This document shows, piece by piece, positions 1-36,610 of a DNA stretch of 36,610 nucleotides (position 1 is its first letter; each line of letters starts with the position of its first letter). A model generated the notes under the pieces. That model saw nothing but the letters and a program-made list of their open reading frames with translations. It did not search any database and was not told the origin of the DNA. The position numbers and the translations under genes were made by a program. Location: the NCBI GenBank assembly GCA_005191425.1, contig SUPR01000030.1, positions 1 through 36,610 of the forward strand. The letters are read 5' to 3'. The DNA comes from Candidatus Helarchaeota ASGARD archaeon Hel_GB_B (lineage in GTDB: Archaea; Asgardarchaeota; Lokiarchaeia; Helarchaeales; HEL-GB-B).

Positions 1-267
1 TTAGATAATTTTATGAAATATTTCTTATTTAAATGTTTCCGTTAATATTATAAGACTTTTTTCCCAACAAAATTTAATTTTTTAATGAATATTTTATTTT
101 CAATTTTTTTAAATATTTTAACTTAATTTAATTATTAATATCGTTATTTCATTTTTAAATCTCCAAATTATCTACTATCTAAATATTATCCCAATACTAT
201 TTATATATGCAAATTAACTAAAAATCATGTTTTATTTTTTTATTAGAAAAATTTTTGAAAATATTTC
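1..267. other. AT-rich leader region, no gene seen
   Basis: This stretch is very T-rich and carries stops in all frames. I see no open frame with coding character, no tRNA-like cloverleaf and no clear repeat. Its right end supplies the promoter of the synthetase gene that follows. Confidence 0.6.
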
Positions 268-278
268 TTTTTATATTT
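268..278 (+). promoter_or_regulatory. candidate TATA box of aspS
   Basis: The run TTTTTATATTT lies about 25 to 30 bases before the region where the synthetase message would start, which is the usual archaeal TATA-to-start distance. The call rests on position and base content only; such runs are common in this AT-rich DNA. Confidence 0.35.
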
Positions 279-313
279 AGTAATTTTTTTCTTTAATGAA
301 TTAGGTGCCTTTT

Positions 314-1618
314 ATGAAGGAAAGAATATATACAAATGAAGCCATTAATTTTAAAGATGGTTCAACAGTAAAATTGCTTGGATGGATACATACTATCCGA
401 GAACTTGGCAAAATCATTTTCTGGCAACTCCGCGATGCTAAAGGTATCGTCCAAATCGTTATTATCAACCCTAAAAAAAGAGATGATATTGAATTAATTA
501 AAAAAATAAAAAATGAATTCGTCGTCGAAATCATTGGGACTATTTCTCACAATGAAAAAGCTCCAAATGGCGTTGAAATTTTACTTGAGTCCGTCAATAT
601 TATCGCGCCTGCAGTTAGTCCCTTACCATTTAGCGTCGATGATAAAACTCCAGCTAATTTCGATACCCGCCTAAAATACCGATATCTCGATATTAGAAGA
701 CTTAAAGTCCACGCTATTTTTAAAGTCAGGGGCGCTGTCATCGAAGGGGCCCGTGAATATTTTAAATCCAATGATTTCACTGAAATCCATACCCCAAAAA
801 TTATTTCGGTCGGCGCTGAAGGCGGTACTACTTTATTCCCCGTCTACTATTTCGGAAAAGAAGTTTATCTCGCTCAAAGTCCTCAATTCTATAAACAACT
901 CGCTATCCTGGGTTTTGAAAAAGTCTTTGAAATTGCACCATTCTTCAGAGCAGAAAAGTCCCGGACCAGAAGACACCTGGCTGAATCCTGGGGAATTGAT
1001 GTCGAAGTCGCCTTCGCTAATGAACAAGACCTGATGGACATTCAAGAAGACCTCCTAATTTCTATCTTTAAATACGTCAAAAAATCGTGCCCCAATGAAT
1101 TAAAATTGTATAATATTGACTTGAATATCCCCAAAAAACCATTCCCAAGGATCACTTTCCATGAAGCAGCAAAAATCGCCCTCGAACATGGAATTAAAGT
1201 AGACCTAAATTCTGACCTATCTGCTGAAGCCGAAGCAATCGTCAGGTCTAAATTTGACTCACCATTCTTTATTACTGAATTTCCTCTTAGTTGCATCGCC
1301 TTTTATTACGGACCTCATGAAAAAGACCCCTCTCTTTCCTATAAACTTGACCTCTTGTTCCCAGGTAAAAATGGACTCGAATTGAGCTCTGGAGGACGTA
1401 GGTGCACTGACCCAAATGTCTTGATCGAGCGAGCTAAAAAAGCCGGCATTAATCCCGATTCACTTGGCTGGTACCTTGAAATGTTTAAAGTCGGTGGAAT
1501 ACCACCTCACTCAGGCTTCGGTATGGGCATCGATAGACTCGTTATGATGATCCTGAGACTCCCTAATGTCCAAGAAGCTGTCCTATGCCCAAGGACTATA
1601 GATATACTTAGCCCATAA
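314..1618 (+). CDS. aspS: aspartate--tRNA ligase, archaeal type
   Basis: A class IIb aminoacyl-tRNA synthetase that charges tRNA(Asp), and possibly tRNA(Asn) if the enzyme is non-discriminating as in many archaea. An N-terminal OB-fold anticodon-binding domain (GWIHTIRELGKIIFWQLRD) covers about residues 1-100. The catalytic core has AQSPQFYKQ, motif 2 (FRAEKSRTRRHL) and motif 3 (GFGMGIDRLVMMIL) near the C terminus. The length of about 434 aa fits archaeal AspRS. Motif 2 reads like archaeal AsnRS, but AQSPQxYKQ and the IDVEVAF segment favour AspRS. An in-frame GTG at 305 is possible; I chose ATG 314 because AGGTG sits six bases upstream. The gene is monocistronic and its codons are C-rich, unlike the AT-only codon use of the next gene. 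Confidence 0.87.
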   Translation: MKERIYTNEAINFKDGSTVKLLGWIHTIRELGKIIFWQLRDAKGIVQIVIINPKKRDDIELIKKIKNEFVVEIIGTISHNEKAPNGVEILLESVNIIAPAVSPLPFSVDDKTPANFDTRLKYRYLDIRRLKVHAIFKVRGAVIEGAREYFKSNDFTEIHTPKIISVGAEGGTTLFPVYYFGKEVYLAQSPQFYKQLAILGFEKVFEIAPFFRAEKSRTRRHLAESWGIDVEVAFANEQDLMDIQEDLLISIFKYVKKSCPNELKLYNIDLNIPKKPFPRITFHEAAKIALEHGIKVDLNSDLSAEAEAIVRSKFDSPFFITEFPLSCIAFYYGPHEKDPSLSYKLDLLFPGKNGLELSSGGRRCTDPNVLIERAKKAGINPDSLGWYLEMFKVGGIPPHSGFGMGIDRLVMMILRLPNVQEAVLCPRTIDILSP

Positions 1619-1793
1619 TCATTTCACTTGATAAAAACTCTTTATTATCTATATTTAATCCTAAAAAATATTCTAAACAAAATTTAATAACCACTAAATT
1701 CCCCCGCATATCCTCTTTAATAAAATCCCTAATATAAACATCTGAAACGATCCCCCATATAAAATCTTTTTGTGTTTTAATTTTTTCAGGGTT
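1608..1793 (-). pseudogene. decayed coding fragment, family unknown
   Basis: On the minus strand a 61-codon open stretch with good protein character (FIWGIVSDVYIRDFIKED, CLEYFLGLNIDNKEF) runs to a stop inside the end of aspS, overlapping it by 11 bases. It has no proper start: a TAG lies directly upstream. A neighbouring frame carries further protein-like sequence (LFENYHFILAVDCRT), as though a frameshift separates them. I read this as the 3' remnant of a lost gene; I do not recognise the family. Confidence 0.35.
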
Positions 1794-2698
1794 CTACAAT
1801 CCACCGCTAATATAAAATGGTAATTTTCAAATAAAACGGTATAAATTAAATTCTTTATAAGTAATCGTAGATTTAAACATAAAATAAGAAGATCTTATAA
1901 AAATTATGGAGCAATTCATTGCCTTTTTAAGTATTTTCTTTACCAATTCCAGAAATTCTCACCTTGTTAAATAAAAGTTTAAAATTAATTTCTAAAAAGA
2001 CTCTGCTCTATTACCACCAAAATTGAGCAACATTTTGAGTGTACTAAATTTTTATTTAACAATATTAGATGTCATTTATTTATTTTCAAATACTATGAAA
2101 ATAATTTCCAGTATTTCACTAATATAATAATTATTATTCTTAATTGGATTGATTTAATTGAATTTTCTATGGCGTAGTTACATTTTTTTTATTTTTACAT
2201 TTTTGGACTCTCCTGTAATATTAAAGTTCATGATTTTATCAAACCTTACATCAATACATTTTTGTCCTGGTCTATGATTAATATAACATAAAAAATTGTC
2301 CCGCCAATTCTACTAAGAGTTTCATTTTTAAAAACAATATTACTGCTCCTTTTAGATGCCCATACCTACCTTTTCCACGCAAAATTATAAATATGTACTA
2401 TTATTTATTTAAATAAAGTATGTCCAGACGGACTACTGCAATTAAGCATTAATAATATGTTTTTCAAACCAATTCTACTATTTTTAAATAATTTTAAAAG
2501 GAACTGGGCCATTTTATCGATAATTTTTTGAAATATATGACTGATACCTATTTAAAATTAAGTATTCTGACCTTTTATAATAAACTTGTGATTAGACCAA
2601 TAAGAATCAGAATTCTTAAAGTATGTTTATAATAATCAAGGAATATGTAAAGAGAAATTAGTTTAAATTTATTAAAATTTAATAAAAAAGCGAATATT
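1619..2698. other. gene-free region with decayed fragments
   Basis: About 1.1 kb without an intact gene. Apart from the fragments at 1608-1793 and 2246-2365, I see short protein-like pieces on the minus strand broken by stops around 1.80-2.00 kb. I see no RNA gene, CRISPR-like repeat or terminal inverted repeat of an intact insertion sequence. The region looks like a site where a mobile element or lost genes have eroded. Confidence 0.5.
2246..2365 (-). pseudogene. possible IS6-type transposase remnant
   Basis: A 39-codon minus-strand piece reads SSNIVFKNETLSRIGG and then FYVILIIDQDKNVL, bounded by stops on both sides. The pattern resembles the first catalytic segment of IS6-family DDE transposases (a W, then DET, K/R, G, a tyrosine, then IDxDxxxL), with N in place of the first catalytic D. 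No start codon and no other catalytic segments are intact. The assignment is by remembered motif only and could be chance in so short a piece. Confidence 0.3.
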
Positions 2699-3685
2699 AT
2701 GAAAAACGATTACGATCTTTTTGTTGAGAAAAGACATTTGATTGATTATATATATCTTTTAAGAGCCTTAAAGTTATCTAAACCAGGTATTATTAAATTA
2801 TTTAAAGATCCGAAAATTACAATTTCCCATTTTAAAGATTTTGAACGAGATAAAATTGTTAAATATCTTTCAACAAAGAAAAACTATTTTAAAAATTATG
2901 AAAAAATAGAAAAATTATTTACTTTAGAATATTGCAACGAAAATTATAAAAGAATTGAAGACATGGTGAATTTTTGTGAATTGAATGATATAAAAATATA
3001 CAAAGCTTATGATAATAAAATTCCAAAAATATTTAAAAATTTAAGTGTTAATAATAGGGATTTAATTTTTATAAAAGGTAGTATTTTGGATTTAGATTTA
3101 AAGTCATATTCTATATGTGGAAGTAGAACTCCGACCCCTATTGCTCTTCAAAAGACTCGCAAAATTGCTCGATATTTGTCTTCTAATAATTTTACCTTAA
3201 TCAATGGATTCGCTAGGGGTATTGATATTGAAGCTTTTAAAGGGACTGCCGATGTAAATGGTAGATATATAGCTATTTTAGCTTCAGGTATTGAGAATAT
3301 TTATCCTCCTGAACATAAAAAATTTGTAAAATATATTGTAAATAATGGTGCATTGGTCTCTCAAAGATTAATCTGGAAGCAGGTAAATAAATTATCATTA
3401 CAAATTCGCAATAGATTATCCGCTAAACTTTCTCTTGGTACTATTTTCATCGAAGGTAATTATAAATCTGGTACAAAATGGCAGCTAAAGTTTGCTAAAG
3501 AAGCAGATAAACCAATATTTTATCTTGAACCTGAAAATTGGGACAATCCAAATTCTCATATACTTAATATCGTAAAAAATGAGGGTGGACATAAAATTAA
3601 TAAGGATTTATCTAATTTAGATGAAATTAAATCTATACTCGAGAAAAAATATCTCGATACTAATATTCATAGGAGAAATAAATAA
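2699..3685 (+). CDS. DprA/Smf-like Rossmann-fold protein
   Basis: A 328-aa protein of the DprA/Smf family, which in bacteria binds single-stranded DNA and loads RecA during transformation; archaeal roles are not established. After a helical N-terminal part (residues 1-100, possibly HhH-like around LRALKLSKPGIIKLF), the Rossmann core shows SICGSRTPTP, INGFARGIDIEAFKGT, AILASGIENIYPPEHKK, the QIRNRLSAKLS segment (family RNRxIAxLS) and a final KSGTKWQLKFAKEADKPIF strand-helix pair. These match the family motifs in order. No winged-helix C-terminal domain is seen. Codon use is markedly more AT-biased than in aspS, and the gene is flanked by gene-poor DNA, which is compatible with horizontal transfer. 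No competence genes lie nearby. Confidence 0.8.
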   Translation: MKNDYDLFVEKRHLIDYIYLLRALKLSKPGIIKLFKDPKITISHFKDFERDKIVKYLSTKKNYFKNYEKIEKLFTLEYCNENYKRIEDMVNFCELNDIKIYKAYDNKIPKIFKNLSVNNRDLIFIKGSILDLDLKSYSICGSRTPTPIALQKTRKIARYLSSNNFTLINGFARGIDIEAFKGTADVNGRYIAILASGIENIYPPEHKKFVKYIVNNGALVSQRLIWKQVNKLSLQIRNRLSAKLSLGTIFIEGNYKSGTKWQLKFAKEADKPIFYLEPENWDNPNSHILNIVKNEGGHKINKDLSNLDEIKSILEKKYLDTNIHRRNK

Positions 3686-3914
3686 AATTGGGTAAAAGTT
3701 CATGGAAATAAAATGAAATATCCACTCAATTCTACGTCATTTCGTCCTTGATATAAGTTTTTAATAAAAACATCTCAAATATGCTCTATGTAATATTTTT
3801 TTTAGAAACTTATTTTCTCTAAATTTTAGAAAATTAATTGAAATTTGTTTATCTATAATTTCTTTAGTAAAATTATTATATTTTTTTCAAATTTATTTTA
3901 TTCAGGTTTTAATT

Positions 3915-4880
3915 ATGACATACTTAATTTTTAACGGTGTTATTTTTCTTATTATAGGGATTTTTTTAATAATACTATCAAGCAATTTAGCCGTGGTGCA
4001 TTCAATAAAACTTTCTAGTGCTTTAGGAATATCTTCATTGATAGTTGGTATAGTTTTTGTAGGTATCGGGACCAATATGCCCGAAATTCTTAACTCAATC
4101 ATTTCATGTGCGTTAGGTCATGGAGATATCGATGCAGGAGATTCTATTGGGTCTGTACTAGCTCAACTAACCCTTGTTTTTGGTTTAATCCCTATCATTG
4201 GTCGCCGATTTTTTAAGATCGATAAAAAAGAAATCTTAATTATAGGTAGCTGCGTTATCCTTGCTCTTTTTCTTGTATATGCTGTAGTTGAAAAAGGCTT
4301 TTTTACCAGACTTGATGCCTTATTCTTAATTTTAAGTACACCCATCTACATGCTTATTACCAAATTGTTTTCAAGTAAAGGAACTTTGGACGACATTAAA
4401 AAAGAAACAATCGAAATTAAATATAAAGACAAAAAATCCAAAAAATTTCACTTATTTATCGCTATTTTAGGCTTTATAGGTGTTGGTGGAGGGTCTTATA
4501 TTATCATTAATTCAATTATCGAATTGTCATCCGTTCTTAATATCTACGAATATAATATCTCATTCTATATCGCTGCTATTGGGACCTCGCTTCCTGAATT
4601 ATCTGTCGATATTACCGCAATTCGTAAAAAAGAATATAAATTATTAATAGGAGACATTTTCGGAAGCTGTATTATTGACGCCAGCCTGTCAATTAGTATA
4701 GGCCAATTCTTTTTCCCACAATCTGTATCAGCTGACCTCGCTTCCACTACCATTATTTTTACTTTAATTGCATCTTCTTTGGTCATTTTTTTGCTCGTGA
4801 TCAGAGGTAAAGTTGATAGAAAATCCGGAATTATCTTTATAATTATTTATTTCTTTTCCTATTTGTTATTTTTTATTTAA
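3915..4880 (+). CDS. CaCA-family Na+/Ca2+-type cation exchanger
   Basis: A 321-aa integral membrane antiporter of the Ca2+:cation antiporter superfamily, with about ten hydrophobic segments in two inverted halves. Both signature alpha repeats are visible: GTNMPEILNSI followed by GDSIGSVLAQLTLVFG near residues 50-95, and GTSLPELSVDI followed by GDIFGSCIIDASLS near residues 222-265. A hydrophilic loop rich in K and D (KKETIEIKYKDKKSKK) separates the halves. It would exchange Ca2+ or a similar cation for Na+ or H+ across the cell membrane; the exact ion cannot be read from sequence. The ATG has AGGTT upstream as a modest ribosome site. It appears to be a single-gene unit. Confidence 0.87.
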   Translation: MTYLIFNGVIFLIIGIFLIILSSNLAVVHSIKLSSALGISSLIVGIVFVGIGTNMPEILNSIISCALGHGDIDAGDSIGSVLAQLTLVFGLIPIIGRRFFKIDKKEILIIGSCVILALFLVYAVVEKGFFTRLDALFLILSTPIYMLITKLFSSKGTLDDIKKETIEIKYKDKKSKKFHLFIAILGFIGVGGGSYIIINSIIELSSVLNIYEYNISFYIAAIGTSLPELSVDITAIRKKEYKLLIGDIFGSCIIDASLSISIGQFFFPQSVSADLASTTIIFTLIASSLVIFLLVIRGKVDRKSGIIFIIIYFFSYLLFFI

Positions 4881-5019
4881 TTTTTTATTTAATTTATAAT
4901 TTCAATAGAGTTTTAATGAAATGAATTTATTTTTTATTTTCCATCAATAAAATTACACACCCCCTCTTATTTAAATTTGTTAACCTTTTTTTTGTTGTAA
5001 TTTTGTTAAAAAAAAAATA
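4881..5019. other. AT-rich spacer, part of a 0.7-kb gene-free stretch
   Basis: The spacer between the exchanger and the surface-protein gene (4881-5598) holds only the decayed frame described at 5020-5339 and low-complexity AT-rich DNA. The far end (5340-5598) is the region 3' of the surface-protein gene and shows no further gene. Confidence 0.5.
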
Positions 5020-5339
5020 GCTGATAGATATGAATTAAAGATAGGACATGTTAAATTAGCCATTAAATATTATTCTTTAGAGATATTGGAGTTTATAAAA
5101 AAATAGGAGCAACCCCGCTGTTGATATTAATCCAATGAGTTCAAGTATTGTTAAAGCAATATAAGAATACATTAGAATATTTCAAGCATTATTATCATGG
5201 ATTTATAAAATTAGGGCTAAAATTTTCAGATTTAACAAAGATGTGGTATTATCATTCCTTAGAAGATGTTGACAACACTCTAAAAAAATTGGAAAAGAAA
5301 ATAAACGTTAAGAAATCTTTTTTAATTTCATTTTTCTAA
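5020..5339 (+). pseudogene. decayed protein gene, family unknown
   Basis: Protein-like sequence runs along the plus strand in two frames. The first reads ADRYELKIGHVKLAIKYYSL and on to an A7 run at about 5097-5103. A -1 shift there continues as KKIGATPLLILIQ, meets an in-frame TGA at 5136-5138, then stays open through QYKNTLEYFKHYYHGF to LEKKINVKK. The last 63 codons could be called as an ORF from 5148, but the frameshift and stop suggest the tail of a broken gene. The family is not recognised. A sequencing error in the A7 run would explain the shift but not the TGA. Confidence 0.4.
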
Positions 5340-5598
5340 AAGGATACAAATTTATTTATATATTAATTAGAGATAAGAATTTAAAAAAATTTGAAAATTT
5401 GGAAGATTTGTCTTTAATGTGAAAAATTTAATTTTTTAATTCAATGATTAAGCTAATTAACTCAAGTTTTTATTTAAAAAATAAAAAAAATACATATTAA
5501 ATGTATATTTATATAAATGATTAAATATTGACGTCCTTAACTTTTTGTTTATTTTATTCAACTTTATTTTGGTTTATTCTTTTTTCTCTAATTCTTAC

Positions 5599-7323
5599 TT
5601 ACTTTTTCTTTTTTCCATATTTAAAATATAATACCAATCCTACTGCAGCCGCTGATATTACAATAATTAAAATATATATCCACGTCGTTGATATTGTTTG
5701 TAATGATGCTGATTGTAAATCTACTTTTACATAATTTGTATAATTAACGTTTCCCGCCGAGTCGACCAGCCAAATGTATATAGTATGATTTCCGCTATCG
5801 AGCATATTAACTATAATTTGACTGATATTTACTCCTGCAACGTAGGTACCGTCTTTATTTGAACTTGGTGGAGAATCTACCTTATAATACACTCCTATTA
5901 TCCCTGATAAATCATTTGGGTTAGTCCAACTTATTACGAACGAATTCATATACGAAACAACTTGATTTACCTTTACGTCCGTTATCTTTCCTATGGATAT
6001 ATCTTTATAAAAATTCCATGACGGAGCTGACCCATTATTTATATTATTTAAATCGTCCCAGGCTTTGAAATATATTACGTGTAATCCTTCGGTCAATGAA
6101 TTCCAAATAGAACTCGATACCTTAAAGTTTGTGGTAACTTTATTTCCTGGATTGTCTGTGAATATTGCAGTCCAGCCAGTCGTATTAAAACCTGATGGTG
6201 TATATGAATCTATTTTATAATAAGCGTCGTCTAGTGAAAAAGAATCCGTAAAATTTACCTGGACCGTGGGCGGAGAATTGTAATAATTGCCATTCGTTAT
6301 ATTGAACGAAATAGACGGACTCGTTGTATCTATCTTAATAATTGAAGTATTACCTTGAATACCCAAGTTACCGTTAAGATTTTTTGCTCTAAATCTTATA
6401 GTATTAAATACGTCAGAGTCTTGCCCAAAAGGCACCGCATTTACTTTTGCATATAGCCACCCAGTATCTCCATTTTCTGCCAAGTTAGTACACAGTGGGT
6501 CTTCATAGACGCCATCTACTTGAGCCCAATTGTTAGGACTCACTGAACCAGTTGTCGAATAAGCGTATTGAACCGAGGAGATATTGATACCATCTTTTTC
6601 AAGACAAAATTTTGCGACGACTGTTGGAGTCTGATTTTTAGACCACCCAATTGGAGTATAAATTGAAAAAGAATCTAATTTACTATACATAACCAGAAAC
6701 GCGTCATTATTGCCTGCTCCAAAACTATAAGTTTCTCCATTAATATACACGTTATTATCCCCGTCCACTGCTACACCACAACCATCATCTTTAGCCGAAC
6801 CGCCCCAAGTTAAGTTCCACAACTGGACACCGTTTGGATTATATTTCGCCAATAATGCATCACCTCCACCACCCGCCGTATATCCATTAATATACACGTT
6901 GTTCTCCCCGTCCACCGCCACATCATAACCATAATCGCTAGACGCACCGCCCCACGTCACGTTCCATAACCGAAGTCCACTTGGATCATACTTTACCAGA
7001 AACGCGTCATCACTGCCCGCTCCAAAACTATAAGTCTCTCCACTAATATACACGTTGTTCTCACCGTCCACCACCACTCCATAACCATTATCGATAGACC
7101 AACCGCCCCACGTTGTATTATATTCCTTTAAATATAAATTATTGTCTTCTAACGTTGATAACTTAATTTTCCCATCTTTATAACTGTGACTATCATTTGG
7201 ATTATTATTGGACACTCCAGCACTCATTAAAGATTGATCATTGAAATATAGTATTGAATAGGTCGATAACATAAGTAAGATTGTAAATGCAAATATTAAA
7301 ACCTTTAAATTTTTAATTTTCAT
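5599..7323 (-). CDS. membrane-anchored SBBP beta-propeller/Ig-like surface protein
   Basis: A protein of about 574 aa predicted to lie outside the cell. It starts with a signal or anchor helix (KVLIFAFTILLMLSTYSI) and ends with a single membrane span (IYILIIVISAAAVGLVLYF) followed by a lysine-rich tail. Residues of about 70-215 hold three SBBP-type blades, each with the pattern WGG...GYGVAVDGENNVYI.G...DAFL.KYDPSG..LWN.TW. The rest looks like Ig/fibronectin-type beta domains (SPSISFNITNGNYYNSPPTV, PSFVISWTNPNDLSG-like). The longest frame begins at GTG 7332; I prefer ATG 7323, which puts MKIKNLK before the signal helix. Related proteins are frequent in Asgard genomes and likely serve in adhesion or the cell coat. 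Two of the blades are almost the same at DNA level. Confidence 0.8.
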   Translation of the reverse strand: MKIKNLKVLIFAFTILLMLSTYSILYFNDQSLMSAGVSNNNPNDSHSYKDGKIKLSTLEDNNLYLKEYNTTWGGWSIDNGYGVVVDGENNVYISGETYSFGAGSDDAFLVKYDPSGLRLWNVTWGGASSDYGYDVAVDGENNVYINGYTAGGGGDALLAKYNPNGVQLWNLTWGGSAKDDGCGVAVDGDNNVYINGETYSFGAGNNDAFLVMYSKLDSFSIYTPIGWSKNQTPTVVAKFCLEKDGINISSVQYAYSTTGSVSPNNWAQVDGVYEDPLCTNLAENGDTGWLYAKVNAVPFGQDSDVFNTIRFRAKNLNGNLGIQGNTSIIKIDTTSPSISFNITNGNYYNSPPTVQVNFTDSFSLDDAYYKIDSYTPSGFNTTGWTAIFTDNPGNKVTTNFKVSSSIWNSLTEGLHVIYFKAWDDLNNINNGSAPSWNFYKDISIGKITDVKVNQVVSYMNSFVISWTNPNDLSGIIGVYYKVDSPPSSNKDGTYVAGVNISQIIVNMLDSGNHTIYIWLVDSAGNVNYTNYVKVDLQSASLQTISTTWIYILIIVISAAAVGLVLYFKYGKKKK

Positions 7324-7983
7324 TCTTCTCACTTTACATATTATTCCTTTATTTTATATTATATTTTATATTATAATTTACCAATTTTTATATAAAAGTA
7401 CTTTCACAAATCCTATTTAATTTTTTGATTTAAATAACCATTCGATGAAATAAAGTTCTTATTTTCATTTTTTAAACCTCTTATACTTCTATTATATTAC
7501 TTCTATTTATTTCCTCTTTATATGATATTGAATGCTTTTGTAAATTCCAATACTTTTTTTGTCACAGATTCTTTTCTTTTAATTTTTTCAACTCTTTCTT
7601 TTTTTCACCTCCTTTCTATTTAGTTTAATACTAACCAACATCGACCTTCTTACCATTATCTTCCCCAATTTCCCCCTTTTTTTATCTCCTTTACAAACCC
7701 CAAAAATTCTCTTATCGCTAAATAAAAATTTAAAGTTAATTTCCAGTGAAAAAAAAGTATCCAGATGTTAAAAAATCTCTTCTACTTTTATCAAACAATT
7801 TTCTATAATAACTTCAAAAAAAGAAAAAAACGTCATTTTTTATGATATTTAATCCATCTTGTTCCATTTGTCCGATTTCTAATTGATAATAAAAACTTTT
7901 TAATAAATTTATAATGAATACCCAAATTAACCATAGAAATTTTTGAAATATTTGATGGTTTCCTTATTATTTCCCATTTTTTA
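7324..7983. other. T/C-rich intergenic region, no gene seen
   Basis: About 650 bases between two minus-strand genes. It includes the promoter of the surface-protein gene and the 3' region of the U32-like gene. A minus-strand open stretch of about 59 codons (near 7588-7765) lacks a start and convincing composition, so I do not call it. Confidence 0.5.
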
Positions 7984-9408
7984 CTATTTAACTTTAAATC
8001 CATATTTTTTTAATGAATTTTTCATGTCATTTTTAAAGGATTCAGGGGTACCTTCTAAAAATGCTCCTACCATATCTATACCCTCTACAATATCCGAATT
8101 TCTTGACTTTGCCTTCTGTTCTGCCATTGTCCCAATAGCTATTTTTGCAATTTGCCTAAAATGCTCCGGCGTTTCTAATATAATCTTGTCGAATATTTCT
8201 TTTATCCTTGGTTCCCATCTCATCCCTTCAGATTTCTCACTTTTTTTAATTTCCTCTTTCGGTTCAATCCCAAACTCTCGTCCTGTGGTTAAGTCTTTTA
8301 GATATGTTTTTAATATTGCTACATATGATTTAACTCTCTCTTCATCTCTTATTATTGCTTTCTGCGCCCATTTAGAACAATAATCACATTCATCACACAT
8401 CGCATTACAGTTCTGATTCTTGAAAAATTCAATAAACCCATCTAACTTTGTATTATCAATTATAATTTTTGATTTTTGTTCTAAATCCAAGCATTTCCTC
8501 ATCCCTTCAATTGGATCCTTCTGATATGTCCCTTCCGCTGAAATAGAAATAGCCTGTATAATATCAATTAAATTTCCTTTATACTCCCGATTTGAATACG
8601 CATTAACTGACCTAATTATCCAATTCGTTGGCATTCTACGCCCTGCTATCTTAAAATTTTTTATCCCTATTCTCTCATAATGCACCAAATCTTCAGGCCT
8701 TATCCACCTACATTTTATTAACTCCACTGGATCTGAATATTTTATAATACTACAATTTAATATACACGTATCTATATACTTACCTTTCATTGGGTGGTCA
8801 GTTTGCGAAGAATGCCCCATAAGGTTATAATGATAAAGCCGAAATGGACACTGAAATAAACACCCATCCGTTAATAGTAAATTTAACTCACAATTGTATT
8901 TTCTAAGCGCTTTTTGCATCTTCTCTAAAGTCTTAAAATCCCTATTTATCATAGCATCCGGTGTTATCTCTGATGCTCCTAACTCAGCATAAAATTTTGC
9001 CCGATTGACCGAATTCACCGTTGCAATTGTCGATACCCTTATTTTTAATTCTGGAAATTGCTCATGTATTATTTGTATCAAAAATGGTATCGTCACTATT
9101 ACATAATCTGATCCTATATTAACTATCCACTCGAGATACTCTATTATCTTTCTATAATACCCCTTGTCATATTCTATATTTCCTAAACATGGCGCATTTA
9201 ATAAATAAGCAAATTTCATCCTATTTTTGTGTACTTCCTTTATGTATTCAGTAATTTCCTCCTCTGAAACCTCGGGTAATAAAAATGACGGCCTACCTCC
9301 ACCTATCGGCGTATTTGGCGCACTACCATACAAGTCTCTAACCGGATATTTTATTATTTTCTCAATAAGTTCTGGATCCCAATTTGTCGCTACAGTAAAT
9401 CGTGCCAT
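7984..9408 (-). CDS. U32-family iron-sulfur protein with PCP-reductase-like tail
   Basis: A protein of about 474 aa. Residues 1-290 resemble the peptidase U32 family (UbiU/UbiV, RlhA, YdcP type), TIM-barrel proteins that often bind Fe-S and act in hydroxylation of RNA or quinones. Visible are the barrel strand KIRVSTIATVNS with GASEITPDAMINRD, cysteines in DGCLFQCPFR and CILNCS, and IKCRWIRPEDL...GIKNFKIAGR. A second cysteine cluster, CNAMCDECDYC, follows. The C-terminal 65 residues (RWEPRIKEIFDKI, then PEHFRQIAKIAIGTMAEQK) resemble the PCP-reductase helical domain found at the end of BchB and on many anaerobe proteins. The substrate is unknown. I chose ATG 9408 over 9420 because GGAG lies eight bases upstream of it. 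Confidence is high for the U32 relation and moderate for the tail. Confidence 0.75.
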   Translation of the reverse strand: MARFTVATNWDPELIEKIIKYPVRDLYGSAPNTPIGGGRPSFLLPEVSEEEITEYIKEVHKNRMKFAYLLNAPCLGNIEYDKGYYRKIIEYLEWIVNIGSDYVIVTIPFLIQIIHEQFPELKIRVSTIATVNSVNRAKFYAELGASEITPDAMINRDFKTLEKMQKALRKYNCELNLLLTDGCLFQCPFRLYHYNLMGHSSQTDHPMKGKYIDTCILNCSIIKYSDPVELIKCRWIRPEDLVHYERIGIKNFKIAGRRMPTNWIIRSVNAYSNREYKGNLIDIIQAISISAEGTYQKDPIEGMRKCLDLEQKSKIIIDNTKLDGFIEFFKNQNCNAMCDECDYCSKWAQKAIIRDEERVKSYVAILKTYLKDLTTGREFGIEPKEEIKKSEKSEGMRWEPRIKEIFDKIILETPEHFRQIAKIAIGTMAEQKAKSRNSDIVEGIDMVGAFLEGTPESFKNDMKNSLKKYGFKVK

Positions 9409-9873
9409 ATATATCTCCATTAATCTTTTTTCATTTTTTTATTTTCTAACAAATTATTTTTGACTATTCTATAGCCTTTTTGGCTACTTTTTTATTATAT
9501 CTATTCAATATTCTTATTTTTTTAACCATTTATATGGTGCCCTACTCATTTATCTCGCTATTTAAAGATTTTTTAATGTAAAAATTAATATGAAATCTAA
9601 AATCTATTTTCTCATCTGCTCAATTTATCTTTATAAAAATAACTCAGGATTTCTTTTCATTATAGCTATAAATGCCCTTAATTACCTATTTAGACCTATT
9701 ATTTTATTTTTTTATTATTTTTCGCAACATCTTGCTCAATGTCCCTTCTATACCTCACTTATTTTTACTAATATTTGTAAAATCTTCCTTAATTTTATCT
9801 CACTGAAAATGAAATAAAATTATTTATATATTGTTAAAATACAAGACATTTTGAAAAAACTCGATTAACATTG
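9409..9873. other. intergenic region, no convincing gene
   Basis: The region holds the promoter side of the U32-like gene. A small hairpin (TAGCC, five T, GGCTA) at 9472-9486 is followed by a T run in plus-strand sense. A 75-codon hydrophobic open frame at 9590-9817 is rich in F, Y, I and L, as random T-rich DNA would be, and has no upstream ribosome site, so it is not called. Confidence 0.45.
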
Positions 9874-9888
9874 AGACATATTATGTCT
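9874..9888. promoter_or_regulatory. 15-base palindrome, possible operator
   Basis: AGACATA-T-TATGTCT is a perfect inverted repeat about 75 bases upstream of the TATA-like TATATAAA (9963-9970) of the LRR gene. Its shape suits a dimeric DNA-binding regulator. No other copy was noticed, so a regulatory role is only inferred. Confidence 0.25.
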
Positions 9889-9986
9889 GGTGCTAATTGA
9901 TATCTATTTATCCCAGCAAGATATCTCCTCTCATTTATTTAAACTTTACGTATTTAGGTATCTATATAAATTAGGGTGCTAAATCC

Positions 9987-10412
9987 ATGGAAAGCGAGAT
10001 TGGGGAAAGTATTCCCAAAAAACCCGGGAAAATTAAAAGATTTGGCAGATTTCTGTCCAAAGTTGGCAAAAAAGTACTCCCTGCAGTCGCCGATATTGCT
10101 ACAGGTGTATTTATTGGCCCCGCAGTCGCCCCTATCACTCAATTTATTGCCTCCAAATTGACCAACTATGGTATTTCAATTGATGAAGCAGAATTAACAA
10201 CACTCCCAGAATCCTTTAGTAATTTAAAATCACTTCAAACTCTAAATTTAAGATATAATAGATTAGATACTCTCCCGGAATCGTTATGCAATTTACCAAA
10301 CCTTAAAGAAATAATGATTACCAAAAATATGTTAGGAACTCAAGCAAATTCTATTATCAAAAAATGCAAAAAGAAGGGTATTAAAATCAATGATCCAGAC
10401 GAAAGATATTAA
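9987..10412 (+). CDS. short leucine-rich-repeat protein
   Basis: A 141-aa protein. A basic, glycine-rich N-terminal part (GKIKRFGRFLSKVGKKVLP) and a hydrophobic stretch (VADIATGVFIGPAVAPITQF) are followed from about residue 64 by two to three leucine-rich repeats of the L..LPESF.NL.SL..L.L..N.L type and a short capping tail. LRRs mediate protein binding; the partner is unknown. TATATAAA at 9963-9970 and AGGGTG eight bases before the ATG give good initiation signals. The repeat number is small for the family, so this may be a truncated or compact member. It stands alone between oppositely oriented genes. Confidence 0.75.
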   Translation: MESEIGESIPKKPGKIKRFGRFLSKVGKKVLPAVADIATGVFIGPAVAPITQFIASKLTNYGISIDEAELTTLPESFSNLKSLQTLNLRYNRLDTLPESLCNLPNLKEIMITKNMLGTQANSIIKKCKKKGIKINDPDERY

Positions 10413-10579
10413 TTTTTATGTCTTTTATTAAAAAAATTTAATATTTGTTTTCTTTTCCTGTAAAATTTAATATCATCCCAAAATTTAATCTTTAATAAAC
10501 TTCATAATTCTTTTAGATTTATGCCTAAATTTTCTTAAATAAAAAAATAAATATTGAATTTTATTCTATCTTCTTAAAT

Positions 10580-11029
10580 TCAATCTCTCGCTGCTGACGC
10601 CTGTAAAATTCCGCCAAATAACCCTGCTATAAATATTACTACAGATATTGAATGCACTATTCCTCCTGAAGCATATACAGGCAGCCCATTATAAATTGCC
10701 ATTACATTTACAAATATATCAAATGTAAGAAATAAGATTGCACCTATTAATACTGAATATCCGCCCTTCCAAAAACCTATGATTGCTCCTATTGTCAATA
10801 AAATTGAACTTATTATCCAAATTATTATTCCTGCTAACCAGCAATATGCAAATAGTGAGTAAGTTGACATATATCCAATTACTTCAGTCCACCTTGTAAA
10901 ATAGTATCCCAATAAATAGTGTGATGATGGGACCCCAACAAAACTTGGAGAAACTAAACCAGTTACTACCGCTAAAATGCCCGCAAATATAGCTACAAAA
11001 CCGCCAAATACAGTCCTAAATCCGCCCAT
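10580..11029 (-). CDS. four-helix membrane protein, unknown function
   Basis: A 149-aa hydrophobic protein with four likely membrane helices: VFGGFVAIFAGILAVVTGLV, LAGIIIWIISSILLTIGAII, YSVLIGAILFLTFDIFVNVM and VHSISVVIFIAGLFGGILQA. Short loops hold a YYFTRWTEVIGY segment. Small residues G and A are frequent within the helices, suggesting tight packing. I do not recognise the family. It stands alone, with an LRR gene convergent on one side and gene-free DNA on its promoter side. Confidence 0.7.
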   Translation of the reverse strand: MGGFRTVFGGFVAIFAGILAVVTGLVSPSFVGVPSSHYLLGYYFTRWTEVIGYMSTYSLFAYCWLAGIIIWIISSILLTIGAIIGFWKGGYSVLIGAILFLTFDIFVNVMAIYNGLPVYASGGIVHSISVVIFIAGLFGGILQASAARD

Positions 11030-11536
11030 TAGCTTATACCTTCTAATTTATTTTTTAATTTAAATTTCTGTTTTTTCTTTTTTGTTTTCTATTTCTAAAT
11101 TTTTTATTTTTTGACTTAATTTTTATAATTTTTATTGTTAGTATTTAGATAGAATTTTTTAATAAAAAGTTTCCGAATTAATGCTCCCATTACATTCCAA
11201 TATCCTAATTAAGAAATTAAATAAGTTTCAGGTGATTTTTTAGATATTAGCATATTTTCTAATTATTCATTACTTTTTTGCGTATATTGAAATTGGTATA
11301 TTATTTATATTCCATAACTCATTTACAATTAGAAATTCCCTTAAATTTCGTCCTTATATGGAAATTTTGTCTAAATTTTTGCTGCTAAAAAAGCGTAAAG
11401 TGCCAATAAAAAGATTCAATTTTAAGACTTCAGGACACTATAAATTTCAATATAAAGATAAGAAATAGAAGAAAATATGAGAAATAAATAGAGTTTTACC
11501 TATCAATTGATTTTACTGTACTTGGTTCTTTAAAGG
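11030..11536. other. intergenic region with one tiny open frame
   Basis: About 500 T-rich bases. A 36-codon plus-strand frame at 11358-11468 (MEILSKFLLLKKRKVPIK, then RFNFKTSGHYKFQYKDKK) has basic, protein-like content. A further protein-like piece (IEFYLSIDFTVLGSLKV) follows near 11490-11540 in another frame. I cannot decide between a real small protein and a gene remnant, and call neither. Confidence 0.35.
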
Positions 11537-11968
11537 TCATAGAAAATTCAAAATTTCTATTATTTCATCTTTAAACCGGTCTTTCATTTGATTTATCCTT
11601 AAAATGAAGTTTTCAATTATTTTAATTTGTTTTTGAATTTCTTTATTTTTTTTGTTATTTTCTATTTTCTCAATTAAATCTTTAAAATTATCGTTTATTT
11701 TGTTCACAGGGCAGATATATTTTTTTCTTAGTTTTCCATCACTCCAAAAATAGTGGTAATAATAGGGGCCATGTAATGATACACCATTATTACACCTGCA
11801 ACCTTTTTTTCCGCATTTTACATATTCGTAAATAAGAATACCAGATTCGCTGTCCTTAATTTGCAACATTAAATTTTTCCGTTTTTGAGTTAAGTCATCT
11901 AGTTTTTCATTTAATTTATTCAATAAATTGATTAAGTCCTCATCCCTTAATACTGTTTTTGATAACAT
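11537..11968 (-). CDS. DUF6788-type protein
   Basis: A 143-aa protein with a central zinc-ribbon-like core: YVKCGKKGCRCNNG, then HGPYYYHYFWSDGKLRKKY. This matches the DUF6788 pattern (CGK..CRC..G..HGPY.Y). Lysine- and glutamate-rich helices, probably coiled coil, lie on both sides (residues 10-45 and 95-140). The function is unknown; relatives are scattered among bacteria and archaea. It is the last gene before the 0.9-kb gene-free region at 12.0-12.9 kb. Confidence 0.72.
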   Translation of the reverse strand: MLSKTVLRDEDLINLLNKLNEKLDDLTQKRKNLMLQIKDSESGILIYEYVKCGKKGCRCNNGVSLHGPYYYHYFWSDGKLRKKYICPVNKINDNFKDLIEKIENNKKNKEIQKQIKIIENFILRINQMKDRFKDEIIEILNFL

Positions 11969-12021
11969 TTTCTAATTATCACTTATAAAGTTTATTAATA
12001 AATAATAATAAATAAATTAAT

Positions 12022-12034
12022 ACTTTACATAAGA
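12022..12034 (+). repeat. 13-mer repeat copy 1
   Basis: ACTTTACATAAGA, an exact match to the copies at 12629-12641 and 12856-12868. Unlike those two, this copy has no matching left arm, so it is not part of a hairpin. Confidence 0.55.
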
Positions 12035-12094
12035 TATTAATCATTTAAAAATTATTCGGTATTTAAAAACCCTTATATACATATTACATAGATT

Positions 12095-12123
12095 GTTTAT
12101 AAACCCATGGTTTATTTATAAAC
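12095..12123. repeat. nested AT-rich palindrome
   Basis: GTTTATAAA and TTTATAAAC form nine-base inverted arms, with an inner inverted pair AAACC/GGTTT around CAT. A long AT run follows (12124-12170). It could be a protein-binding dyad or an unwinding element, or simply opposing TATA boxes. Confidence 0.5.
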
Positions 12124-12586
12124 TATTTTTAAATATATATAAATCTCATACTTATATATTAAATATTGTGTAGTTCCCTCCTATATTTCCACTCCAAGTA
12201 TTATACTGAACCTGAAGTATCTTTTATCTAAATAATTTTAATATTATATTTAACTTATTAGACAAATTGATATTTAAATTACTTATTTAATTTACCTATT
12301 GAAATATAATTTTTTAATATAAAAAAAAATAAAGCATTATAATTTTTTGAAATCTCCAGAGGAAATTAAGGGGTAAGGGAATTATTAGACAAATAAAACA
12401 TAGGCAAAAAAAGAATAAACTCCCTAATTTCCATTGGAAACATTTTTGAAAAAATAAAAAAATAAAAAACTAAACCCAAATTTGAAGAAAAAATAAAGAA
12501 AAAAATGCATTCATAATGTAAAAAAAGATAGATAAATAGTCAAATCTTCCGAATTATAATGCAATAAAATAAAAATCAATCGTAAA

Positions 12587-12690
12587 TAGGAAGTAATCTT
12601 GTGTAATATTATCAACTTTTCATTATTGACTTTACATAAGATAATAAGTGATTAATTTTTTTTTACGATAAAGATGACCTGGTATTATTT
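12587..12690. repeat. duplicated hairpin element, copy A
   Basis: Arms ATCTTGTGTAA (12596-12606) and TTACATAAGAT (12632-12642) can form an 11-base-pair stem including one G-T pair. A small inner TCAA/TTGA stem is possible. A shared ACCTGG box follows at 12677-12682. Copy B repeats this layout with almost the same spacing (87 against 88 bases from the left arm to the end of the box). Confidence 0.6.
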
Positions 12691-12813
12691 TAGACATAAA
12701 ATAATAATTAATTTAGAAAAAAAATCAGATAAAGTCAGGAAGATAAAAAAAAGAGTTAGATATGGAAAAAGGTCTTTCTATCATTACCTAGTAAAATGAA
12801 AATCTGTTATAAA

Positions 12814-12915
12814 AAGGATTAGATCTTATGTAATATAACAATTTTCACATTGCCAACTTTACATAAGAAAATGGGTTTATTTTTAGCATTTCATAATAAG
12901 AGATACCTGGAACTA
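12814..12915. repeat. duplicated hairpin element, copy B
   Basis: Arms TCTTATGTAA (12824-12833) and TTACATAAGA (12859-12868) pair perfectly, with A-T replacing the G-T pair of copy A. A CAAT/ATTG inner stem is possible and ACCTGG lies at 12905-12910. The loop sequences differ from copy A while the stem is kept, which suggests a selected structure. It abuts the stop of the NIF3-like gene and could also serve as its terminator. Confidence 0.6.
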
Positions 12916-13710
12916 TTTTGAGCTAAAAAATTTAATGGGTTCATTAGAAGGGACAAAAATGGATTTAATTTCAGGGATTTCAATTTGGAGGTCATGAGTT
13001 ACGAATTGTTCAAGGATAATATTAAGCCAATTATAAGGTAAAATGCAGATATTAATGTTGTAATCTTCTGCGAATCGGGCTTTAAAAAAGTCAATAGAGG
13101 AGCAGATGAGGGTATTGATATCTTGGTAGTAGCATTGAGCGATGAAATTTTCGGTAGGGGGGTCTTCAAGGTAGACCAAGATTTTATCGACAGGGAAGTT
13201 AATATTGTTATAGGGGGACACGTAGTTAATATATTTGAGGTTAAATTTAGTCTGGATGATATCGAGTAGTTGATTAAAATTCAGGTTATTTTGGTGGGGT
13301 TCAAAGATACGTCCTGAATCTTGGTTGTTAAAGTGGAAGACATTGACCATTTCAAGGTTAAGAATAGAGCCGATGCGTTCATGGATACCATAAGGTACAG
13401 AGAAAAAATCTTTAGGAATTTCTAGAATAACGACTTTTTTATCACGAAGGAATTTTAATTTTTGGTAGAGGTCATCAATTATATTAGGGCGAGACCAGGT
13501 ATGGAATAATAATAACAGGTCAGCTTTTTCTTCGATGAGAGTAGAGATAGCATTATAATTAAAATCAGGGGAAACGATACATTTGTTAATAGAGAATTTT
13601 TTAAGGTCATTAAGGTGAGTGGAACCAAATTTAATAATAGATTGGGGGTTTAATTCAATTATTTGGAGAATTTTTTTAAGTTTAGAGATGAACTCAGCTA
13701 AATTAATCAT
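12913..13710 (-). CDS. divergent NIF3-like (DUF34) protein
   Basis: A 265-aa protein that resembles the NIF3/YbgI family in layout. The N-terminal half has NKCIVSPDFNYNAISTLIEEKADLLLLFHTW, like the family strand-helix-strand ending in HH, then VPYGIHERIGSILNLE, like the GG.ND.LA..LGL segment. The C-terminal half has FIAQCYYQDINTLICSSID, then FFKARFAEDYNINICILPYN, like the family region before GHY..E. The paired metal-binding His is Phe-His here, and the C-terminal His...Glu pair is not seen, so the dinuclear metal site is probably incomplete. NIF3 proteins are conserved hexamers of debated function. The start has AAGGATG upstream. Its coding strand is C/T-rich, opposite to the usual purine bias of coding strands. 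Confidence 0.55.
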   Translation of the reverse strand: MINLAEFISKLKKILQIIELNPQSIIKFGSTHLNDLKKFSINKCIVSPDFNYNAISTLIEEKADLLLLFHTWSRPNIIDDLYQKLKFLRDKKVVILEIPKDFFSVPYGIHERIGSILNLEMVNVFHFNNQDSGRIFEPHQNNLNFNQLLDIIQTKFNLKYINYVSPYNNINFPVDKILVYLEDPPTENFIAQCYYQDINTLICSSIDFFKARFAEDYNINICILPYNWLNIILEQFVTHDLQIEIPEIKSIFVPSNEPIKFFSSK

Positions 13711-14363
13711 ATAAAAACATCCTTAAGAGGGAAGTATAAACATGAACTTAAGAGTGATTAATCAAGTAAAGACTAAGGAAAAGGATTTTAAAAACTTAAT
13801 GATACGAGATAAAAGTGAAAGAAGGGGCAATGAAAGTAGGTAAACAAAAAAAATGTAATAAAGACGGGAACAAACATTTCAAACAAAAGATAAGGACGGA
13901 TAGAGCAGAAATAAAAGAAAAGAAAGAAAAATAATAAAATAGTAGAAATTATTGAGATTTAAAAATTAATTAAGATAAGAGATCAGTTGATATTCAATGA
14001 AAATAAATGATTTATTTTTTGAATTATCTCATGAGGGGCGTTAATTTCTCTGAAATTGGGAGAAATAATAGATTATAATCAGTGTATATACGGTAAATCG
14101 GAACAATTTTTAAGGTGGACGAAAAAACTTTTCAATTACTTTTGGGAGAAATCAGAACATATAAAGCCATCGGATTTTTTGGTCAAATAAGAGGGCAAGT
14201 GGTAATAATTTTAATTTGAAAATTAAGAAAGTGAATGTTAAAAGTTGTGATAGACCAGTGGATACCGATTAAAAAAAGAATTGGAATAATATAAATAATA
14301 TAAATACTAAAAAGTAATAGAATAGAGACAAACAAATTTTATAAAAAGTAATGACGATCAGCA
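13711..14363. other. purine-rich intergenic region, no gene seen
   Basis: About 650 bases between divergent genes, strongly A/G-rich on the plus strand. A 33-codon frame from 13742 is not convincing. I see no RNA gene or repeat. It must hold the promoters of both flanking genes. Confidence 0.5.
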
Positions 14364-15071
14364 ATGACAGAAGATGAAGATAAAGAGAAAACCGAGGCAT
14401 ATAAGAAGTTTGCCGACAAATTGAAGATTGAGCAGTTAAAAGGAGAAGGAGAAAGGATTCAAGCGCTAAGAAAATTGGTACAAGAGTTTGAAAAAAATTA
14501 TGGTACGGATATTAAGTTAATGCCAGCGGAAATGCAAAATAAATATAGAGAAATGAGGAAACAAGCGGGTCTACCTGAAATTTCTGAAATAGAAGTAATT
14601 GGTCCAATGTCTGAAAAAAAAGAAAACACACCAGCAAATTTGGCTAACATTATATTAAAGTTAGGGATAGGTAGAAAGGACAAGACAGGTGGGCTTATGT
14701 TGCTCTCAGAACTAATTATGTTGTTAAGGACACAGACACCGCTGAAAAAAGTAAAAATAGGAGAAGTCAAAAGAGTATTAAAGAGATTAGAGAAAGAAGG
14801 GCTTATATCCGGCTTAAAAAGATTAAACTCAGGGGTAGAAATAGTTGAATTTTTACCGACCGGGTTTAACAAAGACCAAAACATAATATTATCATTAGCG
14901 TCATCAAATGGGGTTCTTACCTTAGAAGAAATTATGCTTAAATTAAATTGGGCGCAAGAGAGAGTTTTAAGAGTGTTGAAAACATTAGAAAAATCTAATA
15001 TTGCTAAAAGAGACCATAGTTATGCAGCCGGTCAAAAATGGTATTTTCCAGGGTTAATTAAAGACTCATAA
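14364..15071 (+). CDS. ESCRT-II subunit, Vps22/EAP30-like
   Basis: A 235-aa protein matching the EAP30 (Vps22/SNF8) family of the ESCRT-II membrane-remodelling complex. A charged helical N-terminal region (residues 1-80, EDKEKTEAYKKFADKLKIEQ) precedes two winged-helix domains. The first has GGLMLLSELIMLLRTQTPLK, then IGEVKRVLKRLEKEGLISGL. The second has SNGVLTLEEIMLKLNWAQER, then VLRVLKTLEKSNIAKRD and KWYFPGLI, close to the SNF8 ending (..ERA..VL..L..EG...D......YW.P.L). In eukaryotes ESCRT-II links ubiquitinated cargo and ESCRT-I to ESCRT-III; Asgard archaea encode homologues. No other ESCRT or ubiquitin gene lies in the window, so this subunit is separated from the usual cluster. The next gene begins 72 bases on in the same direction. 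Confidence 0.82.
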   Translation: MTEDEDKEKTEAYKKFADKLKIEQLKGEGERIQALRKLVQEFEKNYGTDIKLMPAEMQNKYREMRKQAGLPEISEIEVIGPMSEKKENTPANLANIILKLGIGRKDKTGGLMLLSELIMLLRTQTPLKKVKIGEVKRVLKRLEKEGLISGLKRLNSGVEIVEFLPTGFNKDQNIILSLASSNGVLTLEEIMLKLNWAQERVLRVLKTLEKSNIAKRDHSYAAGQKWYFPGLIKDS

Positions 15072-15143
15072 ATATTTTAAATATTTATAATAATAAGCTT
15101 TAAAAAAATCAATTTTTAAGAATATTTGATTAAATGAATTAAA

Positions 15144-16193
15144 ATGATGGTAAAATACTATAAAAAAATTTTTGGAATGTCAGGGGCACCAGTACATGAA
15201 ATAATAATTGAAGAATCAATAAAATTATTACCTGAAGAAATTCAGCAATTTTTATCTGAAAAAATAGACGGGAATAAAATTCCGCCCATAGCAACATTGG
15301 ACCACCACGAAAATTGGAGGATAATAAAGAAATTAGATACGATGTCATTATCTGATTTAATAATTGAAGGAGGGAGAGCAGAGGACCAATCATATAGGGC
15401 TAAAAAATATTATGTTGATGACCGGCCAATGAGTTCAATTTTTGGTGTTTCAGTCCCAAGTCTGACCCACTATTGGTGTTATGAATTATATAAATCAGTT
15501 AAAAAGGACGTGGGGTTAATTACGGTTAAAAATGTTAAGACGCCGTTTTGGTGGGTGCCTGGGGTAAATGTTATTATAGAAAAAATTCTTCAAATGCTGT
15601 CTAAAAAGAATATACCTTATCAAAGTGCACTTTCTAGGGCGTTAATTTATTGGGAAGATGATATATTTTATTATAGAGAAAAATACAATGACCCGTCACA
15701 TAGAGCAGAAATTTTTCTAATTTTAGGTCGGATATTACATTTATTAACAGATATAGGGGTCCCAGCCCATATTCATTGCGATACGCACATACCATATTTT
15801 GACCCAGATTCTTACGAATTTAATGTTGGATTTTGGATGAATGAACATAAAAGGATATGGAAGGTAAGAGGGGACGAACAAATCTTTTTTAATGATAAAT
15901 GGGAAAGTATTCTCTTATATTTCAACCGATATGCGGAGATATCTTCATTATTTGATTCTGATGATGTAGATGGGTTTGGAAAAGGAAAACCTTATAGATG
16001 GCCTAAAAAGGAAAGACTTGGGATATCTGGATATTTAAGTCAATCAGCTTGTAAACAAATAGGAAATATATTAATACCGCTAGCTTTCAGAATTACAGCG
16101 GGTATAATTTTATTATTTTTTAAGATATTTTTTCCAAGTTTTTGGAAAGACAATCGAGATAAATTTTTAAAGAATACTACTGATCAATTATAA
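15144..16193 (+). CDS. zinc phospholipase C / P1-nuclease-like protein
   Basis: A 349-aa protein with signs of the zinc-dependent phospholipase C and S1/P1 nuclease superfamily, all-helical enzymes with a three-zinc site. The main sign is GRILHLLTDIGVPAHIHCDT (about residues 192-211), matching the family H...D..PAH pattern. Further His and Asp residues are at APVHE (about residue 18), LDHHENW (about 53), THYWCYELY (about 109) and NEHKRIW (about 233). There is no N-terminal signal peptide, unlike secreted members. A hydrophobic segment near the C terminus (LIPLAFRITAGIILLFFKIFF) may bind the membrane. It would hydrolyse a phosphoester, but lipid or nucleic acid cannot be told apart. Its position between a Vps22-like and a longin-like gene hints at membrane work. 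Confidence 0.68.
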   Translation: MMVKYYKKIFGMSGAPVHEIIIEESIKLLPEEIQQFLSEKIDGNKIPPIATLDHHENWRIIKKLDTMSLSDLIIEGGRAEDQSYRAKKYYVDDRPMSSIFGVSVPSLTHYWCYELYKSVKKDVGLITVKNVKTPFWWVPGVNVIIEKILQMLSKKNIPYQSALSRALIYWEDDIFYYREKYNDPSHRAEIFLILGRILHLLTDIGVPAHIHCDTHIPYFDPDSYEFNVGFWMNEHKRIWKVRGDEQIFFNDKWESILLYFNRYAEISSLFDSDDVDGFGKGKPYRWPKKERLGISGYLSQSACKQIGNILIPLAFRITAGIILLFFKIFFPSFWKDNRDKFLKNTTDQL

Positions 16194-16286
16194 GATATGA
16201 TGAATGAAATCAACTTATGATTTTGCTCCCACATATTATTTAGATAATATTTACTTTTTAATTGTGTGTCTCTAAAATACAATAAT

Positions 16287-16997
16287 ATGAACGAAAACAC
16301 TCTTTTTGATGTACGAAGCCTTTATATTTTAAAGGACGGAGTGCCAGTTTTTCATTGGCATTATATTAATGACAAAGAATTGAATATAGAAAAAGAAGAG
16401 AAAGATTCGGTTTTAATTTCTGGCTTTTTAAGTGCAATTGTAGTATTTGCAAATGAAATAGGGATCGGAGAGCCCAAGAGTTATTTGACAGATGACATCA
16501 AATTTTCCTTTTTGAATAAAAATGGTTTTCTATTTGTAATTTCTATTGAAAAGGACATCCCTGACGAACAAGCCTATGATTTTTTGAATATAGTTTCCAA
16601 GACATTTATCAAATTATATGATGTAGGTGATTTTCATAACTTACAAGCGATAAATTTCGATGAATTTAAAGAATATTTATTTGAAATAATAAAGAAATTC
16701 AATATAAAAAATATAACAAATGAAAAAATAAATGAGGATGAGATTATAAAAGAAATCCCAAATAAGAGCAATATATATAAAAATTTAATTCCAAAATGCT
16801 ATATTGATTTAGAAAGAAATAAACACTTTTCTAGTTTAAGGCGTACTTTATTTAAATTAATTGATGGGAATATTTCGATATATAATATTGCCCAGAAAAT
16901 GAACTATAACCCACAGGACATTTATTATACACTACGGTCATATGAAAAATTTGGATATATTCAGATCAAAAAAATTGATAATAATGAAGAATCCTAA
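16287..16997 (+). CDS. longin-like domain plus winged-helix protein
   Basis: A protein of about 236 aa. Residues 1-120 look like a longin/roadblock-type fold: VRSLYILKDGVPVFHWHYIN, SVLISGFLSAIVVFANEIG, the strand KFSFLNKNGFLFVISIEKD and then DEQAYDFLNIVSKTFIKLY. A charged linker leads to a C-terminal winged-helix-like unit (LRRTLFKLIDGNISIYNIAQ, then YNPQDIYYTLRSYEKFGYIQ). Longin domains in eukaryotes regulate vesicle-traffic GTPases and SNAREs, and Asgard archaea have many. A GTG at 16266 would add seven residues; I chose ATG 16287 because the fold starts right after it. The domain call is from pattern only, without a diagnostic motif. Confidence 0.55.
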   Translation: MNENTLFDVRSLYILKDGVPVFHWHYINDKELNIEKEEKDSVLISGFLSAIVVFANEIGIGEPKSYLTDDIKFSFLNKNGFLFVISIEKDIPDEQAYDFLNIVSKTFIKLYDVGDFHNLQAINFDEFKEYLFEIIKKFNIKNITNEKINEDEIIKEIPNKSNIYKNLIPKCYIDLERNKHFSSLRRTLFKLIDGNISIYNIAQKMNYNPQDIYYTLRSYEKFGYIQIKKIDNNEES

Positions 16998-17153
16998 AGA
17001 AAAAGGGCATAAAAATGTAAATAAATAAGGAAAAAAAGTACGAACAAAAAACAAATTTTTTAAAAAATAAACCAAGGTTTTAAGATAAAAGATAGTTTTA
17101 GATGGTATAAAAAAGGTAAACTAGAAATCAAGGGGAGTCGAGAAAATATATTT
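16998..17153. other. spacer on the 3' side of the 5S gene
   Basis: A/G-rich DNA between the longin-like gene and the minus-strand 5S rRNA gene. In minus-strand sense a TATATTTTCTC run directly follows the 5S terminal stem and could end its transcript. No other feature is seen. Confidence 0.4.
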
Positions 17154-17323
17154 ATGCAGAAGCGATAAGGCTCTTCCGTGTTCGGGATGGGTAACGGGTG
17201 TTTCCCTTCACCTATGATCGTGATTAAAGTCACAACCATCCTAAGTTCCCATACACTCTCGTAGTATAGTACAGTTAGGACCGCGTGAAGGCTTAATTCG
17301 GCGTCTTATTACTTCTTTTGCAT
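17154..17323 (-). other. new terminal stem of the permuted 5S rRNA
   Basis: The opened ends of the permuted 5S are flanked by two strands that pair with each other. The 5' strand is ATGCAAAAGAAGTAATAAG (17323 to 17305) and the 3' strand is CTTATCGCTTCTGCAT (17169 to 17154). They form 5 pairs, a three-base bulge (AAA), 4 pairs (GAAG/CTTC), a 2-by-2 internal loop and 5 pairs. This resembles a relaxed bulge-helix-bulge, the substrate of archaeal splicing endonuclease, although the second bulge is not canonical. Linkers ACGCCGAA and AGC join the stem to the 5S core. Confidence 0.7.
17173..17296 (-). rRNA. 5S rRNA, circularly permuted gene order
   Basis: In minus-strand sense the 3' half (67 nt, 17296 to 17230) comes first: TTAAGCCTTCACGCGG, helix V CCTAA/TTAGG, loop D CTACGAGAG, GGGAAC and the 3' strand of helix I, ATGGTTGTGA. 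A six-base loop CTTTAA (17229-17224) follows, then the 5' half (51 nt, 17223 to 17173): helix I TCACGATCAT, AGGTGAAGGG, AAACACCCG, CCCATCCCGAAC and CGGAAG. Helix I pairs over all ten positions, two of them G-U. Helix II GTGAAGG pairs with CCTTCAC across the permutation. Joining the outer ends gives CGGAAG-TTAAGCC, the normal archaeal 5S sequence, and a 118-nt molecule of normal length. The gene stands alone, away from 16S and 23S genes. It is a component of the large ribosomal subunit. No conventional 5S copy is in the window. Confidence 0.93.
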
Positions 17324-17326
17324 TAT

Positions 17327-17345
17327 ATTTCCTCAAACAGGAAAT
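17327..17345 (-). promoter_or_regulatory. hairpin just upstream of the permuted 5S
   Basis: ATTTCCT and AGGAAAT form seven pairs around CAAAC, three bases outside the terminal stem of the 5S. TTTATAA on the minus strand at 17388-17382 could be the TATA box and would place the transcript start near 17360, so the hairpin would be part of the precursor leader. A role in processing is inferred from position only. Confidence 0.35.
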
Positions 17346-17864
17346 AAAACGATTTTAAAGGTGTATAGCTTAAATTTTAAGTTATAAATTAAATTAAGAT
17401 TATAAATTACCATAAATAATGAAATTTAAAGTTTTTCTATATAAAAATGAATTATGCAAATTTCAAGTGAAAATTAAATTTTTATGATCAAATGTACATT
17501 TTTAAGACAAATAAAATAAAAAAAATAAATGGTAAAAGAAATTAATTGGAAAAATATATTAATTTTAGAAGTATTAATAAAAATAATTAATGGGATTTGG
17601 AAAACTCCATAAATAAAAATAAATTAAGATTATTCGGGGTTAAAGAATTTTTAAAAGATAGATAAAGGCTATAAATATTAGGAAGTTTCAATAGAAATTG
17701 GAAAATAATTAGATAAAATTTAAATTTCACCAAAAAATATTAATGAATAAAAAAGTAAAAAAATTTAAATAAAATAGATTATATGAAAAAAAGAATTAAT
17801 TTTTAAAAACTTATGAAATAAATACTAAAAATCAATTGGTTAAAATAATTGGAGTAAAGTAATA
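17346..17864. other. AT-rich spacer, no gene seen
   Basis: About 520 A-rich bases between the 5S gene and the DUF1512 gene, transcribed away from each other. It should hold both promoters. No open frame, tRNA or repeat was noticed. Confidence 0.5.
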
Positions 17865-18989
17865 ATGACATTTGGAACCGATAATATATGGACAATGGTA
17901 TATAATGCTATTTTTCTTTTAGTTATAATAATATTTTCATTATATGGACAAAAATTACAGAGTCTTTTTTGGTTGCAATCGATAAAGAATGCTGTAGAAG
18001 AATTAAAATCAATGACATTAAAAGCTAGGGATTTACTTGTAGAAAAAATAAAGGAAATAGGGAAACCAAAAAAAGATCCAAAAGCAGCAGTAAATTCTTT
18101 TCTGGAATTTTTCACAGTTACACCGGTAGATTTAGACCCCGCAGGAGTTATTCAAAGGTTAGAGCATGTATTAGATGTCAGAAAAAATCGTTGGGAAGAG
18201 CAAGTAAAACAGATGGCGCCAGAAGCTAATGAGGTATATGCGGCAAATATTGAGAATGCATTAGAAGCTGCACTTGGGCTCCATCAAATTTTTAAAACTG
18301 TAAGGCATTATTATATTTTAGGTAAAAAGTCAAAAAGCCTAATGGTGATTATGCAGATTCAGATGCAGTTGTCATTAATAATGCAACAAGCTAAAGCAGT
18401 AGAAAATGCTTTAAATGCCTTTATAGAAGGTAAGCCTATTGGTGATAGCGTAGGGCCTTTAGTAGTAACTAAATTGGTCCAAAATTATGGCTCTGAAGGT
18501 AATCCCGTTAAGAAAATTGAAGACTATACAAAAGAAATAAATCTTTATGAATTAAACATTGAGGGCAGAAATGCATTTATTATAAGAGCAAAGGGGCCAG
18601 GTGCAACAGTAGGAAAGCCGGGTGAAGCAATTAAAAAACTATTAAATGAGAAAAAAAATATTTCAAGGTTATTTATGGTGGATGCTGGGTTGAAATTAGA
18701 AGGAGAGAAAACAGGTGCGGTAATTGAAGGTGTAGGTGCGGTAATTGGTGGTTTTGGAGTAGAAAAATACAAAATAGAAGAAGCAGCTGGAGTAAAAAAC
18801 AAATTACCAATGGACGGGTATGTAATAAAAGAATCAATTGAGGATGCTTATGGTCCAATGAAAAAAGAGATTGCTGATGGTGCCGATAAAGCCGTAAAAT
18901 TATTGATCCAAGGAATAAAAGAACGAACTTTAGAGAACGACAATATTATAATTGCTGGAATTGGAAATTGTTGCGGTATAGGCGATTAA
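17865..18989 (+). CDS. DUF1512 family archaeal membrane protein
   Basis: A 374-aa protein with one N-terminal membrane helix (MVYNAIFLLVIIIFSLYG) and a large, presumably cytoplasmic, domain. The body has a helical stretch with FFTVTPVDLDPAGVIQRLEH and conserved-looking glycine-rich segments (AKGPGATVGKPGEAIKKLL, GAVIEGVGAVIGGFGVEKY), ending in IAGIGNCCGIGD. This matches the DUF1512 family of archaea, whose ending is typically GIGNTxGI. The function is unknown. It is followed 16 bases later by a membrane zinc-ribbon gene, so the two are probably co-transcribed. Confidence 0.8.
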   Translation: MTFGTDNIWTMVYNAIFLLVIIIFSLYGQKLQSLFWLQSIKNAVEELKSMTLKARDLLVEKIKEIGKPKKDPKAAVNSFLEFFTVTPVDLDPAGVIQRLEHVLDVRKNRWEEQVKQMAPEANEVYAANIENALEAALGLHQIFKTVRHYYILGKKSKSLMVIMQIQMQLSLIMQQAKAVENALNAFIEGKPIGDSVGPLVVTKLVQNYGSEGNPVKKIEDYTKEINLYELNIEGRNAFIIRAKGPGATVGKPGEAIKKLLNEKKNISRLFMVDAGLKLEGEKTGAVIEGVGAVIGGFGVEKYKIEEAAGVKNKLPMDGYVIKESIEDAYGPMKKEIADGADKAVKLLIQGIKERTLENDNIIIAGIGNCCGIGD

Positions 18990-19005
18990 GTTAGGGTGTA
19001 GGTTC

Positions 19006-19404
19006 TTGTCTGAAGAGAAAAATGTTAAATTATCATCAAGAATTTTAAAAGCATTAGGATTATTCCTAATGATTGTTTTTGTTATTATAATGTATATTGG
19101 GTTTATTTCAAACCCTATGGATTTAAACCTAATAATTTTAGGAATGAGTGGGCTATTTATAAGCGTACTTCTACAATCTCTAGCGGCAAAAGGTGTTGTT
19201 AAGCCAGAATTTGTTATGATATCAGAAATTAAATGTTCAAGTCCAAAATGCGACTTCCATAAATTTCGGTTGTTCAAGGAAGGAGATTATGTATATAAAA
19301 AGTTTGGCGTTTGTGAGAAATGTTCAACGGGTAAAATGTTAATACAAAACATTATCCAAATGAATGAAAAGGAATTTAAAAAGATTATTTCAAATCCGAA
19401 ATAA
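19006..19404 (+). CDS. two-helix membrane protein with zinc ribbon
   Basis: A 132-aa protein from a TTG start with GGGTGTAGG upstream. Two membrane helices (LGLFLMIVFVIIMYIGFI and LIILGMSGLFISVLLQSL) precede a C-terminal zinc ribbon with CSSPKC and CEKC spaced about 30 residues apart. It lies 16 bases after the DUF1512 gene, so they may form a complex. The function is unknown. It converges on coaD with only 12 bases between the stops. Confidence 0.7.
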   Translation: MSEEKNVKLSSRILKALGLFLMIVFVIIMYIGFISNPMDLNLIILGMSGLFISVLLQSLAAKGVVKPEFVMISEIKCSSPKCDFHKFRLFKEGDYVYKKFGVCEKCSTGKMLIQNIIQMNEKEFKKIISNPK

Positions 19405-19416
19405 ATTGAAAAATAT

Positions 19417-19899
19417 TTAATTGGACGATTTTTTTATAATATTACCTTTCCTATCTATTTCTCCAGCTCTTATTCTTGTTGAGGATATTGGTATTTTGTC
19501 TTTTGAGTATAAAAGAGGGATAACAATAATTACTAACGGGACAAGTCCTTTTTTAGTCCTAATTTCATTAATTTTTAAAGCTCCTTGATAAGTATCAGTA
19601 CTTACGACAATAGCATCTTGGTCTTTATCGGTAATTGCGGTGCCAAAATTATCTTTAAGAGTGGTAATAATTGCTCTTTCATATAAATTATTTTTTTTCA
19701 AATAAGAGATCAAGTTATTCTTTCTAATTTTAAAAACAGGGATCTTATTTGAGTATTTTTTATTTTTTATCATGTCGTCAATAGTAATTGCAATAACAAC
19801 TTTTTCTCCCAAATCAAACGCTGTTTTAAGTAATTTTTCATGTCCAATATGGAACTGAGAAAATGTGCCTGCCACTCCTACTCTATTAAATGGTCTCAT
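19417..19899 (-). CDS. coaD: phosphopantetheine adenylyltransferase, archaeal type
   Basis: A protein of about 160 aa catalysing the transfer of AMP from ATP to 4'-phosphopantetheine in coenzyme A synthesis. The nucleotidyltransferase signature is clear: GVAGTFSQFHIGHEKLLKTA with the HxGH ATP-binding motif, then IDDMIKNKK, DNFGTAITDKDQDAIVVSTD, INEIRTKKGLVPLVIIVIPL and the closing ISSTRIRAGEID. This arrangement is typical of the archaeal/eukaryotic PPAT rather than bacterial CoaD. The frame opens at 19932; I chose ATG 19899 so that the protein begins MRPFNRVGVAGTF, as is usual. Confidence 0.88.
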   Translation of the reverse strand: MRPFNRVGVAGTFSQFHIGHEKLLKTAFDLGEKVVIAITIDDMIKNKKYSNKIPVFKIRKNNLISYLKKNNLYERAIITTLKDNFGTAITDKDQDAIVVSTDTYQGALKINEIRTKKGLVPLVIIVIPLLYSKDKIPISSTRIRAGEIDRKGNIIKKSSN

Positions 19900-20000
19900 C
19901 TTAATTTCATACCAGTAAATGGACGGAAGCAATCAAGATAAAAGAAAATAAATTAAAATCAGTATATGTTACTATGGACTACTCTGATAAAAAAAAGAGA

Positions 20001-20468
20001 TTAAATATTATCCAAATCGCCCAAGGCTGATTTTAAATCTTCTTCTTCATCACTTAGAGCTCCACTTTCAAATGGTGGTTGTTCGCCTAAGAATTCGCTC
20101 AATACTTTCTCTAGTTCAGATGAAGCGGATTTCATTACTAATCTAATCATCCCAATGTTTACGTCTTTATCACTGATTAAACATAAAACGCCTGACCCAC
20201 ATGATGCTGCGAAAATTTTGCCATCATCGAATTCAGAGGTTACTATATTTAAATTTCCAATATCCAATGACCTACCCTGTTCTTCACTAGCACAAAATAC
20301 GGCTGAAGCAATAGCTCCGATCCCATCAACGTCCACGGGATAATAGGAAAATTTAGAAACATGAGCTATTGTTAATCCCGTCCTATCTGCTAAGATAACT
20401 TTTTTGATACCCGGTTCGCTCTTTATAATTCTCGCGAGAATTTTATCGAACGCTTTTACATCCATCAT
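20001..20468 (-). CDS. Roadblock/LC7 domain protein
   Basis: A 155-aa protein. Residues 1-120 are a Roadblock/LC7 (MglB-like) domain: IIKSEPGIKKVILADRTGLT, then VDVDGIGAIASAVFCASEEQ, the strand GNLNIVTSEFDDGKIFAASC, GSGVLCLISDKDVNIGMIRL and a final helix. An acidic tail follows (LSDEEEDLKSALGDLDNI). Such proteins dimerise and regulate small Ras-like GTPases (MglB acts on MglA; Ragulator on Rag) and are abundant in Asgard archaea. No GTPase gene lies nearby. A second ATG one codon on is an equally possible start. Confidence 0.87.
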   Translation of the reverse strand: MMDVKAFDKILARIIKSEPGIKKVILADRTGLTIAHVSKFSYYPVDVDGIGAIASAVFCASEEQGRSLDIGNLNIVTSEFDDGKIFAASCGSGVLCLISDKDVNIGMIRLVMKSASSELEKVLSEFLGEQPPFESGALSDEEEDLKSALGDLDNI

Positions 20469-20717
20469 TTATGAAACACCAAATTATGAAATTCATAAAA
20501 CATATTTTAACAATCATTTATGAGTGTTATGTTGATTAATAATTTAATTATTATAATTTATTGAGTTATATTAAACTTTTTAATTTTTTTATTTTTCTTA
20601 AATGATCGATTTTTAGTCGATTTTGGTAAGTTTAAAAGTTTACGAGGCAATGAGGGAAGATATTTAAGCTAAAATTTTATATATAAATGAATAATATGGA
20701 ACGGAATTGGAACATTG

Positions 20718-23700
20718 CTAATCTTCAATAATTTTGTAATAACCTTCTTTTGGTTGATAAAGTACGCCATGCATTCTAAGAGTATTTAATTCTGATTCGA
20801 CTTGTTCTTCCGAAATTCTAAGCCTACTGGCAGCTTCTTTAATCTCTTCAATCGAAACAGCTTGACCACCTTTTCTTTCTGTTAATTCTCGAATTAATTG
20901 ATTAATTTGGTCTAAACGTCTTCTATGAGTAGTAGTGATACCCGTTTCTATTGCATCGATATCTGAGACACCAGTCTCCTGGTCAATCCCAACCTGTCCT
21001 AAAGAATAAGTCATTAATTGGATCACTGATTGAGCATCTTCAGCAGTTACTTCTTCATGTAATAAAACTTTAGCTCTTGCTTCAGCAAGTCGTATTAATG
21101 CCTCTAAATATCGAGCTGTAATCGGAATTGGTGTCTCTGGATCTGCGCCCGCAATTCGAGTTTGTAAATAAAACTGTTTAATTACTTCTATTGCTTCTTT
21201 GGTTATTCGAGGTTTACAATTTTTCTTAGCATAATAGATATAATTTTTTAAAAGTTCATGATCAATTGGTGGTTCTTGGGGTGTTTCTTCAGAACTTAAT
21301 ATAAAATTTGCCATTCGTTCATCATTTGTAGGACTTGGTTGGTCCCTAATTAAAAATATTAAATCAAATCTCGATAAAATAGTCGGCGGTAATTTCTTAA
21401 TATTCTCCGCAACTGTTTTATATGGGTCATATCTACCTTGAAATGGGTTGGCTGCAGCTAGAATTGACGTCCTTGAATTTAACGTAGCTATTATTCCTGC
21501 TTTTGCTATACTGACCGTATTGTGCAATATGACACCGTGGCTAACAAAATTATGATTTGGTTCAATAGTTATATCATATACCCAAGGAGTAAAATATTCT
21601 TCTTCATTTTTAATTTTCTGAATATCAACAATTTTCAGAAATTTTATGTCTGATTTTATTAACTTTTGGACTGACTTTACTGAACCAATGGTTTTTTCGA
21701 TTTTTTTAATTAAAATATCGATGTTGTCCTTATTTAAACAATTGTCATTATTTTGGTTAATATTCTCAATTAATTCCGAATTTGGGATTAAGTTATTAAC
21801 TATTAATGAAATTTCTGGTTTCAAATTTAAATATGAACTGGATGAATAAGGTGTATTCAAAAGTTTTTTGAGTTTTTGCTGGATTTTGTAGAGTTTATTA
21901 ACTGCCTCGTTTAATAATTTTAGAGCTAGCTCTTTTGTCATTTTAGGCTTGTTTATACCAGTAAATTTAGATAGTGTAGATGAATTTGAACAGATTTTTT
22001 CAGTAATTTTTGTGATTAAATTTTCAATAGGGACGGGAATTGTATCATATTTAAATTGGTCATAGAAAATATCTTTTAAAGCTGGAGTTTGAGGCTCTTT
22101 CTGGTCGAACTGAAGAAATATTTCCTGGACAAATTTTTGAAGTGAGCATGGCGATATAAACAGTTTATGTCTTCTGTTCTCAAATTTGATATAGCTTGAA
22201 ATACCTAATTTTAATAATAAATCTTGCAAATCTTCGCAAATTACTTTTTTCTGACACACAAAGTATATTTTTTGCTCAAAAATTTCTCCAATAGTCCTAA
22301 AAGTAGCGGTTAAAAAAGATTTGGCTATTTCTTTACTTGCACCCAGTATTTTTGATGGGACACGTTTATTATTATTATCCATTAATTCAGGAAAATTTAT
22401 TTTGAACCAGTAATAGAGGTCATAAGAGTCATAATAGACTACTGTATAGTCAATCAGATTTAATTTCTGAATTGGTATTATTCCAAATAAATCATTTAAA
22501 AGCCGGGCGACCTCATTTATTATATTTTTAGATAAATTTGAAAACTGAATTTGAGTTGAAATATCTGAATTTAAATTACCAGAAGTGAAAAAATGTCCAA
22601 CAAGTTCAGCTACCTCTAATGTTAGGAGATTTGGCTCTTTTTTTACCTGTAATTTAGTTATAAAATTATGGTCTAACGCAATTGGTTTCGTAGAATTAGG
22701 TAAATAACGAGGGGCTGGTATATAATCACCTATTGAGCAATTTTCTGCTTTAACACAGTCTATATTGAGTCCATTTAATTTAAATACAGGGTGTTCTGGA
22801 GTAACAATTATTGACCTACCATTTGAAAATTCTATCTTGTAAAAATTGCTTGGAGCTATATGTCGGCTTAATCTATTTATCCTACTTTTATAAATTTGTT
22901 CAAAATCTGTAGTATATAGTCCTATATCTTGAAATGGAAGTATTTCACAATTAATACCTTTGACCACTTCTTTTGGACGCGATTCAATTGCGTCATCAAT
23001 GAATTCGCCAATTTTAATTTTTCTTCCGTCAATAAGTAAAATTTCAGTATTTGGGTGGAAACATAGTTGTTCCATGGACTCATGAATAGAAATACGATCT
23101 TCGGGCCTCATTTTATCAAATTCATCAATGGCAGCCAGACCTTGATCTGCTAATACGAGTACTCCTGCTTCAAGTGAGAGATTTCCTGTATCTTTATCTC
23201 TTAATACGCTCGCGGTTAAGCCAGCCGCACTTGTACCTTTACCACTTGTATATATCCCTCTTGGTGCTATTAATGCTGCACTTTTTAGGATTTGACTATT
23301 ATGGAAAATTACATGACCATTGGCAAGGATAAAATGGTTATTCTCAGTCCCTATATCATATACATATTCAAACTCATTTTCTAATTTAGTTATTGAAATA
23401 ATTTTGTCCCAAAAAACATTTTTGTTTATTGAAGTTCCTAAAATCTTGGCATCTTGATACTTTTTATTTAAGTTATGAGTACATCTCTTTAAAGCCAGGA
23501 TTGTTCCTAGACATTCGGATAATACTTTTTGATTATTAAAATCAAGTAATTTAGGTTGAATAAATCTTTGAGGGATGGTACCTAAAGAAATACCCGTTCT
23601 ATTTATTTCCGTGTCTAATAGATTAAGCTTATTATAAGAATAGACATGGTGTTCCCGCTTTACTCTCAAATATAAATTTTTTTGTTCTTTATTATTTATA

Positions 23701-25760
23701 AAATAACATAATTTAAAAAATTTGACCAAGTCGCTTTTTAATATTAATAATTTATAGTCAATAACATTATTTCTTTTATGTGATTTTGTACTGACTTTAA
23801 TAATACTCTGTATTCCAAGTAAATTTAATAAATCTCTTAAATTTAACAATAATCTTTTTGATTTTGATCGGATTCCAAGTACATTTCTCTTGTTTATTTT
23901 ACTTTTTCCTGAGAAATAACCTGAAATAAATCCCTGTAAGAAGGGTCTAGGTGCATAGAAAAAGAGTTCTGGAACGCTTTTAACACCATTAAAATAAAAA
24001 AGTTTCTTGAATACCTCCCTAATAACAACGGAACGATATTTTATAATGTTTTTGTACGTAGTATAACTTTTGAAATTTAGTTTAAAATCTTTTTCTAATT
24101 GTATTTTAATATCTTCATCGAAATATGATATGCTTATGCCATCCTTTTCTATCCGGCCATTTGCTAAAAATAATCCAAAAATTCTGCCCAGTGATTCAGT
24201 TAAACATAATTTGTCCAAGTCAATATTTTTTTGATTTCCTCTTAAAGTCCTATTTTTTTTATAATTAATTAAATTTTCAAGCTGATTTGTTCTTTTATTT
24301 AAGAGATCGGAAATTTCAATTAATTTGACTTCTTTAAAGGAGTCAATTTTCCTTGATATTGGTAAATAATCACCTAATTCAAGGTCAGACATATTTCTTA
24401 ATATTAACTTACCATTTTTTAAAGTAGTAAATGAATGGTTACCTGTCGCCTTAATTATAATACCTGATTGAAGTTTAATTTCATAAATTTCTAAACTTTT
24501 ATGTCTGCTTACTTCTAATATCTTGGAAATTTCTGGTCTAAAATAATCAAAATTAAATGATTGAGTATAAAAATCTTCTAGTCCTTTTAAGTCTAAAATT
24601 TCAGTGTCTTTATATTTAATTATTCGATTTTTATATTTACTTAATAAAGTGTCAACAAAATTACCGATTTTGTATTTTATTTTCCAATCATCAAGGGAAT
24701 TATTATAGAGGTAAATTTCTTCATTATAATGGACACTCTTACCAACTCCTGGATCGCCTACTAAAAGGACATGGATTTGACCTCTTCTTGTGGTGCCATC
24801 TTTTCTCAACCTAGATACACCCGAAAAAAGTTGTAATAAAACTGCCTCCTTAATTTCTTCAAGTCCATAAATTGAAGGTGCCACTGATTTAATTAATTTA
24901 CGGTATACCCACGGGTCATTTGCTAGTTGTTTTATTTCTTCTTCTTGTTCCGCCGTAATCTGTAAATTTTCTATTTCAACTTCTTGTTTCTCGATGTGAT
25001 TGATATCTATAAAGGTTTTAAAAATAGTTAATTTTCCTTGTTGAGATGATTCTTGCTTCGCTTTCAAAATTCCAACGATATTAACTCTATCGCCTGGCCT
25101 TGCTAAATCGACAATATCTTCTAATAAATAACCGTCCATAAATCTGGGCATTTGTCCAGGAGGTAGTTCTTCAGGTTTTTCTTGAACCCGGATTTTCTGC
25201 CAATCAATGTATGTAGATCGTTCTAATAACAATTTAAATGGGCCCTTTTTATTACATTGTGGACAAATTAATGGTTTTGTAAATTCATTATCTTCTTGGT
25301 CAACAGGAATTATTGCTTCATTACAACTTAAACACTTGAATACCCCTCGTATCATTAATGGGACTACTTTATTAACTCTTGTTAAAATACCACTTATTTG
25401 GATCAATTTGCCGATGTGATTTGCCCTAATTTTTCGCAGATTAATTCTATTGGTAGGTTCAAGATTTCTAAACCTAGCATGAAATTTGTCTACCTGGTAC
25501 GCATATTCTTCGCTAATTATTCTCAATCTGTGCTTTATCGCAAGTGATGCCATTTCAATATAAAATTCAGGAGATTCTAACAACTTTCTTGCCAATTCCG
25601 AATCAAATCTCAATAAATCATCATAATCAATTGTAAGCGAGATACTTGCACTTAATTCCATTTGTCCTATCATATCATCATATTTTCTAGAACCATTTTC
25701 ATCTATATAATCGCTAAAAAATGTTTCAAATCTGGCTACAATATCGGCAGAATCTTCCAT
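20718..25760 (-). CDS. mcm: MCM replicative helicase precursor with two inteins
   Basis: A 1680-aa precursor that becomes a 685-aa MCM after removal of two inteins, the normal archaeal size. MCM is the hexameric motor of the replication fork. The N-terminal domain has a zinc site (C143, C146, C166, C169). The AAA+ core has Walker A GDPGVGKS (335-342), Walker B LAAIDEFDKM and arginine-finger LSRFDL. A winged-helix domain ends the protein. Intein 1 splits Walker A between K341 and the following Ser; intein 2 lies after HESMEQL and before TVSIAKAGI. The helicase cannot bind ATP until both are spliced. The GINS gene 3 kb away would supply its partner. Confidence 0.96.
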   Translation of the reverse strand: MEDSADIVARFETFFSDYIDENGSRKYDDMIGQMELSASISLTIDYDDLLRFDSELARKLLESPEFYIEMASLAIKHRLRIISEEYAYQVDKFHARFRNLEPTNRINLRKIRANHIGKLIQISGILTRVNKVVPLMIRGVFKCLSCNEAIIPVDQEDNEFTKPLICPQCNKKGPFKLLLERSTYIDWQKIRVQEKPEELPPGQMPRFMDGYLLEDIVDLARPGDRVNIVGILKAKQESSQQGKLTIFKTFIDINHIEKQEVEIENLQITAEQEEEIKQLANDPWVYRKLIKSVAPSIYGLEEIKEAVLLQLFSGVSRLRKDGTTRRGQIHVLLVGDPGVGKSVHYNEEIYLYNNSLDDWKIKYKIGNFVDTLLSKYKNRIIKYKDTEILDLKGLEDFYTQSFNFDYFRPEISKILEVSRHKSLEIYEIKLQSGIIIKATGNHSFTTLKNGKLILRNMSDLELGDYLPISRKIDSFKEVKLIEISDLLNKRTNQLENLINYKKNRTLRGNQKNIDLDKLCLTESLGRIFGLFLANGRIEKDGISISYFDEDIKIQLEKDFKLNFKSYTTYKNIIKYRSVVIREVFKKLFYFNGVKSVPELFFYAPRPFLQGFISGYFSGKSKINKRNVLGIRSKSKRLLLNLRDLLNLLGIQSIIKVSTKSHKRNNVIDYKLLILKSDLVKFFKLCYFINNKEQKNLYLRVKREHHVYSYNKLNLLDTEINRTGISLGTIPQRFIQPKLLDFNNQKVLSECLGTILALKRCTHNLNKKYQDAKILGTSINKNVFWDKIISITKLENEFEYVYDIGTENNHFILANGHVIFHNSQILKSAALIAPRGIYTSGKGTSAAGLTASVLRDKDTGNLSLEAGVLVLADQGLAAIDEFDKMRPEDRISIHESMEQLCFHPNTEILLIDGRKIKIGEFIDDAIESRPKEVVKGINCEILPFQDIGLYTTDFEQIYKSRINRLSRHIAPSNFYKIEFSNGRSIIVTPEHPVFKLNGLNIDCVKAENCSIGDYIPAPRYLPNSTKPIALDHNFITKLQVKKEPNLLTLEVAELVGHFFTSGNLNSDISTQIQFSNLSKNIINEVARLLNDLFGIIPIQKLNLIDYTVVYYDSYDLYYWFKINFPELMDNNNKRVPSKILGASKEIAKSFLTATFRTIGEIFEQKIYFVCQKKVICEDLQDLLLKLGISSYIKFENRRHKLFISPCSLQKFVQEIFLQFDQKEPQTPALKDIFYDQFKYDTIPVPIENLITKITEKICSNSSTLSKFTGINKPKMTKELALKLLNEAVNKLYKIQQKLKKLLNTPYSSSSYLNLKPEISLIVNNLIPNSELIENINQNNDNCLNKDNIDILIKKIEKTIGSVKSVQKLIKSDIKFLKIVDIQKIKNEEEYFTPWVYDITIEPNHNFVSHGVILHNTVSIAKAGIIATLNSRTSILAAANPFQGRYDPYKTVAENIKKLPPTILSRFDLIFLIRDQPSPTNDERMANFILSSEETPQEPPIDHELLKNYIYYAKKNCKPRITKEAIEVIKQFYLQTRIAGADPETPIPITARYLEALIRLAEARAKVLLHEEVTAEDAQSVIQLMTYSLGQVGIDQETGVSDIDAIETGITTTHRRRLDQINQLIRELTERKGGQAVSIEEIKEAASRLRISEEQVESELNTLRMHGVLYQPKEGYYKIIED
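21519..23063 (-). mobile_element. intein 2 in MCM (515 aa)
   Basis: This intein starts with Cys (CFHPNTEILLIDG), has the block B TPEHPVF and ends with VYDITIEPNHNFVSHG and VILHN, followed by Thr as the +1 residue. It therefore has everything for class 1 splicing. The endonuclease region is recognisable (VAELVGHFFTSGNL near intein residues 151-164, SFLTATFRTIGE near 249-260), but the acidic catalytic residues of both LAGLIDADG helices are replaced by S and by R/T. An unusually long stretch of about 130 residues separates the endonuclease region from the C-terminal splicing block. Confidence 0.93.
23298..24737 (-). mobile_element. intein 1 in MCM (480 aa)
   Basis: This intein starts with Ser (SVHYNEEIYLYNN), has the block B ATGNHSFTT and ends with FEYVYDIGTENNHFILANGH and VIFHN, with Ser at +1. 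It sits inside the P-loop. LAGLIDADG helix 1 (RIFGLFLANGRI, intein residues 185-196) has N where the catalytic D is expected. Helix 2 (FISGYFSGKS, 270-279) has S and K instead of D and D. DNA cutting is therefore probably lost while splicing must be retained, since mcm is essential. Confidence 0.93.
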
Positions 25761-26389
25761 TTCTCAATACCTCATTTGAACCTTATTGGTTATTCAAAAT
25801 TTAAATAATTTGGAGACTTATTTAAAAATAAAAACTTAAAATTTAGTCTAAAATTAGTTATTTAAGTTATTTTTATTTATTTCTACTTAAATCCATTAAT
25901 GATATACCACAAAATTTTTAATAAACATAGTATATAAAAGAAATTTCGATATAAATTAAAAATTAGAATTTCTATATTTTTAAATTGGACGAATTAGAAT
26001 TTTGTCGATTAAAAAGTATTAATATAATTCATTAAATCATGGACTTAAATTAAAAATTTATAAAATTTTTTATATCCTCATAAATTTTATAGTTTAATCT
26101 TGGCTATTCTTGTATTATAACCAAAATAATTATTTAACAAATAGTTTTTATTGCCCCCAACTTATTAAATTTAAAGTGAACAGTTAAATTTTTTTGCTAC
26201 ATTAAGTGTTTAAGATATTTTTAAATTAAAAATAAAATCGTAAATTTTATGAGTTGTCTGGCTTTTTTAGTAAAAATTTTAACAACCTAATTTTGAAATT
26301 TAACGTCATATAGTGTCTTAAAATGAAATATTAACTTCAAGCTACACATTTTAAATTTAAAAATAAATTTTTTGGTTGCAATAAAATAA
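25761..26389. other. AT-rich region, promoter side of mcm, no gene seen
   Basis: About 630 bases upstream of mcm with stops in all frames, very low GC and no clear repeat. A 33-codon plus-strand frame follows at 26390-26491 (MVASTISRILLNRIKNYLLN, then FLDAFSVDELRSI). It begins directly after a stop and has no ribosome site; it has amphipathic helix character but cannot be called with confidence. Confidence 0.45.
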
Positions 26390-26503
26390 ATGGTCGCAAG
26401 TACTATTTCAAGAATATTATTGAATAGAATAAAGAACTATCTACTTAATTTTTTGGATGCATTTTCAGTTGATGAACTGAGATCAATCTAAACAATAGAT
26501 TTT

Positions 26504-26857
26504 TTATAATTGTGACGCGTTTTGGATCAATCCTTGGTTTAATTGCTTGGCCACTGAAAGATCAATGTTCGGTATTATCTTTTGGATCTTTTCAATAGTG
26601 CTATTAATCCCTAACTTTTGTAAGTCTTTAAATTGTTTAAACTCTATTTTAGCAACTAATTTCTTTGAACTTGACCCATTTTGAATATATAGCTGTAGTT
26701 TATCTTCCAATGGTTCTACCCAAATTTTTATTTTTTCCTGTTCTTTTTTCATTTCTTTGAATTTATTTTGAAATTTTTCATCGTCTAAAGTAAAAATTTC
26801 ATCATCTTCATCAAAAATCTCTTCGTCTATTGTTTCATTATTTAAATTCACTGTCAT
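26504..26857 (-). CDS. hypothetical acidic protein
   Basis: A 117-aa protein of no family known to me. Residues 1-30 are very acidic (NETIDEEIFDEDDEIFTLDD), followed by a lysine/glutamate-rich helix (KFQNKFKEMKKEQEKIK), a beta-like piece (IWVEPLEDKLQLYIQNGSSS), then KKLVAKIEFKQFKDLQKLGI and a helical C terminus. Composition and length support a real gene. It lies upstream of mcm in the same direction but 0.7 kb away, so it is probably its own unit. Confidence 0.6.
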   Translation of the reverse strand: MTVNLNNETIDEEIFDEDDEIFTLDDEKFQNKFKEMKKEQEKIKIWVEPLEDKLQLYIQNGSSSKKLVAKIEFKQFKDLQKLGINSTIEKIQKIIPNIDLSVAKQLNQGLIQNASQL

Positions 26858-27462
26858 TTCCTCATTTAAATTAATTTCTAATTTAAATTTGTTTTAAAAT
26901 ATAGCATTAAAAAATTGTTTCCAATATTTTTCACTAGCAGATTATATAAAAATCTTTCTTCAAATATTTAGCCATTTTAGATGAAATGTATATTTTATGG
27001 GCATAAATATCCATATAATTCTTCAAGTTATGCATGTTATATTCCGTCAAATTTCTAATATGAATTTGAAAATCATATATTATTCTTTTTTTTACTCAAA
27101 CTTAAATTCTTTTTGGAGATTTTTAATTTTGCTTAATTATCGGGTTTTCTCCAATATTTTCAGAATAATTAGATGAATAGAGTAAAATGCTTTTATTTTT
27201 AAATTTTTTGTTTAAAAAATGATTTACTCTTACAAAATTTAATATATTTAATTGACAATAAATTATCAATAATTTAAGGAATAATTTCTTATAATTTTAA
27301 TGGAAATTTTTAGATAAAAATTTAGAGTTAATAATAATTTCTTTTTTATTACTCAATTTTTATTTGGGATTTACAAAACAATTATTTTATAAAACCTATA
27401 AACTAATCCGGGGATTTTTATTGAACCTTCAAAACCCGCCTAATTGATTGATCTTTTAACAA
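26858..27462. other. AT-rich region, no gene seen
   Basis: About 600 bases with no open frame above background on either strand and no recognisable RNA or repeat. It separates two minus-strand genes. Confidence 0.5.
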
Positions 27463-27615
27463 TTATTCAGGTGGAAATAATATTTTATATGCCTCTTTAT
27501 ATGTTAAATTAAATTCTTTAGCCACTAATTTTATAGCAGTTTTGAAGTCATTAGACTTTAGATATTCGTTAAATTTCAAAAGACATTTATTCCAAAATTC
27601 TTTATTTTTCTCCAT
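27463..27615 (-). CDS. 50-aa small protein, unknown function
   Basis: A minus-strand ATG frame encodes a complete 50-aa protein that begins MEKNKEFWNKCLLKFNEYLK and ends LFPPE. Its middle, KTAIKLVAKEFNLTYKEAYKI, reads like the helix-turn-helix tail of several regulators and enzymes (pattern A...VA..F.L...EAY..). The codons look coding, unlike the flanking AT-rich DNA. It is too short for most gene callers. No operon partner is adjacent; the divergent gene at 27796 starts 180 bases away. Confidence 0.55.
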   Translation of the reverse strand: MEKNKEFWNKCLLKFNEYLKSNDFKTAIKLVAKEFNLTYKEAYKILFPPE

Positions 27616-27795
27616 ATTCTAACTCATCATATCTCATTTTTCTTTTATACATGAAGTAAACATTAATTTAATAAAAATATAAAATATGTTAAATTATTTT
27701 ATAAAATATGTTTAAATTATTTTTATTATAAGAAAATCTTTATTTTAGAATTATTATAAGTAGCTATCAATTGTATATTATTGGTGTAAATTAAC

Positions 27796-28710
27796 TTGGA
27801 TAAAAAACAAGTATTGACTCAAATCTTGAATGAAGTTAAAAATTTAAATTTGAATAATTTAATGATAATTAGGACAAACGGGAATTTATTGGCTAACAAT
27901 TTTCCTGAGCGGGCTAAAATTTATATTAAAAATATTATAAATAAATATAAGAACATTCCCGTAAACAATTATGTAAGGGCGAATGTTGCCAATAATTTAA
28001 ATTTAATTCTCTACAAAATAAGTACCAATATTTTTCTCGTCTGTCTTACAGTTGAAGATGAAAATAAGGTTGTAAATATTTTTAAGACGATTTCTAAGAA
28101 ATTCAACTATATATTGTATGAATTATATAATGGTACACAAAATAAAAATAGGCCGCCAGTTTCTAAATTTATTAAATATATTATATTTTCACAAGCTGGC
28201 GATTTAGGACCTACACCTGTAGCTTGGGATCCTAGTAATATTGATGACCAAGAAAAATTTGAAATTTCTGCTAAATCCATACTTGTACTCAGTGCTGGTT
28301 TAGACCAAACCAATCGTACTTCTATGGACCACACTACTTCAATAATCCCATTTACCAACTTAAATTGTATTGGGCTTGTTTATACTTTTTCTATTCCATC
28401 TTATCAAGCTCGAGGAAATAGTCTTGATGCAGCGATTAGTGTTCTTGTCCACAAACAATTTAAAAAGTTGCTCTTAAATAAGCTTGAACAGATCGAGACT
28501 GAATTATATGAGATTACAAGACATATCATTTCTGGTGAAAATCCCTCAAAATTACTCATTATATTGAGACAAAGTATTGAACAAATTCTATCTAAAACTG
28601 ATAATCTTCAAACACATACTCAAACTTTAACTAATAATTTAAAACAAATTATGATGTCCGAAATCAAAAAAATTCAAGAGAAAAAGCCATATTCTACCCT
28701 TCTGTATTAA
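27796..28710 (+). CDS. Roadblock/longin-like two-domain protein
   Basis: A 304-aa protein from a TTG start. Residues 1-105 look roadblock-like: LNNLMIIRTNGNLLANNFPE, VANNLNLILYKISTNIFLVC and then VNIFKTISKKFNYILYELYN. Residues of about 125-235 form a second alpha/beta unit that begins YIIFSQAGDLGPTPVAWDPS and continues with SAKSILVLSAGLDQTNRTSM and LNCIGLVYTFSIPSYQARGN, which recalls longin-like modules of Asgard proteins. A helical C-terminal part (residues 225-295) is probably coiled coil. It may regulate small GTPases. Both domain calls are by pattern without invariant residues. The GINS gene follows after 45 bases and may be co-transcribed. Confidence 0.5.
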   Translation: MDKKQVLTQILNEVKNLNLNNLMIIRTNGNLLANNFPERAKIYIKNIINKYKNIPVNNYVRANVANNLNLILYKISTNIFLVCLTVEDENKVVNIFKTISKKFNYILYELYNGTQNKNRPPVSKFIKYIIFSQAGDLGPTPVAWDPSNIDDQEKFEISAKSILVLSAGLDQTNRTSMDHTTSIIPFTNLNCIGLVYTFSIPSYQARGNSLDAAISVLVHKQFKKLLLNKLEQIETELYEITRHIISGENPSKLLIILRQSIEQILSKTDNLQTHTQTLTNNLKQIMMSEIKKIQEKKPYSTLLY

Positions 28711-28755
28711 ATTTTTTATTGAATAAATTAATTTTTTATCGTGATGTGATTTTTA

Positions 28756-29313
28756 ATGAATAATTTTATTTTTAAATGGCAGAACCGCCCGGTTAATGTT
28801 AAATTTCTAAAAGACCTACCTGAAATTTCTTTATTTCTATCTAAGTTTGGTCCTTTCAAAAAAGACGAAGATGCAAAAGTACCATACTGGATGGCAAAAA
28901 TATTATACCAAGAACATGTCATCCAGTTTATTGACCCAATTTATTATGATATAGATGAGTTGTTAAAACTTGAACGAATTGAACAAGAAGACACCAGAAT
29001 TCATAATATTGACAAAGAGTTTTATGTTAAAATAAAAGAAACTTTTTCACAATTACTTAATGAAATCAAAAATATGGACAAATTCTCGATTAATACTAAA
29101 TATATACAAAAACAAGAACGTATGGAGTCTCTCTTTATTGATATATTTTCTCGTAGACTTTACAAAATCCTTCGTATCGCCAGTAAAGGTGCTAACCAAT
29201 CACAATATCTCGACAACTTTACTGGTGAAGAATTACTTCTTTATAACCAGCTTCAAAAAATTATTAAAAGTTGGACTGAAGATTTTATAGAAATCAATAA
29301 AAAGAAATATTGA
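28756..29313 (+). CDS. GINS complex subunit, Gins23-like
   Basis: A 185-aa protein of the archaeal GINS family, which joins MCM and the Cdc45/GAN-type factor in the replicative helicase. The N-terminal part (FKWQNRPVNVKFLKDLPEIS, then FGPFKKDEDAKVPYWMAKIL and YQEHVIQFID) matches the small B domain with its GPF.....VP.W.A..L signature. The rest is helical (A domain), ending with TGEELLLYNQLQKIIKSWTE. A B-before-A order is that of Gins23 (Psf2/Psf3) rather than Gins51. The gene lies 3 kb from mcm, on the other strand. Confidence 0.72.
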   Translation: MNNFIFKWQNRPVNVKFLKDLPEISLFLSKFGPFKKDEDAKVPYWMAKILYQEHVIQFIDPIYYDIDELLKLERIEQEDTRIHNIDKEFYVKIKETFSQLLNEIKNMDKFSINTKYIQKQERMESLFIDIFSRRLYKILRIASKGANQSQYLDNFTGEELLLYNQLQKIIKSWTEDFIEINKKKY

Positions 29314-29348
29314 TTTATTATTATTGTTTTTATTCAGTTTCTTTAGTC

Positions 29349-29380
29349 GATTAAATTAAATTAAATTAATTTATTTAATC
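29349..29380. promoter_or_regulatory. inverted repeat before the shikimate operon
   Basis: GATTAAAT (29349-29356) and ATTTAATC (29373-29380) are perfect eight-base inverted arms with a 16-base spacer built of TTAAA units. They lie 20-60 bases before the first gene of the operon, where an operator or promoter would be expected. AT-rich composition makes chance pairing possible. Confidence 0.3.
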
Positions 29381-29412
29381 TTATTACATTAAACTATGAG
29401 GATATTTTGATA

Positions 29413-30198
29413 ATGAACGGAAAAATTGCACGGCTGAGAAGAATCAGCCGGAATAATAAGTATTTAATAATTCCAATGGACCATGGAGTAACCGTCGGGC
29501 CATTACCTGGTCTGATTGATATTGAAAAAACTATTGCTCAAGTTTCTGAATCTGCAACTGCTGTCCTCCTTCATAAAGGAGTAATTCGAGCATTAAAAGC
29601 TATTCCAGACATTGGTATCATTATGCATCTATCGGGCAGTACTGTCTTGAGTACCGAACCTAACTGGAAAGTCCAAGTGGGCTCTGTCGAAGAGGCTATT
29701 AGATTAGGCGTCGATGCAATTTCTATTCATATTAATTTAGGCAATGCACGTGAGTCCTATATGCTTCAACATATTGGAGAAATCTCTGAGAAATGCGATT
29801 TATGGCAAATACCACTTATAAGTATGATCTATCCACGTGGGGAAAATATTAAAGACCCTTATTCTCCTGAAATTCTGGCACACGTAGTCCGGTTAGGTGC
29901 TGAGCTGGGCTCTGATATAATCAAAACATATTATACCGGGGATCCAAATACTTTTGAAAAAGTCATTGAGGCGAGCTTTAAACCTGTTATAGTTGCTGGT
30001 GGCCCAAAAACAGAAACTGAACAAGAATTCTTGGAAATGATTAAAGGTGCTACTGATGCCGGTGTATCTGGTGTTGCTATCGGTAGAAATGTCTTTAGTA
30101 GCAATAATCCTGCAGCTATGGTCAAAGCAATATCTTCGATTCTTTATGATAATTTTTCTGTTAAGGAAGCACTTGAGTTTATTAAAAATCCTTCGTAA
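29413..30198 (+). CDS. aroA': 2-amino-3,7-dideoxy-D-threo-hept-6-ulosonate synthase
   Basis: A class I aldolase-like enzyme of about 261 aa (DhnA/FbaB family) that makes the seven-carbon precursor ADH from aspartate semialdehyde and a hexulose phosphate, the archaeal replacement for DAHP synthase. Visible are IIPMDHGVTVGPLPGLIDIE, SISIHINLG-like barrel strands, LISMIYPRGENI, the Schiff-base lysine in DIIKTYYTGDP and the phosphate-binding end GVSGVAIGRNVF. A TTG at 29407 is an alternative start, with GAGG five bases before it. It is the first gene of the operon and is followed after 23 bases by the enzyme that uses its product. The DhnA family also includes fructose-bisphosphate aldolases, but this context settles the call. 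Confidence 0.92.
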   Translation: MNGKIARLRRISRNNKYLIIPMDHGVTVGPLPGLIDIEKTIAQVSESATAVLLHKGVIRALKAIPDIGIIMHLSGSTVLSTEPNWKVQVGSVEEAIRLGVDAISIHINLGNARESYMLQHIGEISEKCDLWQIPLISMIYPRGENIKDPYSPEILAHVVRLGAELGSDIIKTYYTGDPNTFEKVIEASFKPVIVAGGPKTETEQEFLEMIKGATDAGVSGVAIGRNVFSSNNPAAMVKAISSILYDNFSVKEALEFIKNPS

Positions 30199-30221
30199 CA
30201 AAATATTGAAGTGGAGTTCTC

Positions 30222-31292
30222 ATGAAAAAAATCATTTTAAGATTAAAAGGTCCCTGGGAATTTGTGAAACAAATAGCCTCTGAAGCTATAATTAACGGAT
30301 TAAATCATTTTATTGCTGACTCTGAAATCATTCCTAAAATTAGAGAGTTTGGGAATTCTCATATTTATTCTTATTCAGACCAAAACGCACCTGATTTTAT
30401 CATTAAAAAGGTCAGTTCAAATGGTGCATTACCCGAAAATTTTTTACCGAATTTTGGACTTGAAATGGAGATTAAAAATAAAGATGATGAACTATACATT
30501 TATAAAATTGCTAGAAAATCTCCTGATTTTATTATCGTTCACGCACTTGATTGGATGGTAATACCACTTGAAAATCTTATTGCTAATTTACATAATTTTG
30601 ATATTAATTTATATGCAGAAGCTCATAGTATCGATGAAATTAAACTTGCATTTGAGATCCTTGAATTAGGGACTGATGGTGTTGTTTTTACCCCTGATAA
30701 TGTCAATGATATTTCTAAAATTAAAGACCTCATTAAGTCTAAAATATCATTACAGCTTTCTGTTGCTAAGGTCATAGAGAAAAAGGAAGTAGGGACTGGA
30801 GATCGAGTTTGTATTGATACCTGTTCTCTTCTGAAACCTGGAGAGGGTATGCTGATAGGGTCTCAGTCAAGAGGTATGTTTTTAATTCATGGCGAAACTA
30901 TTGAAACTGAATTTGTAGCATCGCGTCCATTTAGAGTTAATGCTGGTTCTGTATCTGCTTACATTCTTTTACCTAATGGTAAAACTCAATATCTATCTGA
31001 AATCGAAACCGGGTCTGAAGTCCTAATTGTTAACTCTGATGGGTCTTGTAGGACTGCTATTGTTGGTAGGTCTAAAATAGAAAGCCGTCCTATGATGTTA
31101 ATTAAAGCTCAGATTAATAATGACACTCTTAAAACAATTGTCCAAAATGCTGAAACTATTCGACTTGTTTCAAAAGATGGCACTCCTATTTCTATCTCTA
31201 AACTTCAACCTAATGATGAGATTCTTGTCTATTATACTGCAGGTGGAAGACATTTTGGAACCTTAATAAATGAAACCATTATTGAAAAATGA
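30222..31292 (+). CDS. aroB': 3-dehydroquinate synthase II
   Basis: A 356-aa archaeal enzyme that oxidatively deaminates and cyclises ADH to 3-dehydroquinate, using NAD+. It is unrelated to bacterial AroB. Typical are the N-terminal barrel-like half (FIIVHALDWMVIPLENLIAN, DGVVFTPDNVNDI) and the conserved block VGTGDRVCIDTCSLLKPGEG, MLIGSQSRGMFLIHGETIET and FVASRPFRVNAGSVSAYI. The C-terminal beta domain ends GGRHFGTLINETIIEK. Its stop overlaps the start of aroD by four bases (ATGA), so translation is probably coupled. GTGGAG precedes the ATG. Confidence 0.94.
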   Translation: MKKIILRLKGPWEFVKQIASEAIINGLNHFIADSEIIPKIREFGNSHIYSYSDQNAPDFIIKKVSSNGALPENFLPNFGLEMEIKNKDDELYIYKIARKSPDFIIVHALDWMVIPLENLIANLHNFDINLYAEAHSIDEIKLAFEILELGTDGVVFTPDNVNDISKIKDLIKSKISLQLSVAKVIEKKEVGTGDRVCIDTCSLLKPGEGMLIGSQSRGMFLIHGETIETEFVASRPFRVNAGSVSAYILLPNGKTQYLSEIETGSEVLIVNSDGSCRTAIVGRSKIESRPMMLIKAQINNDTLKTIVQNAETIRLVSKDGTPISISKLQPNDEILVYYTAGGRHFGTLINETIIEK

Positions 31293-31996
31293 TCGCAATG
31301 ATTTGTGTTTCAATTGCAAACAATAATGTCAAAGATATGATTGAAAATGCTAAAAAAGCGATCAAACTTGGTGCTAATTTTTTAGAGTTTCGGCTTGATT
31401 ACCTTCAAGATATTTCGCCTAATACACTGTCAGAACTTAAACCATTATCTCAGCAATCGATACCTATAGTTTTTACATGCCGTAAGGCTTCTGAAGGTGC
31501 TCATTTTAAAATAGATGAACCAACCAGACTTAAAATTATTGAAAATCTAGTGTCATTACACCCCGATTTTGTTGATTTAGAGATTAATATAAATAAAAAT
31601 AAACTCTCTCAATTAATTTCATTATTCCACAAGCACGACATTAAAATTATTCTTTCTTACCATAATTTCAAAAATACGCCACCCCTCAACAAATTAGACC
31701 CTATTATTAGTTCTATGTTTTCTTTAAAACCAGAAGTTATTAAAATTGTACTAATGGCTAACAACAAATTTGATAATCTTACCGCTTTTAATATATTAGA
31801 AAAATATTCCACTAATTACTATGAGATTATTTCATTTTGTATGGGCTCTAAAGGTACTATATCCCGGTTATTATGTCCTTTTCTGGGCTCAAAATTCACT
31901 TTTGCTTCTCTCGATAATCCAACTGCTCCTGGCCAAATCTCAATCTCCCAGATGAAAAAAATATATAAAATACTTATCCCTCTAATAACCACTTAA
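31289..31996 (+). CDS. aroD: 3-dehydroquinate dehydratase, type I
   Basis: A 235-aa class I enzyme that removes water from 3-dehydroquinate through a Schiff base. The barrel motifs are present: ICVSIAN at the first strand, ANFLEFRLDYL with the substrate-binding E and R, IVFTCRKASEGAHF, catalytic His in IILSYHNFKNTP, catalytic Lys in EVIKIVLMAN, and the end FCMGSKGTISRLLCPFLGSK with SLDNPTAPGQIS. It overlaps aroB' by four bases. A gap of 110 bases to aroE is the largest in the operon. Confidence 0.95.
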   Translation: MIAMICVSIANNNVKDMIENAKKAIKLGANFLEFRLDYLQDISPNTLSELKPLSQQSIPIVFTCRKASEGAHFKIDEPTRLKIIENLVSLHPDFVDLEININKNKLSQLISLFHKHDIKIILSYHNFKNTPPLNKLDPIISSMFSLKPEVIKIVLMANNKFDNLTAFNILEKYSTNYYEIISFCMGSKGTISRLLCPFLGSKFTFASLDNPTAPGQISISQMKKIYKILIPLITT

Positions 31997-32106
31997 AATT
32001 TTAAACATCATTATTTATATTTTCAATATGACTTATCTTAATAATATCTTTAAATTTCAATAATTAAATCAATCTATATTTCATCTTAAAACTCCGAGGT
32101 GAACTC

Positions 32107-32973
32107 ATGCAACAATTTTTACCTAATGGAAATACTAAATTGGTTATTTTGATCGGAAATCCAGTTGGGCATTCTCTCTCTCCTAAAATGCACACTTCCG
32201 CATTTATTAAAATCGGATTTAATGCAGTTTATTTGGCATGTAATGTCGAACTAAGTAGGTTAAAACAAACTGTTGAAGCTATTCGTGCCCTTAATATAAT
32301 TGGCGCCAACGTGACTATCCCGCACAAAATTGAAATTATGAAATATCTTGATGAAATAGACCCAATAGCTAACGATATTGGTGCTATTAATACAATTGTT
32401 AATAAAGATGGCATACTTTATGCAACTAATACTGATGGTATTGGTGCGGTACGTTCCTTAAAAGAATCCCATATTAGACTCGATAATATTACCACTACAA
32501 TGATCGGCGCTGGTGGTGTTGCTCGTCCAATTGCATTCTATTTACTGAACGAAATTAATCACCTTTATATTACTGATATTAAGCATGAAGCAGCTTCCAA
32601 ACTTAAATCTGATCTTGAAAAACGTTACCCAAATAAGATTTCTACTTTTTCAAATGACGTTGGTACCTTATCTGAAATCCTTAAATCTTCTGATCTTTTA
32701 ATTAATTGTACACCTGTAGGAATGTTTCCAAATATTGATAACACTCCTGTCCCTATCTCTTTGCTTCGGAAGGATCTAGCTGTTTTTGATGTCGTTTATA
32801 ACCCAATTCAGACCAAACTCGTTAAAAACGCTCTCTCATTGGGTGCTATTGCTATCGGCGGTATAAAAATGTTCCTTTATCAAGGTGTCGAAGGTTTTGA
32901 ACTCTGGACTGGTAAAAAAGCTCCAGTAAAATTAATGGAAAATATTATTGTCAATGAATTATCTTCTAAGTAG
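32107..32973 (+). CDS. aroE: shikimate dehydrogenase
   Basis: A 288-aa NADP-dependent enzyme reducing 3-dehydroshikimate to shikimate. Substrate residues are in IGNPVGHSLSPKMHTSAF, the catalytic Lys in NVTIPHKIEIMKYL and the catalytic Asp in NTDGIGAV. The Rossmann nucleotide site is MIGAGGVARPIAFYL, followed by LINCTPVGMFP, DVVYNPIQTKLVKNA and the closing FLYQGVEGFELWTGKKAP. GAGGTGA lies six bases before the ATG. The length is normal for the family. Confidence 0.96.
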   Translation: MQQFLPNGNTKLVILIGNPVGHSLSPKMHTSAFIKIGFNAVYLACNVELSRLKQTVEAIRALNIIGANVTIPHKIEIMKYLDEIDPIANDIGAINTIVNKDGILYATNTDGIGAVRSLKESHIRLDNITTTMIGAGGVARPIAFYLLNEINHLYITDIKHEAASKLKSDLEKRYPNKISTFSNDVGTLSEILKSSDLLINCTPVGMFPNIDNTPVPISLLRKDLAVFDVVYNPIQTKLVKNALSLGAIAIGGIKMFLYQGVEGFELWTGKKAPVKLMENIIVNELSSK

Positions 32974-33002
32974 TTTTATATTTATTTATTGGGGCGAATA
33001 AT

Positions 33003-33539
33003 ATGATAAAATCTAATATAGCATTAATTGGGTTTATGGGCACCGGTAAAACAACTATCGGAAAATTAGTAGCTAAAAAACTCGGTAAAAAATTTATTGA
33101 AATGGACGAATATATCTCTAGAATCGCCGGTAAGTCAATTCCAGATATTTTTCATGAAGATGGCGAAATTAAGTTTCGAGAGCTTGAAATTCAAGCATGT
33201 AAACAATTATCTAAAAATATTGACTCAGTTATATCTTGTGGTGGTGGCATTATATTGAATAAAATTAATCTTGATTATTTGTCTACTTCTTCTATAATTA
33301 TTTGTCTCAATGCCTCCCCTAATATTATCTATCAAAGAACTATGAAGGACGGTAAAGAAAAACGGCCCTTACTTTCTAATCCCAACCCTATGAAATCAAT
33401 CAATGATTTATTAAATTTCAGAAGACCTCTATATGAAAGAGCAACTAAATTCCAGATTGATACATCTTCTCTTTCTATCGAAGAATGCGCTGATGCCGTC
33501 ATTAATCTCTATCGAAATGCTACTTCCGGTGAAAAGTAA
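33003..33539 (+). CDS. aroK: shikimate kinase, bacterial P-loop type
   Basis: A 178-aa P-loop kinase phosphorylating shikimate at the 3-OH. It has Walker A GFMGTGKTT, the DEYI and FRELE substrate-binding residues, SCGGGII, and the lid RPLL with a downstream RRPLYERAT. This is the AroK/AroL family. Many archaea use an unrelated GHMP-type shikimate kinase instead, so the family here is of note. GGGGCG lies nine bases before the start. Its stop TAA shares one base with the ATG of aroA (TAATG). Confidence 0.95.
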   Translation: MIKSNIALIGFMGTGKTTIGKLVAKKLGKKFIEMDEYISRIAGKSIPDIFHEDGEIKFRELEIQACKQLSKNIDSVISCGGGIILNKINLDYLSTSSIIICLNASPNIIYQRTMKDGKEKRPLLSNPNPMKSINDLLNFRRPLYERATKFQIDTSSLSIEECADAVINLYRNATSGEK

Positions 33540-34831
33540 TGGATATTAAAATTTTTAAAACAGAGTCGATAAAAGGCACTATTTCTGCACCTCCATCTAA
33601 GTCATATACTCACCGCGCTATTTTTATGGCTTCAATTGCAAATGGTACTAGTATTATTAGAAATCCACTCATTAGTGGTGATACTAATGCCTCTATTGAA
33701 GCTTGTAGAGCATTTGGTGCTCAAATTAAAATAAATAACTCTTCTTTAAAAATAGATGGGCTCTTTCCTTTTAAACAGACCAAAAACCTTATTGATGTAC
33801 AAAATTCTGGCACAACATTAAGAATTATAACACCATTAGCAAGTTTAATTCCCGGTAAAACTACAATTACTGGCGATAAATCTATTTTAAAACGCCCTAT
33901 GGGACCACTTATTGATTCGTTATTACAATTGGGGGTAAATATCTATTCTGAAAAAAATAACTCTCGTCCCCCCATTATTGTAAATGGGCCATCTCTTTCT
34001 GGTGGCATCACTACTATTCCCGGGAATATTAGCTCTCAATTTATCACAGGTCTTTTAATTGCCACCCCACTCGCTATTAACGACACTACCATAGTCATCA
34101 AACCTCCAATTATTTCAAAACCTTATATACTTATTACTCTTGAATATTTAGAACTTTATAATATTTCTATTAAATACCAACCTGACCTCTCTAAATTCTA
34201 TATAAAAGGGCGTCAAACTTATTCTCCCACTACTTTCTCTATACCAGGCGACTTTTCGTCTGCATCTTTCATTCTTGCTTTAGCTGCTATTACTAATTCT
34301 ACTGTTACTATAAATAACCTTGACCCTAACTCTTTCCAAGGCGATAAACAAATTCTTGACATACTTAAAACTATGGGCTGTAAACTTAAAATTGATAGTA
34401 AAAATAAATCAGTCACTTTTTTAAACTCAAACTCATTATCTGGTATTGACCTAAACATGTCTAATATTCCTGATTTATTTCCCGTTGTCTGTGCCGTTGC
34501 TTCATTTGCAGCTGGTAAAACTCGTCTATACGGTGCGCAACACCTAAAATTTAAGGAAAGTAATAGGATAACTTCTATTGTATCCGAACTTTCTAAGCTA
34601 AATATCAATATCCGTGAACTTTCAGATGGTGCTGAAATTATTGGCCCAAATAAATTAATACCACATAATAACTTGAATACTTATAATGACCATAGAATAG
34701 CAATGATTCTTGCAATTCTAGCTACTCAAACTGAACAAATGATTATTCCTAACATTGAACTTGCTGAAATTTCTTATCCCAACTTTTTAAATCATTTAAA
34801 AACTCTCGGAGTTAATTTTGAGGTGGCATAA
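33539..34831 (+). CDS. aroA: 3-phosphoshikimate 1-carboxyvinyltransferase (EPSP synthase)
   Basis: A 430-aa enzyme adding enolpyruvate from PEP to shikimate 3-phosphate. Motifs in order are the N-terminal APPSKSYTHRAIFMA, QNSGTTLRIITPLASL, GDKSILKRPMGPLID, ISSQFITGLLIATPL, PGDFSSASFILALAA, IPDLFPVVCAVASFA, then HLKFKESNRI and NTYNDHRIAMILAI. All catalytic Lys, Arg, Asp and Glu regions seem intact. The start overlaps the aroK stop by one base. The coding strand is strongly C-rich at third positions, as in the following genes. Confidence 0.96.
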   Translation: MDIKIFKTESIKGTISAPPSKSYTHRAIFMASIANGTSIIRNPLISGDTNASIEACRAFGAQIKINNSSLKIDGLFPFKQTKNLIDVQNSGTTLRIITPLASLIPGKTTITGDKSILKRPMGPLIDSLLQLGVNIYSEKNNSRPPIIVNGPSLSGGITTIPGNISSQFITGLLIATPLAINDTTIVIKPPIISKPYILITLEYLELYNISIKYQPDLSKFYIKGRQTYSPTTFSIPGDFSSASFILALAAITNSTVTINNLDPNSFQGDKQILDILKTMGCKLKIDSKNKSVTFLNSNSLSGIDLNMSNIPDLFPVVCAVASFAAGKTRLYGAQHLKFKESNRITSIVSELSKLNINIRELSDGAEIIGPNKLIPHNNLNTYNDHRIAMILAILATQTEQMIIPNIELAEISYPNFLNHLKTLGVNFEVA

Positions 34832-34833
34832 TT

Positions 34834-35934
34834 TTGCATGATGGTAATATTTTTGGAAACTCCTTTAAAATCGTTTCTTTTGGCGAAAGCCATGGTAAAT
34901 GTATGGGCTGTGTAATTGACGGCTGCCCAGCTGGTGTCAAAATATCCAAACAAGATATCCAAAAGGAACTCGACCAACGACGCCCCCAAAATTCTATTGG
35001 CTCTACTAAACGAGCTGAACCTGATCAATGCGAAATTCTTTCAGGGGTCTTCAATGGCTATACTACTGGCGCCCCGATATGTCTAATCGTCTGGAATAAA
35101 GATGTCGACTCCTCTTATTATGAATCAATTAAAGACACTCCTCGACCGGGTCATGCCGATTTCACTGCATTCATTAAATATGGTGGATTTAATGATTATA
35201 GAGGCGGAGGTCGGTTTTCTGGTAGGTCTACTATTTCTATTGTACTTGCTGGCGCTATCGCTAAAAAAATCCTACTGACGCAACTCAATATCCAAATTCT
35301 ATCATATATTAAATCTGTTGCTAATATTTCATCAAAATTGCCACCCCCTACTGATCTCTCTACTATTCACCGCGACCCTCTTACTAAATGTATTGACCCA
35401 TCTATTATTGAAGATATAAAAAACGCTATTTCCGATGCTCAACACCAAGGAGATTCATTAGGTGGTATTATTGAGTCTATTGCGCTAAACTTACCGCCTG
35501 GCCTCGGAGAACCCTTCTTTGATACCCTTGAAGGTGATCTTAGTAAAATTCTATTTGCTATTCCTGCAGTTAAAGCTGTAGAATTCGGCTCTGGTTTTAT
35601 GTCCTCAACTCTAACTGGTTCTAAACATAATGACCCTTTTATTATTAAAAAAGGTAAAATACTCACATCATCAAATAATTCTGGGGGTATTAATGGAGGG
35701 ATATCAAACGGAATGCCAATAATTTTCCGTACCACTATAAAACCAACTCCCTCTATTTCTATTTCTCAGAAAACTGTGAATATTAAAACACTTCAACCTA
35801 CTTCAATAAAGATAAGGGGAAGACATGACACGATCATTGCTCTTAGAGCAGTACCTGTAATAGAATCTGCTACTGCTATTGTTATTTTAGACCATGCTAT
35901 TAGATCTCATATTATACCTCCCATTATTAAGTGA
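34834..35934 (+). CDS. aroC: chorismate synthase
   Basis: A 366-aa enzyme converting EPSP to chorismate with reduced FMN. Signatures are SFGESHGKCMGCVIDGCPAG, QKELDQRRPQNS, PRPGHADFTAFIKYGG, YRGGGRFSGRSTISIVLAGA, KAVEFGSGFM, NNSGGINGGISNGMPI and GRHDTIIALRAVPVIE. The start is TTG, two bases after the aroA stop, with GAGGTGG upstream inside the end of aroA, so translation is coupled to aroA. Nearby ATGs are out of frame. The length is standard. Confidence 0.96.
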   Translation: MHDGNIFGNSFKIVSFGESHGKCMGCVIDGCPAGVKISKQDIQKELDQRRPQNSIGSTKRAEPDQCEILSGVFNGYTTGAPICLIVWNKDVDSSYYESIKDTPRPGHADFTAFIKYGGFNDYRGGGRFSGRSTISIVLAGAIAKKILLTQLNIQILSYIKSVANISSKLPPPTDLSTIHRDPLTKCIDPSIIEDIKNAISDAQHQGDSLGGIIESIALNLPPGLGEPFFDTLEGDLSKILFAIPAVKAVEFGSGFMSSTLTGSKHNDPFIIKKGKILTSSNNSGGINGGISNGMPIIFRTTIKPTPSISISQKTVNIKTLQPTSIKIRGRHDTIIALRAVPVIESATAIVILDHAIRSHIIPPIIK

Positions 35935-35939
35935 TTATT

Positions 35940-36610
35940 ATGTTTAAACTTATTATAATTGGCGGAACTGGTGGTATGGGCCAATTAATTACTAATACCT
36001 TTAAAGATGAACTTGATATTTATATTTATAGCAGAGATCCTTCTAAAGCTCGGAAATTTGCTTCAGAACTTGGAGTAAATCCCGCAGTCAAACAAGATAT
36101 CTACGATGCAGATATTATAATCGTCTCTGTTCCTATTTCTCAAACCCTTAAAACTTGTTCCGAAATCGCCCCACTCATGAAACCTAATTCACTACTAATC
36201 GATATTTCCTCTGTAAAGACCGGCATTGTTGATAAATTAACTATCCCTGACAAAATAGAATATATTAGTATGCACCCACTTTTTGGGCCACTCGGGTCGT
36301 TTAATGACCAAAATGTTATTTTAATACCTGTTAAAACTAATAAATGGATCGATTATGTCATAAATTTACTTGAAAAACATGGAAGTACCGTTTCAACTCT
36401 TTCTTTTCAAGAACATGACCGTATCATGAGTAATGTGCAAGTAATACACCACTTTTCTTACCTCTGCCTTGGCGTCTTTTTATCTCTTAACCCTGTACAA
36501 CCTCAATTCTTCACTCGTTCCTATAAAAAAACTATTGACTCCTTTAAAAATTATCAAAATAACCTTTCTATTATGCTCGATATCCAAAAACTTAACCCCT
36601 ATTCTAAATC
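35940..36610 (+). CDS. tyrA: prephenate dehydrogenase, partial at window end
   Basis: The frame opens with ATG five bases after the aroC stop and runs off the window after 223 codons. It begins MFKLIIIGGTGGMGQLITNT, a Rossmann NAD(P) site with GGTGGMG as in archaeal TyrA. It then shows DADIIIVSVPIS, MKPNSLLIDISSVKTG, MHPLFGP with the conserved His, and EHDRIMSNVQVIHHFSYLCL. It would turn prephenate into 4-hydroxyphenylpyruvate for tyrosine. The remainder, perhaps with a chorismate mutase domain, lies outside the window. Confidence 0.88.
   Translation, partial: MFKLIIIGGTGGMGQLITNTFKDELDIYIYSRDPSKARKFASELGVNPAVKQDIYDADIIIVSVPISQTLKTCSEIAPLMKPNSLLIDISSVKTGIVDKLTIPDKIEYISMHPLFGPLGSFNDQNVILIPVKTNKWIDYVINLLEKHGSTVSTLSFQEHDRIMSNVQVIHHFSYLCLGVFLSLNPVQPQFFTRSYKKTIDSFKNYQNNLSIMLDIQKLNPYSK

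Follow-up and report, generated by a model that had tools for sequence, protein, structure and literature searches.

Circularly permuted 5S rRNA genes with bulge-helix-bulge ends in Asgard archaea

The minus strand of positions 17173 to 17296 of the window, i.e., of the whole 36,610-nucleotide stretch of Asgard DNA analyzed here, carries a complete 5S rRNA gene that runs from the 3' half through the helix I hairpin to the 5' half. The direct observations on this circularly permuted 5S rRNA gene are the order of its parts, the conservation of that order among Asgard archaea, covariation in a bulge-helix-bulge (BHB) at the gene ends, an exact predicted junction, the failure to detect a conventional copy, and the presence of genes for EndA and RtcB. 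Our main reading, to which we assign a probability of about 0.83 in the absence of RNA data, is that the transcript of the permuted gene is processed at the BHB by EndA and RtcB into a circular 5S, less likely one that is reopened at the helix I loop, and that this is the ribosomal 5S.

The 3' half comes first (minus strand, 17296 to 17230, TTAAGCCTTCACGCGG...GGATGGTTGTGA). It begins with TTAAGCC and comprises the 3' side of loop B, the 3' strand of helix II, helices IV and V, and the 3' strand of helix I. It is followed by the apical loop CTTTAA (17224 to 17229), which caps helix I where a normal 5S has free ends, and by the 5' half (17223 to 17173, TCACGATCATAGGTGAAGG...CCCGAACACGGAAG), which contains the 5' strand of helix I, loop A, the 5' strand of helix II, helix III, and loop C. 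In short, the minus strand reads TTAAGCC...GGTTGTGA, CTTTAA, TCACGATC...CGAACACGGAAG; both halves are assigned from the sequence, the fold, and a loose match to the Rfam model RF00001. Helix I (GGTTGTGA/TCACGATC) forms a closed hairpin with 8 of 8 pairs, helix II (CCTTCAC/GTGAAGG) pairs across the two swapped halves, and helix III and helices IV/V are each contained within one half. The permuted order with its CTTTAA loop, the helix I hairpin, and the pairing of helix II between the halves had all been recognized in the initial annotation of this DNA. Its further proposal, that joining the outer ends yields a standard 118-nt 5S with a CGGAAG-TTAAGCC run, is also confirmed. The 118-mer made from the rejoined halves has a 5S-like fold, and a hidden Markov model (HMM) built from 29 conventional Asgard 5S genes of five families scores the window at 47.9 bits as a circle (positions 3 to 108) versus 23.4 bits in gene order (positions 3 to 62). 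Across the permuted loci, the corresponding medians are 43.2 bits over 112 positions and 20.4 bits over 49 positions. All hallmarks of 5S rRNA, namely helices I to V, loops A to E, and the conserved loop B and loop C sequences, are found in permuted order. The locus meets the definition of a circularly permuted RNA gene (3' half first, native ends looped together) and fails that of an ordinary one (colinear 5'-to-3' order scoring above the RF00001 gathering threshold). A weak candidate archaeal TATA box, CCTTTAAAATCG, is found in the sequence on the minus strand at 17350 to 17361, and similar boxes lie upstream in relatives. There, TTTATA-like boxes are mildly to moderately enriched 45 to 60 nt upstream of the BHB central helix; given this mild enrichment, a promoter belonging to the gene itself is plausible, if not shown.

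Rfam searches at the curated threshold give no match in the window. In a cmscan run at a loose threshold, RF00001 produces two separate half-matches of 24.0 and 19.9 bits (threshold, 38) and no further 5S parts in the stretch, in keeping with the earlier expectation that standard searches would find half of the gene or miss it. A conventional 5S gene elsewhere had been named as potential refuting evidence. It was sought with RF00001 at standard sensitivity, which gives no match in the 3.54-Mb genome (182 contigs, 93.7% complete); the same search was positive in 11 control genomes, 4 of them archaeal. For this genome considered by itself, which is not fully complete, a conventional copy could still lie in a gap. 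The mtPerm-5S model, RF02547, has no match in this genome, in any control genome, or in the window scans. A tandem array, in which the 3' half of one copy would precede the 5' half of the next, was considered and rejected, since the flanks contain no further 5S parts. Elsewhere in the window, the minus strand at 20718 to 25760 encodes an MCM helicase whose 1,680 codons include two intein-splicing stretches as well as a LAGLIDADG domain. The plus strand at 14364 to 15071 encodes a member of the EAP30/Vps36 (ESCRT-II) family, a eukaryotic-signature protein known from Asgard genomes.

The permuted-gene reading of the initial annotation is supported. What it missed, besides the BHB described below, through which a canonical 5S backbone could be regained, is that the gene is no isolated oddity but has a near phylum-wide spread. 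A DNA search of 60 relatives initially gave one full-length and one partial neighbor; on reading, these neighbors and the weak RF00001 matches turned out to be permuted genes. A covariance model, R1, was built from four real permuted sequences and four synthetic permutations of conventional relatives. It scores the window at 119 bits and matches 69 of the 83 genomes of the class and 155 of the 228 genomes of the phylum. Families f5, f18, f26, and f28, where the 5S is conventional, account for about 18 of these 155; these matches are weak and partial and were removed. The comparison with related Asgard genomes that had been suggested at the outset therefore recovers the same arrangement in ~137 genomes of 21 families (f1 to f4, f6, f8 to f17, f19 to f21, and f23 to f25), closed genomes included. 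Of the permuted loci, 104 were fetched and read; the others belong to the same families and were not read individually.

RF00001, run over the same 228 genomes, finds conventional genes in f5, f18, f26, f27, and f28 and few elsewhere, i.e., almost only in families without a permuted gene. Matches in three genomes of permuted families (G021, G033, and G124) were excluded as probable bacterial contamination, judged by eye from their sequence and setting. Several other exceptional matches correspond to parts of the permuted gene; a further exception is G095. Families f7, f22, and f29 have no assigned 5S type. In the sole f7 genome, only a 40-nt RF00001 piece (model positions 20 to 59) is found, at G060:C63:7582-7621, and it could be another permuted gene, differently broken. 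Four single-contig genomes of permuted families (G174, G090, G133, and G134) carry the permuted gene, and the single-contig genomes of these families have no weak RF00001 match except in G090 and G174, where it overlaps the permuted gene. Two permuted copies, far apart, are present in G090, and a tandem pair ~157 nt apart is found at L118 (G137:C510:3678-3793 and 3835-3950). A pattern scan of GTDB r220 for the permuted order, in which the next base was required not to be G so as to exclude ordinary genes, yielded at least 117 stretches. Among the matches listed, 30 were confirmed by R1; all are from Asgard archaea, either by title (Loki-, Hod-/Heimdall-, Jord-, and Njordarchaeota and the "Asgard group") or by their assignment to this phylum in the present genome set.

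The break had been placed in loop B, on the 3' side of helix III, and this location holds. The ends are not bare, however, but sit inside a flanking helix (17303 to 17316 with 17158 to 17171) that had gone unmentioned. On the minus strand, the outer helix is formed by AGAAGTAATAAGAC (17303 to 17316) and GCCTTATCGCTTCT (17158 to 17171), which pair at 12 of 14 positions. The central helix is formed by GCCG (17299 to 17302) and CGGA (17175 to 17178), with CCG/CGG pairs and a G.A pair; the CGG of the latter strand doubles as the 3' strand of helix III in the mature 5S. The left 3-nt bulge, AA^T (17296 to 17298), has its inferred cut before T17296, and the right one, AG^A (17172 to 17174), has its inferred cut after G17173, so that the join reads CGGAAG|TTAAGCC. 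Written out, the motif is AGAAGTAATAAGAC-GCCG-[AA^T] and CGGA-[AG^A]-GCCTTATCGCTTCT.

Most permuted genes have ends of this kind, in which a 4-bp central helix lies between two bulges of 3 nt, the one next to the outer helix being on the 3' strand and the other on the 5' strand; the arrangement is that of an archaeal BHB. The archaeal tRNA splicing endonuclease acts on BHB substrates, and EndA cuts after the second nucleotide of the bulge. Taken together, the loci show the full motif (outer helix, two 3-nt bulges, and 4-bp helix); the window copy is imperfect, with 3 of 4 central pairs plus the G.A pair and 2 mismatches among the 14 outer positions. All four central pairs are formed in 77 of 93 loci, and the left bulge is AAG, AAA, or AAT in 62 of 75 distinct flanks. 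Among 75 distinct flank pairs, an average of 6.48 of 8 outer-helix positions are paired versus 3.38 of 8 with shuffled partners (maximum, 3.89 in 1,000 shuffles). Pairing is somewhat favored here by the choice of register, which was restricted to the few yielding the canonical junction. Locus tallies are not independent counts, because near-copies occur within a genus.

When the bulges of the window gene are cut and joined by this rule, the cuts fall exactly at 17296 and 17173 and give CGAACACGGAAG|TTAAGCC, also written CACGGAAG|TTAAGCC, which is the canonical archaeal sequence. A blind BHB search that used pairing alone returned the exact canonical junction as its top candidate in 67 of 94 loci from 17 families; as background, a mean of 3.4% of candidate geometries give this junction. 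This search required 4 of 4 central pairs, with wider anchors and one extra nucleotide permitted in family f14. Under that requirement the search misses the imperfect BHB of the window, whose own site is canonical but is not the top candidate. An earlier search that allowed 3 of 4 central pairs and wide flanks had the canonical top candidate in only 50 of 91 loci, since extended helices in the flanks prevail in incorrect registers and the anchor is thrown off by insertions in loop C. The junction is CCCGGAA|GTTAAAC in most of family f4 and CGGTAA|TTAAGC in f3, the latter matching a conventional f5 gene. Six loci (in G034, G035, G029, G044, G056, and G024) are broken in loop C instead; cutting by the same rule regenerates loop C in five, and the rejoined sequence in the f4 g5 genomes of this type is ACCCGGTC|CCATCCGAACCCGG. 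As predicted from sequence, cutting and joining at the bulges thus restores the canonical RNA.

Within the core, an alignment of 53 loci has two-sided changes at 26 of 29 pairs, with 85.8% of the cells paired in standard fashion and covariation in all five helices. Helix II, which links the swapped halves, is 89.8% paired, with two-sided changes at 7 of 7 pairs. The alignment was fitted to the structure; sliding the partners by one column lowers the pairing to ~42%.

Without RNA data, it is only inferred that the gene is transcribed, that the transcript is cleaved and ligated, and that the circle is kept. In the proposed pathway, the transcript would fold so that its leader and trailer pair as the BHB, EndA would cut inside both 3-nt bulges, and RtcB would ligate the two core ends. 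Two EndA-family genes and RtcB are encoded in the genome. The predicted product is a closed 124-nt circle with the canonical CGGAAGUUAAGCC at the junction and with helix I capped by a short loop; the ribosomal 5S would be this molecule or, with lower likelihood, a derivative opened again at the helix I loop. The helix I loop consists of 4 nt in most distinct loci and is YNCG, mostly UUCG, in at least 32 of 65. This count is a minimum, as a few loops that are TTCG by eye were misparsed by the script. Such a tetraloop pattern favors a retained closed end, or cap, over a removable spacer. Counting against it, the window loop CTTTAA is not a YNCG tetraloop, and in some relatives the apical loop is longer and might serve as a processing site. 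A circular mature 5S is favored, at a confidence only somewhat above even, because of the YNCG loops, the tolerance of Escherichia coli for 5S with joined ends (PMC7283268), and the circular SRP RNA of Thermoproteus (PMC4731332).

Three other accounts were considered. It is possible, although we doubt it, that the BHB-ligated molecule is relinearized, i.e., that the helix I loop is removed to give an ordinary linear 5S with its ends in helix I. Permuted tRNA genes are processed in this way (PMC10085705), and the apical inserts of L049, L051, L052, and L078 are longer or variable. Across many families, however, the apical loop is short and often UUCG or another YNCG, resembling a retained cap, and no conserved processing signal was noticed at this loop. 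It appears improbable that the ends are never ligated and that the leader and trailer are merely trimmed, leaving a linear 5S with free ends in loop B beside helix III. This account could draw on the known permuted organellar 5S RNAs (cited in PMC10085705) and on the finding that E. coli tolerates a permuted 5S inserted in 23S rRNA with its opening in loop C or D (PMC7283268). Trimming alone, though, needs no covarying outer helix, no 3-nt bulges, and no 4-bp central helix whose cut rule restores the exact canonical junction. One rule is obeyed at both break places, loop B and loop C.

An assembly chimera, or a pseudogene beside a missed functional 5S, can be discounted almost entirely. The source is a draft of 182 contigs, repeats can be misjoined in such assemblies, and the initial annotation had listed assembly error as a way in which its reading could fall. 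The identical order in ~137 separately assembled genomes, single-contig ones included, argues against error, as do the strong two-sided covariation, the absence of a conventional 5S detectable with RF00001 in this genome, and the presence of only two RF00001 halves in the stretch. Processing of the permuted transcript at the BHB by EndA and RtcB remains the preferred reading.

A BHB lies at the ends of permuted tRNA genes; we know of none in permuted organellar 5S. Permuted tRNA genes of archaea and algae also have the 3' half ahead of the 5' half and form a circular intermediate (Soma 2014, as cited in PMC10085705), but the tRNAs are recleaved to the standard form, whereas the Asgard 5S loop is short, often stable, and may be kept. 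The organellar genes (RF02547; Valach et al. 2014, as cited in PMC10085705) share the permuted 5S order and differ in being organellar. The permuted SRP RNA of Thermoproteus, which the tRNA splicing endonuclease turns into a functional circle, resembles the system proposed here: it is an essential noncoding RNA with swapped halves, ends rejoined by that enzyme, a circular product, and a gene long overlooked by standard searches (PMC4731332). It is a different RNA, and its processing was shown experimentally in T. tenax, whereas the Asgard 5S spans ~137 genomes and 21 families and has no RNA evidence. In an engineered permuted 5S placed in E. coli 23S rRNA, a 4-nt connector links the helix I ends, and the opening of the molecule lies in loop C or D (PMC7283268). 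These engineered ribosomes work, so ribosome function is possible with a capped helix I; that construct is embedded in 23S rRNA, whereas the Asgard permuted 5S is a separate natural gene. Circularization of archaeal 16S and 23S rRNAs likewise combines a BHB, EndA, and ligation on rRNA, and circular 23S rRNA has been reported in ribosomes, but those genes lack any permutation, and 5S is said to be uninvolved in the cultures studied (PMC7758197, PMC12918454). The 2026 study of circular archaeal rRNAs, in which 16S and 23S but not 5S were circularized in the cultures so far (PMC12918454), counts against a circular 5S.

Prediction of 5S genes is stated to have been unsuccessful in Asgard genomes (PMC8813620). 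A permuted or circular archaeal or Asgard 5S was not found reported in the full-text literature; preprints and most subscription papers were outside the scope of that search, so that an earlier description remains possible. Permutation is not mentioned in a 2021 survey of 5S expansion segments, and a 2023 paper on permuted RNAs lists 5S only with an organelle reference (PMC10085705).

Some permuted genes also carry inserts. In many f4 genomes, loop C contains a hairpin-capable insert of ~25 to 35 nt (e.g., CCGAAAAACCAGC...GATGGTTCGGGAACCC) with a 4-bp CCGA/UCGG helix between bulges (loci L053, L054, L062 to L067, L071 to L073, L045, L050, L055, L057, and L058). Either a BHB intron or an expansion kept in the RNA could account for this insert. 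Other f4 insertions are located at the helix I apex (L049, L051, L052, and L078) or in helix IV (L047, L048, and L068). Relative to the related L102, the permuted 5S at L060 (G080:C277, ~9350 to 9510) carries ~32 additional nt within its helix III/loop C region, possibly an intron on top of the permutation. In a tree of RpoB sequences, the same genome, assigned to f6, groups with f20 (Jordarchaeia), and G043, also f6, falls on the f4/f5 side; the placement of G080 would reflect bin contamination or misplacement.

That RpoB tree covers 63 genomes and was built from matched regions only. In it, the conventional families are scattered among the permuted ones as five separate groups, with a minimum of 5 changes; its starred branches force at least 2. 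Because the tree is unrooted and based on one gene, an ancestral permuted state followed by reversions is only a suggestion. At barely better than even odds, we propose that most Asgard archaea, probably since the ancestor of the phylum, make a closed-circle ribosomal 5S from a permuted gene through tRNA splicing, with a short loop, mostly a tetraloop, replacing the native ends, and that the five families with ordinary genes have possibly reverted.

5S rRNA is a near-universal linear RNA, and Asgard archaea are the nearest known relatives of eukaryotes. The permuted model can be used by annotation pipelines now. If the proposal is correct, a phylum-wide permuted and probably circular 5S would be a basic ribosome difference in the archaea closest to eukaryotes and would account for the missing 5S genes in most Asgard genomes, closed ones too. 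It would serve as a natural experiment on which of the 5S ends are important and would mean that tRNA splicing can be required in ribosome making. As a rare genomic character, the permutation would also bear on Asgard phylogeny and on the route to the ordinary eukaryotic 5S.
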